The notes under the pieces: generated by a model
Database searches by the model: none
Seen by the model: only the letters and a program-made list of their open reading frames with translations
Told to the model about the DNA's origin: nothing
From: Caldithrix abyssi
GTDB taxonomy: Bacteria > Calditrichota > Calditrichia > Calditrichales > Calditrichaceae
Length of the DNA stretch: 64,000 bases
NCBI GenBank assembly: GCA_011369465.1
Contig: DRQG01000142.1
Location: 1 to 64,000, forward strand
Direction: 5' to 3'
Shown: positions 1-64,000 of the stretch, piece after piece
Position numbering within the stretch: position 1 is the first letter of the stretch
Layout of the letters: the number at the start of each line of letters is the position of its first letter
Position numbers and translations under genes: made by a program

Positions 1-309
1 ATTAATGTTGTAAATTATGATTATGGTTTCTTTTATATTTTAAGTAAAAATAGTTCCTTTTCAGATTATATTTATAATTCAAGCGCCGGAATGTATTTAA
101 TGTTTTTGATAGATAAGAGTGAGAGATTTAATGATATTAAAGAAATTAATAAAAAATTAATAACAGATATAATGCAAAAATCTAAAATTATTATTTACGA
201 AAATGATGGAATAGGTGGAACAATTGGGCTATTATTTAAGAATGAAAAATACTTGGAAAGAATTGAAAAAAAGTATATTGAATATATAAAAAACAGTAAT
301 ATTTTATAG
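1..309 (+). CDS. Hypothetical protein, 5'-truncated by the window edge
   Basis: The reading frame is open from base 1 to a TAG at 307-309, so the gene enters from the left; about 102 residues are visible. An ATG at 91 is internal and has no ribosome site. I do not recognise the family. The visible part is rich in Ile, Lys, Asn and Tyr and clearly AT-richer than the genes after 9 kb. It shares this with the small gene at 5540-5998, which lies beside an Rhs toxin remnant. Small AT-rich orphans next to Rhs-type toxin genes are often immunity proteins, but nothing in the sequence proves it here. Could equally be any small accessory protein. Confidence 0.5.
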   Translation: MNVVNYDYGFFYILSKNSSFSDYIYNSSAGMYLMFLIDKSERFNDIKEINKKLITDIMQKSKIIIYENDGIGGTIGLLFKNEKYLERIEKKYIEYIKNSNIL

Positions 310-582
310 AACTAATTTAAATATTAAGGAAAAATCTTTGTGTTCTGAGTTGATTTTTCAACCTAAGTGTTACCGTAAAACAAAACGGCTATGTATTAAC
401 CATAGATAATTTACTATCCGTTTGTCTGCCCGTCTGCCACCTGAGGCGCAGCGCCAATGCTTGTGGGAGTGGGCTTCAAATCAAAATGAAACGAATATAC
501 CGATTTATCGGGACCCGGCAGTTTGCCAGCCCGTATATGTATGGGTAAATTATACCGCCGTTTATTAAAAGGAAACAAACGC

Positions 583-2808
583 ATGGTAAAACTTATCTGT
601 ATCGTTTTATTCCCTTTTATAACTTTTGCCGGATTGCATTGGAAAAACTTCGATTTTTCCGATATGCGCAACGGGCTTCCCCCGCAAACGGATCTGCGCA
701 AAGTATCCCGCTCTTCGGCGAGCGAAGCCCTCAATGTTTCGCTGATCGGGCAGATACCTTACGGCCAAACCTTTGCGATAAACAGCCGCGATTCCCTGTT
801 GTATTACAGCAAAGACCGCTTTCTAATTATCGCCGATTACAGCGATCCCCGCCAACCCGTCATCCTGAGCCGCACCTATCTTTCATTTTACAATATCGGC
901 CGGATCATTTTTAAAAACAATCTGCTGCTCATTCTCGGGCAGGATGTGGACGCCCTTTTGCTGGTGGATGTTTCCGACGTCCGGCATCCCGTAAAACTGG
1001 ATTACATCTATCAAACGAGCGATGCGGCGCTTTACGGCAACTATGTGTACGGGGCAAGCCGTAATAATAAAACCTATATTCTGGATATATCCGATTCTAC
1101 CGATATAAAAGAAGTGTCTTTCTTCAATGCCGAGGAAACCGGCTATTTTGTTTATATTCAGGATCACTATCTTTACAGGGATAACGGCTACAATCTGGAA
1201 ATATTCGATATATCCAATCCTTTGCAGCCGCTTAAACAAAGCGGTTTGTTTACCGAGTACAATCACGTGAGAGACGCCGTTTACGAAAACGGTCTTCTTT
1301 ATTGCGCTGTAGAAAAAGAAGGCTTGTGGATTATAGACGTACAGGATAAAAATAATCCGGTAGTGCTGGACCGCGTTCAATTGGGGGATACTTTTATGCG
1401 TTTTGCGCGCCGCCTGGCCAAAAAAGAGAACCGTGTGTATATAGCCAACGGCAGCGGCGGCCTTGCTGTAGTGGATGTTACCAATCCCGAAGATGCAAAA
1501 CCGTTAAACGGTATTACCGAGCTGGAACATGTTGAAGATGTACATATAAAAGGGGACAGACTGTTTTTTTCCGATAAGGTGGAAGGCGTTTACGCCGCGA
1601 ATATCGTCAACCGGGATACGCTCGAATTTTTATACAACGATAAAACCTTCGCCTACATCTCCGATGTAGCCGTTAACGATTCCATCGCTTTTTTAGTTGA
1701 CTGGAAATACGGGCTGCGTATTGTCGATATTTCCAATCCCGCTTTTCCGTTGGAAATCAACCGGCTGCCCTCGCCCGGGGAACAACATGCCTTGTATTTA
1801 ACCGGCGACTCGCTATATGTATCCAGCGACCGGGACGGCTTATGGTTGTATGACGTCTCAGACCCCATGCACATCAAAAAAAGGCATGTGCTGGATAAAT
1901 ATATTGCCATGTATGCCCGGGTTTCCGGGAATTACCTTTATTTATGCACCCGGGGGCTGGGCGTGCGGATTTACGATATACGAAGCTGGAGAGAGGTCGG
2001 TTCTTTTATTACGGATAGCAGTGTAAAAACCGTTAACGAAGTGATTATCCGCGAACCCTATGCCTATGCCACCACGCACGGCTACTATGTGCGAATTTAC
2101 GATATCAGCCATAAAGACCAGCCGCAGTTTGTAAACAAATTTACCACCCGCGGTGCCAGCTATCTGAGAGATGTGGCTCTGGACGGCGATCTGGCCTACA
2201 CCGTAGCCAACTTGTACGGTATGGAGGTCTTTAACATTGCCGATCCCTACAACGTGTATAAGGTGTCGGAAGCGGATCACATGAGGGAATTTTCAGCAAT
2301 AATCATTCAGGATCATTACGCTTATCTTTTAAAGGAACTGGCCGGCCTGGGTATATACGATATCAGCGATACGAGCGCCTATCCTTATGTGGGCGAGTAT
2401 GAAACCGTATTTACCTCGTATGATTTTCGGGTTAAAAAGGATACGGTTTATCTGGCCGACGGCTATGACGGTTTGTACATCCTTTGGCACGACAGGACAA
2501 CGGCTGTTGATGATTGGCCGGGTGAAACAGCGCATACTTTTATTCTTGAGCAGAATTATCCCAATCCCTTTAATCTTTCCACGCAAATTACTTACGAGCT
2601 GCCGCAAGGCGGTTGGGTGGAACTTAAGGTGTATGATATCAACGGGCGATCGGTTGCCACTTTACTAAACGCGAAGCAGCCGGCCGGGCACTATACCGTG
2701 CCCTGGCAGGCGGATAATTTGGCTTCCGGCGTGTATTTTTATCGTCTCGTCCTGACTGCCGGCACAAAAAGAACAGTACGGAATAAGAAATGCATTCTTC
2801 TGAAATAG
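583..2808 (+). CDS. Secreted LVIVD-repeat beta-propeller protein with C-terminal sorting domain
   Basis: A 741-residue protein. The frame is open from 523, but I start at ATG 583, where AAAGGA lies about 8 nt upstream and the product begins with a hydrophobic signal peptide (MVKLICIVLFPFITFAGLHW). The body is about fifteen repeats of ~40 residues carrying motifs such as LLVDVSD, TYILDISD, LEIFDISN, LWIIDVQD, LAVVDVTN and LRIVDISN, which is the LVIVD repeat pattern predicted to form beta-propellers. The last ~75 residues hold the ENYPNPFN-like motif QNYPNPFN, then LKVYDINGR and GVYFYRL, the secretion/sorting (Por/T9SS-like or FlgD Ig-like) domain common in this bacterial group. Probably exported to the cell surface or medium; substrate or ligand unknown. 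No partner gene adjoins it. Confidence 0.88.
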   Translation: MVKLICIVLFPFITFAGLHWKNFDFSDMRNGLPPQTDLRKVSRSSASEALNVSLIGQIPYGQTFAINSRDSLLYYSKDRFLIIADYSDPRQPVILSRTYLSFYNIGRIIFKNNLLLILGQDVDALLLVDVSDVRHPVKLDYIYQTSDAALYGNYVYGASRNNKTYILDISDSTDIKEVSFFNAEETGYFVYIQDHYLYRDNGYNLEIFDISNPLQPLKQSGLFTEYNHVRDAVYENGLLYCAVEKEGLWIIDVQDKNNPVVLDRVQLGDTFMRFARRLAKKENRVYIANGSGGLAVVDVTNPEDAKPLNGITELEHVEDVHIKGDRLFFSDKVEGVYAANIVNRDTLEFLYNDKTFAYISDVAVNDSIAFLVDWKYGLRIVDISNPAFPLEINRLPSPGEQHALYLTGDSLYVSSDRDGLWLYDVSDPMHIKKRHVLDKYIAMYARVSGNYLYLCTRGLGVRIYDIRSWREVGSFITDSSVKTVNEVIIREPYAYATTHGYYVRIYDISHKDQPQFVNKFTTRGASYLRDVALDGDLAYTVANLYGMEVFNIADPYNVYKVSEADHMREFSAIIIQDHYAYLLKELAGLGIYDISDTSAYPYVGEYETVFTSYDFRVKKDTVYLADGYDGLYILWHDRTTAVDDWPGETAHTFILEQNYPNPFNLSTQITYELPQGGWVELKVYDINGRSVATLLNAKQPAGHYTVPWQADNLASGVYFYRLVLTAGTKRTVRNKKCILLK

Positions 2809-2952
2809 ACGCTGTTAAATTACCAAATTCCTACAGAGAACCGTTCCAAAGAGTTGCTCTGCATCTGTCGCAATAATTATATTTTGTTATGATGCCGTCC
2901 AGGATATATCCGCGTATCATAGTTTACATCCTAAAATATGTATAAAGTAAAA

Positions 2953-3068
2953 GAACCGAATAAATGTTCGCGCGGGTTAAATCATTTTCCAACCCATATC
3001 TGCTATAGTGCAGAAAAATAAGTCCCGCAGGGACGGAATGCCCTTAGCTCAACAAATTCATTTGTGGG
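2953..3068. repeat. Long dispersed repeat, copy A
   Basis: About 115 bp, running from AATAAATGTT through CGGGTTAAATCATTTTCC, CCATATCTGCTA and the palindrome GTCCCGCAGGGAC to CAACAAATTCAT. It closely matches 6102-6217 in the same orientation, at roughly 85% identity by eye. The two copies enclose the lipoprotein, Rhs remnant and putative immunity gene. Noncoding. Confidence 0.8.
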
Positions 3069-3432
3069 AAACAAATTCCGGCACCAAAATATACCCGTCC
3101 CGAACGGGACGGGATGAACATAGACCGCGAAATGCATTTGTGTGAACGGATTAATAATTGTCCCTTCGGGACAACATTTTTGATGGCGGGTAATTCATTT
3201 TTCCATATTTGAAAATATGGGCTATGAGCATCCCATCGCTACGCGATGTCCGGTAACGCGATCTGTCAATGCCGTCCCGGAAGGACGATATGCCCTTAAC
3301 TCACAAATTCAATTGTAAAAGCGCGAGCAGCCCGAGAATAGGGACAGTTCCGCCCGGTGGGACAAAATGAATGGGAGGCGCCTTCCACCCATTCATGAAT
3401 GGACTTGGTGCAAAAATCCCTGCTGGGATTTT
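3022..3432. repeat. Array of small perfect palindromes (REP-like)
   Basis: The 2809-3584 gap holds no gene. It has eight short hairpins: GTCCCGCAGGGAC at 3022-3034; a 9-bp stem CCCGTCCCG/CGGGACGGG at 3094-3113; TTGTCCC/GGGACAA at 3158-3174; CCATATTT/AAATATGG at 3203-3220; CATCGC/GCGATG at 3234-3248; GTCC/GGAC at 3274-3286; ATGAATGGG/CCCATTCAT at 3367-3396; AAAATCCC/GGGATTTT at 3413-3432. Several share a GTCCC...GGGAC core, as in REP sequences mobilised by IS200-like TnpA-REP proteins in other bacteria. No such transposase is in the window. Confidence 0.8.
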
Positions 3433-3584
3433 AAAACTCCGAATATAAAGTTAGAAGTCCAATTCCATCGGAGGCAAAACAAAATAATTCCAAACATAGA
3501 AAAGAATTTAATAAATTTGTAATGCGTCATCAGTCTGAATGGCAGCGCTTAATGAATGAAAAGTCTAAAACCGTGCAGCAGGCT

Positions 3585-4610
3585 ATGAAATCCTATATAT
3601 TTATACTAATCGGTCTGATGTTTGTGGGAAGCGTCGGTGTCGGATGTCAGGAGTGCAGTCAATTACCTGAAAATTTTAGTTTTTCCGACAAACTGCTCTA
3701 TGTAGAAGATATTGACGGAAAAAACGGGTTGTCTAATTATAATTTTGGGGACATTGTATGTTTTGATCCCGTAAATAAGATAAAATACTATCTAACCTGT
3801 GACAGATACTATAACCGGTTCCCGTCCATTTCATCAGATCGAAAATATATCGTTTTCGAATCTAAGCGGGGGGATTATAGTTCTATAAATGATCTGTCAA
3901 CACCAAGCAAATTGTATGTTTTAGCCCTACCCTCACTAAAAATACGACCCTTGTCCCACTTTATCACAATTCCTAAGGATTTGTACGATATAAACCTAAG
4001 TACGCCCGAACTAAGTCATACAAAAAACAAGCTGGTCTTTTTAGGGGATTGCGTATTTGATTGTGACTTCCCCACTTTAAACGCTTATATCTATGATCCG
4101 GAAAAAAAAGATTACTTTTTAGCGGAAGATTCACTGATGGATGTACTTGAATTAGACTGGTCAGAGGATGACGCGTATATTTTTTACAGCTTTTTTTACA
4201 AAAGTCGTAAAACCGACCAATTTGGTCAGGCAATTTCCATACTAAATATTAAATCGGGTAAAAATGTTGTAATTTACGACCATAAATGGTTTTTTGAGCC
4301 GGGATATATTGTCAATAACAGTTTGCTTTATGCGAGATCAAGGATAAACATGGAAACCGATAAAAGTGAATCGCAGGTTTTTCTGTATGATATCGCTAAA
4401 AAAAATCATAAGAAGCTGGCAGAGCTTCCAGAGTTATATATTTATAAAATAGTGTATGGTCGAACAAGGGATGAATGCTATTTTATTGCCGGTAATTATA
4501 TTGATAACAAAGAATTTGTGGATATTTACCATTATTCTCTTAAGAAACAGAAACTTATTAAACTTACGGATGATGGATATCAAAAAGATGATTTGATTTA
4601 TATAAAGTAA
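3585..4610 (+). CDS. Putative exported TolB/WD40-like beta-propeller protein
   Basis: The frame is open from an ATG at 3522. I prefer ATG 3585 because the product then opens with a hydrophobic export segment (MKSYIFILIGLMFVGSVGVGC); ATGs at 3522 and 3552 are alternatives and none has a strong ribosome site. A Cys follows the hydrophobic stretch, but Gly at -3 makes the lipobox imperfect, so lipoprotein status is uncertain. The mature part has TolB-propeller style repeats: SSDRKYIVFESKRG, LSHTKNKLVFLGDC and LDWSEDDAYIFYS each give a 'where/how it is' blade motif. About 341 residues. It lies immediately upstream of the Rhs remnant and inside the repeat-bounded segment. Function not known; it may be a carried passenger rather than part of the toxin locus. 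Confidence 0.6.
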   Translation: MKSYIFILIGLMFVGSVGVGCQECSQLPENFSFSDKLLYVEDIDGKNGLSNYNFGDIVCFDPVNKIKYYLTCDRYYNRFPSISSDRKYIVFESKRGDYSSINDLSTPSKLYVLALPSLKIRPLSHFITIPKDLYDINLSTPELSHTKNKLVFLGDCVFDCDFPTLNAYIYDPEKKDYFLAEDSLMDVLELDWSEDDAYIFYSFFYKSRKTDQFGQAISILNIKSGKNVVIYDHKWFFEPGYIVNNSLLYARSRINMETDKSESQVFLYDIAKKNHKKLAELPELYIYKIVYGRTRDECYFIAGNYIDNKEFVDIYHYSLKKQKLIKLTDDGYQKDDLIYIK

Positions 4611-4785
4611 ACGGTATTTCTTTTTATGGGTTTGCTGAGGATTTCATCAAGCGGGCAAGCTCAAATTTTATATCGGGACAGATGCCCGGCATGTGCTACA
4701 ACAGCGGCAACCCGGACCACCGCTTGAAGTTTTCCGGGAAGGAACTGGACGAGGAATACGGGTTATATAAATACCATGGAGTATA

Positions 4786-4806
4786 TCCCGATGATTTTTA
4801 TCGGGA
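4786..4806. repeat. Small hairpin inserted in the Rhs core
   Basis: TCCCGAT and ATCGGGA form a 7-bp stem around a 7-nt loop. It sits where the conserved core would read straight from LYKYHG to DYHPGIGRW. The extra bases both lengthen the core and change the frame, so this looks like an inserted micro-palindrome. Confidence 0.6.
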
Positions 4807-4966
4807 GCTGGCGGGATTATCACCCGGGAATTGGACGGTGGATGAGCGTGGATCCGCTGGCAAGTAAATATACATCATATTCACCATATAATTACACACT
4901 AAATAATCCTATCAATGCAGTTGATCCCGATGGTAGAGGTGTTATTAAGTTTTTTGTAAGGAACGT

Positions 4967-4973
4967 AAAAAAG
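4967..4973 (+). other. A-AAA-AAG slippery heptamer at the second Rhs frame break
   Basis: In the frame that encodes the core, codons read GTA AAA AAG, which places the heptamer A_AAA_AAG in the exact phase used for -1 frameshifting in dnaX and IS3-type transposases. A -1 slip here joins the core to the toxin frame. Only a weak stem (GTAC/GTAC) follows within 30 nt. It may be a chance homopolymer deletion site instead. Confidence 0.4.
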
Positions 4974-5539
4974 TTTGCATTAAAGCAAATAGAAGTACGG
5001 CAGTACGTTTTTATGCTAATAAAAAGTACGTATTAGTAAAAGGACGCGGTTCTTCAAAAGCCGCTATGAAATTAGCAAAAGACGCTAGGAAAGGTAAAAA
5101 AATAGTAAGGAATGATGGGCATAAATTAAAGAACGGTAAAACAGGAATGCCCCATTATCAGACGGCATCTGGTGACGGATCGCATGTGTTTTATAAAGTA
5201 TTATCTGTACTGGCGGGTATAAATCTTGGCGAACTCATCGGAGAATTAAATCCACTTCATGGTGGCACTGGCTTAGGATATGGGCAAGGTTTCGGTAATG
5301 AAGGAGAAGATATAGATCAAGATGGTATCCCTGATATTGATGACGTCATTGATAATAGAATCGATCCAGAAACAGGTGATATCATAGATCCTGAATCAGG
5401 TGAAGTAGTTGGAAATGTCAATGATGATCAAAATCAAGATGACCAAAGTCAGAATAATACTGAAAATCAGCAAGACGAAAAAAATGAACTATAACAATAG
5501 CTTTGATAATAGCAAATAATAAATATGATAGGCTGAAAA

Positions 5540-5998
5540 ATGGAAAATAAATTTATTTTCAAGAATTATAACGATTCTGCAAAAAATAATATTCAGAAAT
5601 TATTAGAATATTTACTACCAATGAAAAATAATATATATCAGAAGTATGATCGGTTTACTGAAGAGCCTTTTGTCTTTACTAATAAAAAAGATTTATTTGA
5701 AAAGATTGAAAAAGATATAAAATATCAGGAATATATTGCAGAAGAAATTATTAAATTTTCGATTGATAACAGTGTTAAAACTCGTTTAAAGAGTTTTTAT
5801 TGGGAATGTGTAGTCGAAGATCTTGAAACATCAAATTTCCTGAGTATATATCTTTATGTTGAACCGAAAAATAAAAAGTATGGTAATATTATTTTTCCAA
5901 TTGAAATAATATTGACCGATAAAAATGAATTTAAATATTGGGAGATATGCCATATTGATGTAGCGCTTCAAGCGACAAAAGAACTTATACTCAGGTAA
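5540..5998 (+). CDS. Hypothetical protein, candidate immunity protein of the Rhs locus
   Basis: A 152-residue soluble protein with no signal peptide and no membrane segment, starting MENKFIFKNY and ending ALQATKELILR. It is AT-rich and Lys/Ile/Asn/Tyr-rich, like the truncated gene at the left edge and unlike the rest of the window. It follows the Rhs toxin remnant by 45 nt on the same strand, which is the usual place for a cognate immunity gene. I do not recognise a family. The ribosome site is poor (AGGCTGAAAA before ATG 5540). A terminator follows at 6025. The immunity role is inferred from position only. Confidence 0.6.
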   Translation: MENKFIFKNYNDSAKNNIQKLLEYLLPMKNNIYQKYDRFTEEPFVFTNKKDLFEKIEKDIKYQEYIAEEIIKFSIDNSVKTRLKSFYWECVVEDLETSNFLSIYLYVEPKNKKYGNIIFPIEIILTDKNEFKYWEICHIDVALQATKELILR

Positions 5999-6024
5999 AC
6001 TGTATATTCGAAACTTATTGCATT

Positions 6025-6052
6025 TGCCCCTGATTTTCTGGGGCATTTTTAG
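6025..6052 (+). terminator. Rho-independent terminator after the putative immunity gene
   Basis: TGCCCC at 6025-6030 pairs with GGGGCA at 6040-6045 across a 9-nt loop, followed by TTTTT and, after AG, another T run. It lies 27 nt after the stop codon of the preceding gene. Confidence 0.7.
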
Positions 6053-6101
6053 TTTTTGTCAAACGGAAAAGATTGTGTCCATAATTTTGTGTAAAAACAA
6101 A

Positions 6102-6217
6102 GAAACCAATAAATGTTTACTCGGGTTAAATCATTTTCCAACCCATATCTGCTAAAGTGCAATAAAATAAGTCCCGCAGGGACGATATACCCATAGCCCA
6201 ACAAATTCATCTGTGGA
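6102..6217. repeat. Long dispersed repeat, copy B
   Basis: Matches copy A at 2953-3068 in the same orientation, including CGGGTTAAATCATTTTCC, CCATATCTGCTA, GTCCCGCAGGGAC and CAACAAATTCAT. The copies are about 3.15 kb apart and border the Rhs-containing segment. It ends just before the stop codon of the minus-strand PAP2 gene. Confidence 0.8.
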
Positions 6218-6229
6218 AAGGTGAGCTGC

Positions 6230-7018
6230 TCAGAAACGAATGGTTAACTGAATCTGCGGAACCTGCTGTTCGGGTGAAACGGAGGCGCCTACGGTTGTAT
6301 TGCCGTTGTAATTAACGACAAACCGTCCGACCGCATAACCTACCAGTGCGCCGGCCACCACGTCGGAAAACCAGTGCTTGTTATGATAAATACGCGCTCC
6401 GGCGGTCAGAGTGGCGGCACCGTACCAGAAGATCTGCCAGAAGATATTGTCGATTTCCCCGGCCATGACCGTGGAAAAGGCAAAGGCCGTGGAGGTGTGT
6501 CCGGAAAAAAACGAACGCCGGTCGTCGCTGAAAGAAAAGGGCGAAAAGTGATAAGGGCCTAAATCCGTATAAGGCCGCGCCCGGCCGAACAGCTCTTTGG
6601 TAACGATGGTCAGGATGCCGGTGTAGAGCAAAGCCTGGGCCGTGTGCAGACCCATATCTTTTATTTTTTGATTACCGCTAAAGAATCCCGCCAGATAGAG
6701 CGCCCCGCTGCCGGCTACGGTGTAAACGCTGCCGTAGTATTTGTCGATACCAAACAGTTTATCGGCGGCGGGGGATTGTTGCATTTGTGAAAAATCAGCG
6801 ATGCTCCGGTCGGCCAAAAAAGAAAGAGCAACAACGCTTCCGCCAATAAGATAGGCCATTTGGGTATCTTTGGAAGGATGGATCATAGCATCCCACAGAC
6901 CGATGCCCACATCGCCGGTGGCAATCATATCCTGACGGATTTCTTCCCAGCTCTGAGCGAAACCAATGCGAGACAGAAAAGAAAAGATAATAATCGTGTA
7001 TATAAATTGTTTTTTCAT
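6230..7018 (-). CDS. PAP2 superfamily membrane phosphatase
   Basis: A 262-residue protein read from ATG at 7018 (MKKQFIYTIIIFSFLSRIGFAQ, a cleavable signal peptide). The frame stays open to 7267, but that extension is made of low-complexity repeat DNA and is rejected. Several hydrophobic segments are present. The three PAP2 motifs are visible: KELFGRARP near residue 150, SFFSGHTS near 180 with the catalytic His, and ARIYHNKHWFSDVVAG near 220 with the second His and Asp. Such enzymes dephosphorylate lipid phosphates, for example undecaprenyl pyrophosphate or phosphatidate, at the outer face of the membrane or, with a signal peptide, in the periplasm. The substrate cannot be told from sequence. 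No clear ribosome site. Confidence 0.85.
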   Translation of the reverse strand: MKKQFIYTIIIFSFLSRIGFAQSWEEIRQDMIATGDVGIGLWDAMIHPSKDTQMAYLIGGSVVALSFLADRSIADFSQMQQSPAADKLFGIDKYYGSVYTVAGSGALYLAGFFSGNQKIKDMGLHTAQALLYTGILTIVTKELFGRARPYTDLGPYHFSPFSFSDDRRSFFSGHTSTAFAFSTVMAGEIDNIFWQIFWYGAATLTAGARIYHNKHWFSDVVAGALVGYAVGRFVVNYNGNTTVGASVSPEQQVPQIQLTIRF

Positions 7019-7642
7019 AGCATCAAAATGGTCTGGTTTTTTACCACAATTCCTTACACCGCTACTCCAACACCCCATCAATTCATCAATCCATTCATTC
7101 ACTCGTTCAACCCGGTTTATCGTATCTAAATTTAGCTGAATATATACATCATCCGGTAAAAGAGCAAAAATCTCGGGTTTAATTTTTTTGTTTGCGTATG
7201 GATTGAGTAAACCGTGATGTACGTTGCAAACGGGCAAAAAACTTACACCGTATCCCTCACTTTTCACAGATTGTTGCAGTTCCTTTTAGGCCACCGAAGT
7301 ACACCGAAAATCAGGGATTAAAGCGCTTGAGATTTTAATATTTTGATATTTTTTGATTTCACCGTTCAAATACACAAGTATTTGTCGTTTCACAATGATT
7401 CTTGCAACAGCCTGTTCAAAAGAGAGTGGCGTAATCTGTCGGTTTCCTGAACGAATTCTTTTCCGGGCGCCAACCGGACGGAGAAAACCGATGCCAACGG
7501 TGAGTCGGCAACTATTGGTCATTTTTCACCGAATAAATAACGATTGATCCATTATTACATCCATTCATCAATTCATTCATTCATCCATCCATCCATCCAT
7601 TCATTAATCCCTTAGTGTTCTATTCGCGATATAAATATCGCG
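7019..7642. repeat. Gene-free gap with degenerate CATT/ATCC-type repeats
   Basis: No gene is supported in these ~620 bases. Two patches are low-complexity: 7060-7112 (ACTCCAACACCCCATCAATT, then ATTCATCAATCCATTCATTC) and 7555-7612, where CATT and CATCC units alternate. They belong to the same loose family as sequences near 44.35, 44.8, 47.4 and 61.6 kb. The stretch between them shows nothing recognisable; a 78-codon minus-strand frame at 7286-7522 has no family features. Confidence 0.6.
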
Positions 7643-8947
7643 TTACTCGCGCTTGTAAATATGTTTTCCGGCCAGAATCTGCAGGCTTAGGCCGCGCACA
7701 ATCATAAACAGGGTCAGCGCCAGCCACAGGCCGTGGTTGCCCCACAGCCCGCGGCCGATATAATAAACCGGCAGAAAGAACAGGAAGGTAGCGATAAAGG
7801 CTGTGTTGCGCATGGCGGCGGTGGCCGTGGCGCCGATGTAAATGCCGTCCCATAAATAAGACACGCTGTTAATGGGCGGCGCGATAATGGTCCAAATCAT
7901 AAAGCTTAAAGCAACGTCAATCACCTGGGTTTTATCGGTAAAAACGGCCAATATAGCCTGATCAAAAAAGAAGTAAATAAGGGAGAAGGGCAGGCTTAAT
8001 CCCATTCCCCAATAAAAAATGGTGCGGATAACCCGTTTCAATTGCCCCAAATCACCCCGACCTAAAAATTTTCCCACCAGACTTTCCGCGGCGAAAGCAA
8101 ATCCGTCGATGCCGTAGGCCATAATCATCCACAATTGGATGAGGATGGTATTGGCCGCCAAAACCAGATCGCCGAACTCAGCCGATTTGGCCGTGAAAAA
8201 GGAAAAGGCGAACACCAGTACCAGGGTGCGCAAAAAAATATCGCGGTTAACGGCCAAAAAACGGCGCATAGCCTCTATCCGGAAAAGCAGTTTGCTCTCG
8301 AACAGTCGGACATGCCCGGCATAAGAGCGTCGCAGCAAAACCATACCGGCTGCCGCGCCGATATACTGGGCGCAGACCGTCCCCAGGGCTACACCGTCGG
8401 AATTCATCCCCAGTCCGATGGCAAACAGATAGTTAAACCCGATATTCAACAGATTGGTCAATACGATGAGATAGAGCGGATAGCGGGCATTCTGCATCCC
8501 CAAAAACCAGCCCTGCAGGGCATAGAGCGCCAGTGTAGCCGGAGCGGCGTAAATGCGGATGTAGAAATAACGGCTGGCAAAATGTTCCACAATGCTGCTG
8601 GCCTCCACCAGCCAGAAGGCCAGGTGAGCGATGGGAAATTGCAACAGCATAAGCAGCACGCCCCCGGTCAGGGCAACAAGAAGGGCGCGGGCCAGAATCA
8701 TAACACTTTCCTGCTGGCGGCCGGCGCCGTATTCCTGGGCTGTAAGGCCGGTGGTGCCCATGCGCAGGAAGCCGAATCCCCAGTAGATAAAGTTAAAAAT
8801 CATACTGCCCACAGCCACCGCGCCAATAAACCAGATGCCGGGCAGATGGCCGACAATAATGGTGTCCACCGTGGAAAGCAGCGGTACTGATAAATTGCTG
8901 ATAATATTGGGCACCGCCAGGCGGATGATTTGTTTGTTTAAGGCCAT
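7643..8947 (-). CDS. MATE family efflux transporter
   Basis: A 434-residue protein starting MALNKQIIRLAVPNIISNLS with about twelve hydrophobic helices. The opening (transporter helix 1 followed by PLLSTVDTIIVGHLPG) and the repeated two-half arrangement are typical of the MATE (DinF/NorM-like) family, inner-membrane antiporters that use Na+ or H+ gradients to expel cationic compounds. Length is within the family's usual 430-480 residues. GGGA lies a few bases before the ATG. It is transcribed away from the sigma-factor gene at 9239; the 291-bp gap between them (8948-9238) must hold both promoters, but I could not identify them with confidence. The substrate is unknown. Confidence 0.9.
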   Translation of the reverse strand: MALNKQIIRLAVPNIISNLSVPLLSTVDTIIVGHLPGIWFIGAVAVGSMIFNFIYWGFGFLRMGTTGLTAQEYGAGRQQESVMILARALLVALTGGVLLMLLQFPIAHLAFWLVEASSIVEHFASRYFYIRIYAAPATLALYALQGWFLGMQNARYPLYLIVLTNLLNIGFNYLFAIGLGMNSDGVALGTVCAQYIGAAAGMVLLRRSYAGHVRLFESKLLFRIEAMRRFLAVNRDIFLRTLVLVFAFSFFTAKSAEFGDLVLAANTILIQLWMIMAYGIDGFAFAAESLVGKFLGRGDLGQLKRVIRTIFYWGMGLSLPFSLIYFFFDQAILAVFTDKTQVIDVALSFMIWTIIAPPINSVSYLWDGIYIGATATAAMRNTAFIATFLFFLPVYYIGRGLWGNHGLWLALTLFMIVRGLSLQILAGKHIYKRE

Positions 8948-9238
8948 ATTTTTCCCGTCAAATCCAAAGATGATCTAATATGGAATAAATTCGATTTATT
9001 AGCAAATAAGTATAAACACGAATAATGATTTTCCGATAGATTCCTATCCATTCGAACTTGATAGATATTAAAAGTCCGATGCCCCCCGGCAGGATGGCAA
9101 AATTAGCAACCTGACATAACCCTTAAAACATTGCCATCGGATATTGATGAAATGGCCTATATTTGTTTAGGAAAAAAAGAATCTGTATATTTTTCCACTT
9201 GTTGGAATTTAATTTAATAACAAACTCCATCGGGATAA

Positions 9239-9850
9239 GTGTGGTTATCGATGCATAGTACATTATCCGATAAAAATAAATCATTTCACGAAAAGTCAGA
9301 TCATTCAGCCCTGATCAAAAATATCCGAAAAGGCGATGCTTACGCCTTCCGTACATTGTTTAAAATGTATTACAAACCGTTGGTCAGATATGCTCAACGA
9401 TATGTGCGTACAACCGAAGCAGCCGAAGATATTGTGGGAGACATATTTTTAAAAATCTGGGAGAAACGAGCCCGGTTAGATATTAAGACCAGCGTTAAAG
9501 CCTATTTATTTAAAATGGCGCACAACGGGGCACTCAATTATTTAAAAAGCAAGCGAATGGAACCTGCCGACTTATTTTATCTGAATCTTTCTTTGCAAAG
9601 TAATCTGTTAACGGATGAAACCATACATGCAGATGAGCTGAAAAAGCATATTGAACAGGCGATTACCGAGTTACCCAATAGAACCCGTGATGTATTTACC
9701 ATGCACCGTTATGATAATTTAAAATATTCGGAAATTGCCGAGATTTTAAATATAAAGGAAGGAACAGTGGAAACACATATGGTACGGGCGTTGAAATATC
9801 TTCGGAAGCGATTGGCTTTTCTTTTGTCGGTTATTCCCATTTTTTTATAA
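9239..9850 (+). CDS. ECF RNA polymerase sigma factor, FecI-like
   Basis: A 203-residue protein. A GTG at 9239 follows GGGATAA closely; an ATG at 9251 is the alternative start. Region 2 is visible at residues ~25-90 (LIKNIRKGDAYAFRTLF, AEDIVGDIFLKIWEKR) and region 4 at ~140-195 (ELPNRTRDVFTMHRYDN, YSEIAEILNIKEGTVETHM, a helix-turn-helix). These are the hallmarks of Bacteroidetes-type ECF sigma factors paired with FecR. The anti-sigma gene follows after 64 nt and an STN-type TonB receptor after that, so it most likely transcribes the receptor and perhaps the redox genes behind it when surface signalling releases it from FecR. Confidence 0.92.
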   Translation: MWLSMHSTLSDKNKSFHEKSDHSALIKNIRKGDAYAFRTLFKMYYKPLVRYAQRYVRTTEAAEDIVGDIFLKIWEKRARLDIKTSVKAYLFKMAHNGALNYLKSKRMEPADLFYLNLSLQSNLLTDETIHADELKKHIEQAITELPNRTRDVFTMHRYDNLKYSEIAEILNIKEGTVETHMVRALKYLRKRLAFLLSVIPIFL

Positions 9851-9914
9851 AAAATTTTTTTTTGTATAGGAAAACACGTTTTCATTTGTCTATAGAAATA
9901 TAGAAAGGCAAACA

Positions 9915-10967
9915 ATGGAATATTCGGAATATATAAATCTCATTATAAAACAGCTATCCGGCACTATTACTCCGGATGAAAAGAAAAAATTAAATCATTG
10001 GCTGGAATCAGATAGCGAGAATAAAAAAACTTTGGCTTTGTTCAAACAAATATGGCATACCCGGCAGGCAGAAAACGGTTTTGTGGATTTACAATCCGCC
10101 TGGGCCGGTTTAGCGGAAAAGGCAGGGATTTCTTTGCCGTATGAGGAACTACGGGAAAAGCCTGCTCGTCTACAACTCCCCCGACAGGATAGTGTAACCA
10201 AAATAGGTTATCGTATTATGCGTTATGCTGCGGTTATTTTAATCACTGTTTCCCTGGTCTATTTTTGGGGACGTTCGGCGCACGAAGCTCCGAAAGACGG
10301 GCTGCGGGAAATTTTTGTTCAATACGGTAAACAAAACAGTGTTACACTGCCGGACGGGTCGCAGGTTACATTGGATGCGGGTAGTAAATTGCGGTTTGCC
10401 GAAGGATTTGGAAGAAAGAGCCGTGAGGTTTATTTAAACGGGGAAGCCTATTTTGAAGTGAGTCACAATGAGCTTAAACCTTTTATTATTTATGCCAATG
10501 GAGGTGTGGTTACGGTTTTGGGGACCAAATTTAACGTACGTGCTTGGCAGCTCAACGATCGGGAAGTGCGGGTTGTTGTGGTGGATGGCAAAGTATCCTT
10601 TCGCCATAAATCACAGAGGCAAAATTCCGCCGTGGTGGTGAGTAAAGGTAAAATGAGTTATCTGGCTTCTACGCATCCTCAACCAAGTAAGCCCATAAAA
10701 GTTGATATCGGAAAACATCTTGCCTGGATGAACAGAGAGTTGATTTTGGATAACGCACCTTTAAACGAAGTGTTGGACCGTCTTGCGCGCTGGTACGATT
10801 TACAGTTCAAATTACCCAGTCCGTTATATGAAAAAGTAAAGATAACAGGAAGTTTTAAGAAAAAATCGATTGGTTATATATTGCAGGCTATTGGACTCAT
10901 GACTCAAATGGATTATAAGCAGGAAGGTAAAACGGTTGTTTTCTACAAAAGGAAAACGACCTTATAA
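9915..10967 (+). CDS. FecR family anti-sigma regulator
   Basis: A 350-residue protein with AAAGG ahead of ATG 9915. Residues 1-95 form the cytoplasmic sigma-binding part; a single membrane helix lies at about 101-119 (IMRYAAVILITVSLVYFW). The periplasmic FecR domain spans ~130-235 with the marker VTLPDGSQVTLDAGS and GEAYFEV. The C-terminal DUF4974 domain (~265-345) includes LILDNAPLNEVLDRLARWYD and ends with YKQEGKTVVFYK. This arrangement is the standard inner-membrane relay that senses the STN domain of an outer-membrane receptor and controls its sigma factor. It lies between the sigma factor (64 nt upstream) and the receptor (223 nt downstream, with a large hairpin in between). Confidence 0.93.
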   Translation: MEYSEYINLIIKQLSGTITPDEKKKLNHWLESDSENKKTLALFKQIWHTRQAENGFVDLQSAWAGLAEKAGISLPYEELREKPARLQLPRQDSVTKIGYRIMRYAAVILITVSLVYFWGRSAHEAPKDGLREIFVQYGKQNSVTLPDGSQVTLDAGSKLRFAEGFGRKSREVYLNGEAYFEVSHNELKPFIIYANGGVVTVLGTKFNVRAWQLNDREVRVVVVDGKVSFRHKSQRQNSAVVVSKGKMSYLASTHPQPSKPIKVDIGKHLAWMNRELILDNAPLNEVLDRLARWYDLQFKLPSPLYEKVKITGSFKKKSIGYILQAIGLMTQMDYKQEGKTVVFYKRKTTL

Positions 10968-11009
10968 TACAACAACAACGCCCTAAATCATAACGTTAGA
11001 TTAACCACA

Positions 11010-11132
11010 AAAAGAGCCTGATTGCTAAGCGGGGATTGATGCAGCAATTCCCGTAATGGGGATGTATTGCCAAAAATATTTTTTCCGGGATGCAGGTTGC
11101 TGCATCAATCTGCTGACCGGGCAGGTTCTTTT
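11010..11132 (+). promoter_or_regulatory. Long two-stem hairpin in the leader of the TonB receptor gene
   Basis: An outer stem pairs AAAAGAGCCTG (11010-11020) with CAGGTTCTTTT (11122-11132), 11 pairs with one G-U. After an asymmetric internal loop, an inner perfect 14-bp stem pairs GATTGATGCAGCAA (11034-11047) with TTGCTGCATCAATC (11097-11110). The 49-nt apical part contains a further TCCC/GGGA pairing. The element lies between fecR and the receptor and ends 58 nt before the receptor's start. It has no T run, so it is not an ordinary terminator; it matches no riboswitch I know. Confidence 0.6.
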
Positions 11133-11190
11133 GAAGAGTTAATCTTTCTTTCCGGTAAAATCCAGCTAATAAAAAAAGGGGAGGCATCTA

Positions 11191-13929
11191 ATGAAAAAGA
11201 GACCTTACATATTTTTCGTTGCACTGCTTTTGTTGTTTATTTTAAGCGGGTTATCGTTTGCTCAAAATCCCAATAGCTTAAAACAATTGCAAAAACGAAT
11301 TACATTGCACATGGAAAATGTGCCGCTAAACAAAGTATTGGATAAAATTCAGGAACAGGCAAATATTCAATTAGTGTTCAGTGAAACTTTTATCCCCGCC
11401 GACCGCATTGTATCAGTGGATTTTAAAGATGTACCTGCGGGTGAGGCTTTAAGAAAAGTATTAGCGCAAACATCAACAGATTATAAAGTTACAGGCGGTG
11501 GACAGGTGGTACTGGTACCTTCGGAATCCGGCGCAGGAACCAATGGCAGCAATTCATCAAGCGGCACCATAGCCGGGCTTGTATATGACAGCGAAACCGA
11601 TAAACCGCTGGCAGGTGCCAATGTATTTTTGGAAAATACATCTTTTGGGGCAGCTACGGATGAAGAAGGAATGTTTATTATAAACAATGTTCCGCCGGGT
11701 AAATATACAGTTGTTGTAAACTACATTGGTTATTCCCAAAAAAGTACTATAATTACTTTGGAAGCAGGCGATAAGGTAAAACTCAATTTCGCATTGCAAC
11801 AGAGCCTTATGGATCTGGATGAAATTGTTGTTACCGGAAGCCGCAGTGGGAAGGAAAAACGGGCACTGGCAAGTCCGGTTACGATTATTTCCGAAAACGA
11901 TTTGAAACTTATGCCGATTGAGGATATGCGTGACTTGTTTGAAGGGAAGGTGCCGAGCGGATATAGTTTGGATATTGGTTTTACGAATAGAAATCGTCAG
12001 ACCATTGCTTTGCGCGGCAGTCAGGTTTTTACCACATATAACAATACTGTAAAAACCTATATTAACGGAGTGGAAGTGGCTGATTATGGTTATAGTCCTT
12101 TGGCGTCGCTAGATTACAACGATATCGAAAAGATAGAAATTTTGCGTGGACCGATGGCCTCTACTCTATACGGTTCGGGCGCCAGTGGCGGTATTATCCA
12201 AATTTTCACCAAAAAAGGAAGCGGCGGCAGAACCAGATTTAATTTCAGGGCGTACGGGGCGGCAACTTCTACACCCTGGGTGGATAAAACCCCATACAGT
12301 CAGAATTATTCGTTGAATCTTTCCGGCGGTTCCAGTGTAAGAAATTATAAAGTTAGTTTATTACGTTCCATTGCCGACCTGCCTTATCCGAATAACGGTG
12401 TTAAAGATTCAAAATGGCGTCTGAACGGTAGTATAGGGCTAACCAATGGTCCTCTTACCATGAATGTTGAGGCCGGATTCGGTTCGAGTGTTTACGGATC
12501 GGTAAATAATCCGCTCTTGCTGAAGTTGAAGGAAGAAAGAGGCTGGACCAACGCGCCTTCTTCATGGGATAAAATACGTGACCGTCAATATACCAATACC
12601 AATCAACTGGCCAATATTCAACTACGTCATATCATTACATCTAACTGGTATCAGAAATTAACCCTGGGATACAATAAAACAAAGATAAAGAATAATTCAC
12701 GCTCGCCGGATTTGGTTTGGTATTTCGACCCGGATTCGGGATGGACGCAGGTTGAAAAGTATTATTATCTGAATCGTTCCTGGACCAAACGTTCTTTAAA
12801 TTATCTTACAAACGCAAAATTGGGGATAGGAAGCGATATTACGGCGGATTTAACAGCCGGTATCGAACATACGATTTCGGATGTTGATTATCTGAATGCA
12901 AATTTAGATGTTAACCCGGAAGTGGTTAGGGCATTGGCACTGGATAACGGTCTGGTTACCAATTATCAAGATATAAATACAGGCTATTACGGAGAGGCGG
13001 TATTTGGATACAAAAATTCGCTTTTTTTAACAGCCGGATTGCGATTGGAGGATAATAGTAATTACGGGGATGAATACGGATTGGATAAAAACCCGCGGGT
13101 CGGCCTTTCTTACGCATTCGAATTTGATAATTTTCAAATAAAACCACGTGCTTCCTGGGGAAAATCCACTAAGGCGCCTTTGATTACGCAGAAGGATTAT
13201 CAGGAATCCGCCTATGCCATTTTCTTAGCCAATCCCGATCTGGGACCGGAAACCCAAAGCGGTTATGAAGGCGGAATCGATTTATATTATGGAGAAATAT
13301 TTTCGTTTGAAGTAACCTACTACGATCAAATGGTAAAGAACGGTATTACACCTATCAATGTGGATAATCCGGATACGCCGAAAAGGGAATATCAATATCA
13401 AAACATAAATGAATTTTTTAATAAGGGTTGGGAAATTGCCGGTAAAGTTCTTTTAAACCCCTTTACAATTAATTTTACATATTCTTCCACAGACAGCAGA
13501 TACGGCGAAAACCAAAGCTCTGCAAACTGGAAATATAAAAACGGAGCTAAAAAACTTTATACTCCTCAAAGCACCGCCTCGTTAGGTATCGGATATAAAG
13601 TGCCTGCCTTTATCCCAGGATCGTATAAAGGCGGTTTCGTCGGATTGGATGTAATGTACACGGGTAAAATGCTGGTGGATAACTATTTACGATTGTACGA
13701 TGGCTTTTATAATCCGGATATACCAAGATTAGATCCCAACGATCCCGAAAATTTAAAATGGAAAGATGCCTTTTATAAAATTCGTTTACGCTTAAACTAC
13801 TGGTTTACAAACTATTTGTCCGTTTTTGTTGATGTGGTAAATCTGACCGACTATCAGGATGGTGCGTATAATGAAATTACTCCGGCGGTCGGACGCGTAA
13901 CGAAGTTCGGGTTGGATATTCAGCTATAA
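11191..13929 (+). CDS. TonB-dependent outer-membrane receptor with STN signalling domain
   Basis: A 912-residue protein with a strong GGGGAGG before ATG 11191 and a signal peptide (MKKRPYIFFVALLLLF...SFAQ). Residues ~33-108 are an STN (secretin/TonB short N-terminal) domain, LHMENVPLNKVLDKIQEQAN; ~127-205 a carboxypeptidase-regulatory-like beta domain, GLVYDSETDKPLAGANVFLE; ~208-345 the plug, starting DEIVVTGSR and containing IEKIEILRGPMASTLYGSGA; the rest is the 22-strand barrel ending FGLDIQL. The STN domain fits signalling to the FecR protein encoded just upstream. The substrate is unknown; both iron-chelate and polymer importers share this plan. The following gene, a TlpA-like lipoprotein, is separated by a strong terminator. 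Confidence 0.93.
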   Translation: MKKRPYIFFVALLLLFILSGLSFAQNPNSLKQLQKRITLHMENVPLNKVLDKIQEQANIQLVFSETFIPADRIVSVDFKDVPAGEALRKVLAQTSTDYKVTGGGQVVLVPSESGAGTNGSNSSSGTIAGLVYDSETDKPLAGANVFLENTSFGAATDEEGMFIINNVPPGKYTVVVNYIGYSQKSTIITLEAGDKVKLNFALQQSLMDLDEIVVTGSRSGKEKRALASPVTIISENDLKLMPIEDMRDLFEGKVPSGYSLDIGFTNRNRQTIALRGSQVFTTYNNTVKTYINGVEVADYGYSPLASLDYNDIEKIEILRGPMASTLYGSGASGGIIQIFTKKGSGGRTRFNFRAYGAATSTPWVDKTPYSQNYSLNLSGGSSVRNYKVSLLRSIADLPYPNNGVKDSKWRLNGSIGLTNGPLTMNVEAGFGSSVYGSVNNPLLLKLKEERGWTNAPSSWDKIRDRQYTNTNQLANIQLRHIITSNWYQKLTLGYNKTKIKNNSRSPDLVWYFDPDSGWTQVEKYYYLNRSWTKRSLNYLTNAKLGIGSDITADLTAGIEHTISDVDYLNANLDVNPEVVRALALDNGLVTNYQDINTGYYGEAVFGYKNSLFLTAGLRLEDNSNYGDEYGLDKNPRVGLSYAFEFDNFQIKPRASWGKSTKAPLITQKDYQESAYAIFLANPDLGPETQSGYEGGIDLYYGEIFSFEVTYYDQMVKNGITPINVDNPDTPKREYQYQNINEFFNKGWEIAGKVLLNPFTINFTYSSTDSRYGENQSSANWKYKNGAKKLYTPQSTASLGIGYKVPAFIPGSYKGGFVGLDVMYTGKMLVDNYLRLYDGFYNPDIPRLDPNDPENLKWKDAFYKIRLRLNYWFTNYLSVFVDVVNLTDYQDGAYNEITPAVGRVTKFGLDIQL

Positions 13930-13964
13930 TCGTATTGCCAAATAGATATATCCCAAATCTCCAA

Positions 13965-13998
13965 AAATAAATAGCCCAATTCTTTGGGCTATTTATTT
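13965..13998. terminator. Perfect 15-bp bidirectional terminator
   Basis: AAATAAATAGCCCAA (13965-13979) pairs with TTGGGCTATTTATTT (13984-13998) around a 4-nt loop. The AT-rich outer arms give a T run in either direction. It lies 35 nt after the receptor stop codon and ends 24 nt before the TlpA-like gene. Confidence 0.85.
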
Positions 13999-14022
13999 AA
14001 TCTTAAACGAACAGAGGACAAA

Positions 14023-15876
14023 ATGAAAAGAATTGTATTTTTTCTTGTCTTTTTAGTTTTTCTACTATTTCTGGGGTGTGAAAAAGAATTACCAAAACAT
14101 AGCCATGTGGAAATAAAACCTAGTAACCCACAGCCCAATCAATCATTTACCGTTATTTACACACCCGGCGTTGTTAGTCCTTTGGCAGATTCCGACAGTG
14201 TTACTCTACAAGTGCTTTTTATCCCCCGTACACCCACCGGCAGGGAAATTCTGGAAAAGGGAGTGATCAAAGAGATTCCTATGCATCGTAAAGGGATAAG
14301 CTGGCAAGCCGGTATTAAATCTACCGAACAAAGCGGTTGTATCGAATTGCAGTTTAAGTCAGGCGATAAATTGGATAATAATCGGAACAAGGGTTGGGAT
14401 GTTCTACTATATGATGCCAATGGAAAGCCGGTTGAAGGCGCTTATTCCGCTCTTTCTCAAGCTTATGGCGATGGCATAGTTTCCTTTTTAATGGGCCTTA
14501 AAAAATTTAACGCGGACACTGCCATGGTGCTTTTTCGTAAAGAATTGGAATTATATCCCGAAAACCGGCGTGCCCGGGTAGTAAGCATTCATTTAAGATA
14601 CGGCAAAGCAGTTAAAGAAAACGATAAAAAAGGTATTCGACAATTGGCCGATGAATTGTCTGCCTATATCAAGGCGTATCCGCAGGATATTAAGGTTCTG
14701 GAACTGGCTTATACATTTTTTTATCGTACCGATCCGCAGAAGGCTAAAAAAGTTTTGCAGAAAATAGAAAAACTGGATGCCGGGCATCGTTATGTCTTAA
14801 GTAATAAGATGAAGAGCATTCGCAAAATAAAGGATATAAAACTACGCGTAAAAAAGCTGTCTTCTTTGGAATTGCAGGCCGGGAAGTCGGATTCATATTT
14901 TACATGGTCGGGTTATATGTTGGATAATTTGTCCGCCTTGCAAAGGTGGGACGCTGTGATAGAGCTTGCGAACAGAGTAATAAAAAAGCTGGAAACGAAT
15001 TTTCCCGTTTATCCGTCGTATTCAAGAGAAAAAATACAGAAAAGTAAACAATCGAAATTGTATGTTCCTCTTAAGGCACTGGCTGTAGCATATCACAAAA
15101 CAGGGCAGGAGACAAAGGCTGAAAAATCCTACGATAAATTGCTCAAACTACATGTTTATCCGCACCAACGGGTCGCTTTGCTGGAAGACTATATTCAATT
15201 TCTGATAGACACCCGGCAATGGGATAAAGCCGCGGATACGGCGCTGGAGGCCATCAAAACGGCGAACGCCAGTGAAAAAATAGAAAATCTGTTTAAAAAG
15301 GCATACCTGGAAAAAACAAAAGATGCCGAAACTGCTGAGCAAATGATTCAAAAAGCAAAACAGGCTAGCGGCGCATACCGTAAAAAAGAACTTGCCAAAA
15401 CTATGATAACCGATCCCAAACCGGCACCGCAGTTTACTCTGCCCACTTTGGATGGAAAGGAAATCTCTTTGGCGGAGTTACGTGGAAAAACCGTCATCGT
15501 CGATTTTTGGGCCACCTGGTGCAGTCCCTGTAAAGCATCTTTTCCATTTTTACAAAAATTTTGGGAACAACATAAAGACGACCCGAATCTGGCGTTGTTT
15601 GCGGTAAATACACGCGAACAATTAAAAGGTGAAAAAAGAGTTAACTCAATAACGAAATTTATGCAAACCAATGGTTATACCTTCCCTGTTTTGCTGGATG
15701 ATACTGAAAGTAGTGTAATGAAAGCCTTTGAGGTAGGTGGCATCCCAACAAAATTCTTTATTGGCCCGGATGGGAAAATATATTTTAAGGAAATCGGCTT
15801 CCATGGTCCGGGTATGGTCGAAGATATGAACTTACAACTGGAATTGATTCGGGAAAAAATGAACTCGCTCTTTTAG
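14023..15876 (+). CDS. TlpA-like thioredoxin lipoprotein with long TPR-like region
   Basis: A 617-residue protein. ATG 14023 is chosen because AGAGGA precedes it and the product begins with a lipoprotein signal (MKRIVFFLVFLVFLLFLGC, lipobox LFLGC). Residues ~30-130 look like a beta-sandwich (ITLQVLF-type strands); ~150-460 are helical repeats of TPR character (ALSQAYGDGIVSFLMGLKKF; AVAYHKTGQETKAEKSYDKL). The C-terminal ~140 residues are a TlpA/ResA thioredoxin fold: APQFTLPTLDGKEISLAEL, then VDFWATWCSPC with the redox pair at Cys500/Cys503 and GGIPTKFFIGPDGK with the cis-Pro region. It probably reduces disulfides in envelope proteins, fed by the DsbD encoded next. It may depend on the upstream sigma factor, though a terminator intervenes. 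Confidence 0.88.
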   Translation: MKRIVFFLVFLVFLLFLGCEKELPKHSHVEIKPSNPQPNQSFTVIYTPGVVSPLADSDSVTLQVLFIPRTPTGREILEKGVIKEIPMHRKGISWQAGIKSTEQSGCIELQFKSGDKLDNNRNKGWDVLLYDANGKPVEGAYSALSQAYGDGIVSFLMGLKKFNADTAMVLFRKELELYPENRRARVVSIHLRYGKAVKENDKKGIRQLADELSAYIKAYPQDIKVLELAYTFFYRTDPQKAKKVLQKIEKLDAGHRYVLSNKMKSIRKIKDIKLRVKKLSSLELQAGKSDSYFTWSGYMLDNLSALQRWDAVIELANRVIKKLETNFPVYPSYSREKIQKSKQSKLYVPLKALAVAYHKTGQETKAEKSYDKLLKLHVYPHQRVALLEDYIQFLIDTRQWDKAADTALEAIKTANASEKIENLFKKAYLEKTKDAETAEQMIQKAKQASGAYRKKELAKTMITDPKPAPQFTLPTLDGKEISLAELRGKTVIVDFWATWCSPCKASFPFLQKFWEQHKDDPNLALFAVNTREQLKGEKRVNSITKFMQTNGYTFPVLLDDTESSVMKAFEVGGIPTKFFIGPDGKIYFKEIGFHGPGMVEDMNLQLELIREKMNSLF

Positions 15877-16302
15877 TTAAAATATAAAAATACCGTTAAA
15901 AAATATAAACACAATTTCGCCAATCGCTTCCGCAGTTAGCAGCGCTCGATATGGATAACTGTACCCGAATTATCTTCTTTGATTTTATTTGTTTGTGTTA
16001 GCTATACGGTGTTTTAAAATATGCTCATACGTTGCATCAATCCTCTATTCCTCCGACGATTGTATTGATAGGCAATGGTAAAAAGCGAAATTTACTGTTA
16101 TAAATATTATCAAACCGTTATAAAATCGTGAAAGAATATATTTTGTTCATTCGTTTATACGCATGAGAGGTTTGATCTTAAAACTTGCGCCGGGTATAGT
16201 CCCGATGGTAACTTTAGCGCTTTATTTGCATTAAATGAAACTTTAGCATGGAAAGCAGGTAGAAATAATTTCTTAATCCGAAAAAGAAAACGGAGAATGA
16301 TT
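15877..16302. other. Gene-free gap upstream of dsbD
   Basis: These 426 bases are AT-rich and carry no reading frame with family features on either strand. I see no strong hairpin or repeat. The promoter of the following dsbD gene is probably here but cannot be placed. Confidence 0.5.
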
Positions 16303-18438
16303 ATGATGAGCAGGAAACGCCATTCTTTTTTATTGGTCTTTATTTTTTTAATAACCATGGCCTCTCAGGCTTTGGCTCAGGTCAATTTTGGCGGCGAGCC
16401 GCATACCAAATTGAAACTAATTCCCGAGGTGACTTCGGTGCAGCCGGGCGGATCGTTTTGGGTGGCGGCACGGCTGAGTATGGAAGAAGGCTGGCACATT
16501 TACTGGCGCAATCCCGGCGACACCGGACTGGAAACCGAGATTGTCTGGGATTTGCCTGAGGGGTTCAAAGCGGGTGAACTGCAATGGCCCTATCCGGAAA
16601 AAATAATTGAGGATCCGCTGGTAGTGTATGGTTTCCATGATGTTATTTACCTGCTGACCCGCATCGACGTGGATAAATCGGTTAAACCGGGTAAAACTGT
16701 TGAGATTAAAGCCAAAGCCAATTTTCTGGAATGCGCCGAAGTGTGTATCCCCGGCGAGGGGGCGGACGCTGTCACTCTGCCGGTAAAAGCGGAACCTCCG
16801 CGGCCCGATACCCGCTGGGTGGAAGTTTTTGCCGAAGCCCGGTCCAAACTGCCGCTGAAAGCGACTGACTGGCAAATAAGCGCCAGTCGTAAAGCAAATG
16901 AGTTGCTCATCCGCCTGAATCCGCCACAGTGGTTTACCTTTCCTTTTAAAGAAGTAACTTTTTTCCCGTATAAAATGGGTTTTATCGATAATATCGCTCC
17001 CCAGAAAATTGTAAAAGAAAACGGAAGCTATTTACTTAAAATCAAATTAGCCGATAATGCCGAGGTGCCTTCCGAAATTGAGGGTATTTTGGTTAACGAA
17101 GACGGCTGGCGCGGTCCCGGCTCGGAAAAATCACTGGAAATAAAAGCTGTTTTGGGGGAAGCGCTGGCGCCTGCGGCAGGCGGGGGAGGAAAATTAAGCA
17201 GCGTCTGGCTGGCTATCCTGTTTTCCTTTTTAGGCGGTATCATCCTCAATCTGATGCCCTGCGTCTTACCGGTGTTGTCGATCAAGATTATGGGCATCAT
17301 CAATCAGGCGCATGACGAGCATACTGAGCCCTGGAAGCATGGCGCAGTATTTACGCTGGGCGTACTGGTGTCCTTTTTAGTCTTAGCCGGTATCCTGCTC
17401 ATCCTCAAAGCCGGTGGGGCACAGCTTGGCTGGGGATTTCAGTTGCAGGAGCCGCTGTTTCTCACCTTTTTGGCCGCCTTTATGTTTGTCTTTGGTTTAA
17501 GCATGTTCGGCGTTTTTGAAATCGGCACTTCACTGACCACCGTGGAAGGCAAAGTTCAACCCAAAAGAAGCGGTTTTGCGGCATCTTTTGTCAGCGGAAT
17601 TTTAGCCACAATTGTGGCCACGCCCTGTACGGCACCGTTTATGGGCTCGGCGCTGGGTTTTGCCCTGGCGCAGCCGGCTTGGGTGTCGCTGATTGTATTT
17701 ACATTTTTAGGCCTGGGCATGGCCTTTCCCTTTATGCTCATTTCTTCTATCCCGGCATTGCTGCGCTATATCCCCAAACCGGGACGCTGGATGGAATCGC
17801 TCAAGCAGTTTATGGGTTTTCTGCTGGTGGCAACAGTGATTTGGCTGTTGTGGGTGCTGGGTATACAGGCCGGCGCCACAGCGGTAATCATTGTACTGTT
17901 CGATTTGCTGATCACAGCGCTGGGCGCCTGGGTTTACGGACGCTGGGGCAATCTGGCTATGCCGCCGAAGACACGCCGAACAGCCATGGTAATTGCCCTT
18001 ATCCTGGTGTTGGGCAGCAACGGCTATGTGTTCGCTAATCTGGATCAATATGCCGTAACGCCGCAGGCAGAGGCGGCGTCATCGGAGGGAATACCCTGGC
18101 AGGAATTCTCACAGGAAAAGGTGGATGAGCTGGTGGCAGCGGGAAAGCCGGTGTTCATCGATTTCACGGCAGCCTGGTGTCTGAGCTGCCAGGTCAACGA
18201 TCGCGTGGCCTTTTCGGATGAAACGGTGCAAAAAACCTTCCGCAATAAAAAAATTACCGCCTTCAAGGCCGACTGGACTTCACGGGATGAGCACATAGCG
18301 CAGGCGCTGGCCAAGTTCGGGCGCAACAGCGTTCCGCTTTATGTTCTATATCCGGGCGGCAATAAAAATGAGCCGATGCTGCTGCCGGAAATCATCACGC
18401 CGGGAATAGTTTTGGATGCATTAGAGCTGGTAAAATAA
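16303..18438 (+). CDS. dsbD: Thiol:disulfide interchange protein DsbD
   Basis: About 711 residues. ATGs at 16297, 16303 and 16306 compete; GGAG at 16292-16295 favours 16303 or 16306. A signal peptide (FLLVFIFLITMASQALAQ) is followed by the N-terminal DsbD-alpha-like domain with ECAEVCIPGEG, the Cys pair that passes electrons to envelope partners. The central part has eight or so membrane helices with NLMPCVLPVLSIKIMG and ATPCTAPFMGSALGFAL, the two membrane cysteines. The C-terminal thioredoxin domain has FTAAWCLSC at residues ~621-629. The protein carries reducing power from cytoplasmic thioredoxin across the inner membrane. Neighbours are a TlpA-like lipoprotein upstream and a peroxiredoxin-like protein downstream, which are plausible electron acceptors. 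Confidence 0.93.
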   Translation: MMSRKRHSFLLVFIFLITMASQALAQVNFGGEPHTKLKLIPEVTSVQPGGSFWVAARLSMEEGWHIYWRNPGDTGLETEIVWDLPEGFKAGELQWPYPEKIIEDPLVVYGFHDVIYLLTRIDVDKSVKPGKTVEIKAKANFLECAEVCIPGEGADAVTLPVKAEPPRPDTRWVEVFAEARSKLPLKATDWQISASRKANELLIRLNPPQWFTFPFKEVTFFPYKMGFIDNIAPQKIVKENGSYLLKIKLADNAEVPSEIEGILVNEDGWRGPGSEKSLEIKAVLGEALAPAAGGGGKLSSVWLAILFSFLGGIILNLMPCVLPVLSIKIMGIINQAHDEHTEPWKHGAVFTLGVLVSFLVLAGILLILKAGGAQLGWGFQLQEPLFLTFLAAFMFVFGLSMFGVFEIGTSLTTVEGKVQPKRSGFAASFVSGILATIVATPCTAPFMGSALGFALAQPAWVSLIVFTFLGLGMAFPFMLISSIPALLRYIPKPGRWMESLKQFMGFLLVATVIWLLWVLGIQAGATAVIIVLFDLLITALGAWVYGRWGNLAMPPKTRRTAMVIALILVLGSNGYVFANLDQYAVTPQAEAASSEGIPWQEFSQEKVDELVAAGKPVFIDFTAAWCLSCQVNDRVAFSDETVQKTFRNKKITAFKADWTSRDEHIAQALAKFGRNSVPLYVLYPGGNKNEPMLLPEIITPGIVLDALELVK

Positions 18439-18459
18439 GGTTGATGAAAAAATGGACGT

Positions 18460-18534
18460 CATCTTTAAGATGGTGTCCACTTTTATCGGGTAATCCTTCA
18501 AAGACGAAATCAAACGCCATCTTTAAGATGGTGT
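18460..18534. repeat. Two direct copies of a palindromic 17-mer
   Basis: CATCTTTAAGATGGTGT occurs at 18460-18476 and again at 18518-18534, 58 bp apart, in the 182-bp gap between dsbD and the peroxiredoxin-like gene. The core CATCTT-T-AAGATG is a perfect palindrome, and the first copy is further enclosed by GGAC/GTCC. It could be an operator pair or a REP-like unit. Confidence 0.55.
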
Positions 18535-18620
18535 GGTGAATACGGCAGCGCTGCATTGATGATGGTTAACGTTGTCCATAAAACCTTACAAAAAACAAAC
18601 ATAACCGGAGGGGGAGAAGA

Positions 18621-19232
18621 ATGATCAGAAGAAAAATATCTGCGGGAAATTTAATTTTAGGTGCTGTATTACTGGCTGCCGCACTTGCTATGGCTTTGGA
18701 AGTGAACAAACCGGCGCCGGATTTCACCTTAACCGACCATCAGGGTAAAACACATTCTCTGTCTCAATATAAAGGCAAATATGTGGTGCTGGAATGGATC
18801 AATTTTGACTGCCCGTTTGTGCGTAAGCATTACGGCAGCGGCAATATGCAGGCATTGCAGAAAGAATATACAAAAAAAGGCGTAGTCTGGTTGTCCGTCT
18901 GTTCTTCCGCGCCGGGCAAGCAGGGGCACTTTGACGCCAAGGAAATTACAAAGCGTCTGGCTGAAGCGGGCGGCGCACAAACCGCCTATTTGATTGATGC
19001 GGAGGGCAAGGTTGGCAGGCTGTACGGCGCCAAAACCACACCACACATGTTTATTATCGATCCAGAGGGTAAGCTTATCTATAATGGCGCCATCGACAGC
19101 ATCCGCTCTACGGATAAAGACGATATCAAAAAAGCGGAAAATTATGTGCGCACCGTTCTGGATGCGGTTCTCAACGGTAAAGAGGTCAAACCCTTTACCA
19201 CGGTGCCGTATGGCTGCTCGGTGAAGTACTAG
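18621..19232 (+). CDS. Exported thioredoxin-fold peroxiredoxin-like (AhpC/TSA redoxin) protein
   Basis: A 203-residue protein with a strong GGAGGGGGAGA before ATG 18621 and a signal peptide ending near LAMALEV. The redoxin fold is clear: APDFTLTDHQGKTHSLSQYK, then VVLEWINFDCPFVRKHY with a single conserved Cys (Cys64) where thioredoxins have CxxC, YLIDAEGKVGRLYGAKTTPH with the cis-Pro region, and MFIIDPEGKLIYNGAIDS. The tail TVPYGCSVKY carries a second Cys conserved in this subfamily. It is likely a periplasmic thiol peroxidase or reductase, with DsbD encoded upstream as a possible electron source. A cluster of hairpins follows the stop codon. Confidence 0.87.
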   Translation: MIRRKISAGNLILGAVLLAAALAMALEVNKPAPDFTLTDHQGKTHSLSQYKGKYVVLEWINFDCPFVRKHYGSGNMQALQKEYTKKGVVWLSVCSSAPGKQGHFDAKEITKRLAEAGGAQTAYLIDAEGKVGRLYGAKTTPHMFIIDPEGKLIYNGAIDSIRSTDKDDIKKAENYVRTVLDAVLNGKEVKPFTTVPYGCSVKY

Positions 19233-19294
19233 ATAAACCCCTATATTTAATTTTCTTTTTTGAGATATCCGGAGGTTTTTTTATGCTGCTCGAT

Positions 19295-19487
19295 CGATGC
19301 CATCGCTCCAAGCGATGGCATCGGGTTTCCCCGCATTTAAAATATTGTTATTGTTTTAACGTGTATGGGCTCTGTTAGACCTTCCAGGTCTCTCAGACCT
19401 GGAAGGTCTGTAAGTGTGCCTTGCCGGATAGGCAAGTTTATTCTATAGGTTGTATAACCGATTCCATCGCTTAAAGAAATGGAATCG
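19295..19487. repeat. Cluster of four unrelated perfect hairpins (REP-like)
   Basis: The 391-bp gap 19233-19623 has no gene but holds CGATGCCATCGCT/AGCGATGGCATCG (19295-19323, 13 bp, 3-nt loop); AGACCTTCCAGGTCT/AGACCTGGAAGGTCT (19377-19409, 15 bp, 3-nt loop); CTTGCC/GGCAAG (19420-19436); and CGATTCCAT/ATGGAATCG (19459-19487). The stems differ in sequence, so this is a collection of distinct small palindromes rather than one repeated unit. The first may end transcription of the redoxin gene. Confidence 0.75.
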
Positions 19488-19623
19488 TTCTGAAAGCGGA
19501 ACCACATATCACCTCCACCTTCAAATATTTCCCCTTCTCCATTCCTTACGAAAATTTCAGAAAATCTTAAGTTGAATTCATTTTGTATAACCTTTACTTT
19601 TGTTTAGACGTAAAGGGGACAAT

Positions 19624-20307
19624 ATGCGTATTCTTTTTGTGGAAGACGAACAAAAAGTGGCTCTGGCTGTGCAGGAAGGATTGGAACGCGAAGGCTATCA
19701 GGTCGATTTGGCGCATAGCGGCGAGGAAGGCTTTTTTATGCTCAACAGCGGTCAGTACGATCTGCTGCTGCTGGACCTGATGCTGCCCGGACGGGACGGG
19801 TTGGAGATACTGAAAACCATGCGTCAAAAGAACATGACCGTACCGGTATTGATCCTCACCGCCCGTAACGCCGTGGAAGACCGCGTAGAAGGGCTGGACA
19901 GCGGCGCCGACGACTATCTCACCAAACCCTTTGCTTTTCCGGAACTGCTGGCCCGCATCCGGGCTTTATTGCGGCGCGGCCGGGGTGAACAGATCATGCG
20001 GTTCAAAATGGCCGATCTGGAAATGGACCTGGTTACCCGCAAAGTCAGCCGCGGTCAGAACATCATTACCCTCACCAGCCGCGAATTCGATCTGCTGGAA
20101 TACCTGCTGCGCCACCAGGGGCAAATCGTGTCCAGAGAAATGCTGGCCCGTGACGTCTGGGGAGAGACCGAGCGCGCCACGCCCATCGACAACCTGATCG
20201 ACGTGCATATTGCCCGTTTGCGGCGCAAGATTGACGATCCCTTTGCGCAAAAATTACTGCATACCGTACGCGGCGTCGGTTTTATTTTATCCGAGGAAGC
20301 GCCCTGA
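19624..20307 (+). CDS. OmpR family response regulator
   Basis: A 227-residue regulator. ATG 19624 is chosen over an upstream start at 19600 because AAAGGGG precedes it and the receiver begins at once (MRILFVEDEQKVALAVQEGL). The acidic pair is in VEDE, the phospho-acceptor is Asp51 in LLLLDLMLPGRDG, and the Lys is in DDYLTKPF. Residues ~130-225 are a winged-helix DNA-binding domain (LTSREFDLLEYLLRHQGQI; HIARLRRKIDD; LHTVRGVGFIL). It overlaps the following histidine kinase by one base (TGATG), so the two are translationally coupled and form a two-component pair. The target genes are unknown; the membrane protein at 21731 is a nearby candidate. Confidence 0.94.
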   Translation: MRILFVEDEQKVALAVQEGLEREGYQVDLAHSGEEGFFMLNSGQYDLLLLDLMLPGRDGLEILKTMRQKNMTVPVLILTARNAVEDRVEGLDSGADDYLTKPFAFPELLARIRALLRRGRGEQIMRFKMADLEMDLVTRKVSRGQNIITLTSREFDLLEYLLRHQGQIVSREMLARDVWGETERATPIDNLIDVHIARLRRKIDDPFAQKLLHTVRGVGFILSEEAP

Positions 20308-21689
20308 TGAAGTCCTTTTTTAAAAACGTGCGCTCCCGTTTAACGCTCTGGTATGTGCTGGTGTTCTCTCTAATCCTCGTTTTTTACGCTGCCGTATCCA
20401 TAACCTTTGTATATCTCTATCTGATGAACAACCTAGATCGTGAGATGCAGGAAGATTACGAAATTGTGGAAGAATATATCGTCATTGGCGATGACGGCAG
20501 CATAGCAATCGATGAAAAAAACGATCCTTATTTTCACGAACGCTGGTTTGAAATCTGGTCGCCCGAAGGACTGTTGCTCTATCGTAACCGGCCGTTTACC
20601 GGACGCAGCCTGCCGCCGTTACAACCGGATGAAGAATCACAGAAAGGATTTGCATTCCGCTCGCTTCGATTGACCAACGGGATACGTGTACGCATGATGA
20701 GCGGGATGATCAATATCGAGGGAAACTGGCTGTATATCCGTCTGGTGAGCAGCGAAGAAAAACTGTGGCGGGAGCTGGCTTCCTTTTTTTGGCTGCTGCT
20801 CATCGCGCTGCCTGTTGCCGTTTTGGTGGCCGGTCTGGGCGGGTATTTAATGGCCGGAAAGTTTTTAGCGCCGCTCGATCGGATGGCCGAGAAAGCTCGT
20901 GCGATCGGGACGGGCAACCTGACTGAACGGCTGCCCGTACACAATCCGCAGGACGAAATGGGCAATTTGGCCAATGCATTTAACGAACTGCTGGAGCGCA
21001 TCCACACAGCCTTTGAGCGGTTAAAACAATTTACCTCCGACGCCGCTCACGAGCTGCGCACTCCTCTGACGGCCATTCGCAGTATTGGCGAGGTCGGTTT
21101 GCAAAATCACAAATCCCCGGAGCGGTATCGGGAAATCATCGGCAGTATGCTGGAGGAAAATCAAAGGCTGACCCGGCTGGTGGATAACCTGCTGTTTCTG
21201 TCCCGCGCCGACGCCCGTTCGCTGGATATTAAAATCGAGCCTATTGATCTGTCTGCCGTTATCCGGCAAACCGTGGAATTAATCCAGCCCCTGGCCGAAG
21301 AAAAGGAACAGCGGATTGAAACCAAGGGCGAGAGCCTGTACGCCCGTGCCGATAAGGCGCTGTTAAAACAGGCTCTGCTCAATTTGTTGGACAACGCCAT
21401 CAAGTATTCTCCGCCGGGCAGCGTGATCCGGGTACATCTTTTGGGCGGGGAAAACAATACGGCCTGCATCCGGGTGAGCGATCAGGGAACGGGGATTGCG
21501 CCGCCGCATTTGGAACGGATTTTCGAACGTTTTTATCGTGTGGATAAAGGACGCTCGCGGGAAAAGGGCGGCAGCGGACTGGGACTGGCCATTGCCCGCT
21601 GGGCTATGGAAATGCAGGAGGGGAATATTACCGTAGAAAGCGAGATCGGTAAAGGAACTACCTTTGTGATTCGACTGCAAAGAAAATAG
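20307..21689 (+). CDS. Sensor histidine kinase (HAMP-HisKA-HATPase)
   Basis: A 460-residue inner-membrane kinase. Helix 1 is at ~12-38, a periplasmic sensor of ~120 residues follows, and helix 2 is at ~158-182 (FFWLLLIALPVAVLVAGLGG). A HAMP linker (PLDRMAEKARAIGTGNLTER) leads to the dimerisation box FTSDAAHELRTPLTAIRS with the phospho-His at 248. The ATPase shows the N box (QALLNLLDNAIKYSPPG), G1 (VSDQGTGIAP), F box (ERFYRVD) and G2 (GGSGLGLAIARW). The plan resembles CusS/heavy-metal-type sensors, but the periplasmic domain is not specific enough to name a signal. It is the partner of the regulator encoded immediately upstream. Confidence 0.93.
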   Translation: MKSFFKNVRSRLTLWYVLVFSLILVFYAAVSITFVYLYLMNNLDREMQEDYEIVEEYIVIGDDGSIAIDEKNDPYFHERWFEIWSPEGLLLYRNRPFTGRSLPPLQPDEESQKGFAFRSLRLTNGIRVRMMSGMINIEGNWLYIRLVSSEEKLWRELASFFWLLLIALPVAVLVAGLGGYLMAGKFLAPLDRMAEKARAIGTGNLTERLPVHNPQDEMGNLANAFNELLERIHTAFERLKQFTSDAAHELRTPLTAIRSIGEVGLQNHKSPERYREIIGSMLEENQRLTRLVDNLLFLSRADARSLDIKIEPIDLSAVIRQTVELIQPLAEEKEQRIETKGESLYARADKALLKQALLNLLDNAIKYSPPGSVIRVHLLGGENNTACIRVSDQGTGIAPPHLERIFERFYRVDKGRSREKGGSGLGLAIARWAMEMQEGNITVESEIGKGTTFVIRLQRK

Positions 21690-21730
21690 CTGCGCATTTG
21701 AAGAAAACGGTATAAAGGAGACGATTCAAA

Positions 21731-22357
21731 ATGCACGAAATTTCAAAAGCTCTGGAAGTTTGGACACTGCAAACCTTACTGAATATTTCTATTCTGCTGG
21801 GTTTGCTGGCCTTAGGACTGGCTCTTATCCAGCCCTATTACCGTTCCTTACGGGAACATCTCACCTTGCGCGTTTCCGTTGAGTTGTGGGATATCTTCAC
21901 CGTTTTTCTGGTGGATTTTTTTCTGGCTGTTGTGGTGCTGGTTGGCTTTGTTGTGCTTAATCCTGATATCATGGCCGATATCAAGGTGGCGGTGCCGTTT
22001 GGACCCCTTGCCACTGTTTTGTTTGCCATTGCCCTGGTTGTGCGCCTTTTTTACAACGGGCATAGACCGGAAAATAAAAATTTTCCGGCCTCGCTGTGGC
22101 TGATGTTTGCGGCCAACTTAATCAACATATTCGGTTTCTCTTTTGTGATGGAAGCGGCCAGCGGGGAATATCTGCAGCAGCATCCCAGCGCTTTTTGGAC
22201 TTTTATCAAAACATATCTGCGCTCCAATGCCAATCCGCACGGACTGGAGCTGGCGCAGATCACTTTTTATGTATGTTTCCCCCTGTTGATTGCCGTTTTT
22301 ATTTGGGGATTTGTACAGGCTATGAAACATTATAAACCGATGAAGGATGAATTGTAA
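21731..22357 (+). CDS. Hypothetical integral membrane protein
   Basis: A 208-residue protein with AAAGGAG well placed before ATG 21731. Four hydrophobic helices are clear: ~14-34 (LLNISILLGLLALGLALIQ), ~52-75 (IFTVFLVDFFLAVVVLVGFVVL), ~88-108 (PLATVLFAIALVVRLFY) or the adjacent LMFAANLINIFGFSF, and ~178-200 (ITFYVCFPLLIAVFIWGF). I do not recognise a family. It follows the two-component pair by 41 nt on the same strand, so co-transcription is possible, and precedes a ferredoxin gene beyond a repeat. It could be a membrane component linked to the sensor or simply an unrelated small transporter-like protein. Confidence 0.75.
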   Translation: MHEISKALEVWTLQTLLNISILLGLLALGLALIQPYYRSLREHLTLRVSVELWDIFTVFLVDFFLAVVVLVGFVVLNPDIMADIKVAVPFGPLATVLFAIALVVRLFYNGHRPENKNFPASLWLMFAANLINIFGFSFVMEAASGEYLQQHPSAFWTFIKTYLRSNANPHGLELAQITFYVCFPLLIAVFIWGFVQAMKHYKPMKDEL

Positions 22358-22374
22358 AGGTTGTGGAACCGGTT

Positions 22375-22525
22375 TCGGAGGCTGAGCATTTCGGCAGGCT
22401 CAATACAACGCCTGTCGAAGTTGGTAGTCCTTTTCGGTAAACTCTGGATCCGGAGGCTGAGCTTATCGAAGCCGATAGTTCTCTTCAGCAGAGCTCACCC
22501 TTCGACGGGCTCAGGGTTCGATGTA
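22375..22525. repeat. Dispersed GGCTGAGC/TTCGAC repeat, first locus
   Basis: The gap before the ferredoxin gene holds CGGAGGCTGAGC twice, then TATCGAAGCCGATAG, GAGCTCACCCTTCGACGGG and CTCAGGGTTCG. The same words, in the same order, recur at 52981-53110. No gene lies here. Confidence 0.75.
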
Positions 22526-22568
22526 GATAAGTGGTGGCAAGGTGCGGATGAAATAGTATGAGGAAAAA

Positions 22569-22778
22569 ATGGACTGGAATTGGCAACTGATAGAGGAAAA
22601 TTGTACGGGCTGCGGCATCTGTTTTGACGTATGCCCGGAAGAGGCCATAGAAATGGATCGGCAGATGGCTTATCCGCAACCCGTTGAGGGAAAGTGCATT
22701 GGCTGTATGGAGTGTGTACAGGAATGTCCGTTTGACGCCATAGAAGTAGTTGATAATGTACAGAAGGAGGCGGTATGA
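22569..22778 (+). CDS. Small 2[4Fe-4S] ferredoxin
   Basis: A 69-residue soluble protein with two complete cluster motifs: CTGCGICFDVCPEEAIEM at ~14-31 and CIGCMECVQECPFDAIEV at ~45-62, each CxxCxxCxxxCP. It is therefore an 8-iron bacterial ferredoxin that carries electrons between soluble enzymes in the cytoplasm. AGGA precedes the ATG. Its last four bases (ATGA) overlap the start of the next gene, so the two are translationally coupled, although the downstream product is predicted to be exported. No dedicated oxidoreductase partner is encoded nearby. Confidence 0.92.
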   Translation: MDWNWQLIEENCTGCGICFDVCPEEAIEMDRQMAYPQPVEGKCIGCMECVQECPFDAIEVVDNVQKEAV

Positions 22779-23452
22779 AGCATATATTGATTTTAGCTCT
22801 GGCGGGCGCGTTGTTTACAGCCGTTTTACTAAATGCACAGGAACAAGCGCCAATAAAGACGACTCAACTTTATCTGAATTTCGAAAACATTAGCGCAGGA
22901 AAAATTCCGGCCGGGTGGAAAGTGGAAGCCACCAACCAACGCGGCCCTCTGGCCACCTGGCAGGTGGTACGCGATACAACGGCGCCGTCGGGAAGTCAAG
23001 CGTTGGCCTTAACCAGTCCCAACCACACCTTCGGCGGAACGTTCAATCTATGCTGGACAGAACGCGTTCGTTTCTTGAACGGCGCCATTACCGTGCATTT
23101 TAAAGCCAACAGCGGTGAAGAAGACCAGGGCGGCGGCGTAATCTGGCGGGCTAAAGACAGGGATAATTACTACATCGCCCGTTACAATCCCCTGGAAAAC
23201 AATTTTCGCATCTACTATGTTAAGGACGGCGCCCGACGCATGCTGGCCAGCGCCCGGCTCAAACTGCCCGCCCATATCTGGCATACGATGAAAATCGTCC
23301 AGAGGGGCAAAAACATCGAGGGCTACCTGAACGGTAAAAAATATCTGGCGGTAAAAGACGATACGTTTGATGAGGCGGGCGGCGCAGGCTTGTGGACAAA
23401 AGCGGATGCTGCCACATCGTTTGATGATTTTAAGATAGAGATGGGGGAATAA
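22775..23452 (+). CDS. Exported LamG/DUF1080-like carbohydrate-binding fold protein
   Basis: A 225-residue protein starting in an ATGA overlap with the ferredoxin gene. A signal peptide (MKHILILALAGALFTAVLLNAQ) is followed by a single jelly-roll domain: YLNFENISAGKIPAGWKVEA, WQVVRDTTAPSGSQALAL, VHFKANSGEEDQGGGVIWRA, NYYIARYNPLENNFRIYYVK, and a typical end GLWTKADAATSFDDFKIE. This is the pattern of DUF1080 (3-keto-disaccharide hydrolase-like) and LamG-like concanavalin folds. It may bind or act on sugars in the periplasm, but no catalytic residues can be assigned from this sequence. The coupling to a cytoplasmic ferredoxin is odd and may be only positional. Confidence 0.72.
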   Translation: MKHILILALAGALFTAVLLNAQEQAPIKTTQLYLNFENISAGKIPAGWKVEATNQRGPLATWQVVRDTTAPSGSQALALTSPNHTFGGTFNLCWTERVRFLNGAITVHFKANSGEEDQGGGVIWRAKDRDNYYIARYNPLENNFRIYYVKDGARRMLASARLKLPAHIWHTMKIVQRGKNIEGYLNGKKYLAVKDDTFDEAGGAGLWTKADAATSFDDFKIEMGE

Positions 23453-23525
23453 AAGTACGGTAAAAGAAGGGGGGAAAAGACGAACTTGAACGGATAACAT
23501 CAAATTAAGTCGGAGTTGAGTGGAA

Positions 23526-25691
23526 ATGAAAAAGCAGATGTTCCTTCCATGGATTTTCTTATTCATCGGTGTGTTTTCGGTTTTCTCAGCGGCCCAGGTT
23601 TCCGAACCCCATATACTGAGGGCGGTTTTCACTACCGAATCCATCGATGTTGACGGACATCTTTCCGAATCCGTATGGCAAAATGCGCCGCGTATAAGCA
23701 ATTTTACACAACGCGAATTAAATGAAAACCAGCCGGCAACCGAACGTACCCAGGTAGCAGCGGTTTACGACACTGATAATTTGTATTTTGCCGTCTGGTG
23801 TTACGACAGCCAGCCGGAAAAGATTGTGGCCCAAAAGATGAAACGGGATTTCGATTACGACACCGAGGACAATTTCGAAATCATCATCGATACCTACCAC
23901 GATAAACGCAACGGTTATTTGTTTGTTACCAACCCCAACGGCGCCCGCTTTGACGCCCTTGTGCAGAACAACGGACAGCAGTTTAACCGCTCCTGGGACG
24001 GGGTGTGGAATGTCAAAACCACATTGACCGGCGAGGGCTGGTTCGCCGAATTTGTCATTCCCTTTTCCACTTTAAAATTTGGCACCGGAAAAAAACAGGT
24101 CTGGGGTATTAATTTCGAAAGAAATATCCGTCGTAAACGCGAACAGGTGCTCTGGCAAGGCTGGTCGCGCGATTCGGAGCTGGAACAGGTAGCCCGCGCC
24201 GGCATTCTCGAAGGTATCGAAGGCGTCAGCAGCGTTACATTGGTGGAAATTAAACCGTACGGCCTGGCCGGCACAGAACATAAACCGGACGCGGGAAATA
24301 CCGGCGTTTACAATCTTGGCGGTGATGTGAACTATTTGATAACGCCCACGCTTAAACTGAATTTAACCCTAAACACCGATTTTGCGCAGGTGGAATCCGA
24401 CCGTCTGCAGGTAAACCTGACCCGCTTTTCGCTCTACTATCCCGAAAAGAGAGAGTTTTTTCTGGAAGGAAAAAGTTATTTTGATTTTGGCTTAGGACGC
24501 AGTATTCAACCGTTTTACAGCCGGCGAATCGGTTTGGCGCCGGATCACTCTACCATTCCTATTATTGGAGGCGCACGGGTGATCGGCAAAGAAGGTATGA
24601 ATACGCTGGGCGGAATGAGCATTCAAACAGCAAGTGCGCAGGATACCATCCCGTCAACAAATTATACGGTGCTGCGCTGGAAGCGGGATATCTGGAAGCA
24701 GTCCACCATTGGATTTATGGGCGTAAATAAATGGGAACCGGGGCGAATCAACACGGTGTACGGCGGCGACTTTCTCTATTCGTCTTCCAATCTGTTTGGC
24801 GATAAAACCTTTATGGTCGGCGGCGCCCTGGCGCAAAGTTATACATCCGACCGCGATAAAAAAACGGGGCTGGCTCATCGTATTTTTCTGGATTTTCCCA
24901 ACGACTTTATCGATTTTTCAGCCATTTGGGACAGAGCCGAAGAAAGCTTTAACCCGGAGGTCGGCTTCCTGCGCCGTGAAAATTATCAAATGATCATGAT
25001 GGATTTGCGCATTAAGCCCCGTCCCAAATTTTTACCTTTTATTCAAAAATTTGTCTTTAAGCCCTTTGATTTTAACTACTACATCAATGACAGCACGCAC
25101 GAATTGCAATCCCTGTGGTCGGAATTCCGCCCCCTGGGTTTTACCACCAAAAGCGGTGAGTTTTTCGAGGCAAATATCCAGCGCCGGGCGGAAAACTTAA
25201 CCGAGGATTTCGAAATCCACGATGGTATCGTTATTCCCAAAGGTGAGTATTGGTTCACTCGTTATGAATTGCAATTCGAAACCTTTGACGGGCGTCCGGT
25301 TTCGGCTTTTCTTTTTTATCAATGGGGTGATTTTTACGATGGCACACGCACGGAATGGTTTATACGCAGCACGGTGCAGCTCAATAAACACCTCAGTTTT
25401 AAACTGGACTATACCCAAAACTTCATTCATCTGCCCGCCGGCAGTTTTGCGGTGAATGAATTCGGCGGCAGAATGGATATGGCCATTACTCCCGATTTGT
25501 TCGGCGCTGTGTTCGGCCAGTGGAATGACGAAGAGGAAACCGCGCTGATCAACTTCCGCATCAACTGGATACCCACTCCGGGAACAAATTTCTATTTTGT
25601 GGTAGATCAGGCCATCGATACCCGGAGACATACGATAAAACTTACCGATACCACCATCCTCACCAAGCTGATCTGGCGTTTTGTGCTTTAA
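23526..25691 (+). CDS. DUF5916 outer-membrane protein with CBM9-like N-terminal domain
   Basis: About 721 residues. ATG 23526 sits 10 nt after GGAG; a GTG at 23520 is the alternative. A signal peptide (LPWIFLFIGVFSVFSAAQV) is followed by a CBM9/DOMON-like domain at ~30-240: SIDVDGHLSESVWQNAP, VAAVYDTDNLYFAVWCYDS, DNFEIIIDTYHDKRNGYLF and GWFAEFVIPFSTLKF. From ~250 the DUF5916 part begins (YGLAGTEHKPDAGN; NLTLNTDFAQVESDRLQVNL; FYSRRIGL) with alternating beta strands to a C-terminal LIWRFVL, as in an outer-membrane barrel. Such proteins are frequent in this bacterial group; their role is unknown, though a link to polymer handling is often supposed. Stands alone, 73 nt after the LamG-like gene. 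Confidence 0.85.
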   Translation: MKKQMFLPWIFLFIGVFSVFSAAQVSEPHILRAVFTTESIDVDGHLSESVWQNAPRISNFTQRELNENQPATERTQVAAVYDTDNLYFAVWCYDSQPEKIVAQKMKRDFDYDTEDNFEIIIDTYHDKRNGYLFVTNPNGARFDALVQNNGQQFNRSWDGVWNVKTTLTGEGWFAEFVIPFSTLKFGTGKKQVWGINFERNIRRKREQVLWQGWSRDSELEQVARAGILEGIEGVSSVTLVEIKPYGLAGTEHKPDAGNTGVYNLGGDVNYLITPTLKLNLTLNTDFAQVESDRLQVNLTRFSLYYPEKREFFLEGKSYFDFGLGRSIQPFYSRRIGLAPDHSTIPIIGGARVIGKEGMNTLGGMSIQTASAQDTIPSTNYTVLRWKRDIWKQSTIGFMGVNKWEPGRINTVYGGDFLYSSSNLFGDKTFMVGGALAQSYTSDRDKKTGLAHRIFLDFPNDFIDFSAIWDRAEESFNPEVGFLRRENYQMIMMDLRIKPRPKFLPFIQKFVFKPFDFNYYINDSTHELQSLWSEFRPLGFTTKSGEFFEANIQRRAENLTEDFEIHDGIVIPKGEYWFTRYELQFETFDGRPVSAFLFYQWGDFYDGTRTEWFIRSTVQLNKHLSFKLDYTQNFIHLPAGSFAVNEFGGRMDMAITPDLFGAVFGQWNDEEETALINFRINWIPTPGTNFYFVVDQAIDTRRHTIKLTDTTILTKLIWRFVL

Positions 25692-25838
25692 CGAAATATC
25701 CATTCCGGCTCCTACGTTTCAGAAAAAATGGGGCATTATATTCAGCAAAACGCTGCTTCTATTTTCGTTCCATTAAGGCTTGTAATTTGTCTGATTTATA
25801 TTAAATTACTGTTTTATCTGAAATTGATAAGGTTTTTT

Positions 25839-26639
25839 ATGCTGGACAGGAAGAAAATAGCGCGGCATTTAAAAACAACTCTGTTCGGGCGAAATCTGTT
25901 TTTACTGGAAGAAATCGATTCTACCAATAAATACGCCATGCAGCTGGCCCGTGACGGGGTGCCAGAGGGTACGGTGGTTTGCGCGGCCTTCCAAACCGCC
26001 GGTCGGGGACGCTTTGAACGGAACTGGTACGCTTCACCCGGCGAAAACCTGCTTATCAGTGTTATTGTGCGACCAAAACAAAACATAGAACTTGTTCAAC
26101 GCATCACCCTTGCCGTATCGGTAATTTTACTGGAATCTACCCGCGACTTTCTTAAAAAATACGGTTATGAACCGCTGGATATGCGTTTAAAATGGCCTAA
26201 TGATTTGATGGTCGGCTCTAAAAAACTGGCCGGCATTTTGACCGAATCGCTTCTGAAAGGCAAAGCGGTGGAAGCGCTGGTGATCGGGATAGGCATAAAT
26301 CTCAATTTTCAACGGGACAATATGCCGCAGGAAATACGTGATACGGCCACATCGATCCGGATTGAAACCGGTAAACATGTGGATGTAAGCCGATTTTTCA
26401 CCCATTTTTTATACGATTTTGAACAAGCTTATGAACGGCTGGAACGCACCGATTATGCCGATGTGGCAGAGCACTGGAAAAAGTACAACCAACAGCTTGG
26501 ACAGGATATTCTTATCCGTACCATGCAGGGCGAAGAGCGCGGCCGGTTTATGGATGTGAACGCCGAAGGCCATCTGATATATGAAGACGAAGCAGGAAAC
26601 CGGAAGGAATTATTAGCCGGGGAAATTATAAACGGGTAA
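25839..26639 (+). CDS. birA: Biotin--[acetyl-CoA-carboxylase] ligase
   Basis: A 266-residue enzyme that activates biotin with ATP and attaches it to AccB (encoded at 46855). I start at ATG 25839, preceded by AAGG; the open frame from 25728 has no ribosome site and adds only hydrophobic residues. The catalytic core shows EEIDSTNKYAMQLARDGVPE, QTAGRGRFERNWYASPGENL with the GRGRxxxxW biotin loop, and LKWPNDLMVGSKKLAGILTE with the key Lys. The usual N-terminal DNA-binding winged helix of E. coli BirA is absent, so this is a ligase without repressor function. It is followed after 2 nt by coaX, and the two form an operon as in many bacteria. Confidence 0.94.
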   Translation: MLDRKKIARHLKTTLFGRNLFLLEEIDSTNKYAMQLARDGVPEGTVVCAAFQTAGRGRFERNWYASPGENLLISVIVRPKQNIELVQRITLAVSVILLESTRDFLKKYGYEPLDMRLKWPNDLMVGSKKLAGILTESLLKGKAVEALVIGIGINLNFQRDNMPQEIRDTATSIRIETGKHVDVSRFFTHFLYDFEQAYERLERTDYADVAEHWKKYNQQLGQDILIRTMQGEERGRFMDVNAEGHLIYEDEAGNRKELLAGEIING

Positions 26640-26641
26640 TT

Positions 26642-27424
26642 ATGTTAGTTGCTATCGACATTGGAAACACGCATACGGTTGTGGGGATTTTTAAGGGCCG
26701 GGAACTGCTGTACCACTGGCGGATTATGTCCGATCTGACCCGGACGGAAGATGAGATAGGCGCTATGCTGCTTTATCTGTTTGAACAGCGGCAGTTTGAT
26801 CCTGCAGCTGTTGACGGCGTATGCATCTCCTCTGTGGTTCCTGATCTGACGCCCATCTATCAAATGATGAGCAAGCGCTATCTGAACAACAAGGCATTGA
26901 TTATTCACTCCGGTTTAAAGCTGGATATGGGGCTCAAATATCTGGAACCGAAAGCCATTGGCGCCGACCGCTTGTGCAACGCCGTGGCCGGGATCGAAAA
27001 ATACGGCCGGCCGCTTATTATCATTGATTTCGGAACGGCAACCACCTTTGATTGTATCAATGCGGCGGGAGAATATCTGGGCGGAGCCATTGCTCCGGGT
27101 ATTCAGTCCTCTTTTGACGCCTTACATCAGAAAACGGCCAAATTGCCCCGCGTGGACAGCCGCTTTCCCGTCAATGTTATCGGCCGAACCACCGAGGAAA
27201 GCATACAAAGCGGCATCATGCGCGGATCGGTGCATCTGGTGGAAGGATTGATCACAGAAATAAAGGAAGAGCTGGGCGGGGAAAGCACGGTGATCGCCAC
27301 CGGCGGGTTGGCCGGAAAAATAGCCGAGCATACGTCTTCCATCGATAAAGTGGATTATTATTTAAGTTTGGACGGGATTGCTTCGATCTATTATAAAAAC
27401 GTTTCGGATCAAACCATACACTAA
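26642..27424 (+). CDS. coaX: Type III pantothenate kinase
   Basis: A 260-residue cytoplasmic kinase catalysing ATP-dependent phosphorylation of pantothenate, the first step to coenzyme A. Family motifs are complete: MLVAIDIGNTHTVVGIFKG at the start (phosphate 1), PKAIGADRLCNAVAG at ~103-117 with the catalytic Asp, PLIIIDFGTATTFDCI at ~122-137 (phosphate 2), GGAIAPGI, and TVIATGGLAGKIAEH near 220 (adenosine). Length is the usual ~255-260. It lies 2 nt after birA and is almost certainly co-transcribed. Start ATG 26642 needs no alternative. Confidence 0.96.
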   Translation: MLVAIDIGNTHTVVGIFKGRELLYHWRIMSDLTRTEDEIGAMLLYLFEQRQFDPAAVDGVCISSVVPDLTPIYQMMSKRYLNNKALIIHSGLKLDMGLKYLEPKAIGADRLCNAVAGIEKYGRPLIIIDFGTATTFDCINAAGEYLGGAIAPGIQSSFDALHQKTAKLPRVDSRFPVNVIGRTTEESIQSGIMRGSVHLVEGLITEIKEELGGESTVIATGGLAGKIAEHTSSIDKVDYYLSLDGIASIYYKNVSDQTIH

Positions 27425-27477
27425 AGATGTTCTTAATTAAAATTTATCGGTTACCTAATTTTACTTAGATTACAACT

Positions 27478-30400
27478 ATGATCTACAAAGAAAAAGTTTT
27501 GCTCCTGCACCGCAATGCGCTTATTCAGGAAAAAATCTTCAATTATCTGCACGAAAATGATTACGCCGTGATTATGGCCAACAATGCCGAAAATACGTTT
27601 AGCCTGGCCAAAAGCATGAAACCGGATATTATCCTCTGGGGTGACGCTCTTACGACGCATTCCAAACAGGTTATCCGCAAGATTAAGAGCAGCCCCTTTG
27701 GGCAAAACATACCCATTATTGCCCTGATACCCGATGTGGAATTATTCGAGCGTTACGAAATCGAAAAGGACGGCATCAGCGATGTGCTGGACACGATGCC
27801 TAAGCTCCCCGATCTGAAACTGAAAATACGTTCCCATTTGGCCAATCGCCGCCGCATTTTACAATATGAAGACAAACTGCGTCGTTTGCGGGCCTTAAAC
27901 GAATTGGAGTTTCAGCTCATCCAGACGCGCGAGGTGATACGCGCCTGCGATCTGGTGGATGACTATATTTTAAACACATACGGTGTACAGGCCCTGCTCA
28001 CTCTGGTTTTCAATAACAAAACTAAGGAATACGATTACAAAAGTTTTCTAACGCCGGATACAAAAATTCAACAAAAACTCAGCACCATATTTGAGCTTAA
28101 AATCTGGCAAAAATATTTTTTCGCCAATCCCAAACTGGAAACCGGCCGCATTGTCGATCACTATATTTTGGAATTGTTTTCCACCATCGGTTTGCAGGGT
28201 GTGGCTTTCTATCAGTTTCCGCTGCAGGCCATGGGCAAGCAGATCGGTTTTATTATTGCCGGCATCGGCGATGAAAAAGATTTTAACAAAGAAAAAATAG
28301 ATGAAATTTCGCAGCTTTGTACCGCACTGTCTTCACGGGTGCTGCAAATCCGCAGCATTTTTGCTCAAACGCCGGTTACCCGGGAAGATACCTCGGCCGT
28401 AAAACATCTTTTTTTGCGCTTAAATGAGGACGAAATTTCAAATTACCTCAGCCAACAGCTGTTAAGCACATTGCGGGCGGATGTCTGTATCTATTTTAAT
28501 TATAATGAAGGATTCCGTTTTCTTTATCCGCAGTACTGTTACCGCAGCGACAAAGATGAAAACATTTTCGAAGATGAAAAACCGCCGGTTCTGATGCTGA
28601 AAGATTATCCCACTTTCGAGCAATTTCTGGAATCGCGAAAAATGAGCGTACACTATAATCTGTCGGAAAAGCCCCGTAAAGATTTGCAGGCTATGGCCGA
28701 ACTGGCCGGGAAAACATATAACTCATTGCTTATTTTTACGGTAAAGGTCGGTAACGAAATAAAAGGCTTTTTCCTGGTCGGCGCTCAAAACGGGCTTAAA
28801 CGTTTTACCCGCAGCGATATCCACCGTTCGGAACAAATGATCCAGAGAGCGACCAGCGCGCTTATCGAAAGCCGGGTGGTCCGCCAGGCGCAGGTTACCA
28901 TCAAACAGCTGGACCGCATCTTTGATCTGAGTAAAGAGCTCACCCTGGAAAATGATATTGAGGATTTGCTTAAAAAAATCGGCAAAGCTATCCGCCGTAC
29001 ACTGGGATGGAATATTGTGCTGGTGGAACGGCGCAACCTGTACAACGCCCGCTACGAAAATGTGTGCGCTCTGGGCCTGAAGGAATCGGAATTCGAACTT
29101 CTTAAACAGACCTATCCGGATTCGCTCTATCTGGCTCTGAAAGACCATTGTTACAAAATAAGCAATTCCTGCTTTTACGATCATGAAAAAGGCGACGGGG
29201 CGATTACCCCGGCGGATCAAAAACGGTTCCAGCGTTCCATAGGCAAAGAATGGGACGATGAGGACTGGATTCTGGTACCCATCCAAAGCCGGGGAAGGGA
29301 ACTGGGCTATATTGCGGTAAACGATCCGGTGGAGCGGGTACGACCAACCGAGGAGAAGGTACGCAGCATCGAATATTTTGCCAATCAGGCTGCCGTGGCG
29401 CTGGAAAACGCCTCCTTGTACGAAAATCTGAAATCTTCGGAGCTCAAATACCGCTTACTGGCAGAAACGATGACCATGGGTCTGGTTACCTGCGATTTTA
29501 ACGGCAGTATCATCTATGTTAATAAAAGCCTGAGCAATATGCTTAAATACGAACGTAGCGAAAGTTTGCTGCAGCAGAATATTTTTGATCTGTGTTCCAA
29601 TAAAACCCGCAACGATTTCGAAAAAGGCGTATTGCAGATGATCAAAAGCGGGAAAGACGAAAAAAAGAACGCCAAAGAAGGCATCGAAATCGAATTACTG
29701 GCCAATGACAATACCTACATCCCCTTTAAAATTTATTTGACGGATTATTATCAACAGACCAAAAAGGTCGGATTTTTAGGCGTGCTCTCGGATATGCGTC
29801 CGCAGCGGCGTATCGAACGTTTGAAGGCCGATTTTAATTCCATGATTGTCCACGATCTGCGGTCGCCTCTCAACATCATTCAGGGCTATATCGACATTGT
29901 GCGCAACCAGGTTGTGGGGCAGATATCGGAAGAACAGTCCGATTTGCTGTTTATCGCCAAGGAAAATGTGGATAAGGTGCTCAAACTGATCGATAATTTT
30001 ATGACCGCCTCCAAAATGGAAGCGGGTAAATTTGATCTGGAAATGGAAACCCATTCCCTCAATTCGGTGATAGAGGCTGTTTACGAACACAATCTGGTTC
30101 TGGCGCAAAAAAAGGATATTGAGATGTCCATCGACCTTGATCCGAACATTGCCTTGATGGAATTTGATAAAATGCGTATCGAACAGGTGCTTTCAAATTA
30201 TATCAGCAATGCTATAAAGTTTACCGATAAAGGCGGTAAGGTGGAAATTCGCAGCAAGCTGGTTAAAGAATACAATGAACTGACCAGCGAAGAATCGATG
30301 GCCGTGCACGTGGCGGTCAAAGATTCCGGTGTGGGTATCCCTTACGACGAACAGGACAAGGTGTTTAATAAATACGAACAAACCGAGGCGGGTAAAGACG

Positions 30401-30543
30401 CCTCGTTAAAAGGAACCGGACTGGGGCTGGCCATTTGCAAGGAAATTATTTCTCTGCATAAGGGCGAGGTCTGGCTGGAAAGCGAACCCGGAAAAGGCAG
30501 TACCTTCTATTTCAGTTTACCCATCAAACCGCTTAAAATTTAA
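27478..30543 (+). CDS. Large soluble histidine kinase: pseudo-receiver, GAF regions, PAS, HisKA, HATPase
   Basis: A 1021-residue protein with no membrane helix. Residues 1-125 fold like a response-regulator receiver (KVLLLHRNALIQEKIFNYLH; KPDIILWGDALTTH) but Gly stands where the phospho-Asp should be and Asp is one place later, so it is probably not phosphorylated. Two or three GAF-like segments fill ~130-640 (the third ends in YIAVNDPVERVRPT and ANQAAVALENASLYENL). A PAS domain lies at ~655-780 (LLAETMTMGLVTCDFNGSII). HisKA has MIVHDLRSPLNIIQGY with His792; the ATPase has NYISNAIKF, DSGVGIP and GTGLGLAIC. It follows coaX by 53 nt and precedes mutS by 12 nt. Partner regulator and signal are unknown. 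Confidence 0.88.
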   Translation: MIYKEKVLLLHRNALIQEKIFNYLHENDYAVIMANNAENTFSLAKSMKPDIILWGDALTTHSKQVIRKIKSSPFGQNIPIIALIPDVELFERYEIEKDGISDVLDTMPKLPDLKLKIRSHLANRRRILQYEDKLRRLRALNELEFQLIQTREVIRACDLVDDYILNTYGVQALLTLVFNNKTKEYDYKSFLTPDTKIQQKLSTIFELKIWQKYFFANPKLETGRIVDHYILELFSTIGLQGVAFYQFPLQAMGKQIGFIIAGIGDEKDFNKEKIDEISQLCTALSSRVLQIRSIFAQTPVTREDTSAVKHLFLRLNEDEISNYLSQQLLSTLRADVCIYFNYNEGFRFLYPQYCYRSDKDENIFEDEKPPVLMLKDYPTFEQFLESRKMSVHYNLSEKPRKDLQAMAELAGKTYNSLLIFTVKVGNEIKGFFLVGAQNGLKRFTRSDIHRSEQMIQRATSALIESRVVRQAQVTIKQLDRIFDLSKELTLENDIEDLLKKIGKAIRRTLGWNIVLVERRNLYNARYENVCALGLKESEFELLKQTYPDSLYLALKDHCYKISNSCFYDHEKGDGAITPADQKRFQRSIGKEWDDEDWILVPIQSRGRELGYIAVNDPVERVRPTEEKVRSIEYFANQAAVALENASLYENLKSSELKYRLLAETMTMGLVTCDFNGSIIYVNKSLSNMLKYERSESLLQQNIFDLCSNKTRNDFEKGVLQMIKSGKDEKKNAKEGIEIELLANDNTYIPFKIYLTDYYQQTKKVGFLGVLSDMRPQRRIERLKADFNSMIVHDLRSPLNIIQGYIDIVRNQVVGQISEEQSDLLFIAKENVDKVLKLIDNFMTASKMEAGKFDLEMETHSLNSVIEAVYEHNLVLAQKKDIEMSIDLDPNIALMEFDKMRIEQVLSNYISNAIKFTDKGGKVEIRSKLVKEYNELTSEESMAVHVAVKDSGVGIPYDEQDKVFNKYEQTEAGKDASLKGTGLGLAICKEIISLHKGEVWLESEPGKGSTFYFSLPIKPLKI

Positions 30544-30555
30544 TCCTGTATATTA

Positions 30556-33174
30556 ATGAAGAAAAAAGCTGCAACCCCGCTGATGGAGCAGTACCTGAAT
30601 ATCAAAGCGGATTATCAGGACGTTATTCTGCTCTATCGAATGGGTGATTTTTACGAGACATTTTACGAAGACGCCAAGGTGATATCCAAAACGCTGGGTA
30701 TTGCCCTGACCAAGCGCGCGCATGGTAAGTCGGCGGATGTGCCTTTGGCCGGTTTTCCCTACCACGCCTTGGATAACTATCTGCCCAAACTGCTCAATGC
30801 CGGTTTACGGGTGGCCATCTGCGAACAGGTGGAAGACCCCAAGCTGGCCAAAGGCGTCGTGAAAAGGGAAGTGGTGGAAATCGCTTCACCCGGCGCAACC
30901 CTTTCCGATAAACTGCTGGACAGCCGCTCCAACAATTTTTTGGCCGCTGTGGTTTGCGACGGCAACCGCTGCGGACTGGCCGTGGCCGACGTATCCACCG
31001 GTTCTTTTCAAACCGCCGAAATCGGGGAAGATGTACTGCTGGAGCAGCTCATCCGCTATCAACCCAAAGAGATATTGGTGCCCGCGCAGCTGCACGACAC
31101 GCTGGAACAGAAGGTGCGCAATCATCTGAATACCATCCTGACCAAACGGGATGACTGGGTTTTTAGCCGCGATTATGCCTACGAACAGCTTCTGCGTCAT
31201 TTCGGTACCCATTCCTTAAAAGGCTTTGGCTGCGATGATTTAAGCGTAGGCGTGCAGGCCGCCGGGGCCATTGTGCATTATCTGCAGGAAAACTACAAAA
31301 CCCGCCTGCCCCATTTTGTGCATCTGCAAGTGCTTAATTTATCGCGTTTTATGGTGCTGGATGAGAGCAGCCGCCGCAACCTGGAAATTGCCGAATCTTT
31401 AAGCGGCGGCGGACAGAGCGCCACTTTGCTCACTGTATTGGATTATACCGCAACACCGATGGGCGCCCGTACTTTTAAGCAATGGCTGCAGCAGCCTCTT
31501 CTGGAAAAAGAAGAAATTGAGAAGCGGTTGGACATCGTAAGTGAGTTATTCGAAAATAACGAAGTACGGAAGGATCTGCACCGCGATTTGAAAGGCATCT
31601 CCGATATGGAACGCCTTTTGGGCAAAATTGTTACCGGCCGCGCTAATGCCCGCGAATTGTTGGCTTTGAAGCATTCGCTGGAGGTAATCCTCCCGGTACG
31701 CAAAATCATCGAGGACAGTGGTCTGACCAATCTGATGCAAACTTTCCTCGAACTGGACCCTTTGAGCGAGCTAACCAAGTTGATTACGGAAGCCATCGTC
31801 GAGAACCCGCCTCAAACCATCCAGGAAGGGGGCATTGTACGCAGCGGTTTTAACACCGAGCTGGACGAACTGCGCAAAATATCCGAAGAGGGCAAAGACT
31901 GGCTGCTGCGTTACCAGGAAGAAGAACGGGCTAAAACGGGTATTACTTCGCTGAAAATTAACTATAACAAAGTGTTCGGTTACTATCTGGAGGTAACCAA
32001 TGTGCATAAAGACCGCGTTCCGGATTATTTTATACGCAAACAGACTCTGGTAAACGCCGAACGCTATATTACGCCGGAACTAAAGGAATGGGAAGACAAA
32101 ATCCTCGGCGCGGAAGAAAAAATCAACCGGCTTGAATATGAGATATTTCAGACTATTCGTCAAAAGGTGGGCGATTACGTTTTAGCCATCCAGAAAAACA
32201 GCAAACGGATCGCCGAACTGGACTGCTACCTGAGTTTGGCTGTAGCCGCCCATGAGAATAATTACGTCCGGCCGGAAATAAACGACAGCCAAGTATTAAC
32301 CATCACCGAAGGACGGCATCCCGTAGTGGAAAAAAATCTGCCGCCCGGTGAGGATTTTATTGCCAACGATGTCCACCTGGACCCCGATTCCGAACAGATC
32401 TGGATCATTACCGGACCCAATATGGCCGGTAAATCCACCTTTCTGCGGCAGGTCGGGCTCATTGTGTTGATGGCTCAGATCGGCTCGTATGTTCCGGCGC
32501 TCAGCGCTTCCATCGGTATTGTGGATCGGATTTTTACCCGTGTGGGCGCCAGCGACAATCTGGCGCTGGGCGAAAGCACGTTTTTGGTGGAAATGAATGA
32601 AACGGCCAACATTCTCAACAACGCCACCAATCGCAGTTTAATTTTACTGGATGAAATCGGGCGCGGCACCAGCACCTTTGACGGCCTGTCCATCGCCTGG
32701 TCTGTGGCCGAATATATTCACAATCAGGACAGACTGCGTTCCAAAACCCTCTTTGCCACCCATTATCACGAACTGACCGAACTGGCTGTGCTTTACCCGC
32801 GCATAAAAAATTATAACGTAGCGGTGGAAGAGTGGGAAGACCAGGTCATATTTTTGCGGCGTATCGTTCCCGGCGGAACGGATAATTCGTACGGCATCTA
32901 TGTGGCCCAGATGGCCGGTTTACCCGCCGAATTGATCGAACGGGCCCGGGAAATTCTGGCCAATCTGGAAGCAAATGAATTGACGCCGAATTCTTTAAAA
33001 CCCCGTCTGGCCGAACGGCAGAGCGGACGCAACGTGGATGCGAATCAACTTTCGCTTTTTCCCGATCAGGAGTCGGGCAAACTAAAAAAGAAACTGGAAG
33101 AGATGGATATCAACAATCTGACGCCTTTGCAGGCTCTGCAAAAATTGGATGAGTTAAAGAAAATGCTTAAGTAG
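30556..33174 (+). CDS. mutS: DNA mismatch repair protein MutS
   Basis: An 872-residue mismatch-recognition ATPase. The N-terminal domain has the mismatch-binding Phe-x-Glu within YRMGDFYETFYEDAK (~residues 26-40). The ATPase shows WIITGPNMAGKSTFLRQVG (Walker A, ~616-634), ASDNLALGESTFLVEM, LILLDEIGRGTSTFDGLSIA (Walker B and signature) and ATHYHELTEL. Near the end, NQLSLFPDQ resembles a beta-clamp-binding peptide. It is the canonical MutS1 and not MutS2, because domain I is present. Only 12 nt separate it from the upstream kinase gene, so they may be co-transcribed. mutL is not in the window. Confidence 0.97.
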   Translation: MKKKAATPLMEQYLNIKADYQDVILLYRMGDFYETFYEDAKVISKTLGIALTKRAHGKSADVPLAGFPYHALDNYLPKLLNAGLRVAICEQVEDPKLAKGVVKREVVEIASPGATLSDKLLDSRSNNFLAAVVCDGNRCGLAVADVSTGSFQTAEIGEDVLLEQLIRYQPKEILVPAQLHDTLEQKVRNHLNTILTKRDDWVFSRDYAYEQLLRHFGTHSLKGFGCDDLSVGVQAAGAIVHYLQENYKTRLPHFVHLQVLNLSRFMVLDESSRRNLEIAESLSGGGQSATLLTVLDYTATPMGARTFKQWLQQPLLEKEEIEKRLDIVSELFENNEVRKDLHRDLKGISDMERLLGKIVTGRANARELLALKHSLEVILPVRKIIEDSGLTNLMQTFLELDPLSELTKLITEAIVENPPQTIQEGGIVRSGFNTELDELRKISEEGKDWLLRYQEEERAKTGITSLKINYNKVFGYYLEVTNVHKDRVPDYFIRKQTLVNAERYITPELKEWEDKILGAEEKINRLEYEIFQTIRQKVGDYVLAIQKNSKRIAELDCYLSLAVAAHENNYVRPEINDSQVLTITEGRHPVVEKNLPPGEDFIANDVHLDPDSEQIWIITGPNMAGKSTFLRQVGLIVLMAQIGSYVPALSASIGIVDRIFTRVGASDNLALGESTFLVEMNETANILNNATNRSLILLDEIGRGTSTFDGLSIAWSVAEYIHNQDRLRSKTLFATHYHELTELAVLYPRIKNYNVAVEEWEDQVIFLRRIVPGGTDNSYGIYVAQMAGLPAELIERAREILANLEANELTPNSLKPRLAERQSGRNVDANQLSLFPDQESGKLKKKLEEMDINNLTPLQALQKLDELKKMLK

Positions 33175-33477
33175 AATCAATCCGGGTGTTATTCTGCACC
33201 CTTCATTTTAAGTATGGGATTGATCCGGAATGATGCAAAATAGCGCACAATTTACTGGCCCGGAAGACAGAAGCCGTACAAAAAAATAAAGTTCAACTTT
33301 TTTTGTCCGAAAAAGCAGAATACGTTTCGAATAAATAAAGGATGGTATAACTTCAATAAAATTTGATAATTAAATAAACTTTCACTTGATTTGTTGGAAG
33401 CGATATTTTATTTTTAATCACTAATGTATGTATATCCGACAATTTATGTTAGTTAGGTTGTTTGGGAGGAAAGGCGA
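33175..33477. other. Gene-free gap with weak terminator and AT-rich promoter region
   Basis: GGGTG (33184-33188) and CACCC (33197-33201) form a small hairpin followed by a T-rich tract, a possible mutS terminator. The rest is AT-rich, with the near-palindrome AAAGTTCAACTTT around 33291-33303. It must carry the promoter of the HU-like gene, which I cannot place exactly. Confidence 0.45.
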
Positions 33478-33792
33478 ATGAGAACGGTTACCAAAAAGGA
33501 CGTTGCCAAGCGTACCGCACAAGAACTGAACGAAAAAATCTACACTGCAGAAAGATTTGTCGATGCCGTATTCACTGTGCTAAGAAAAATATTGAGCGAA
33601 GCGGATCCGGAAGTACGTATCGAAATTCGTGATTTTGGTGTATTTGAAGTTAAAAAGACCAAACCAAAACCTAAAGCAAGAAATCCACGCACAGGTGAAA
33701 TCATTTATGTTCCCGCCCGTCGTAAAACCCATTTTAAAGCCGGAAAATTGTTAAAAGATGTTTTAAAGGAGTCCATACCGGAAGAAAAATAA
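33478..33792 (+). CDS. HU/IHF family DNA-binding protein
   Basis: A 104-residue nucleoid protein with strong GGGAGGAAAGG before ATG 33478. It opens MRTVTKKDVAKRTAQELNEK, followed by the helix AERFVDAVFTVLRKILSEA, the saddle strands IEIRDFGVFEVKKTK, the flexible arm tip KARNPRTGEIIYVPARRK and THFKAGKLLKDVL. These are the standard HU/IHF features; the long arm and positive charge suit DNA bending. Which of HU or IHF it is cannot be decided. It stands alone, flanked by AT-rich gaps of about 300 and 250 bases. Confidence 0.94.
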   Translation: MRTVTKKDVAKRTAQELNEKIYTAERFVDAVFTVLRKILSEADPEVRIEIRDFGVFEVKKTKPKPKARNPRTGEIIYVPARRKTHFKAGKLLKDVLKESIPEEK

Positions 33793-34038
33793 TACCTTCT
33801 CTGGATAATCATAGAAATATAGTATATCTGCGAATGTATCGGTCTTTCTTTCCCTGTTACCCTAATCCCGCCATGCGCAATGTTTAATACGGATTGATTC
33901 GTTTTGGGTAATCATTTTTAATAAAAAGCAAGAATTTTCAATTTTATGTATTTTTTTTGGATATAGTGATACTATTCACGGTAACATAATAGTAGTTTGG
34001 CTATTCTTTACGACCATTTTAAATTACACACAATATTT

Positions 34039-34455
34039 ATGGAAAAAATAATAGCGCTGGATATCGGCGAAAAGAGAATAGGTGTGGCTATAAGCGATGC
34101 GCTGGGTTTTCTGGCTCATCCCCTGAAAACACTGGCCTGGAAAAATATTGAGCAGCTTATCGCCGATATGGGGAAACTGGCGGAAGAACATCAAACATCT
34201 ACCTTTGTAATCGGTTTGCCATACACATTGCGCGGCGGTCATTCCGATAAAACCGAAGAAATAAAAGCCATAGCGGATGAGTTGAAAAAACATACGGGTT
34301 GGACCATTATCGAAGTGGATGAGAGGTTGACAACCGTTATGGCCCAAAAAACCCTGCAAAATGTGGGTAAAAAACCCAGTAAACATCGCGACAAAATCGA
34401 CCAGATTGCGGCGGTGCATATTTTACAAACATATTTGGACGGACACAGTAAATAA
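34039..34455 (+). CDS. ruvX: Putative pre-16S rRNA nuclease / Holliday junction resolvase-like YqgF
   Basis: A 138-residue RNase H-fold protein. ATG 34039 is chosen because the family always begins here (MEKIIALDIGEKRIGVAISD); the open frame from 33997 adds unrelated residues, and no ribosome site is clear for either. The catalytic acidic residues fall in ALDIGEKRIG, EVDERLTT (~residues 94-101) and DKIDQIAAVHILQTYL (~118-133). The family processes the 5' end of 16S rRNA precursor in E. coli; an older assignment is Holliday junction resolvase. It lies upstream of the aromatic amino acid genes by 79 nt, without obvious functional link. Confidence 0.92.
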   Translation: MEKIIALDIGEKRIGVAISDALGFLAHPLKTLAWKNIEQLIADMGKLAEEHQTSTFVIGLPYTLRGGHSDKTEEIKAIADELKKHTGWTIIEVDERLTTVMAQKTLQNVGKKPSKHRDKIDQIAAVHILQTYLDGHSK

Positions 34456-34534
34456 CGGTTGTATGAAGTACAAAGAATAGATAAATTGACAGTTTAATTA
34501 TAAATGCGTGATTTAACATAGAGGGGATGCGGTT

Positions 34535-35569
34535 ATGGTAATCATTATGGAAAAAGATGCCAGCGAAGAGCAGATAGAACATGTAATCGAACGTCTGGAC
34601 GAAGTCGGTCTCAACGTACATCGATCTACAGGGGTCGATCATACACTCCTGGGCGTGATCGGTAATGCCAGTATTATCGATCCGCGGGACATGAAGGTTT
34701 TGCCCGGCGTAGCGGACGCCTACCGGATTACGGCGCCATATAAGCTGGTTAGCCGGGAATTTAAACATAACAATACGGTGATCAGGATCAAGGACGTAGA
34801 GATAGGTGGCAATCGGATAGAGGTTATTGCCGGACCCTGTTCGGTTGAGTCAAGGGATCAAACTTTTATCATTGCCGAGCAGGTGGCCAAAACCGGGGTT
34901 AACTTATTACGCGGCGGCGCATTTAAACCGCGCACTTCGCCCTATTCTTTTCAGGGTTTGGGTGAAGAAGGTTTAAAAATTCTTCGTGAGGCGGCAGATA
35001 AATATAACATGCTGGTGATTACCGAGGTAATGGACAAAGACCAAATACCCCTGGTAAGCGACTATGCGGATATTTTACAGGTGGGCGCACGAAATATGCA
35101 GAATTTCTCTTTTATCCGTGCTCTGGGTAAAATACGCAAACCGGTTTTTTTGAAGCGGGGTATCTCGGCCACTATTGAGGAATGGTTGATGTCGGCCGAA
35201 TATATCCTTTCCGGTGGCAACACGGATGTCATCCTCTGTGAGCGGGGTATCCGCACCTTTGAGACGTACACACGCAATACACTGGATGTAAGCGCGATTC
35301 CGGTGGTTCAAAAACTGAGCCATTTGCCGGTTTTTTCCGATCCTTCCCACGGTACCGGTTTGCGCAATAAAGTGGCGCCTATGGCCCGCGCTTCCATTGC
35401 CGCCGGCGCGGATGGTATTATGATCGAAGTCCATCACGATCCGGAAAACGCCAAATCCGACGGCGCTCAATCGCTCTATCCGGATCAATTTGCGGAATTG
35501 ATGAATCAGATTCGTGTCATTGCAGAAGTAGTCGGTCGTAAAGCACCGCAACCCAGAGATATCTCGTAG
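34535..35569 (+). CDS. aroF: 3-deoxy-7-phosphoheptulonate (DAHP) synthase, type I beta
   Basis: A 344-residue enzyme condensing phosphoenolpyruvate with erythrose 4-phosphate, the first step of the shikimate pathway. GAGGGG precedes ATG 34535. Residues 1-75 form the ferredoxin-like regulatory domain found in the Thermotoga-type enzyme ([20 protein letters not shown]). The barrel follows: [14 protein letters not shown] near 98-111, [46 protein letters not shown], and FSDPSHGTG with a metal-binding His, plus [15 protein letters not shown]. The N-terminal domain often confers feedback inhibition by Tyr or Phe. Prephenate dehydrogenase follows after 8 nt, supporting an aromatic operon. Confidence 0.95.
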
Positions 35570-35577
35570 GTCAATCT

Positions 35578-36654
35578 ATGAAAATAGTGATTTCCGGTTT
35601 AGGACTGATGGGCGGGTCTCTGGCTATGGCCCTTCGGCAAAACCGGCCGGATGTACGGATTTACGGTTACGATCTTGCGCCCGTTCTTACCGAAGCGCGC
35701 CAAATGGGATTAATCGATCAGAGCATTGAGCATTGGCCCGCCGGATGTGCCGACGCGGATGTTATTTTTTTATGCACGCCCCTAAAAACGATTTCCCGGC
35801 AAATCAAAGAATTAAACGGTGTTATTAAAAAAGATACGGTAGTTACGGATACAGGCAGTACCAAGACCGAACTGGTTCGATTGGTTCAGACCATTGATTT
35901 CAGCGGCACTTATATCGGCGGCCATCCTATGACCGGTGCCGAAAAAAGCGGGTTAAAAGCTTCCAATCCCCTCCTGTACGAAAATGCCATTTACATTCTT
36001 ACGAATATCAACGAGTACAACAAAACGCTGGCGGAAGGCAAGCTGCTTCCGCTTCTGGAAAGTATTAAAGCCCGCGCTTTACTTCTGGATGCGGTGGCGC
36101 ATGATCGCATTATGGCCGCCATAAGCCACTTACCGCAGATTATTGCTGTAGCTTTGGTTAATTTAATCGGACAAAAGGAAAATGAACAACTGCCTTATTT
36201 TGAGCTGGCGGCAGGCGGTTTCCGTGATTTAACCCGTATCGCCTCCAGCCCGTTTGATATCTGGAGTGATATTATCGATTCCAATAAAGAAAATATTGCC
36301 GAGGTTTTAAAGGATTTTATTGCTATTTTGGAGCAATCTGATTTAAATTTGGATAATCTGGAAAAAGATTTCGAAAGGGCGAACAGCTATCGCGAACGTC
36401 TGCCTAAAAAGAATAAAGGATTTTTATCCCCGTTGGTGGATGTGCTGGTCTATGTGACGGATCAGGTTGGGGTTATTTCTAAAATATCCAACGCCTTAGC
36501 CGATAAGGATATAGACATCCGCGATATCGAACTCCTGAAAATACGTGAAAAAGAAGGCGGCGTATTCAGACTCTCTTTTTCAAATGTAAAGGAAGCCCAA
36601 ACAGCGGTAAACGTTCTTAATTCGGTTAATTTTAGAGCCTATATCAGGGAGTAG
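35578..36654 (+). CDS. tyrA: Prephenate dehydrogenase with C-terminal ACT domain
   Basis: A 358-residue enzyme that oxidises prephenate to 4-hydroxyphenylpyruvate with NAD(P)+, on the route to tyrosine. The Rossmann fold begins at once (MKIVISGLGLMGGSLAMALR, GxGxxGGS). Family motifs include TDTGSTKTELV near 98-108, YIGGHPMTGAEKSG near 115-130 with the catalytic His, and AISHLPQIIAVALVN. Residues ~285-358 are an ACT regulatory domain (VLVYVTDQVGVISKISNALA), usually the site of tyrosine feedback. It lies between the DAHP synthase gene (8 nt upstream) and the Gfo/Idh gene (2 nt downstream), so all three are likely co-transcribed. Confidence 0.95.
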   Translation: MKIVISGLGLMGGSLAMALRQNRPDVRIYGYDLAPVLTEARQMGLIDQSIEHWPAGCADADVIFLCTPLKTISRQIKELNGVIKKDTVVTDTGSTKTELVRLVQTIDFSGTYIGGHPMTGAEKSGLKASNPLLYENAIYILTNINEYNKTLAEGKLLPLLESIKARALLLDAVAHDRIMAAISHLPQIIAVALVNLIGQKENEQLPYFELAAGGFRDLTRIASSPFDIWSDIIDSNKENIAEVLKDFIAILEQSDLNLDNLEKDFERANSYRERLPKKNKGFLSPLVDVLVYVTDQVGVISKISNALADKDIDIRDIELLKIREKEGGVFRLSFSNVKEAQTAVNVLNSVNFRAYIRE

Positions 36655-36656
36655 TC

Positions 36657-37670
36657 ATGGGAAAATTTAAGGTAGCCGTGGTAGGATTGGGAAGCATTGC
36701 CCAGATTGTTCATCTGCCCATTCTTAAAAAAATGGATGAAATCGATCTGACGGCCGTATGCGATGTGGATGAAAGCAAGGCCAATGTACTTACGAAAAAA
36801 TTCAATATTCCGCGCTGGTATGAACAGGTGGACAATATGATTGAGAAAGAGGAACTGGACGCCGTGCACATTTGCGCAAACAGTCATTATCATTTTCCTA
36901 TGAGCTATCTGGCCCTGCAAAACGATATAAATGTGTTTGTAGAAAAACCGATTGCACTCAAAGCGGACGACGCCTTGCGGCTGGCTAAACTGGCGGAAGA
37001 GAAAAATTTGACGGTAATGGTTGGTATGCAAAACCGTTTTCGCGATGATGTACAAATATTACGGGAATTTATCGAAAAGGATGAACTGGGAGAAATTTTT
37101 TATATCAAGGCCGGCTGGCTGAAAAAATGGGATCGCGGTTCTCTGCGCGACTGGCAGACCAAAAAACAGCAGGCCGGCGGCGGTGTGATGATTGATTTGG
37201 GGTCTCAACTGATTGATCTGGCTATGTTTTTGACCGGCTTACCGAAAATAAAATCGGTACGAATGTACGATTATACGATTAATCCCAACCTCGAGGTGGA
37301 AGATGCTGCGCTGGCGGTTCTGCAAACGGAATCGGGAATGAGCGTTACCATCGAGGTGAGCTGGCGGATGCACATGGATCATGATATGATTTATACGCAT
37401 ATCTTCGGTAAAAAAGGGGCCGCATATCTGAATCCATTGCGCATAAATAAGGAGCTGCACAACAATTTGGTCAATGTAACGCCAATGATTACCGAAACCA
37501 ATAAGGATCGTTATAAACAGGCCTACCGGAATGAAATATCTCATTTTTACCGTGTGTTGGAAGGGGTAGAAAAAAATATGTCATCCGCCATGGACGCCTA
37601 TTACATTACCCGCATTATAGATGCGCTGTACGAGTCTGCCGATACCGGCAGGGAGGTCTTTCTGTCATAA
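36657..37670 (+). CDS. Gfo/Idh/MocA family NAD(P)-dependent oxidoreductase
   Basis: A 337-residue protein. The N-terminal Rossmann domain has VAVVGLGSIAQIVHLPILKK (GxGxxA variant) and AVCDVDESKANVL; the family marker NVFVEKPIAL lies near residue 95. The C-terminal alpha/beta domain has GGGVMIDLGSQLIDLAMFLT with an Asp where the usual family motif has His, typical of the sugar-dehydrogenase group. Substrates of the family range from sugars and inositols to biliverdin, so none is assigned. It is tightly linked to tyrA (2 nt), but no aromatic-pathway role is known for the family; it may simply share the transcript. Confidence 0.88.
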   Translation: MGKFKVAVVGLGSIAQIVHLPILKKMDEIDLTAVCDVDESKANVLTKKFNIPRWYEQVDNMIEKEELDAVHICANSHYHFPMSYLALQNDINVFVEKPIALKADDALRLAKLAEEKNLTVMVGMQNRFRDDVQILREFIEKDELGEIFYIKAGWLKKWDRGSLRDWQTKKQQAGGGVMIDLGSQLIDLAMFLTGLPKIKSVRMYDYTINPNLEVEDAALAVLQTESGMSVTIEVSWRMHMDHDMIYTHIFGKKGAAYLNPLRINKELHNNLVNVTPMITETNKDRYKQAYRNEISHFYRVLEGVEKNMSSAMDAYYITRIIDALYESADTGREVFLS

Positions 37671-37717
37671 TTTGATTTCTTGATGTCCGATATAAATAAA
37701 CCAGCCCTCTCAGGCTC

Positions 37718-37782
37718 CGGCAAAATCTGTAGATAAGGAAAACTATGGTTGCTTGTGGAGTGGGTATTGAGAGATTTTGCCG
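37718..37782. repeat. 11-bp inverted repeat upstream of 37814 gene
   Basis: CGGCAAAATCT (37718-37728) and AGATTTTGCCG (37772-37782) are perfect complements separated by 43 nt. They lie in the 143-bp gap after the Gfo/Idh gene and could be an operator or a leader stem. Confidence 0.4.
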
Positions 37783-37813
37783 TGGCTATAAATACTTGCA
37801 ATAAAAATAAACT

Positions 37814-38428
37814 ATGGCTAATTTTAGCGCCGTGATTTTACGTACAGCCCTTTGGGGAATCGTATGTTTGCTTTTGCGGCAGGGATACGGCCAAATTCCC
37901 CCGACCAATCAGGAAATCGTCGAAAAAAGGATATATTCAGTTTTTGATTCGCTGTTACGCGTCTCATCCCAATCGGCTCGTCAAATCAGTTTCGAGGCCG
38001 GAACGATTCCTCCGGAAAACAACGTATTTTTACAAAGCGTATTTTACCGGGCCTGTGAAAAAAATGACTGGCAGGTGAACGTGGATTCGGCACAGACTCG
38101 TTTGATTGTTGAGAATTTTGACGTTGAGGTGGCCTTTAATGAGACGACGCCCAATATACTGGGTTTTGGAGGGGAATATCTGCGCAGAATTGATGTACAA
38201 CTGAACGGTTGGATCAGACAAAAACAAATAAACCCCTTTACCGTACAATATTTATATCAAGATTCAGTGAACGAACAGTTGTATGAAGAGTCGCTCAAAA
38301 GCCGTTACCGTTTTTTACGGGGTCGGCTCAACGCATCATCCGGCTGGACAATTTACCTTGAACCGGCTGTGGTTATTCTGTCGGCGGTTACGCTGATCTA
38401 TTTGTTTTTTATCATGCGTACAAATTAA
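37814..38428 (+). CDS. Hypothetical exported protein with C-terminal membrane anchor
   Basis: A 204-residue protein. The N-terminus is a signal-like segment (FSAVILRTALWGIVCLLLRQGYG) and a second hydrophobic helix lies at the end (IYLEPAVVILSAVTLIYLFFIM, ~180-201), leaving a ~150-residue domain outside the cytoplasm, anchored at its C-terminus. The middle alternates strands and helices (RLIVENFDVEVAFNE; LRRIDVQLNGWIRQK) and matches no family I know. No clear ribosome site precedes ATG 37814. bamD follows after 104 nt on the same strand, suggesting a possible envelope role, but this is only neighbourhood evidence. Confidence 0.7.
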   Translation: MANFSAVILRTALWGIVCLLLRQGYGQIPPTNQEIVEKRIYSVFDSLLRVSSQSARQISFEAGTIPPENNVFLQSVFYRACEKNDWQVNVDSAQTRLIVENFDVEVAFNETTPNILGFGGEYLRRIDVQLNGWIRQKQINPFTVQYLYQDSVNEQLYEESLKSRYRFLRGRLNASSGWTIYLEPAVVILSAVTLIYLFFIMRTN

Positions 38429-38532
38429 GATTTTGCAGGACGAACTTTTATGCCATTGCAGAGTATTATGCTAAGAAAGACGGTTCTGGGTTAAATCAAA
38501 CAAAATCAAAAGCGGTATAAAAGGAGTTATTC

Positions 38533-39315
38533 TTGATTAAAAATTTTATAAAAATTCTGTTACTTTTTATTCTGATTTACGGATGCGCCGGTACGAGACC
38601 TCAACCGGACTGGACGGCAACACAGTATTTCCATTATGCCCTGGAAATGTTCAATGACGAAGATTATTATGAGGCGGCAAACGAATTTACGGTGATTGTT
38701 TTACGGTATCCGGGCAGCACGGTGAGCGATAGCGCTCAATTCTATCTGGCGGAATCTCATTTTAAGATGGATGAATACATCATTGCCGCTGCGGAATATG
38801 AGAAGCTGATCAACAGCATGCCCCGCAGCCCCCTGGTGCCTCAGGCACAGTTTCGTCTGGCAGAAAGTTATTTTGAGCTGTCACCGCGGCCATCGCTGGA
38901 TCAGGAATATACCATTAAGTCCATCCGGGAATTCCAAAATTTTATCGAAGATTATCCCACAAACCCGCTGCGTGAAGAGGCGGAAAAGAAAATTGCCATC
39001 TTGCGCGCCAAACTGGCCGAAAAGGAATACTTAAGCGCCGAAATCTATCGTAAAATGCGTAAATTTCGTGCCGCTATCATATATTACGATCTGGTTTTGG
39101 AACGGTATTATGATACCGAATGGGCCGATGACGCCATGTACGGCAAAATAATAACTTATATGGAAAAAGAAGATTATTCCGCAGCCCGTTTGGAAATCTA
39201 TAAATTCAAACAGCAATTTCCCAACTCCGAGTATATCATCGACGTGAATGGCTACCTGGAAGAGCTTCCGCCAGAAGAAACTCAGGAACAGGCCAGTGAG
39301 TCCGGACAGCTCTGA
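38533..39315 (+). CDS. bamD: Outer-membrane assembly lipoprotein BamD
   Basis: A 260-residue lipoprotein. The start is TTG 38533, fixed by AAGGAG 6 nt upstream; no ATG gives the full signal. The signal peptide ends in a lipobox (LLLFILIYGC). The rest is a tetratricopeptide stack: YFHYALEMFNDEDYYEAANE, VLRYPGSTVSDSAQFYLAES, PRSPLVPQAQFRLAESYFEL and KFRAAIIYYDLVLERYYDTE. This is the BamD/YfiO arrangement; the protein joins BamA in folding beta-barrels such as the TonB receptor and DUF5916 protein here. Length matches the family. The last 20 bases overlap the nadD start. Confidence 0.92.
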   Translation: MIKNFIKILLLFILIYGCAGTRPQPDWTATQYFHYALEMFNDEDYYEAANEFTVIVLRYPGSTVSDSAQFYLAESHFKMDEYIIAAAEYEKLINSMPRSPLVPQAQFRLAESYFELSPRPSLDQEYTIKSIREFQNFIEDYPTNPLREEAEKKIAILRAKLAEKEYLSAEIYRKMRKFRAAIIYYDLVLERYYDTEWADDAMYGKIITYMEKEDYSAARLEIYKFKQQFPNSEYIIDVNGYLEELPPEETQEQASESGQL

Positions 39316-39940
39316 ATCCCGGAAAAAAGAAAAAGTGGCGCTGTTCGGCGGCACTTTCGATCCCGTTCATTACGGCCATTTGCAGCTGGCTGAATGGATT
39401 AAAGACAAACTGCAACTGGACCGGGTCATTTTTATTCCCGTGCGTATACATCCCTTCCATAAACGTCAGGACATCGCTTCTCCGGAACACCGTTTAGCAA
39501 TGCTGCAACGGGCTGTATCCGTATATAAAAATTTTGAAGTCAATCCGATCGAATTGGAGCGGGAAGACGTTTCTTACACGGTGGACACATTGCGTACCTT
39601 GCAAAAAACATATCCCGCGGCTGAATTGTACTTTTTAATAGGTGATGACAACCTGGCCGATTTTCATAAATGGAAAGAACCGGACGAAATCCGTCGGTTG
39701 GCTAAAATAGTGGTCTTTCGTCGGGACGGGATACACAAGGATGTAAAACGTCGTTATCCGGATTTTATTCATTTGGACAATCCGCTTATCAACATCTCCT
39801 CCAGCCGCATCCGTGAATACCTGTATTCCGGAAAAAAAGTAGATGACTTTATCCCGCCTTTAATCTATGAATATATAATGCAACACGGGTTGTATGGCGC
39901 AGGCGCGGATAAAAATCAGGGAAACTTTTCCCGGAAGTAA
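39296..39940 (+). CDS. nadD: Nicotinate-nucleotide adenylyltransferase
   Basis: A ~214-residue enzyme that adenylates nicotinate mononucleotide to deamido-NAD+. The frame is open from 39248, but GTG 39296 (AGGAACAGG upstream, overlapping bamD by 20 nt) or GTG 39335 are more likely starts. The nucleotidyltransferase motif KVALFGGTFDPVHYGHLQLA carries the HxGH signature. Also present are IFIPVRIHPFHKRQ, YFLIGDDNLADFHKWKEP (usual GxDxxxxxxxW) and the ISSSRIREYL signature near the end. The translational overlap with bamD suggests coupling, which is common in unrelated gene pairs. It supplies NAD together with other salvage genes not in the window. Confidence 0.92.
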   Translation: MSPDSSESRKKEKVALFGGTFDPVHYGHLQLAEWIKDKLQLDRVIFIPVRIHPFHKRQDIASPEHRLAMLQRAVSVYKNFEVNPIELEREDVSYTVDTLRTLQKTYPAAELYFLIGDDNLADFHKWKEPDEIRRLAKIVVFRRDGIHKDVKRRYPDFIHLDNPLINISSSRIREYLYSGKKVDDFIPPLIYEYIMQHGLYGAGADKNQGNFSRK

Positions 39941-40022
39941 ATTCTTCTTGATTTGCTGCGAATCTATAAGTATCCTTTGTTCAGATTTTTAAACGTCTAA
40001 ATCAATTTCCAGAATTATCTCA

Positions 40023-40772
40023 ATGCGTAAAAATTTCATCATTCTGCATTTCTTCTTGTGCTTTGTGATGACACTTAAAGGACAGGAAAACATACGTAAA
40101 ATCGGATTGACTGGCAGCATGGTCGGCCAAAATCTGGTGGACGAGTATATTTCCATCAATGAATACAACGGCGTCTCGTTTGCCTACGGCCTGAAATGGG
40201 AAGATCGAGATTGCTCCCGGTTAACGGGGATACTGTTTTCCTTTAACAAGATAGCGGATATGGCAAATGGAAACACCTCCGCGGAAGTCATGGATTTTAC
40301 GCTTTCCTGGTGGTACGTCTATAACCTGGTTCATTTAAAGCTATGGGAACGGCCCTTTCGTTTCGATATCGGGCCGGGTGGTGAAATCGACGTGTTAACC
40401 CGTCAGCAGAGGATAGCCCAAAAAAACATGGCCGCCTCTCATGCCTCTGTGATTGCGGCGGACTTTTTTGCCCGGCTGCTCTATTCATTATCCAGGCGCT
40501 TTTCAGTAGATAGCGAACTGGCCGTGGCGCTGTTATCCGTTACTTCCCGTCCCGCATCAAAGAATACTTCCGAAAAGAAAAACAATCCCTTTGGTTTTAC
40601 CCATCCGTTTAATATGCTGCACGGCCGGTTTTCAATCGGTTTGGATGTGGTAATCACAAAATCTTTATATGCGCAAATAGGCTACAGCGCCCGTATTTGG
40701 GGTATTTTTACGGTCGATGACTTCCGGTTTTTGCAAGATCGCCTTAATTTAGAAATTGGATACCGTTTTTAA
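40023..40772 (+). CDS. Hypothetical exported beta-barrel-like protein
   Basis: A 249-residue protein with a signal peptide (NFIILHFFLCFVMTLKGQ). The mature part alternates hydrophobic and polar residues in strand-like blocks (TGILFSFNKIADMANGN; AEVMDFTLSWWYVYNL; RFSIGLDVVITKSLYAQIGY) and ends LNLEIGYRF, a C-terminal aromatic residue as in outer-membrane barrels. No named family is recognised. No good ribosome site is visible. The next gene starts 1 nt after its stop codon, so the two are probably co-transcribed; the partner is an S41 peptidase lipoprotein. Confidence 0.68.
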   Translation: MRKNFIILHFFLCFVMTLKGQENIRKIGLTGSMVGQNLVDEYISINEYNGVSFAYGLKWEDRDCSRLTGILFSFNKIADMANGNTSAEVMDFTLSWWYVYNLVHLKLWERPFRFDIGPGGEIDVLTRQQRIAQKNMAASHASVIAADFFARLLYSLSRRFSVDSELAVALLSVTSRPASKNTSEKKNNPFGFTHPFNMLHGRFSIGLDVVITKSLYAQIGYSARIWGIFTVDDFRFLQDRLNLEIGYRF

Positions 40773-40773
40773 G

Positions 40774-41790
40774 ATGAAAACAGCTAAATTGATCATCGTA
40801 TTGACGGTTGTGTTTTTTTCCGCCTGCACGCTTTTAATTGAACCGCCGATTCGAAGCCTTAACGGGGAATTCGTTATATCCAAAACCACGAAAGTTATCA
40901 AAAACAACTATCCATTCCTTTCCTTCAAAAAGATAAATATGGACAGTCTGGGTCCTCTTTACCGGGCTAAAGCATCGCGCTATCCGGGTGACGCTTTGTT
41001 TGAATTACTTTATGAGTATCTCTCCGAACTGAAGGACGGGCATGTCTGGTTTTACGCCGGCGGCGGTTTTATGATTAAACCGTACACGCCGCCTCGCGCG
41101 TTAAAAGATCGTTTTTCCTATAATCCGGAAACCGTTCGTTCGTATTTTGCGCAGGCTCCGAAGCTTACGGCGGACGATAAGATCGAGTTCGGCCTGCTGG
41201 CTGATTCCATCGGCTATATTTATCTTTCCACTTTTGCCAGAGACGATGGAAAATGGATCCGGACAATGCAGCCGATCATGCAAAAAATGAAAAATACGAA
41301 AGGCATAATTTTGGATGTGCGGCACAACGGCGGCGGTTCGGACTACATTACAGCGCAAGTGATCGGTTATTTTATTCACCAGCCTTTTCCCGGGCCCATC
41401 TGGGTGGATGCCGAAGGAGTTGAACTTCCCGCTTACACAATACCGCCAAACGGGACGATATATTATGACAAACCTGTTATGGTGCTGCAAAACGGCGTGT
41501 GTTTCAGCGCTGCGGAAGGATTTATCAATACAATGCGCGAATTGCCGCAAGTAACAACCATTGGCGATACTACTGCGGGAGGCAGCGGGGCGCCGAAAGA
41601 TTTTTATATTGCCGATCACATCATTATCCACCTGCCCACAAAAGCGCAATTGACGTATACAGGCCAATATATCGACTGGAACGGTTTACCGCCGGACATT
41701 CTGGTGCCGCAATCCGAAAAGGATGTTGAGCGGGGCCGTGATTTTCAACTGGAACGGGCTATTGAACTACTGGGTGCAAACAAGCGGTGA
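40774..41790 (+). CDS. S41 family peptidase, lipoprotein
   Basis: About 338 residues. The first in-frame ATG at 40756 lies inside the previous gene; I prefer ATG 40774, directly after that gene's stop, because the product then begins with a lipoprotein signal (MKTAKLIIVLTVVFFSAC, lipobox FFSAC). The tail-specific-protease fold is clear: GILADSIGYIYLSTF-like entry (FGLLADSIGYIYLSTFARDD), GIILDVRHNGGGSDYITAQV near 175-195, then QNGVCFSAAEGFINTM with the catalytic Ser245, and TTAGGSGAPKDFY. No PDZ domain is evident before it. It probably cleaves peptides or proteins in the envelope. Linked to the barrel-like gene just upstream. Confidence 0.87.
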   Translation: MKTAKLIIVLTVVFFSACTLLIEPPIRSLNGEFVISKTTKVIKNNYPFLSFKKINMDSLGPLYRAKASRYPGDALFELLYEYLSELKDGHVWFYAGGGFMIKPYTPPRALKDRFSYNPETVRSYFAQAPKLTADDKIEFGLLADSIGYIYLSTFARDDGKWIRTMQPIMQKMKNTKGIILDVRHNGGGSDYITAQVIGYFIHQPFPGPIWVDAEGVELPAYTIPPNGTIYYDKPVMVLQNGVCFSAAEGFINTMRELPQVTTIGDTTAGGSGAPKDFYIADHIIIHLPTKAQLTYTGQYIDWNGLPPDILVPQSEKDVERGRDFQLERAIELLGANKR

Positions 41791-41880
41791 CGCCTGCGGC
41801 CTTTTGGTTGAAAATGTTTACAAAAAGCCTTAGATTCTAAAATTGTGGCGAGTCCTCTCATATTCAAAAGGAAGATAACC

Positions 41881-42180
41881 TTGTTTTTAGGCAAAGTGGT
41901 CGGTTCGGTCTGGTCAACCAAAAAAATTGACAATCTTACCAATTTAAAATTTCTGATCATTCATCCTATCAATCTGAAAAAAGCGCCGTTAACCGATGTG
42001 GTGATCGCCGCCGATGTATTGGGCGCCGGCGTGGGTGAAACGGTGATTTGCGCATACGGACATGCAGCGCGTCAGGCCATCTACCCGGAAAATCCGGCCT
42101 CTCTTAGTATCGAAGCGGCCGTTGTGGGCATTGTGGATCGGATGGATGTGGACCCGGAATGGATGGAGGATGAAAGTTAA
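41881..42180 (+). CDS. EutN/CcmL family bacterial microcompartment vertex protein
   Basis: A 99-residue protein. TTG 41881 with AAAGGAAG 7 nt upstream gives the family's usual N-terminus (FLGKVVGSVWSTKKIDNL); an upstream in-frame start at 41845 is unlikely. Motifs of the pentameric vertex proteins are all visible: LKFLIIHPINL, VVIAADVLGAGVGETVICAYG near 45-65, AARQAIYP, and AAVVGIVDRMDV near the end. Such pentamers cap the corners of protein-shelled organelles made mostly of BMC-domain hexamers. No hexamer gene, signature enzyme or activating enzyme is within the 64 kb, so this copy is solitary. It may serve a remote locus or have another role. Confidence 0.9.
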   Translation: MFLGKVVGSVWSTKKIDNLTNLKFLIIHPINLKKAPLTDVVIAADVLGAGVGETVICAYGHAARQAIYPENPASLSIEAAVVGIVDRMDVDPEWMEDES

Positions 42181-42521
42181 AAATGTATCGCAAGATTTAT
42201 CTTGCGTTAAGTACATAGTACTTAGTACAAAGTACAGAGTAGTAAGTGACGCGTGACGTGTGAATAGAAAATGGAAATTGGAAATTGGGAACGGGTACCA
42301 AATCACGAATCATGCAATTACGAATTACGAATTAGAGGCTGACAGCTGAGAGCTGAAGGCCGAAAGCTATTTAGCAACTGATAACCAAAAGCCAATAGCC
42401 AATAGCTAAAAGCTAACAGCTAACAGCCAATTCAATAACTTAATAACTGATAACTTTCGAAACGAAGCGAAGAACCCGCCGTGGCGGGGATAACTGATAA
42501 CTTTTAAATCCGGGAAACAAA
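42181..42521. repeat. Gene-free gap of degenerate short tandem repeats
   Basis: No gene is supported. The sequence is built of short drifting repeats: TACATAGTACTTAGTACAA, GGAAATTGGAAATTGGGAA, CAATTACGAATTACGAATTA, then AGCTGAGAGCTGAAGGC, AGCCAATAGCCAATAGCTAA and AACTTAATAACTGATAACTT. A hairpin CGCAAGAT/ATCTTGCG lies near 42190. Such AATTACG and AGCTGA/AGCCAAT patterns resemble the short tandem repeats of some cyanobacteria, but this copy is not that lineage's. Confidence 0.7.
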
Positions 42522-42971
42522 ATGGCCGAATTAAGCGAACAGGATATACGCCGCCTGACCGAAGAGGCGCTTAAACAATTGGGCGCCGAGGCAACCCCGC
42601 AAAATGTGGAAAAAGTGGTGCGCCAGGCGGTTCACCGTGTTGAGACTGAAGTTCCCGCCGGGACGCAGCAGGTACAGCCGATTCCTCAACCGGGTAAAGG
42701 GAATCGTATCATTATCACTGCCTTCGGGAAAAACCAGATCGGTATTCTGGCAGCGCTTACCGGTGTACTGGCCGAAAACCGATGCGACATCATCGATTTG
42801 TCCCAAAAAGTATTGCAGGAATTTTTTACTATTATGCTGCTGGTGGACATTTCCGGTTGTAGTAAGGATTTTGAAGCCATCAAAGAAGCCGTTGTCCGCG
42901 AAGGCGAAAAACTGGACCTGAAAGTGATTATCCAGCACGAAGAAATCTTTAACGCCATGCACAGGGTATAG
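42522..42971 (+). CDS. ACT domain protein (UPF0237-like) with N-terminal extension
   Basis: A 149-residue protein. The first ~60 residues are a charged, helical extension ending in a Pro/Gln linker ([11 protein letters not shown]). Residues ~62-149 form a single ACT domain: [49 protein letters not shown] and [17 protein letters not shown]. The ACT part alone matches the usual length of UPF0237 proteins; the N-terminal extension is extra. The stop precedes the UPF0210 gene by 2 nt, and this pairing is conserved in many bacteria and archaea. ACT domains usually bind amino acids, so it may sense one for its partner. Confidence 0.88.
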
Positions 42972-42973
42972 CC

Positions 42974-44338
42974 ATGCCGATTGCTTTGGAAGAAATTCTC
43001 GAAACCATCCGCATGACCGAAGTGGAGCATTTTGATATCCGCACGGTTACTATGGGCATTAACCTTAAAGATTGCAGCAGCGATTCTTTGGCCGGTCTCA
43101 AAAAAAATATATATGATAAAATCATGCGTGTGGCTTCGGAACATGTGGCCACAGCCCGTAAAGTGGAATCCGAATTCGGTATTTCCATCGCCAATAAACG
43201 TATTTCGGTTACACCTGTTTCCATCGCCGCCGACGGCTTTTATGCCGAAGATTATGTGGAAATAGCCCAGGTACTGGACAAAGCCGCCGACGAGCTGGGG
43301 GTGGATTACCTGGGCGGTTTTTCGGCACTGGTGCAAAAAGGTTTTACGATGGGTGAACGCAACCTGATACAGGCTATCCCGGAAGCGTTGTCGCAAACCA
43401 AGCATGTGTGTTCTTCCATAAATGTGGCCAGCAGTAAAGCGGGGATCAACATGGACGCCGTGCGTTTGATGGGCGAGATTGTTAAACAAACGGCCGAAAA
43501 AACAGCCGACCGCGACGCTATCGGCTGTGCTAAATTGGTGGTGTTTGCCAATGTACCCGAAGATAACCCCTTTATCGCCGGGGCATTCCACGGCGTATCC
43601 GAACCCGATGTGGTGATTAATGTAGGCATAAGCGGACCGGGCGTGATTTTACGGGCCGTGCGGGAAGCCCCGCAAAATATGAATTTTGCCGAACTGAGCG
43701 ACCGTATCCGGCGTATGGCTTTCAAAATAACCCGGGCCGGAGAATTTATCGGCCGTACCGTGGCTGCTTTGCAAAATGTACCTTTTGGCATTGTGGATAT
43801 ATCCCTGGCCCCCACACCCATGCCGGGCGACAGTGTGGCGGACATTTTAAAAGCGATGGGTCTGGAAGACGTGGGCGCTTCGGGAACAACGGCAGCGCTG
43901 GCGCTTCTGAACGATTCCGTAAAACGCGGCGGTTTGATGGCCTCGTCCCATGTGGGCGGAATGAGCGGCGCATTTATTCCCGTTTCGGAAGACGACGGTA
44001 TGATTAAAGCCGCTCAAAAAGGGCACATCACCATTGATAAGCTGGAAGCCATGACCAGCGTATGCAGTGTCGGTCTCGATATGATCGCCATTCCGGGCGA
44101 TACACCCGCATCGGTTATTGCCGGTATGATCGCCGACGAATGTGCCATTGGCATCAGCAATAATAAAACTACGGCCGTGCGGGTGATTCCCGTACCGGGT
44201 AAAAAAGTGGGCGATGTGGTTGACTACGGCGGGCTGCTTGGACTGGCCCCTGTTATGCCGGTTTCCTCCTTGAATAACGCGATGTTCATCAATCGGGGCG
44301 GCCGTTTCCCGGCGCCCACCAGAGGCGTAAATAACTAA
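42974..44338 (+). CDS. UPF0210 (PFL-type, DUF711) family protein
   Basis: A 454-residue soluble protein that matches the conserved family through its whole length. Characteristic stretches are [18 protein letters not shown] near 20-37, [18 protein letters not shown] near 157-174, [14 protein letters not shown] near 216-229, and [16 protein letters not shown] near 278-293, with [19 protein letters not shown] later. The fold is distantly related to the glycyl radical/PFL superfamily by structure, but no radical Gly signature is obvious and the function is not established. It follows the ACT protein by 2 nt, so the two form a co-expressed pair. The repeat-filled gap after its stop contains no gene. 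Confidence 0.92.
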
Positions 44339-44889
44339 AAAAGAAAAATGGGCAAAGGAATGGAATGAATTGATGAATCAATGAATTGTTGAATTAGTGG
44401 ATAATTGGAGTGTTGGAGTAATGGAGTGATGGATTGATAATAAAAACCATTACTCAATCCACTCTAAAAAGGGTGCTGCGAATAAAATGTCATTCTGAAC
44501 CCTGGCCTGACGCCAGGACAGGCTCGTTTCAGCATCTTATGTTTATGGCAAGGGATTCCGGAACAAGTCCGGAATGACGCCAAAAGTGGGAATGACGCCA
44601 AAAGTCATGCTGAACTTGTTTCAACATCTTGTGTTTATGGCAAGGGATTCCGAAACAAGTTCGGAATGACACCAAAAGTGGGAATGACGCCAAAAGTCAT
44701 GCTGAACTTGTTTCAGCATCCCATGTTTTATGGGGCAGGATTCCGGAACAAGTCCGGAATGATTTCTACAAACTTTTTAGAGTGGACTCATTACTCCATC
44801 ACTCCGATACTCCAATCACAGGCACAATCGCACCAATTCATCAATTCATACCATTTCTCCGTTTCACCAACAATATTGTGATTTTGTCT
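44339..44889. repeat. Composite repeat block with converging arms
   Basis: No gene is supported in these ~550 bases. The left part (44355-44445) has GAATTGATGAAT and TTGGAGTGTTGGAGTAATGG; the right part (44775-44862) has the reverse complement of the same words (ACTCCATCACTCC, ATTCATCAATTCA). ATCCACTCTAAAAA (44457-44470) is matched by TTTTTAGAGTGGA (44776-44788). The block thus has inverted ends around the 92-bp tandem repeat described next. Confidence 0.75.
44541..44770. repeat. 92-bp tandem repeat, two and a half units
   Basis: The word GTTTATGGCAAGGGATTCC begins at 44541 and 44633, and a diverged copy begins at 44725, giving an exact 92-bp period. Each unit holds an inverted repeat of the ATTCCGGAACAAGTCCGGAAT kind and CATGCTGAACTTGTTTCAGC. 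The motif resembles a widespread repeat family of this bacterial group. It creates a false in-frame extension of the nitrilase gene. Confidence 0.8.
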
Positions 44890-45759
44890 ATGGCTGAAAT
44901 TAAACAAAAAATCCGCATTGCTACCGTGCAGGTAGGCAACGTACTGGCCAATGTGGAAAAGAATTTGAATAAACACTATGAGTACATCGAAAAGGCCATT
45001 GCCGACGGTGCGGATGTGGTGGTTTTTCCCGAGCTTTCCATAACGGGATATTCTCTTAAAGACGCTGTGTATGATGTGGCTTTGACCATCGATGACCGGC
45101 GATTTGACAGGCTGAAGGAGCTGAGTAAAAAAGTGAGTATCCTCATCGGGGCAGTGGAACTGAATGAGCGTTTCGAAATCTATAACAGCGCTTTGTGGTT
45201 CGAAGACGGCCGTCTGCTCACCCGTCATCGAAAGGTCTATTTGCCGACCTACGGTTTGTTCGAGGAAAAACGCTATTTCAGCGCCGGCAACCGTTTTCGC
45301 GCATTCGACAGCAAATTAGGGCGCTTCGGATTGCTGATCTGCGAAGATATGTGGCATCCCACCTCGGGTATAATTCTGGCACAGGACGGCGCTTCCGTAA
45401 TTTTTGTGATGTCGGCCGGTATCGCCCGCGGCATTGGCGGAGACGACAAACCGCAGAATATCCGCATTTGGGAAACGCTGAATGTGGCCCTGGCCGTCAG
45501 TACCACTTCTTTTATTGTTTTCGTAAACCGCGTGGGTGTGGAAGACGGACTGATGTTCTGGGGCGGTTCGGAAGTGATTGATCCGCACGGCGATCGCATA
45601 ACCAAAACCGAATATTTTCAGGAAGGGTATCATCTGGCGGAAATCGATTTACTCAAACTTAAACATGCCCGCATCAATACCACCCTGCTCAGCGATGAAA
45701 AACTGAATGTTTTAATTGAAGAGTTCGATCGAATCGAGAAACAACGAAGAGAGTATTAG
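44890..45759 (+). CDS. Carbon-nitrogen hydrolase (nitrilase family), NAD synthetase glutaminase-like
   Basis: A 289-residue enzyme. ATG 44890 is the true start; the frame is open from 44629 only because the repeat block lacks stops. The catalytic triad is complete: Glu48 in VVFPELSITGYS, Lys115 in RHRKVYLPTYGLF and Cys151 in GLLICEDMWHP. The style (FPELSITGYSLKDAVYD, FSAGNRFRAFD) is closest to the N-terminal glutaminase domain of glutamine-dependent NAD+ synthetase, but no synthetase domain follows, so this is a stand-alone amidase. It may hydrolyse glutamine or another amide. The regulator-like gene starts 4 nt after its stop, and accB follows that. Confidence 0.9.
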   Translation: MAEIKQKIRIATVQVGNVLANVEKNLNKHYEYIEKAIADGADVVVFPELSITGYSLKDAVYDVALTIDDRRFDRLKELSKKVSILIGAVELNERFEIYNSALWFEDGRLLTRHRKVYLPTYGLFEEKRYFSAGNRFRAFDSKLGRFGLLICEDMWHPTSGIILAQDGASVIFVMSAGIARGIGGDDKPQNIRIWETLNVALAVSTTSFIVFVNRVGVEDGLMFWGGSEVIDPHGDRITKTEYFQEGYHLAEIDLLKLKHARINTTLLSDEKLNVLIEEFDRIEKQRREY

Positions 45760-45763
45760 AGCG

Positions 45764-46855
45764 ATGCCCAAGATATATTTTTTATCCGCACCCGATAAAC
45801 ATATTCATCAATGGATGGATTATTTTAATGCAGAAGGATTCTCCTGTCGAAGAAGCGATTCTTTATTCGAACTTAAAAAATATTGCAACGAGGAAAAACC
45901 GGCTCTTATCTTTGCTGTAAACAATCTCAAGGAAAAAAAAATCGCTCAAGTGCTATACAGCCTGCAAAAGGCGCCGGAAACAGCCGGTATTCCGGTAATT
46001 GGGATAACCGTTACGGATAACCCTTCGCAGGCTGTCCTGGAATTTTTACGGAACGGCGCCGTTGACGCGCTTAATGAAAATACCGTGCCGGAAGAAGCGG
46101 TTTTACGCGCAAAATTACGCATTGATGAAGCGGTTTTGCGCTCCGCTCTTACACCCAACGAGTTTTTTTTCTCCGAAGCCCAGGAAAAAGAACAGGGCAA
46201 ACGTAGCGGAATTTTTCACTTTTTTAATAACCAGCGGGTGGCCGTCGGGTCGGTTTATATAAAAGATGGCCGTGTCGTACACGCTACCTATGGCAGCATC
46301 ATCAAAGAAGACGCTTTTTTGCAGCTGGCCTGTAACGATAACTTAAGTTTCCGGTTCGAAGATCGCGCTGACATTGAAGACGGTACCTTCAGCGCAAGTA
46401 TTACCAATTTGCTGCTCGAAGCATATAAGCTCAAGGATGAAATGAAGAAACAAGGGGCCGGGCCGGAAACCGAGTTAAAAGGGCTGATCATTGATCCTAA
46501 CCGTATTGAACGACTGCTGGCCAACCGGGTACTGAAGAATATGGGTATCGAATCCAAAGTGGTGTCGGACACGGATTTCACTCTGCGCCTGATGACCGGG
46601 TTTTTACCCAATTTCATTATTGTGGACTGTGGCTGTGCGGAATCTGTGCTGGACCGAATTTGGCCGGAAGGCCGGCGTTCGGATAATATTCCTGTAATAA
46701 TTTATTGCGATGAGGAGATAAAAAACCTAAATTCAAGTTTTGCAGGTAATCATCAGATAGATAAAGTGGTGTGGAAAAAGGATTTTCAGACCCAGATGAA
46801 AAACATCGTTCGTAATTTGTTTAATACCGCACCGGTTAAGCATGAGGAGGCATAA
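45764..46855 (+). CDS. Receiver-like/PATAN (DUF4388)/receiver protein
   Basis: About 363 residues. ATG 45764 is chosen because it follows the nitrilase stop by 4 nt; the open frame from 45716 overlaps that gene. Residues 1-125 fold like a receiver ([20 protein letters not shown]) but lack the phospho-Asp ([11 protein letters not shown]). Residues ~130-220 are a PATAN/DUF4388-type region ([32 protein letters not shown]). Residues ~245-363 are a second receiver ([29 protein letters not shown] with Asp288; VVWKKDF with a Lys). There is no DNA-binding or enzymatic output, so it likely acts by protein contact. It overlaps accB by one base (TAATG), which couples it to biotin carboxyl carrier synthesis. 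Its role there is unknown. Confidence 0.78.
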
Positions 46856-47349
46856 TGGAGCTTAAAGAGATTCGCCAGCTTATTAAGATTGTGGAAGGCT
46901 CGGACATCAGCGAATTTCAGCTTGAAGAAGAAGGTATGAAGCTGGTTATAAAGAAAGAATTAAAATCCGGTAATGGCACGGTAACGGAAACCGCCATACA
47001 GATGGTACCGGCGGCGGTTGCCGCTCAGCCGGCGGCAGCGCTTCAGGAAGCACCGGTTGCAGCGCCCGCACCGGCGCCGCCCGCTGCAGAAGAAGCCCCG
47101 GCGGCCAATGTTCATGAAGTACGCTCTCCGATGGTGGGCACATTTTACCGCGCGCCTTCGCCCGACGCCGATCCCTATGTGGAAGTGGGCGACAGCGTAA
47201 GCGTTGGCCAGACGTTGTGCATTGTGGAAGCCATGAAGCTGATGAATGAGATTGAATCCGAAGTAAGCGGTAAAATCGTAAAAATACTGGTGGAAAATGC
47301 CCAGCCGGTGGAATATAATCAGGTTCTTTTTTTAATCGAAACAGCTTAA
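46855..47349 (+). CDS. accB: Biotin carboxyl carrier protein of acetyl-CoA carboxylase
   Basis: A 164-residue protein with AGGAGG before ATG 46855. The N-terminal ~45 residues ([20 protein letters not shown]) are the usual AccB lead; then an Ala/Pro-rich hinge (~55-90) and a lipoyl/biotinyl domain (~92-164: [20 protein letters not shown]). The biotin attachment site is Lys128 in [10 protein letters not shown], flanked by Met. It carries carboxylate between biotin carboxylase (accC, at 53798) and the transferase in fatty-acid synthesis. accC is normally next door, but here 6.4 kb and seven features intervene. It could instead serve another biotin carboxylase. Confidence 0.94.
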
Positions 47350-47384
47350 TGCGAAGAATCCCGTAAATTATTAACCGGATATAT

Positions 47385-47465
47385 TTGGTACGAATGGATT
47401 GATGGAGCGTAGAAGTGATGAAAACCGAATGAATTAGGTACACTTCGATGCTCCACTCTCCCTCT
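47385..47465. repeat. Low-complexity inverted-arm repeat after accB
   Basis: GGAGCGTAGAAGTG (near 47405) and CACTTCGATGCTCC (near 47440) are complementary in 12 of 14 bases, and the flanks read GAATGGATTGATGG. It is a short member of the GAAT/GGAG family seen at 44.35, 44.8 and 61.6 kb. No gene in this 180-bp gap. Confidence 0.5.
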
Positions 47466-47529
47466 GATCCGACGCTTTATTAATTTCCTTTTATTTACAC
47501 AACCCCGCAAACCACACTGCCGGTTCGTC

Positions 47530-49113
47530 GTGAAACTGAAAACAAAACTCTTTTTAAGCTATTTTGTTCTGATCCTTCTTTCCGGTATCTCGCTTTTCTG
47601 GCTTATTATCGAAATCCGCCAGCTCACCACCTCGTTGCGTACGCACGTGAGCCAGGATGTGCGCAGCATTATTGCCATTTCCCGACAGCTGCAAAGCCTG
47701 GAAGATTTAAATGCAGCGTACATTCTGCTTTTTATCCCCGGCAAATCCATTGACCAAAAAGGCGCTAAATTGGAAACCACGCTCGACCGGTTCGAAAAAA
47801 ACTGGCGTCAGCTTAAAACCGCCATGTTAACCCCTTTTCCCAAAGCCTGGTACGATCGTTTCTTCGACCGTTTGTATCGTTTTGTTTACGGCTGGTTTGA
47901 TCCGTTGCGGGTTTCACCTGATGAGTACGGGAAGGAAATCCGTACTCTGAGTGAGCGGGTGGAATCTATCTGGCGCGAAATCGATACCAACATGGCAAAA
48001 AGTTTGCGCTACCTGCGGGAAAACAGGCAGGCCGATGCGCGCTACCTGCGCGATGCACGGATTAAGCGGGAATTGCAAAAGCTGCGTCAGCTTCTGGCCG
48101 ATTTAAACCGCCAACTGGGCCGGCGCGGTATCGCCAAATCCACCGAGATGGCGCGCATTGCCCAAAAATCACAGTGGGTGATCATCGCCGCGGCGGTTTT
48201 GATGGTCGTACTCTCTATCATAGTTGCCTTTATTGTTTCCAAACGACTCACCCGTCCTATTCCGGCCTTAAAGGATGCGGTCAATAAAGTGGCTATTCAG
48301 AATTTCGATATTCATATTAAAGAAAAAAGCAACGACGAAATCGGCGAGCTGGCCCAGGCCTTCGAGCAGATGAGCCGTCGTCTTAAAGAGACGGAGGCGT
48401 ATAAATCGGCCATGTTATCCCAGTTTACCCACGAGATGAAAAGTCCGCTGGGCTCTGTTAAACAAGCCACTCATTTGCTGGAAACGGCTTTGGGGGAAAA
48501 CGCCTCGCAGGAGCAGAAACGTTTTCTGGCCATTATCAAAGGAAATAATGAAAATCTGCAGAAAATGATCACCAATATTTTGCACAGCGCTTCGTACGAA
48601 AGCGGGCGGGTGAAGCTGAACTATAAACCGGTTGAATTCGTGCGTCTGGTAAAAGAAGTGCTCATTTATCTTTCGCCGATGATTAAAGGGAAAAATATAG
48701 ACGTGCGAATGCAGTTCTCCAAAGAAAAAATTACCGGCGAAGCCGATGAGGACAAAATAAAAGAGGTGGTTCAAAATCTGGTCAGCAATGCGGTTAAATT
48801 TTCAGACAAGGGCACAACGATCGACATTTCGGTAAGGGAAAAATTTCCGCTAATTATTTTTGATATTCGGGACCGGGGCATCGGTATTCCGGCAAAGGAA
48901 ATTCCTTATGTGTTTGAGCGGATGTACCGGGCTGCCAACGCCAAAACCATTTCGGTAAAGGGAACGGGGCTGGGCTTGTATATCGTATCGCAGATTGTTC
49001 GGGCCCATGGCGGTAAAATCGATGTGCAAAGCAGGGAAGGGCAGGGCACCCGCTTTCGCCTGACTCTGCCGCGCAGTAAACGTATTGCCGAAGAAGGAGA
49101 ATGGCTGCAATGA
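47530..49113 (+). CDS. Sensor histidine kinase with HAMP domain
   Basis: A 527-residue kinase beginning at GTG 47530 (KLKTKLFLSYFVLILLSGIS). Helix 1 is at ~7-27; a ~185-residue helical extracytoplasmic sensor follows (a four-helix bundle style with LRQLLADLNRQLGRRG); helix 2 is at ~216-238 (VIIAAAVLMVVLSIIVAFIV). HAMP spans ~240-290, then HisKA with LSQFTHEMKSPLGSVKQATH and phospho-His301. The ATPase shows VVQNLVSNAVKFSD, DRGIGIPAKE, YVFERMY and GTGLGLYIVSQI. Its last bases (ATGA) overlap the response regulator that follows, so the pair is translationally coupled. The signal is unknown. Confidence 0.93.
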   Translation: MKLKTKLFLSYFVLILLSGISLFWLIIEIRQLTTSLRTHVSQDVRSIIAISRQLQSLEDLNAAYILLFIPGKSIDQKGAKLETTLDRFEKNWRQLKTAMLTPFPKAWYDRFFDRLYRFVYGWFDPLRVSPDEYGKEIRTLSERVESIWREIDTNMAKSLRYLRENRQADARYLRDARIKRELQKLRQLLADLNRQLGRRGIAKSTEMARIAQKSQWVIIAAAVLMVVLSIIVAFIVSKRLTRPIPALKDAVNKVAIQNFDIHIKEKSNDEIGELAQAFEQMSRRLKETEAYKSAMLSQFTHEMKSPLGSVKQATHLLETALGENASQEQKRFLAIIKGNNENLQKMITNILHSASYESGRVKLNYKPVEFVRLVKEVLIYLSPMIKGKNIDVRMQFSKEKITGEADEDKIKEVVQNLVSNAVKFSDKGTTIDISVREKFPLIIFDIRDRGIGIPAKEIPYVFERMYRAANAKTISVKGTGLGLYIVSQIVRAHGGKIDVQSREGQGTRFRLTLPRSKRIAEEGEWLQ

Positions 49114-50048
49114 CGTCCAAAGAGATCATTATGCTGGTTGACGATGAAGAGGAAGCCCGTTTTTTGTGGGAAGCCACCGTACGGCAGTTCGGTTACGAGG
49201 TGATCCCGCTGGCAGGTGGAGAGGAAGCGTTATCCTGCCTGGATGAAATAAGACCCGATCTGGTGCTGCTGGATTTGAATATGCCGGGGATGGACGGACA
49301 CGAAGTGTGCCGCCGCATCAAAGGGCAGCCGCGCTTTTCCAAGCTGCCCGTACTTATTCTCACTTCTTCGGATGATCTGAACGATAAATTGTACAGTTTT
49401 GACGAAGGCGCGGACGACTATATCACCAAAGAGATGGACCCGCAGGAAATCGAAAAACGCATCGAAGCGGTGCTGCGTCGATACCGCCAGAATCTGGACA
49501 GCAATCCGTTGACTCACCTGCCCGGAAACAACCTGATCCAACGGGAAATTCAAACACGCATTGACCAGGGCCAAAGCTTCAGTGTGGGCTATTGTGACCT
49601 GGATAATTTTAAAGCCTATAACGACGCTTACGGTTTTATGGAAGGTGACCGGGTAATCCGTTTTTGCGCCGATGTTCTGACCGATGCCATACGGGAAGAG
49701 GGAAACAGGGATGATTTTATCGGGCATATCGGCGGCGACGACTATGTATTTATCACCACCCCGGACAAAGCGGAAGCGGTTTGCCTGCGGATTGTGCAAA
49801 AAATCGATGCGGGTATCAAACAATTCTATAACAGCGATGACGCCCGGCGTGGTTACATTGTCGCTCACAACCGTCAGGGGCAAAGGCAGCAATTCCCGTT
49901 GGTGGGAATTTCCATAGCCGTGGTGAGCAATGCCCATCGCCCTTTGCGCGCGCCGGCAGAGGTATCCAAAATTGCCGGCGAACTCAAAAAAGCGGCCAAA
50001 CAAAAGGAAGGCAGCGTGTATGTGTTCGACCAGCGCACGGGTGACTGA
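49110..50048 (+). CDS. Response regulator with diguanylate-cyclase-like output (GGDDY)
   Basis: About 312 residues, starting at ATG 49110 in an ATGA overlap with the kinase; an upstream frame position at 49101 is also possible. The receiver (1-125) has VDDEEEARFLWEATV, DLVLLDLNMPGMDG with Asp55, and DYITKEMD with Lys. Residues ~135-312 are GGDEF-like: LTHLPGNNLIQREIQTRID, YCDLDNFKAYNDAYGFMEGD and, at the active site, GHIGGDDYVFI, where GGDDY replaces GGDEF. The Glu-to-Asp and Phe-to-Tyr change may reduce or alter activity. It is the evident partner of the kinase just upstream and would make or sense c-di-GMP if active. Confidence 0.88.
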   Translation: MTSKEIIMLVDDEEEARFLWEATVRQFGYEVIPLAGGEEALSCLDEIRPDLVLLDLNMPGMDGHEVCRRIKGQPRFSKLPVLILTSSDDLNDKLYSFDEGADDYITKEMDPQEIEKRIEAVLRRYRQNLDSNPLTHLPGNNLIQREIQTRIDQGQSFSVGYCDLDNFKAYNDAYGFMEGDRVIRFCADVLTDAIREEGNRDDFIGHIGGDDYVFITTPDKAEAVCLRIVQKIDAGIKQFYNSDDARRGYIVAHNRQGQRQQFPLVGISIAVVSNAHRPLRAPAEVSKIAGELKKAAKQKEGSVYVFDQRTGD

Positions 50049-50517
50049 AGCAGGCCGGTAAGCGCCAGCCTGTATTTTATATTTTTATCCACGATTGTCC
50101 AAAATAATTCGTTTCTGAAAAAAATGAGTATCCTTTTTTAGAAGGACTATACAGTGGGTTTTTGAAAACATTTCCCGATGTACATATCAGGTCTAATTTT
50201 ATTTTTCCTTCGTTAATCCCTCCATTACGACAGGCATCAAGTTAGCAACCCCCGTAATCAGGAACCTCAGCCTTTTTTAGAGTAGTCTCAAAAATAAAAG
50301 TCTAAAAAAACGGATTATAAAAATTTGCACTGACTGAATAAATATACTATTTTGGCTAAAAAAGAGATGCAAAACACAAAATTAAATCACATTATATAAT
50401 TAATGAATATAAAAAAATACACAAAATGCAATAATATAAGTTCGTAAATAGATGTAATAAAGTTATTTCTGTAATTCTTCCATTCATCATCATAAACATA
50501 AACAAAAGGAGGCTGCT
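50049..50517. other. Gene-free gap upstream of amt
   Basis: These 469 AT-rich bases hold no supported gene. A 9-bp inverted repeat TTTTTTAGA/TCTAAAAAA (50273-50281 and 50301-50309) is the only structure I see. I looked for a sigma-54 promoter, expected for amt-glnK in some bacteria, and found no match with correct GG/GC spacing. Confidence 0.5.
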
Positions 50518-51828
50518 TTGTTATCCCGTAGATTTTTTTTGATTATGTTTGCTCTGCTTGCCGTGCCTGTACATACATTGTTGGCTTCGGGGAATAATGC
50601 CGCTATCGATTCGGGAGCCACGGCCTGGATGTTGACCTCCACCGCTCTGGTTTTGTTGATGGTGCCCGGTTTAGGCATGTTTTACGGCGGGTTGGTTCGT
50701 ACCAAAAATGTATTGGGTACCATGATGCACAGTTTTTCGGCTATGGCCGTAATCGGCGTGCTTTGGGTTGTTTTGGGCTATGCGTTGAGTTTTGGCCAGA
50801 ATGTATTGGGCGGTTTTATCGGTTGGAATACCGATTATTTCTTTCTGCAGGGCATTGACGAGAGTATCATAAGTCAACATATTCCGGAATATGTATTTGC
50901 CATGTTCCAGGGTAAATTTGCCATTATCGCTCCGGCTCTTATCGCCGGTTCTTTTGCCGAACGCGTTAAATTTAAAACCTATTTGTTCTTTATATTATTT
51001 TGGAGCCTGCTGGTTTATCTGCCCGTTGCCCACTGGGTTTGGGGGCCGGGCGGATTTCTGGCGGAAATGGGCGCGATTGATTTTGCCGGAGGCACGGTTA
51101 TTCATATAACCGCAGGTATCAGTGGTTTGGTTGTAGCCCTTTATCTGGGTGCCCGAAGAGGCTATCCTAAAACAGCCATGAATCCGAATAATCTGGTAAT
51201 GACATTAATGGGCGCAGGACTTTTGTGGGTCGGCTGGTTTGGATTTAACGCCGGCAGTTCCATCTCCAGCGGGTTGGAAACCGCCAGAGCGCTTACGCTA
51301 ACCCAGGCGGCTGCAGCTTCCGGGGCGCTTGCCTGGATGCTGATTGAAGGTATTCAATATAACAAAGCGACCAGTCTGGGATTTGTTTCCGGCATGTTAG
51401 CCGGTCTGGTTGCTATCACGCCGGCGGCGGGTGTGGTAACGCCCGAAGGCGCTATTGTGCTTGGATTTATATCCTCTATATTTTGTTATTTTGCTATCAT
51501 ATTAAAAAATAAGATAGGTTATGATGATTCACTGGATGTGTTTGGAATCCACGGTGTGGCAGGTATTATTGGTGCCATTGCTCTGGTCTTTTTCCTGCGA
51601 CCTTCCTGGGTAGCAGAACAAAGCGCCGGCTGGGCTCTGAGCCGGCAGTTAATCACCCAATCTATTACAGTAATCATAGCTCTTGTTTATGCCGCTGTGG
51701 TAACATATATCATAACCATAGCTGCAGATAAATTGTTCGGCTTCCGTTTAAGTGTGAGCAGCGAACAAGCCGGAATGGATAGAAGCGAACACGCGGAACA
51801 CGGATATGGTTTACTTCACATTAATTAA
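50518..51828 (+). CDS. amt: Ammonium transporter Amt
   Basis: A 436-residue channel. The start is TTG 50518, positioned by AGGAGG 5 nt upstream. A signal-like helix (FFLIMFALLAVPVHTLLAS) is followed by eleven membrane helices. Family features include LMVPGLGMFYGGLVRTKNVL, IAGSFAERVKFKTY, AHWVWGPGG, GTVIHITAGISGLVVAL (first pore His) and VFGIHGVAGIIGAIAL (second pore His). It conducts ammonium/ammonia across the inner membrane. The glnK-like gene follows after 20 nt, as is usual, since P-II protein gates the channel when nitrogen is plentiful. It lies between two signalling blocks and has no metabolic neighbours of its own. Confidence 0.96.
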   Translation: MLSRRFFLIMFALLAVPVHTLLASGNNAAIDSGATAWMLTSTALVLLMVPGLGMFYGGLVRTKNVLGTMMHSFSAMAVIGVLWVVLGYALSFGQNVLGGFIGWNTDYFFLQGIDESIISQHIPEYVFAMFQGKFAIIAPALIAGSFAERVKFKTYLFFILFWSLLVYLPVAHWVWGPGGFLAEMGAIDFAGGTVIHITAGISGLVVALYLGARRGYPKTAMNPNNLVMTLMGAGLLWVGWFGFNAGSSISSGLETARALTLTQAAAASGALAWMLIEGIQYNKATSLGFVSGMLAGLVAITPAAGVVTPEGAIVLGFISSIFCYFAIILKNKIGYDDSLDVFGIHGVAGIIGAIALVFFLRPSWVAEQSAGWALSRQLITQSITVIIALVYAAVVTYIITIAADKLFGFRLSVSSEQAGMDRSEHAEHGYGLLHIN

Positions 51829-51848
51829 ATGAGTAAAAAGGAGATATG

Positions 51849-52193
51849 ATGAAGTTTATCACGGCAATCATAAAACCTGAAAAATTAGACAGTGTACGGG
51901 AAGCTCTCTTCGCCGCAGAGATAACACGAATTACGGTTAGTACCGTCAGCGGCCACGGCCAGCAGGAACCCGAGGAAGAAGTTTACAGGGGTGTTAAAGT
52001 AGTCCCTAATCTTAGCCCTAAAATACGGATAGATATAGCCTGTAATGATGAATTTGTGGATATTACCTGCAATGCCATTATGGAAGGCGCAAAAAGCGGC
52101 CCGGGCGAAGTAGGAGACGGGAAAATATTTATCCGTAATCTGGAAGAGTGTATCCGGATACGAACCGGTGAGCGCGGCGGTAAAGCGATTTAA
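51849..52193 (+). CDS. glnK: P-II family nitrogen regulator (GlnK-like)
   Basis: A 114-residue trimer-forming regulator. ATG 51849 is preferred to ATG 51846 because GGAG lies at 51840-51843 and because numbering then matches the family. It starts MKFITAIIKPEKLDSVREAL; the T loop is ~36-55 (SGHGQQEPEEEVYRGVKVVP) with Tyr46 kept but Val where the uridylylated Tyr51 normally is; the C-terminal signature lies in GEVGDGKIFIRNLEECIRIR. It binds ATP/ADP and 2-oxoglutarate and blocks Amt, encoded just upstream. Loss of Tyr51 means it cannot be uridylylated at that site, as in some archaeal and other GlnK proteins. Confidence 0.95.
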   Translation: MKFITAIIKPEKLDSVREALFAAEITRITVSTVSGHGQQEPEEEVYRGVKVVPNLSPKIRIDIACNDEFVDITCNAIMEGAKSGPGEVGDGKIFIRNLEECIRIRTGERGGKAI

Positions 52194-52196
52194 TAC

Positions 52197-53273
52197 GGGC
52201 AACTATGACGATGGATGTTCCTGTATTTCCATGGTGTTTTCCTTGCACTAAATAAAATAAAGTTCGTCTTATTTTTTACGGGAATTGCCCTGCACTGTAA
52301 ATTCGCTCCTCCGGCAGGATGTAGTGTAAGAATATATTTTCGATCATAGGTTCTTTTGGTAAATGTAAGTGTAAATATATTTCACCTGCGCATACAATAG
52401 TTGATCAAATGCTATTATAAGGCGCACAAAACGATTTTAATCCCACAACCAAAGTGATCGGTTGATGTTATCATTCCTTATGAATCAGTGGGCTATAGTC
52501 ATATTCCCATGTGAGAAAATAAGAGTCGAAATAATCAATGAGGCATAATACCAACGGATTAATCCTCGCGGCTTAGTGGTTTTGCGTGATCTTTTAAATT
52601 GTTGAAGTGGACGGGCTTGTAAAATAGCGTTCTTATTGATCATTCCGTTGCGTACCCTTCGACAAGACTTCGGCCTGAGCACAGCCGAACGCCCGTCGAA
52701 CTATGACGCGGCGGTGATCATCGCAAGCGTGTCATCCTTCGACCCCGACACGTCGGGACAGGCTAAGCTCAGGATGACATTGGGGCTCAGGATGATAATA
52801 TAGCGTCATGGTGAGCAGTCCCGCTACTGGCGGGACGTGTCGAACCAGGACGCGGACTTAGTCGATACTTCACAGATAATTCTGTCACCCTTCGACAGGC
52901 TCACCCTTCGACAGGTTCAGGGTTCGACCCCGCCGATTCGGGACAGCCCACATAAATCTGGACAGGCAGAGCTTAAAGTTCGGAGGCTGAGCGTTCGACT
53001 GATCCCGCCCGGGCGGGACGAAGTCCCGTCGAAGCCGATAGGTCTTTTCAACAAAGCTCACCCTTCAACAAAGCTCACCCTTCGACATGCTCAGGGTGCG
53101 GTAGGCTCAGGGTTAGACGGAGTTTTGATGATTCTTTGTTTATAACTGCTTAGGTTATTCTCTTCCCGCTTGATACATTGCCAAATTTGTAGCATATTCC
53201 AAAAAAGACAGCCAATTTAAAAGTACGCTACATAAATATCACCATTTTTGCGCAGAAAAAAGCGGAGTGAAAT
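52197..53273. repeat. Long gene-free gap with dispersed repeats
   Basis: No gene is supported over ~1.08 kb; frames such as 52485-52682 on the minus strand have no family features. From 52660 the sequence is a patchwork of CCCTTCGACA, AGGCTCACCCTTCGACAGG, CTCAGGATGACA and GTCCCG palindromes, including CCCGCCCGGGCGGG at 53007-53020. The piece 52981-53110 (CGGAGGCTGAGC ... GAAGCCGATAGG ... AAGCTCACCCTTCGAC ... CTCAGGGT) matches 22450-22525. The first part, to 52480, is AT-rich and unremarkable. Confidence 0.75.
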
Positions 53274-53783
53274 ATGACTATTAAAGCGTTTATTTTTACA
53301 GCTATTATCTATTTCCTGATTGCCTGCGCGGCTCAAAATTCCACGCTTAAAAAAATGGACACGGATCAGCAGGCATCGGTCATCACGCAGGCGGATGTCT
53401 TGCTTAAACAGGGAAAATATGTGAAAGCCCGTCAAATATTGAACGCATTTATGGAAAAATATCCCGCATCGCCTTATGCCGATGACGCCGCTTATCGATT
53501 GGCGTATATGAAAACCATTGCCGATTCGGCCAACCCTTTCTTCGATTATGCGGAAGCCGGTAAGGATTTTCGCCTTTTTTGTAAACAATTTCCGCAAAGC
53601 GCCTATCTTTCTGCTTGTAATAATTGGCAAAAGATTCTAAATTTGTATTTTGAGTCAAACAAACAGATCAAGCGCTTTAAAACGCAGCTTGAGCGACAGA
53701 AAAAAACCATCGATCGACTTACGGCGGAAAACGACGAACTGCGCCGAACCCTTACCGATCTGGAAAAGGCTCTGGAAAGATAA
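53274..53783 (+). CDS. Small TPR lipoprotein with C-terminal coiled coil
   Basis: A 169-residue protein with GGAG before ATG 53274. The signal peptide ends in a lipobox (IYFLIACA). Residues ~35-75 contain a tetratricopeptide-like unit ([20 protein letters not shown], then [20 protein letters not shown]) like those of BamD; ~120-169 form a coiled coil ([20 protein letters not shown]). It is shorter than BamD and lacks further repeats, so it is not a second BamD. accC follows after 14 nt, suggesting co-transcription. An envelope-scaffold role is possible but not shown. Confidence 0.75.
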
Positions 53784-53797
53784 ACAAAGGAGGTTAC

Positions 53798-55147
53798 TTG
53801 TTTAAAAAGATATTAATTGCCAATCGCGGCGAGATCGCCCTGCGCATCATTCGCGCCTGCCGCGAGATGGGCATCGCTACCGTAGCCGTTCATTCGGAAG
53901 CCGATGCGGACTCTTTGCACGTACGTTTTGCCGACGAAGCCATCTGTATAGGGCCGGCGCAGAGCAGCGAGAGCTATTTACGTCCCGTAAATCTGATGAC
54001 GGCTGCCGAAATCAGCGGCGCCGATGCCATCCATCCGGGTTATGGTTTTTTGGCCGAAAACGCGGAATTTGCCGATATGGTCAATTCCAGCAATATAAAA
54101 TTTATCGGCCCTACCGCTGATATGATCCGTAGTATGGGCAACAAATCTATGGCCAAGGATTTAATGAAAAAGGCGGGTGTACCCGTTGTACCCGGCAGCG
54201 AGGGCGTTCTTTCCAGCCTGGAAGACGGTAAGAAACTGGTCGAAGAAATCGGTTTCCCGGTTATACTCAAAGCCGTTTCCGGCGGCGGGGGACGCGGTAT
54301 GCGCATCGTCAACAATATGGAAGAGTTCGAGGTCAATTTTCAGATGGCGCAGGCCGAGGCTCAGGGCGCTTTCGGCGATCCCAATCTGTATCTGGAAAAA
54401 TATATTAAAAATCCCCGCCATATCGAAATACAGCTTATGGCCGACCAGCACGGCAACGCCGTTCACCTGGGCGAACGCGAATGCAGCATCCAGCGCAGGC
54501 ATCAAAAACTGATTGAAGAGGCGCCGTCTGCGGTGGTTTCCGAAGAGCTGCGGGCCAAAATGGGCGGGGTGGCCGTAAAGGGCGCTTTGCAGGTGGGCTA
54601 CGAGGGCGCCGGTACCATCGAATTTTTGCTGGACAGCGACGGCAATTTCTATTTTATGGAAATGAACACCCGTATTCAGGTGGAACATCCGGTTACCGAG
54701 GTGGTCTATAACAAAGACCTGCTCAAAGATCAGATCCGTGTGGCCGCAGGCGAACCGCTGGGCTACAGCCAGGACGACGTGGTGCTGCAGGGGCACGCCA
54801 TCGAATGCCGGATAAACGCCGAGGACTGGGAAAAGAATTTTATGCCCAATCCCGGTGAAATCCGGAGCTTCCACGTACCGGGCGGTCCCGGTATTCGGGT
54901 GGATACTCATGCCTATCAGCGCTACAAAATTCCGCCGTTTTACGATTCGCTGGTGGCTAAACTCATTGCCTACGGACGCGATCGGCACGAAGCCATACAA
55001 CGACTCAACCGCGCTTTGGATGAATTTATCATCGAAGGGATTAAAACAACCATTCCCTTCCATAAAAAGCTGATTCAACGACCGGAATTTATTGCCGGTG
55101 AATTTGATACGGGCTTTCTGGATCGCATCAATTTACTGGAAGATTAA
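53798..55147 (+). CDS. accC: Biotin carboxylase subunit of acetyl-CoA carboxylase
   Basis: A 449-residue ATP-grasp enzyme that carboxylates the biotin on AccB. The start is TTG 53798, set by AAAGGAGG upstream; the product begins [20 protein letters not shown], as always in this family. Motifs: [42 protein letters not shown] near 159-172 (ATP loop), [11 protein letters not shown]-type [19 protein letters not shown], and [18 protein letters not shown] near 285-302. It is 6.4 kb from accB, an uncommon separation. gcvH follows after 31 nt on the same strand. No transferase genes (accA, accD) are present in the window. Confidence 0.96.
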
Positions 55148-55178
55148 TCGAAATAAAACCCTTTTGTTTGGAGGCGAA

Positions 55179-55556
55179 ATGAACATACCCGCAGAATTAA
55201 AGTACACAAAAGATCACGAATGGGTGAAAATTGACGGCGATGTGGCTACCGTCGGCATCACCGATTACGCACAGGGCGAGCTGGGCGACGTTGTATTTGT
55301 CGAATTACCCGCCGAAGGCGATACAGTTGAACAGGGCGGCACCTTTGGTACCATCGAAGCCGTAAAGGCCGTAGCCGATTTATTCTCGCCGGTTTCGGGC
55401 GAGGTGACCGAAGTAAACGGGGCTTTGGAAGACGCTCCGGAAACCGTTAATAAAGATCCCTATGGCGACGGCTGGATGGTAAAAATTAAAATAAGCGACG
55501 CCTCACAACTGGATGAGCTATTGGATGCCGCCGCATATCAGGAATTGGTAGGTTAG
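55179..55556 (+). CDS. gcvH: Glycine cleavage system H protein
   Basis: A 125-residue lipoyl carrier. ATG 55179 has GGAGG 5-9 nt upstream; the frame open from 55092 overlaps accC and is rejected. It begins [20 protein letters not shown]; the lipoyl site is Lys63 in [20 protein letters not shown] (usually ESVKA, here EAVKA). The end reads [20 protein letters not shown]. It shuttles the aminomethyl group from P protein (gcvPA/gcvPB, downstream) to T protein, which is not in the window, and is reoxidised by dihydrolipoamide dehydrogenase. A regular 113-nt gap separates it from gcvPA. Confidence 0.96.
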
Positions 55557-55669
55557 AAGGTAAAAGAATGATTAACTTTTGAGATTAACGGGAAATTGTT
55601 TTAAATTCTATCTCTTTTAAAGGTTTTAATTCGTCTTGTTGCAGACTATCAGCAGAGGAAACGCTACCA

Positions 55670-57007
55670 ATGGCCTATCTGTCCAATTCGGATAAAGATT
55701 TTGCGGAAATGCTGCACACCATCGGTGTGGATCGGTTTGAAGATCTGATAGAAAATATTCCCCGGGAGATTCGTTTTTCCGGCGCCTTTAACCTGCCCGA
55801 AGCCGAATCGGAACTGGGGGTAAGCAATGTGGTAGGTGAACTGGCCGACGAAAACCGGACGTTTGTTTCCTTTTTAGGCGGCGGCGCCTACGATCATTAT
55901 GTTCCGGCCGTAGTGAATGCACTTATTTCGCGGCCCGAATTTTATACATCCTATACGCCCTATCAACCGGAAGTAAGCCAGGGCAATTTACAGGCCATGT
56001 ATGAGTTCCAGTCCATGGTTTGCGAGTTAACCGGAATGGATGTGACCAACGCCTCCATGTATGAGGGCGGATCGGCGCTGGCCGAGGCCGTACTGCTGGG
56101 CGCGCAGCAAACCCGGAAAAACAAAATACTTTTCGCTTCCACCATTAACCGGCGCTATCGCGAAGTGGTGGAAACCTATACCGCGAATATGGGATTCCAA
56201 CTGATTACCATGCCTCGGGCCGGATTTACCGTAAATACCGGGGAACTGGAATCTTTGTATGATGATCAAACCGGCGTATTTGTGGTTCAGCATCCCAACT
56301 ATTTTGGTTTTTTGGAAGATATGGAGGCCATAAGCGCTTTTTGCCGGGACAAAAATCTGATTTTAATTGAAGTGTACGATCCCATTTCGCTGGGCATACT
56401 TAAAACGCCCGGTGATTATGCGGCCCATATCGCCATAGCGGAAGGTCAGTCGCTGGGGAACGCGCAAAATTTTGGCGGGCCTTATGTGGGGCTGTTTTCG
56501 GCTACGGAAAAACTGGTTCGTAAAATGCCCGGAAGATTGTCCGGAATGACGGTGGACAGCGAAGGCCGGCGGGGCTTTGTGCTCACCCTGCAAACCCGCG
56601 AACAGCATATCCGGCGCGAAAAAGCCACTTCCAATATTTGCACCAATTCCGGGTTAATGGCTTTGGCGGCCGGTATCTATCTGGCTTTACTGGGCAAGCA
56701 GGGACTGCAAAAAGTGGCCGATCTCTGCCTGCAAAAAGCCCACTACCTGGCCGATCGGCTTTGTGCCATCGAAGGCGTCTCTCTGGCTTCCAATGCGCCG
56801 TATTTTAAGGAGTTTACACTTAAACTCCCTGTGCCGGCAAAATCTGTTATTGACTATGCGATGAAGAAAGGTCTGTTACCCGGCATCGATTTGAGCGGCG
56901 AGGGGTATCCCGATCATCTGCTGGTGGCGGTAACGGAAAAACGGACCCGGCAGGAATTGGACGCCCTGGCAGAAACGGTGGGCGAAGCTGTTCGTTTGGT
57001 TCGGTGA
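55670..57007 (+). CDS. gcvPA: Glycine dehydrogenase (decarboxylating) subunit 1
   Basis: A 445-residue subunit, the N-terminal half of P protein, which together with gcvPB decarboxylates glycine and loads the methylamine onto GcvH. It starts AYLSNSDKDFAEMLHTIGVD after AGAGGAAA. Conserved stretches are FLGGGAYDHYVPAVVNALIS, FYTSYTPYQPEVSQGNLQAM, MDVTNASMYEGGSALAEAVL, and NAQNFGGPYVGLFSA. PLP is bound by the partner, not here. A response-regulator gene lies between it and gcvPB, which is unusual since these two are normally adjacent. Confidence 0.96.
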   Translation: MAYLSNSDKDFAEMLHTIGVDRFEDLIENIPREIRFSGAFNLPEAESELGVSNVVGELADENRTFVSFLGGGAYDHYVPAVVNALISRPEFYTSYTPYQPEVSQGNLQAMYEFQSMVCELTGMDVTNASMYEGGSALAEAVLLGAQQTRKNKILFASTINRRYREVVETYTANMGFQLITMPRAGFTVNTGELESLYDDQTGVFVVQHPNYFGFLEDMEAISAFCRDKNLILIEVYDPISLGILKTPGDYAAHIAIAEGQSLGNAQNFGGPYVGLFSATEKLVRKMPGRLSGMTVDSEGRRGFVLTLQTREQHIRREKATSNICTNSGLMALAAGIYLALLGKQGLQKVADLCLQKAHYLADRLCAIEGVSLASNAPYFKEFTLKLPVPAKSVIDYAMKKGLLPGIDLSGEGYPDHLLVAVTEKRTRQELDALAETVGEAVRLVR

Positions 57008-57134
57008 TGTGTTGTGTGATTGCAAAGCAGAATGCCATAATAACATCATGGAATCGATCCTGTTAAAATTTAAACGATAAGAATCGAAACAAAATTTAAT
57101 TTTCCATAACCGTTTCACGGGGGAAAGCAGCGTT

Positions 57135-58124
57135 ATGCCAAAAGTTTTGCTTGCCGAAGACAATGAGCACATGCTGGAAACGCTGGTGAACATTTTTCGC
57201 TTTTACGATTTTGAGGTGGAAACGGCGGAAAACGGTGAGCAGGCCGTTGAACGGGCGCGGAAGACAAAACCGGATTTGATTCTGCTGGACGGTATGATGC
57301 CGGTAATGGACGGATTTGAAGCCTGCCGGATATTGAAGTCGGAAAAACAAACCAAAGAGATTCCCATTGTTTTCCTCACGGCAAATTATATCGAGGAAAA
57401 GGATAAATTAGCCGGATTTGAGCTGGGTGCCGATGATTATATTCTAAAGCCGTTTAACTCCAAAGAACTGGTAGCGCGCTGCCGTTCCATTTTAAAGCGC
57501 CAGAGCATGATGCGGGAGTTAAAAAAGAAAAATGATACACTCTCGCATGAGAAACGTAAGATAACCAAAGAACTGCAGGAAGTACTTTCACGTAAAGTAT
57601 CCGCTGCCGAAGAGCAAATGATTATTGACGCTTTGACCGGCGTTTATACGCATTCCTACTTTCTGAAACGTTTGCAGGAGGAATTCGATCGGGCACAGCG
57701 CTATCAAACGCCGCTTTCATTGGTGCTCGTTGAGGTGGATGGTTTCGCGAATATAAAAGATAAACTGGGCGAAGAGGCTGTAAATTACATATTGATCAAG
57801 ATGGCCAATCATTTATTGTCGCAAACACGTATATCGGATGTGCTGGCCCGATCGGAAAAAGATAATTTTTTAATCATTTTGCCGCATACCGGAGAGCCGG
57901 GTGTTCTAAAGGAAAGCCAGCGTTTGCGAAGTTCTATGGATGGAATGACTTTTCTGGATGAAGAAATGCTTAAAGCGCTAAATGTTCCCAAAAGGCGGCT
58001 TAATGATTATACGCGTCATTCGGTGAATATCGTTACCATTTCTTATCCGAGTAACGAACAGGTTATCGATTCGGCAGAGTCTTTTTATAAAGCGCTGTGC
58101 CGTAAAATGCAAAAGGTAACTTAA
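57135..58124 (+). CDS. Response regulator with degenerate GGDEF-like domain
   Basis: A 329-residue protein with GGGGGAAAG upstream of ATG 57135. The receiver (1-122) has LLAEDNEHMLETLVN, DLILLDGMMPVMDGFEA with Asp52, and DDYILKPFNSKE with Lys. A coiled linker (~125-165, LKKKNDTLSHEKRKITKEL) leads to a GGDEF-fold region (~170-329): DALTGVYTHSYFLKRLQEEF and VLVEVDGFANIKDKLGEEAV, but the active site is RSEKDNFLIIL instead of GGDEF, so cyclase activity is not expected. It may bind c-di-GMP or a partner. It stands between gcvPA and gcvPB, 127 nt after the first and 113 nt before the second. Confidence 0.87.
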   Translation: MPKVLLAEDNEHMLETLVNIFRFYDFEVETAENGEQAVERARKTKPDLILLDGMMPVMDGFEACRILKSEKQTKEIPIVFLTANYIEEKDKLAGFELGADDYILKPFNSKELVARCRSILKRQSMMRELKKKNDTLSHEKRKITKELQEVLSRKVSAAEEQMIIDALTGVYTHSYFLKRLQEEFDRAQRYQTPLSLVLVEVDGFANIKDKLGEEAVNYILIKMANHLLSQTRISDVLARSEKDNFLIILPHTGEPGVLKESQRLRSSMDGMTFLDEEMLKALNVPKRRLNDYTRHSVNIVTISYPSNEQVIDSAESFYKALCRKMQKVT

Positions 58125-58237
58125 CACATAGCGGAAGAATGAAACGTATTTCATTTTGACGCAATCGGATAAATAACTTAACTCGATAATTGATTTAACG
58201 AAAAGCCGAGCAGAAACGACCGAAACGGAGCAATTGA

Positions 58238-59692
58238 ATGTACCGCAAGCTGATTTTCGAATTGAGTAAAGAAGGAAGGGTGGGGCACGTTTTGCCGGAT
58301 GCGGATGTACCGGCGTCTTCGCGGGAAGAGCTTATTCCGCAAAACTTTTTGAGGTCTCACCCGGCCGAGCTGCCTCAGGTGCCCGAAAACGAAGTGGTGC
58401 GTCATTTTACGGATTTATCGGTGCTTAATCACCATGTGGATAAATCGTTTTATCCGCTGGGTTCCTGCACCATGAAATACAATCCCAAAATAAACGAAAA
58501 ACTGGCCGGGCTGTCCGGGTTTACGGATTTGCATCCCGCCCAACCGGAAGAAACCGTGCAGGGCGCTCTGCGTTTGATGTTTGAGCTGCAGGAATATTTA
58601 AAGGAACTGACCGGGTTTCAGGGCATTACCTTGCAGCCTGCGGCAGGCGCGCAGGGAGAGATGACGGGTCTTCTGCTCATTCGCAAATATCATCGGCTCA
58701 AAGGCCGCAACCCAAAAACCATTCTGGTGCCGGATTCCGCCCATGGCACCAATCCGGCCAGCGCCGTTATTTCCGGCTTTCAAATTAAAACCGTGCGCTC
58801 CACACCGGCAGGTTTGGTGGATTTGGATGATCTTAAAAGCAAGTTGGACGAGGATACGGCCGGTTTTATGCTGACCAACCCAAGCACACTGGGCATTTTT
58901 GAAAGCCAGGTAAGCGAAATTCGCCGCTTGATGGATCAGGTGGACGCGCTGATGTATATGGACGGCGCCAATATGAATGCGCTTTTCGGTATCGTGCGTC
59001 CCGGTGATATGGGATTTGATGTGATGCATTTGAATTTGCATAAAAGCTTTTCCACACCGCACGGCGGCGGCGGCCCCGGGTCCGGTCCGGTGGCGGTGAA
59101 TAATAAATTAAAAAATTATCTTCCCGTACCGATAGTGGTTAAAGAGGATAATCGCTTTTTTTTGAATTACGATCTTCCCGACACGGTTGGCAGAGTGCAC
59201 AGTTTTTATGGAAATTTTGCCCTTCTGGTTCGCGCTTATGTGTACATTCGGATGATTGGCAAAGAAGGTTTTCGGAAAATAGCCGAACACTCCATTGTAA
59301 ACGCTAACTATTTAAAGAAACGCCTCAGCGAAGCTTACGAAATCGGCTTTGATGCGCCAAGCATGCATGAATTTGTGCTTTCTGCGGAAAATCAGAAAAA
59401 ACGCGGGGCAAAAGCCCTGGATATAGCCAAACGTCTTCTGGATTTCGGTCTGCATCCGCCTACGGTGTATTTTCCGCTTATCGTTAAAGAAGCCATGATG
59501 ATTGAACCTACCGAAACCGAAAGCCGGGAAATGCTGGATGCCTTTGCAGAGGCCATGTTACAGATCGATAAGGAAATCGATGAGAATCCTGACATCGTAC
59601 TAAATGCGCCGCATACAACGCCCGTTAAACGTTTGGATGAGGCTGGCGCGGTTCGTAATTTGGATGTAAATTACTATAAGCGAACGGATTAA
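58238..59692 (+). CDS. gcvPB: Glycine dehydrogenase (decarboxylating) subunit 2
   Basis: A 484-residue PLP enzyme, the C-terminal half of P protein. It begins [20 protein letters not shown]. Conserved motifs: [20 protein letters not shown] near 70-89, [34 protein letters not shown] and [19 protein letters not shown]-type [20 protein letters not shown], where Lys269 forms the Schiff base with PLP. It ends [13 protein letters not shown] could be supplied by PdxST encoded 2 kb downstream. It is separated from gcvPA by a response regulator and followed 16 nt later by another regulator-type gene. Confidence 0.96.
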
Positions 59693-59708
59693 AATCCGGA
59701 GTGGAATT

Positions 59709-60449
59709 ATGGGACACAAAATTCTTATTGTCGATGACAACCCCAATGTGCTCAGACTGCTTAATATCAGTTTGTCCAAAGCGCCCCAAAAATACGAGAT
59801 TATTGAAGCGGAAAACGGCGAAATTGCTTACGAACTGGCCAACAAGGAAAAACCGGATTTGATTATTTCCGATATTATGATGCCCCAAATGGACGGTATT
59901 GAATTGTGTTGGATGATCCGGGAAAATTCCGAAATTCCTCTTGTTCCCTTCATCTTCCTTACATCCTTTGACGACGCCGAAATGGAAATCCGCGGCTTTC
60001 GCGCCGGCGCCGACGAATATCTGAATAAACCCATCGACCGCAAAGAACTGCTTTCCCGCGTGGAAGAACTATTGGCCAGAACGCAAAACCTGAAATCGAT
60101 CGAGAAGAAAAGCGAGGCCCATAAAGGCTTCTCCGGCGATCTGAAAGACCTTTCCATCGTAGAACTGGTGCAAATGCTTAATCTGAATAAAAAGTCGGGT
60201 ATTCTGCATATTCACAGCGATGAAGAAGGCCGTATTTATTTAAAGGACGGTCAACTGTATGCCGTAGAAGCGGGTGACCTGCAAGGTGAAGAAGCCATGT
60301 ATAAACTGGTTGCCAAAACCGAAGGCACCTTTAGTTTTGAGCTGACGGATATAACGATTGAGCCCAATATACATAATTCCACTATGAATGTGATTATGGA
60401 AGCCTGCCGCATTATGGATGAGACCCATCATAAAGATCAGCATGAGTAA
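59709..60449 (+). CDS. Response regulator with PATAN (DUF4388) domain
   Basis: A 246-residue protein, 16 nt after gcvPB. The receiver (1-122) has LIVDDNPNVLRLLNISL, DLIISDIMMPQMDGIEL with Asp55, and DEYLNKPIDRKEL with Lys. Residues ~140-246 are a PATAN/DUF4388 domain: GFSGDLKDLSIVELVQMLNL, KKSGILHIHSDEEGRIYLKD, GQLYAVEAGDLQGEEAMYKL. It has no DNA-binding part, so it should act through protein contacts. It is the second PATAN protein here (the other is at 45764, beside accB). A FAD-dependent oxidoreductase gene follows after 33 nt. Confidence 0.9.
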   Translation: MGHKILIVDDNPNVLRLLNISLSKAPQKYEIIEAENGEIAYELANKEKPDLIISDIMMPQMDGIELCWMIRENSEIPLVPFIFLTSFDDAEMEIRGFRAGADEYLNKPIDRKELLSRVEELLARTQNLKSIEKKSEAHKGFSGDLKDLSIVELVQMLNLNKKSGILHIHSDEEGRIYLKDGQLYAVEAGDLQGEEAMYKLVAKTEGTFSFELTDITIEPNIHNSTMNVIMEACRIMDETHHKDQHE

Positions 60450-60482
60450 GCCCCTATTTCTTTTGTAAAGCAGAAAGCAATT

Positions 60483-61529
60483 ATGGCCAAATCAATTTCC
60501 AAAGAACTGATCATTATCGGCGCCGGGCCGGCCGGTTTAAAAGCCGCCGAAGAAGCCGGCAGGTACAAAATTGATTACGCTCTTCTGGACAAAGGACAGC
60601 CCGGACAGGCCTGGCGGGAACTACGTCCCGATATGAAACTGCTCTCGCCGTGCCACCCGCAACGCGACTGGACCAGCCTTTCTTCCAAATTTCCCATCTG
60701 GAAACTGCCGGTTGAACGACCTTACTGTACGGTGAATGAATTTGTGCAGTATCTGGATCAGTACACGGATCACTTCCATCTGAATATGCATGCCGGGTGT
60801 GCCGTTCGCGAAGTACGGTTTGAAGAAGGTGCCTATACGGTTACTTGTGAGGATGAAACGACATTTACCGCGCCGGTATTGGTCGTGGCAACCGGTATTT
60901 TCGGTAATCCCTTCATACCGGATGTTCCCGGTGTGAAGGGTAATCCCATTATTATGCATTCTCATTTCTATCGCGGTCCGCAAGCATATAAAAACCAGAA
61001 AATTCTATTGGTAGGCGCCGGGAACAGCGCCGCAGAAATCGCCATCGAGTTAAGCGGCCAGGCTATGTTGTACATGATTTCGCGCAAAGAATTACAGTTT
61101 TTTTCCGACACAAAAAAACTGTACCACATCCGCGGCATTTCCGAAAGTTATCTCAAAGAGTTGATCAGTATGGAAATCATCCGTTATCGGCCGCATCAAA
61201 ATATTTTAAAAATCGACGGACCGCTGGTTCATTTTCAGGACTGGAAGCTGGAAGTGGATAAAATCATATTTGCCACCGGTTATCATGGCAATATGAAATT
61301 GCTTAAAAATTTTAATTTACGTCTGAACAAATACGAATACCCGGAAGTATCCTACCACGGCGAAAGCATTCAATTTCCCAATCTGTTCTTTGCCGGCCCG
61401 CTGTCCTTCCAGGGTCTTTCTTCCATTTTTATTCATGGATTTGTAAAACAGGTGCCCAAAACCATCGAACGCGTTAAAGAAAAATTGACCAACAGCCCTG
61501 TACTTGACAATGATGTGCAAGGTGGATAA
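60483..61529 (+). CDS. FAD/NAD(P)-binding oxidoreductase, flavin monooxygenase/YpdA-like
   Basis: A 348-residue flavoprotein. The FAD fold starts LIIIGAGPAGLKAAEEAGRY near residue 9; a second dinucleotide motif KILLVGAGNSAAEIAIELSG lies near 175; FATGYHGNMK lies near 260, and LFFAGPLSFQGLSSIFIHG near 305. This two-Rossmann plan fits flavin-containing monooxygenase-like and YpdA-type reductases. It lacks the CxxC pair of thioredoxin reductases, so it does not work by dithiol exchange. Substrate unknown. It lies 33 nt after the PATAN regulator and before a repeat-bearing gap. Confidence 0.82.
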   Translation: MAKSISKELIIIGAGPAGLKAAEEAGRYKIDYALLDKGQPGQAWRELRPDMKLLSPCHPQRDWTSLSSKFPIWKLPVERPYCTVNEFVQYLDQYTDHFHLNMHAGCAVREVRFEEGAYTVTCEDETTFTAPVLVVATGIFGNPFIPDVPGVKGNPIIMHSHFYRGPQAYKNQKILLVGAGNSAAEIAIELSGQAMLYMISRKELQFFSDTKKLYHIRGISESYLKELISMEIIRYRPHQNILKIDGPLVHFQDWKLEVDKIIFATGYHGNMKLLKNFNLRLNKYEYPEVSYHGESIQFPNLFFAGPLSFQGLSSIFIHGFVKQVPKTIERVKEKLTNSPVLDNDVQGG

Positions 61530-61549
61530 ATTCCAGAGCCGGATAGAGA

Positions 61550-61672
61550 GGATGGAATTGGTGAATTGATGAATTAATGGAATAATGGAGTGCTGGAGTT
61601 GTGGAGTATTGAGGTGGCACAGATCATAGAATGCAGCAATCCATTACTCCTGTACTCCATCACTCCTGTGAA
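61550..61672. repeat. Low-complexity inverted-arm repeat before pdxS
   Basis: The left side reads GGAATTGGTGAATTGATGAA and GGAGTGCTGGAGTTGTGGAG; the right side (61640-61672) reads CCATTACTCCTGTACTCCAT, the reverse complement of the same words. It is a further member of the GAAT/GGAG family of converging arms. Confidence 0.6.
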
Positions 61673-61720
61673 ACAGAGCATATAATTATTTTTTACACAT
61701 AGTAATTGGAGCGTACAGCA

Positions 61721-62602
61721 ATGTTAGATAAAACTTTTCTGGTAAAAGTCGGGTTGGCAGAGATGCTGAAAGGCGGCGTGATTATGGATGTGACGAATGC
61801 CGAACAGGCCAAAATCGCCGAGGATGCCGGTGCGGTGGCGGTAATGGCCCTGGAACGCATACCCGCCGATATTCGGGCCGACGGCGGTGTAGCCCGCATG
61901 TCCAACCCAAAAATGATAAAAGAAATCATGGACACGGTGTCCATCCCGGTGATGGCCAAATGCCGTATCGGACATTTTGCGGAGGCGCAGGTGTTGCAGG
62001 CCATCGGTGTGGATTTTATCGACGAGAGCGAAGTGCTTACCCCGGCCGACGAAAAAAACCACATCTGGAAACACGATTTTAAAGTGCCCTTTGTCTGCGG
62101 CTGCCGCGATCTGGGCGAAGCTTTGCGCCGCATAGCCGAAGGTGCCGCCATGATTCGTACCAAAGGCGAGGCCGGTTCGGGAAATATTGTAGAAGCCGTG
62201 CGCCACATGCGTGCCGTACAGACAGAGATCAAACGCATACAAACCTTGCGCGATGACGAACTGATGAGCTACGCCAAAAATTTAGGGGCGCCGCTGGAAC
62301 TGGTGCAATATGTGAAAGAAAACGGCAAATTGCCGGTGCCTAATTTTTCCGCCGGCGGTATTGCCACCCCGGCCGATGCCGCTTTGATGATGCAGCTCGG
62401 TGCGGAAACCAATTTTGTCGGTTCCGGTATTTTCAAATCGGAAGACCCGGCCGCAAGAGCCAAGGCCATTGTGCTGGCTACCACACATTACGACGATCCC
62501 GATATGGTGGCCCGGGCCAGCGAAGGTTTGGGAGAAGCCATGCCCGGTTTGGAAATGAGCGCCATTCCGGAAGAAGAACAGCTCAACAAACGGGGCTGGT
62601 AA
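61721..62602 (+). CDS. pdxS: Pyridoxal 5'-phosphate synthase subunit PdxS
   Basis: A 293-residue synthase that makes PLP from ribose 5-phosphate, glyceraldehyde 3-phosphate and ammonia. ATG 61721 has GGAGCG upstream; a frame position at 61706 is rejected. The barrel is highly conserved: [40 protein letters not shown], and [13 protein letters not shown] with the catalytic Lys80 (Cys follows it where Val or Ala is usual). Later stretches are [16 protein letters not shown] and [20 protein letters not shown]. pdxT, the glutaminase partner, begins 3 nt after its stop. A likely role beside the PLP-dependent gcvPB is supply of cofactor. Confidence 0.97.
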
Positions 62603-62604
62603 TC

Positions 62605-63174
62605 GTGGCAAAAATCGGAATCTTAGCGCTCCAGGGTGATTTTTACCGGCACAGTCTGGCCGTACGTCGACTGGAACATGAGGCTGTGCTGGTAAAGGAC
62701 GAAGCCGCTTTGAAGAAGTGCGATAAATTAATTATCCCCGGCGGTGAATCCACCACGTTTCTGCATTTAATGGAAAAGCTCAATCTGCGTCAACCTTTGC
62801 TGGAATTTGGCCGGGAAAAAGCCATCATGGGCACATGTGCAGGGCTGATTACCCTCAGTAAAAGTGCCGGTCATTTGCCCTTTCCGCCGTTAGGACTTAT
62901 CGATATCACGGTGGAGCGTAACGCCTACGGCCGGCAGGTGGATTCTTTTGTCGATACGATCCGGCTGAATGTAAACGGTACGGAACGCCCCTATGAGGGC
63001 GTATTCATCCGCGCGCCCAAAATTGCCGCCCTGGGCAGCGACGTGCGGCCTTTGGCCTGGCATAAAGACGATGTGGTTATGGCCGCCAGTGAAAATATAT
63101 TGGTTGCCACCTTCCACCCCGAGCTGACCGATGATTTACGCATACATGCCTATTTTATTGAGCAGGTGGGGTAA
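62605..63174 (+). CDS. pdxT: Pyridoxal 5'-phosphate synthase glutaminase subunit PdxT
   Basis: A 189-residue class-I-type glutaminase that delivers ammonia to PdxS. The start is GTG 62605, 3 nt after pdxS. Motifs: KIGILALQGDFYRHSLAVRR at the start, LIIPGGESTTFLHLMEKLN near 45-62, IMGTCAGLITLSK with the nucleophile Cys78, and VATFHPELTDD with His171 and Glu173, completing the triad. Length is the usual ~190. It is convergent with the aspartate kinase gene, whose stop lies at 63155-63157, so the two 3' ends overlap by 20 bp. Confidence 0.96.
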   Translation: MAKIGILALQGDFYRHSLAVRRLEHEAVLVKDEAALKKCDKLIIPGGESTTFLHLMEKLNLRQPLLEFGREKAIMGTCAGLITLSKSAGHLPFPPLGLIDITVERNAYGRQVDSFVDTIRLNVNGTERPYEGVFIRAPKIAALGSDVRPLAWHKDDVVMAASENILVATFHPELTDDLRIHAYFIEQVG

Positions 63175-64000
63175 AAAAAGCCTTATGTAAAACATTAAGC
63201 GCTTTCTTCTCATCCTTTTTAGCTATTACCATCGAAATATTCAGTTCCGACGAACCCTGGGCAATGGCCGAGATATTGATTTCATTTTCACCCAAAGTCT
63301 GAAAAACCCGCCCGGCAATGCCGATCGTATGACGCATCCGTTCGCCTACCACAGCGATGATGGCCATATCCTTTTCGATAATCACCTCGTTAACCTGTCC
63401 ATAACGGATTTCGAAATGTAATTTTTTTTCGATGGCCCGTTTGGCTCGCTGAGCAGAGTCCGGCGTTACGGCCAGACAAATGGAATGCTCGGAAGAAGCC
63501 TGAGAAATCAGAATAACGTTGATCTTTTCCTCGGCCAAAGCGCTGAAAATACGGCCGGCAATGCCTGTAAAGCCCACCATGCCGATACCCTGAATTTGCA
63601 GCAGGGCGATGGAATCGATGGACGAGATGCCGCGGATGAGTCCGCCGTTACCGCCTGCTTCGGAGCGGATAACCGTTCCCTCGAAGGCCGGGTTAAAGGT
63701 ATTGCGGATGCGAATGGGGATACCTGCTTTTAAAGCCGGCTGCATGGTTGGCGGATGTAAAACCTTGGCGCCAAAATGAGACAGTTCCATGGCTTCTTCA
63801 TAGGTCATCTGAGGGATGGAAAAGGCCTCTTTTACTTTGCGCGGGTCGGCGGTCATCACGCCATCCACATCCGTCCAGATTTCAACCTCTTCCGCCCCGA
63901 GCGCAGCGGCGAGCAATGAAGCCGTGAAATCCGATCCCCCGCGCCCGAGGGTAGTGGTCTCCCGGTTTTCCGTGGAGGCGATAAACCCGGTGGCAATATA
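63155..64000 (-). CDS. Aspartate kinase, 5' part beyond the window
   Basis: The minus-strand frame is open from the stop (63155-63157) to the window edge at 64000, so only the C-terminal ~281 residues are seen. Upstream of the first ATG in view the frame reads TTTLGRGGSDFTASLLAAAL, the kinase signature, then EVEIWTDVDGVMTADPRKV, HFGAKVLHPPTMQPALKAGI and the ACT pair (IGMVGFTGIAGRIFSALAEE; IGIAGRVFQTLGENEINISA). Two ACT domains and a stop right after them indicate a monofunctional, feedback-regulated enzyme rather than an aspartate kinase-homoserine dehydrogenase fusion. It phosphorylates aspartate at the head of the lysine, threonine and methionine route. Confidence 0.94.
   Translation of the reverse strand, partial: YIATGFIASTENRETTTLGRGGSDFTASLLAAALGAEEVEIWTDVDGVMTADPRKVKEAFSIPQMTYEEAMELSHFGAKVLHPPTMQPALKAGIPIRIRNTFNPAFEGTVIRSEAGGNGGLIRGISSIDSIALLQIQGIGMVGFTGIAGRIFSALAEEKINVILISQASSEHSICLAVTPDSAQRAKRAIEKKLHFEIRYGQVNEVIIEKDMAIIAVVGERMRHTIGIAGRVFQTLGENEINISAIAQGSSELNISMVIAKKDEKKALNVLHKAFFTPPAQ

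Follow-up and report, generated by a model that had tools for sequence, protein, structure and literature searches.

TonB-dependent receptors linked to FecR and an ECF sigma factor are usually seen as being regulated at the initiation of transcription. The cobalamin riboswitch of btuB lies in the leader of a TonB-dependent receptor mRNA, and Lussier and colleagues reportedly concluded in 2015 that a kissing loop matters for its function. The lysine riboswitch combines a closing stem with hairpins whose loops interact, whilst in the HIV-1 DIS hexaloop hairpins kiss and can then refold to an extended duplex. A closing stem and hairpins with interacting loops are also described for the guanine riboswitch (PMC5480868), as is the joining of hairpins P1 and P2 of the guanidine-II riboswitch by kissing loops (PMC9300104). 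At the post-transcriptional level, SusC-like TonB transporter mRNAs in Bacteroides are controlled by FopS sRNAs and RbpB (PMC11697453). Here we analyse a structured receptor leader in a 64,000 nt stretch of Caldithrix abyssi DNA (contig DRQG01000142.1; hereafter 'the window'). A word search found no paper naming riboswitches in this phylum, and searches of open-licence PMC papers gave no report of this element, the latter being a weak negative.

The operon comprises, in order, genes for a TIGR02985-type ECF sigma factor, FecR, a TonB-dependent receptor and a TPR/TlpA-like protein, the last called from a TTG start with an ATG present at 14023 (Table 1). Receptor orthologues sharing 68-74% identity were detected in three other genomes (G031, G006 and G008) out of 60 searched initially, and in all three the four-gene order is kept and the ECF sigma orthologue adjoins the receptor; no further orthologues were found at E <= 1e-80 among 385 genomes. 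The sequence closest to the window's receptor is that of G031 (74%), and those of G006 and G008 resemble each other more closely, at 82% identity. The receptor falls below every curated NCBIfam cut-off shown, that of the TonB-B12 model by a wide margin.

Table 1. Features of the receptor leader and its flanking genes, in window coordinates.
Feature	Coordinates	Strand	Basis or remark
ECF sigma factor gene, TIGR02985 type	9239..9850	+	NCBIfam TIGR02985 165 bits (cut-off 126.4); Pfam sigma-70 r2 and r4
fecR, anti-sigma/sigma regulator gene	9915..10967	+	Pfam FecR and FecR_C
Possible ECF-type promoter, AAC-N17-CGT	10974..10996	+	inferred by eye from sequence and alignment
Outer closing stem, 5' strand, AAAAGAGCCUG	11010..11020	+	
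P0 5' strand, AUUGC	11021..11025	+	could pair with 11053-11057; by eye; absent from the window's computed folds
P1 5' strand, GGGGAUUG	11031..11038	+	
14-bp inner stem of the initial annotation, GATTGATGCAGCAA (11034-11047) with its reverse complement (11097-11110)	11034..11110	+	alternative extended duplex, window only
P1 hexaloop, AUGCAG	11039..11044	+	invariant; complementary to the P3 loop
P1 3' strand, CAAUUCCC	11045..11052	+	
P0 3' strand, GUAAU	11053..11057	+	by eye
Near-invariant GUAUUGCC (GUAUURCC), foot of P2	11064..11071	+	alignment
P3 5' strand, GCAGGUUG	11092..11099	+	
P3 hexaloop, CUGCAU	11100..11105	+	invariant; kissing partner of 11039-11044
P3 3' strand, CAAUCUGC	11106..11113	+	
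Outer closing stem, 3' strand, CAGGUUCUUUU	11122..11132	+	terminates in UUCUUUU
Shine-Dalgarno of the receptor, GGGGAGG	11178..11184	+	sequence
TonB-dependent receptor gene (STN, CarboxypepD_reg-like, Plug)	11191..13929	+	domain matches; orthologues
TPR and TlpA/ResA-like thioredoxin-fold protein gene	13984..15876	+	conserved next gene

Between fecR and the receptor lie 223 nt, within which the initial annotation placed its structure (11010-11132), and the four loci with this receptor all have gaps of roughly 190-230 nt (about 226 nt in G006, from locus coordinates). The FecR_C domain had 36 matches, in 20 of 40 genomes of the phylum, and 23 loci were examined. Two of the 23 have no callable next gene; in 15 of the 17 other loci no more than 95 nt precede the start of the following ORF, which lies further away in L115 (187 nt) and L130 (159 nt). 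At the 5' end of the window's gap is the putative ECF-type promoter, with AAC-N16-CGT as its counterpart, likewise identified by eye, in G006 and G008; it would place the start of transcription near 11003.

Two inverted repeats had been recognised in the gap, and both are present as first described: the 14-nt arms are exact complements, and the outer stem has 11 pairs, one of them G-U. The minimum free energy fold lengthens the latter through AGAUUAAC/GUUAAUCU (10998-11005 with 11138-11145). On the forward strand the folding energy is -64.2 kcal/mol, compared with -44.0 kcal/mol for shuffled sequences (z -4.7; 0/200 as low); the reverse strand likewise has a stable fold (z -3.7), which a palindrome would lead one to expect. 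The view that the 14-bp repeat is unlikely to have arisen by chance is borne out by a count of perfect 14-nt arms with 3-100 nt between them, of which the 64 kb contain three sites (five arm pairs, two sites being double-counted because of a register shift), whereas shuffles average 0.14. At the other two sites, the arms are only about 4-6 nt apart. A perfect inverted repeat of 14 nt or longer, with a short gap between its arms, lies at 19377-19409.

The structured leader is therefore real, yet its 'conserved-looking' character holds for a different fold. In the window, G006 and G008, which represent three genera of one family, an element of about 93 nt sits in the gap that follows fecR and precedes the orthologous receptor gene. 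It is kept in three of the four close orthologues, counting the window's, whereas the 14-bp stem itself is not conserved. All three sequences can fold into a hairpin P1, a middle hairpin P2 with the GUAUURCC motif at its foot, and a hairpin P3. The hexaloops of P1 and P3 are invariant and perfectly complementary (all six loop pairs in each of the three sequences), and have a palindromic UGCA core. In the gaps of G006 and G008 the motif reads GATGCAGC-N18-GTATTRCC-N27/28-CTGCATMAA. With the loops in brackets, the hairpins of G006 are AGAACCG(AUGCAG)CGGUUUU and AUGGUUA(CUGCAU)AAACCGU, a closing A-A being unpaired, and those of G008 are CAGGACUG(AUGCAG)CAGCCCUG, with one A-C mismatch, and GGGGUUU(CUGCAU)AAAUCUC. 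P2, at about 11064-11090, is weak in the window and strong in G008 according to the folds, and the place of P0 is taken by CCUGUC/GACAGG in the computed fold of G006 and by CUGCUC/GGGCAG in that of G008. An H-type pseudoknot using only the 3' CUGCAU strand was considered for the loop pairing, and was dropped in favour of kissing hairpins once the P3 stem had been recognised. The 14-bp duplex excludes both P1 and P3, and exists because these two hairpins are mutually complementary in the window only.

The two-hairpin arrangement was scored using a model of 22 pairs (seven in P1, six between the loops, two in P2 and seven in P3), giving 66 cells over the three sequences. Of these, 97% are paired, falling to 33-46% when the partners are slid by one to three columns, and seven of the 22 pairs have changed on both sides, compared with a mean of 2.7 after shuffling and none of 500 shuffles reaching as high. 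A covariation search in relatives had been proposed when the 14-bp stem was described; the two-hairpin element covaries, but in the 14-bp model only 79% of cells are paired, no pair out of 14 shows two-sided changes and six deviate through unpaired cells. When arms were exchanged between species, the best partner of each 5' arm was its own 3' arm in all six rows. By column the native pairing wins in four of six, since G008 P1 and G006 P3 each have a 3' arm that pairs slightly better with the window's 5' arm. These stem changes that preserve pairing show, at the level of sequence comparison, a conserved, covarying structure in cis. The loop-loop pairs are the same in all three sequences and hence have no covariation support, so that kissing rests on complementarity and invariance. 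A scan for pairs of hairpins with six complementary loop bases recovered the window and G006, with none of 200 shuffles as good; G008 was missed because of its P1 mismatch, and the leaders of G031 and L072 contained no such pair.

Fourfold degenerate sites of the receptor genes are near saturation, with the window matching its relatives at 28-35% of them and G006 matching G008 at 43%, whereas the core of the element is 53-64% identical, with 39 of 94 alignment columns invariant and both loops intact. Hence the element is under selection, rather than conserved through recent ancestry. The independent depth of the comparison is modest, as there are three sequences and G006 and G008 are closer to each other.

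The distribution of the element is narrow. A looser three-part motif occurs in three of the 40 phylum genomes, once in each and always before the receptor, with no occurrence of a reversed-pattern control. A CM built from the three sequences (R1) scored 95-99 bits at its training loci and 24 bits at the next match in the 40 genomes, whilst a second with P3 added (R2) gave 95-101 bits at the same three loci among 385 genomes and 21-22 bits at the other three with E <= 0.01; since each model necessarily recognises the sequences it was built from, what counts is how far the next matches fall behind. The top-scoring weak R1 match falls inside a coding gene, and the eight inspected of the 44 weak matches listed look chance-like, judged by their neighbouring ORFs. 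G031, despite having the closest receptor, lacks the element, and the best score in it and two Melioribacteraceae genomes was 14.9 bits; the Melioribacteraceae, which are more distant, lack it too. It is therefore dispensable for the gene. Rfam 15 had no matches in the 64-kb window, in line with the earlier statement that cobalamin-box sequences are not seen, and permissive searches with the four orthologous loci and with 10965-11195 gave only unrelated matches far below the gathering scores. A pattern scan of viral contigs and a blastn search of plasmids were both negative. By these comparisons the element is new, in that it matches no catalogued RNA family and is narrowly distributed.

The large imperfect palindrome might also suggest the remnant of a mobile, REP- or MITE-like inverted repeat inserted between fecR and the receptor, as the initial annotation had offered. 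This reading is the least probable of those considered, and very nearly discounted: the element is present in a single copy in its own 4.3-Mb genome (E <= 0.001), the relatives carry it at the orthologous place only, and its stems covary. Other repeats do occur in the window. Two copies of a 142-nt sequence, 84% identical and 3.1 kb apart, are found at 2929-3070 and 6078-6219, and 92-nt direct repeats, 93% identical and with a third partial copy, at 44523-44762; an array with a period of 8 bases lies near the latter (44358-44439) and recurs at 61546-61619, and dispersed short repeats around TCACCCTTCGACRGGCTCAGGGTTCGA are found at 22466-22538 and 52869-53118.

Different structures occupy the equivalent position in more distant genomes. 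Full-length relatives of the receptor are found in five of 79 Melioribacteraceae genomes, and the six readable leaders share another hairpin, so structured gaps between fecR and receptor genes recur in different forms. This hairpin, approximately RAGCCRTGACAATG-N5-GATTGYCAYGGCT with R/Y compensatory changes, is located in the last 110 nt or so ahead of the receptor gene in L140-L144 and, as a variant, in L138, and has no Rfam match. In L140, L141, L142 and L144 it is preceded by a very short ORF that has its own GGAGG-like site (for example MIVT*, MIAN*, MKQK*; by eye). Further along the window's operon, a strong hairpin AAATAGCCCAA..TTGGGCTATTT (13965-13998) separates the receptor and tlpA-like genes, and is also found, with changed loops, in G031, G006, G008 and L072; it is predicted to be a conserved intercistronic hairpin of the terminator-like or processing kind.

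The last two observations indicate that intergenic hairpins are used in these operons, the receptor-tlpA gap having one in all four, and are compatible with the leader being an intercistronic processing or insulating element that sets relative mRNA amounts without sensing, its outer stem and UUCUUUU weakly terminating transcription or halting an RNase. A plain insulator, however, would need neither invariant hexaloops nor GUAUURCC, and a consensus terminator scan of the window, G006 and G008 placed no site at the element in any of these sequences, with nothing on either strand at 11010-11132, in keeping with the original assertion that this is not a terminator. We regard this explanation as unlikely, though it ranks next after a sensing leader.

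The outer stem itself is significant against shuffles in two of the three sequences. As a native duplex it has an energy of -23.7 kcal/mol in the window (1/1000 shuffles as low) and -22.8 kcal/mol in G006 (3/1000), far better than the -5.7 and -7.6 kcal/mol obtained when their strands are swapped. That of G008 (-14.0 kcal/mol) is not significant (654/1000), and the 5' strand there forms a more stable duplex with the partner from G006 (-17.6 kcal/mol) than with its own. Although the stem finishes in UUCUUUU, about 100 nt lie within it.

The hairpin fold matches the optimum in G006 and G008, where it is more stable than a nested loop-loop helix by 15 kcal/mol and 6 kcal/mol respectively. For the window, a leader with the hexaloops free has an energy of -59.2 kcal/mol, against -62.3 kcal/mol with the 14-bp duplex, and the core alone -29.3 against -37.4 kcal/mol; a nested energy model, from which kissing energy is left out, thus favours the duplex by 3-8 kcal/mol. 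The six loop-loop pairs would contribute about -6 kcal/mol as a free duplex, a figure that does not include the docking cost, such that on these models the docked and duplex forms of the window may be close in energy. The predicted pairing of the Shine-Dalgarno sequence is identical in both conformers. Since the ribosome site is predicted to be equally accessible, its direct occlusion is less favoured than a read-out that uses the outer stem and the U-rich stretch. The suggestion that the structure may control the receptor keeps its general sense, a cis-regulatory role being rated likeliest. It may alternatively be a stand-alone small RNA.

The AUG in the P1 loop could open a short ORF, raising the idea of attenuation through a leader peptide. 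AUG CAG is invariant, and the window has GGGG 4 nt before the AUG, yet the ORF measures five codons in the window and 17 codons in G008, whereas in G006 it continues in frame into the receptor; no peptide is conserved, and the stems covary as RNA. It was rejected on the differing ORF lengths and lack of peptide conservation, and we consider it highly improbable. In G006 (L033, 1348 onward) the frame of this AUG reaches the receptor gene without a stop, and an automatic gene caller could stretch the receptor N-terminus into the leader.

Trans-acting partners are a further explanation, in which the exposed complementary, UGCA-containing loops form a landing site for an sRNA or RNA-binding protein, or mediate dimerisation of the mRNA. 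Short invariant hexaloops with a palindromic core suit pairing in trans; FopS sRNAs are described as repressing translation of SusC-like transporters (PMC11697453), and the guanidine-II riboswitch as oligomerising (PMC9300104). As the two loops are perfectly complementary within one leader, an explanation in cis is simpler, and we think partners in trans improbable, placing them just after the plain intercistronic element.

The likeliest reading, which we hold to be on balance probable, is that the element is a riboswitch-like leader, narrow in distribution, that regulates an ECF sigma- and FecR-linked receptor operon in cis. Transcription would start from the ECF-type promoter near 10974-10996, and 10998-11145 would encode a structured leader at the 5' end of the receptor mRNA. 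The two hexaloops would pair with one another and, closed by the outer stem, form a compact docked domain, which would act in cis as a sensor of a small ligand, an ion or a protein to adjust expression of the TonB receptor, a layer atop the ECF sigma/FecR switch encoded just upstream. Read-out would proceed via the outer stem and U-rich stretch, at the level of elongation, processing or decay. In the window species, where P1 and P3 have become mutually complementary, the docked form would compete with the 14-bp duplex, and the switch in this lineage may be bistable or decaying. A more specific proposal, that kissing-hexaloop leaders of this uncharacterised TonB receptor, linked to ECF/FecR and partnered by a TlpA-like protein, constitute a new riboswitch-like class that senses the imported substrate or its product, and that in the window the leader toggles between the docked fold and the 14-bp duplex, is put forward tentatively, as being rather doubtful.

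If the leader does function in this manner, a conserved kissing-loop structure would add an RNA layer to the ECF/FecR switch, and would offer a handle on what the orphan receptor imports. The locus also illustrates that the fold of a single sequence, here with a perfect 14-bp stem, can mask another structure whose conservation becomes visible only when relatives are compared.

Amongst known RNAs, the HIV-1 DIS is a parallel for hexaloops that can kiss or extend into a duplex, although its dimer is intermolecular and the element's interaction would be intramolecular. The element shares with the btuB riboswitch its position before a TonB-dependent receptor gene, but has no Rfam cobalamin match, and the receptor scores only 87 bits against the TonB-B12 cut-off of 599.7. 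FopS and RbpB act in trans, whereas the conserved structure of the element is in cis. The closing stem and interacting hairpin loops resemble those of the purine and lysine riboswitches, from which the element differs in helix number, loops and conserved bases, and in having no Rfam match to them. Like the guanidine-II riboswitch, it has two hairpins that would be joined by kissing loops; unlike it, these are the hexaloops AUGCAG and CUGCAU, forming six pairs, with a middle hairpin and an outer closing stem, in the context of a TonB receptor gene and with no Rfam guanidine-II match.

Follow-up and report, generated by a model that had tools for sequence, protein, structure and literature searches.

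The window, a stretch of 64,000 nucleotides on contig C142 of a Calditrichota MAG (4.31 Mb, 161 contigs, 98.5% complete), carries on its forward strand an open reading frame for a microcompartment vertex protein (EutN/CcmL, BMC-P), which opens with a TTG start at 41881 and whose stop codon ends at 42180. The 99-residue product matches PF03319 in Pfam with 81.8 bits (E=5.1e-23), above the curated cut-off of 25 bits for this vertex family, and its closest solved structures are CcmL/EutN/BMC-P pentamers; reading frame, domain and structural relatives all agree with the preliminary description, which had recognised here a complete EutN/CcmL gene with a TTG start. Downstream, on the same strand, lie a gene for a UPF0237-type ACT-domain protein (42522..42971, 149 aa; PF13740 with E=1.3e-15, NF001220, structure 1zpv), in which 61 residues precede an ACT domain at residues 62-148, and, after 2 bp, a gene for UPF0210/DUF711 (42974..44338, 454 aa; PF05167 with E=1.8e-185, structure 2ha9 with E=3e-156), elsewhere annotated as 'PFL family protein'. 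A carbon-nitrogen hydrolase gene (44797..45759, forward strand; PF00795) is kept as the downstream neighbour in most Calditrichia; it is probably a housekeeping gene standing outside the EutN-ACT-UPF0210 module.

The EutN and ACT genes are separated by 341 bp (42181..42521) that consist of degenerate tandem arrays, for the most part with a 7-bp period, in keeping with the repeat-filled gap described earlier between the vertex gene and the pair. The gap comprises six or more distinct degenerate arrays of short period, five of them with 7-bp units (e.g. AGTACAT, AATTACG, ATAGCCA). Among the scored relatives the corresponding gap is at most 177 bp and mostly below 70 bp, none of those examined being as long as that of the window; hence EutN, ACT and UPF0210 form a tight operon in the relatives, and the 341-bp gap is a local insertion particular to the window genome. 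An element acting at the DNA or RNA level was considered for the gap and rejected, for the gap has no Rfam match and promoter and terminator scans of it gave results at chance level; it is repeat filler.

The vertex gene is not solitary, as had been supposed, for the genome encodes four PF03319 proteins. Two of the others are in tandem (C2:8411 and C2:8683) beside deoB, identified as a phosphopentomutase gene by two equivalog models, and the third (C107:13044) adjoins deoC and a pyrimidine-nucleoside phosphorylase gene. In the phylogenetic tree the window EutN falls into its own clade, separate from these three paralogues (support 100/97), with an ordinary end branch; it is 73-88% identical to its orthologues, a conservation about equal to that of UPF0210, and is the dedicated fourth vertex paralogue of the lineage. 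In three relatives (L065 of G005, L075 of G007, and G012:C375) the other three vertex paralogues form one tandem triplet; the window genome has the same three split between the deoB and the deoC locus.

As to the shell itself, the preliminary description had found no BMC hexamer gene in the 64 kb and had proposed a search of the remaining genome for BMC-domain genes. Both the observation and its extension hold: PF00936 (BMC shell) genes are absent from the entire assembly. Likewise, a concatenated core-enzyme query recovered no BMC-type aldehyde dehydrogenase, phosphotransacetylase (PTA), EutJ or RnfC from this genome; its only matches were a housekeeping coaD-pta, a true Rnf, ParA and other aldehyde dehydrogenase paralogues. 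The 14 other genomes of the family all have PF00936 genes, and vertex genes, usually four, occur in 13 of them. The PF00936 genes of these relatives reside mostly in one remote cluster, with two BMC-H and two BMC-T genes together with a ParA-like ATPase, a EutQ-like small protein, PTA, an aldehyde dehydrogenase, a EutJ-like and a PduS/RnfC-like protein. In the loci examined, this cluster includes no vertex gene, the vertex genes being located elsewhere; it is this very arrangement, a shell locus without its own vertex gene, that had been named beforehand as speaking against an independent vertex, and it favours the earlier suggestion that the vertex caps a remote shell. In one family member (G014:C401, L095; 89% complete), PF00936 is present, and the vertex gene and UPF0210 are absent from the assembly.

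Satellite loci (Axen 2014) are those whose shell genes are all PF03319 or all PF00936, and the window locus is of the former kind. Satellites are also expected to accompany a main BMC locus in the same genome; here PF00936 is absent from the assembly, and in the relatives, which have it, the core cluster lacks BMC-P, so that not even they possess a classical main locus. Since the relatives combine four vertex genes with a remote, vertex-free cluster, the window EutN is probably a satellite vertex, and the metabolosome it would belong to is a dispersed one of the SPU type (DeoC/RpiB).

The SPU (sugar-phosphate utilisation) microcompartments are defined by DeoC (pfam01791) and RpiB (pfam02502), and their suggested substrates are the products of DNA degradation (Sutter et al. 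2021, PMC8217296). In the window genome, deoC adjoins a vertex gene at C107, and its product, like its orthologues, starts with an EP-like helix (MTAITPQVIEQIISQVVAEANL), as would suit a compartment-linked aldolase; RpiB is encoded in three copies. The BMC-type aldehyde dehydrogenase and the shell hexamers that also characterise the type are present in the relatives and missing from the window assembly; this supports SPU membership of the relatives, which would presumably extend to the window genome. DeoC, RpiB, aldehyde dehydrogenase and BMC-H/T/P are common to SPU and the present system, which differs in two respects: its shell cluster includes neither DeoC, RpiB, DeoB and nucleoside phosphorylase nor any of the vertex genes, and a fourth vertex paralogue pairs with ACT-UPF0210. 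The second RpiB copy (L231, G000:C118:60935-61591) has about 65 extra N-terminal residues that resemble the EutQ-like protein of the shell cluster; this segment is kept in all six genomes examined, and the plain RpiB copy lacks it. The distribution of shell genes over several loci, with vertex-only satellites, recalls the FRAG and satellite loci described previously (Sutter 2021; Axen 2014, PMC4207490), yet FRAG types were described without an obvious signature enzyme, whereas the satellites here carry deoC and deoB. The MIC-type locus of Caldithrix abyssi was reported to have AldDH, a pta-type PTAC and PduS and no apparent signature enzyme (Axen 2014, PMC4207490). Its AldDH/PTAC/PduS core is the same as in the relatives studied here, and the signature enzyme missing there would be supplied by the satellite deoC, whose product starts in an EP-like manner, and by the RpiB copy headed by a EutQ-like segment.

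The ACT-UPF0210 pair had been described as a conserved one beside the vertex gene, and comparison of the neighbourhood in relatives had been proposed as a check. The order is indeed kept, contrary to what a non-conserved neighbourhood would give, and well beyond the original proposal. UPF0210 is found in 20 of the 40 Calditrichota genomes sampled, all 20 of which have vertex genes, and is missing from all 11 vertex-free ones, a co-occurrence that partly follows phylogeny, for the 20 genomes are mostly from two families. The order in the Calditrichota loci read is EutN-ACT-UPF0210, with RnfC and BMC-T placed between EutN and ACT in a sister genome (G024; L059/L153). When 84,980 species genomes were scanned with a motif of the window-type EutN, 67 loci emerged, in which ACT (56/67) and UPF0210 (47/67) are same-strand downstream neighbours, and shell genes lie nearby in 29 of the 50 loci of non-Calditrichota type; having been found by the EutN motif, these loci are a biased sample of vertex genes, in which co-location with ACT and UPF0210 was not selected for. 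Other phyla with the trio, frequently placed within shell loci, include Neomarinimicrobiota, Delongbacteria, Zixibacteria, Acidobacteria and Gemmatimonadota: the order is BMC-H, aldehyde dehydrogenase, EutN, ACT, UPF0210 and often BMC-H in Acidobacteria, and BMC-H, EutN, RnfC, BMC-T, ACT, UPF0210 in Zixibacteria. In a Neomarinimicrobiota locus (L157), the gene after EutN-ACT encodes a pyrimidine-nucleoside phosphorylase. UPF0210 is also common among organisms without microcompartments; its core function therefore needs none.

A peculiar feature of the vertex-linked ACT proteins is their N-terminal extension, which measures 45-105 aa in nearly all those of the 56 vertex-linked loci. The exceptions are L199, whose ACT is probably truncated, and L185, a microcompartment locus where (4954-5496) an RnfC N-terminal fragment runs in frame into the ACT domain in what looks like a fusion or a decay product. 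Stand-alone ACT-UPF0210 pairs of Listeria, Enterococcus, Peptoclostridium, Monoglobus, Limosilactobacillus, Aerococcus and Neisseria, drawn from a plasmid collection and mostly Firmicutes, have ACT proteins of 87-90 aa with no extension, and the 91-aa 1zpv of S. pneumoniae lacks one too. The pneumococcal pair SP0238-SP0239 (1zpv, 2ha9) is homologous over the entire ACT domain and the entire UPF0210, and unlike the window ACT it has no extension; we know of no vertex partner for it. Encapsulated cargo is typically recognised by an amphipathic helix of 15-20 residues joined through a flexible linker to a terminus of the protein. The window extension (residues 6-42, 42537..42647, forward strand) is predicted to form two helices followed by a low-confidence linker: the AlphaFold model places helices at 6-23 and 26-42, with pLDDT below 50 in the linker and above 95 in the ACT domain, and the helical moment is 0.41 (p=0.017 against shuffles). 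Relative to shuffles, the moment is similar to this in most Calditrichota and weak in other phyla, so that the argument for a tag leans on the presence or absence of the extension and on its position more than on amphipathicity. The extensions open with motifs such as LNEQEIRKIAEEAVRQLG, similar to the N-terminus of the compartment's aldehyde dehydrogenase, MSLSSQEIAQIVNSVLTKLE; judged from sequence and model, the ACT extension resembles an encapsulation peptide.

UPF0210 itself carries no extension. The family is conserved from archaea to pathogens and has a solved structure (2ha9); to our knowledge, it has no known function. Cys146 and Cys364 are invariant across the aligned set, and the invariant, enzyme-like residues are also found in the microcompartment-free homologues, with a mean column identity of 72%. 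The structural tie to glycyl radical enzymes put forward in the preliminary description stands with regard to the fold, ECOD grouping both in a ten-stranded barrel (PMC4390871), and falls with regard to the domain: the sole Pfam match of UPF0210 is DUF711, with no glycyl-radical domain, and no activase gene is found among the window neighbours examined, so that it lacks both the C-terminal glycyl radical domain and the activase by which such enzymes are recognised.

Taken as a whole, a dispersed SPU-type metabolosome, with the window EutN as one of its four vertices and ACT-UPF0210 as encapsulated cargo, is the probable reading of the locus. The compartment would have four pentameric vertex proteins, the window EutN among them; the genes of this compartment would be scattered over the chromosome, and it would break down deoxyribonucleosides: pyrimidine-nucleoside phosphorylase and DeoB would lead to deoxyribose-5-phosphate, an encapsulated aldehyde dehydrogenase would yield acetyl-CoA, and PTA would turn this into acetyl-phosphate, the PduS/RnfC-like protein and the shell proteins being encoded by the separate cluster. 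The EutN gene would form an operon with ACT and UPF0210, and the encapsulation-peptide-like N-terminus of ACT may carry ACT and a coupled UPF0210 into the shell interior, where UPF0210 would act as a ligand-regulated accessory enzyme. I thus infer that ACT-UPF0210 is a cargo module of the microcompartment. Whether the same holds in general is evenly poised: the pair would then be an enzyme module, encapsulated and regulated by a ligand, of a widespread microcompartment class (in Calditrichota a deoxyribonucleoside-degrading one), accompanied in several phyla by a vertex paralogue of its own.

The dispersed metabolosome presupposes that the cell possesses a shell cluster, and the absence of PF00936 and of the core enzymes from an assembly 98.5% complete, together with the occupation of the site beside the M14 peptidase gene by other genes, could instead mean that this lineage truly lost its hexamers and trimers, its vertex proteins being free pentamers with another task or recent relics. 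The earlier suggestion of a shell-free vertex with another task, for which the PF00936 absence from one MAG is the sole ground, gained no positive support. The M14 gene adjoins the shell cluster in several relatives and lies at C34 beside unrelated genes in the window genome; as it is also away from the shell cluster in G005, G007, G012 and G014, its adjacency is not general and M14 synteny did not tell loss from an assembly gap. What is missing is the cluster as a whole, which contains similar tandem BMC-H genes, and the contigs of several relatives' drafts end in or near it; every other family genome kept its shell genes, and the window EutN shows the identity and the end branch of an ordinary orthologue. 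The vertex genes, all four of them, are intact and conserved, as are the tagged DeoC and the extended ACT; for this reason, and because relatives' contigs end in or near the cluster, a shell cluster on an unassembled contig is likelier than its loss, which I regard as unlikely.

Even granted a remote shell capped by the vertex, ACT-UPF0210 might be a cytosolic pair co-regulated with the compartment through operon history and not its cargo; many bacteria and archaea have UPF0210 and ACT without microcompartments, UPF0210 bears no extension of its own, and two adjacent genes, nadD and that of the carbon-nitrogen hydrolase, seem to serve housekeeping. This is somewhat unlikely, for the ACT extension occurs in vertex-gene loci and in none of the examined stand-alone pairs, and the pair lies within shell loci of several phyla. 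The extension might also be a tether by which UPF0210 is held at the shell or the vertex, there to serve in assembly or regulation and not as a lumenal enzyme, as the dedicated vertex paralogue partnering the pair and the presence of two helices rather than one would allow; however, the retention in UPF0210 of the enzyme-like invariant residues shared with microcompartment-free homologues speaks against a tether, which is decidedly improbable.

If the cargo reading is true, the microcompartment would be the first functional context for UPF0210, a fold relative of ribonucleotide reductase and pyruvate formate-lyase; no literature naming DUF711, UPF0210 or pfam05167 together with microcompartments was found, and the supplementary locus diagrams of the 2021 catalogue may already show pfam05167 unnamed. 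The vertex operon, the location in shell loci of several phyla and the encapsulation-like ACT tag make UPF0210 a testable cargo, and candidates for the signature enzymes that the Caldithrix-type metabolosome seemed to lack come from the dispersed DeoB/DeoC/RpiB satellites. As a matter of method, a lone vertex gene of a draft genome can point to cargo.

Tandem repeats also occur at other points of these loci. In one relative (G005, L237, 2658-3909), repeats of about 184 bp encoding ERSRR-type peptides lie directly upstream of a PGM-deoC satellite locus. In the window, a 92-bp repeat (44526-44762; 2.6 copies, 88%) lies between the UPF0210 and carbon-nitrogen hydrolase genes; owing to it, the mechanical ORF start (44629) is misleading, the true start of the hydrolase being probably later, near 44880.
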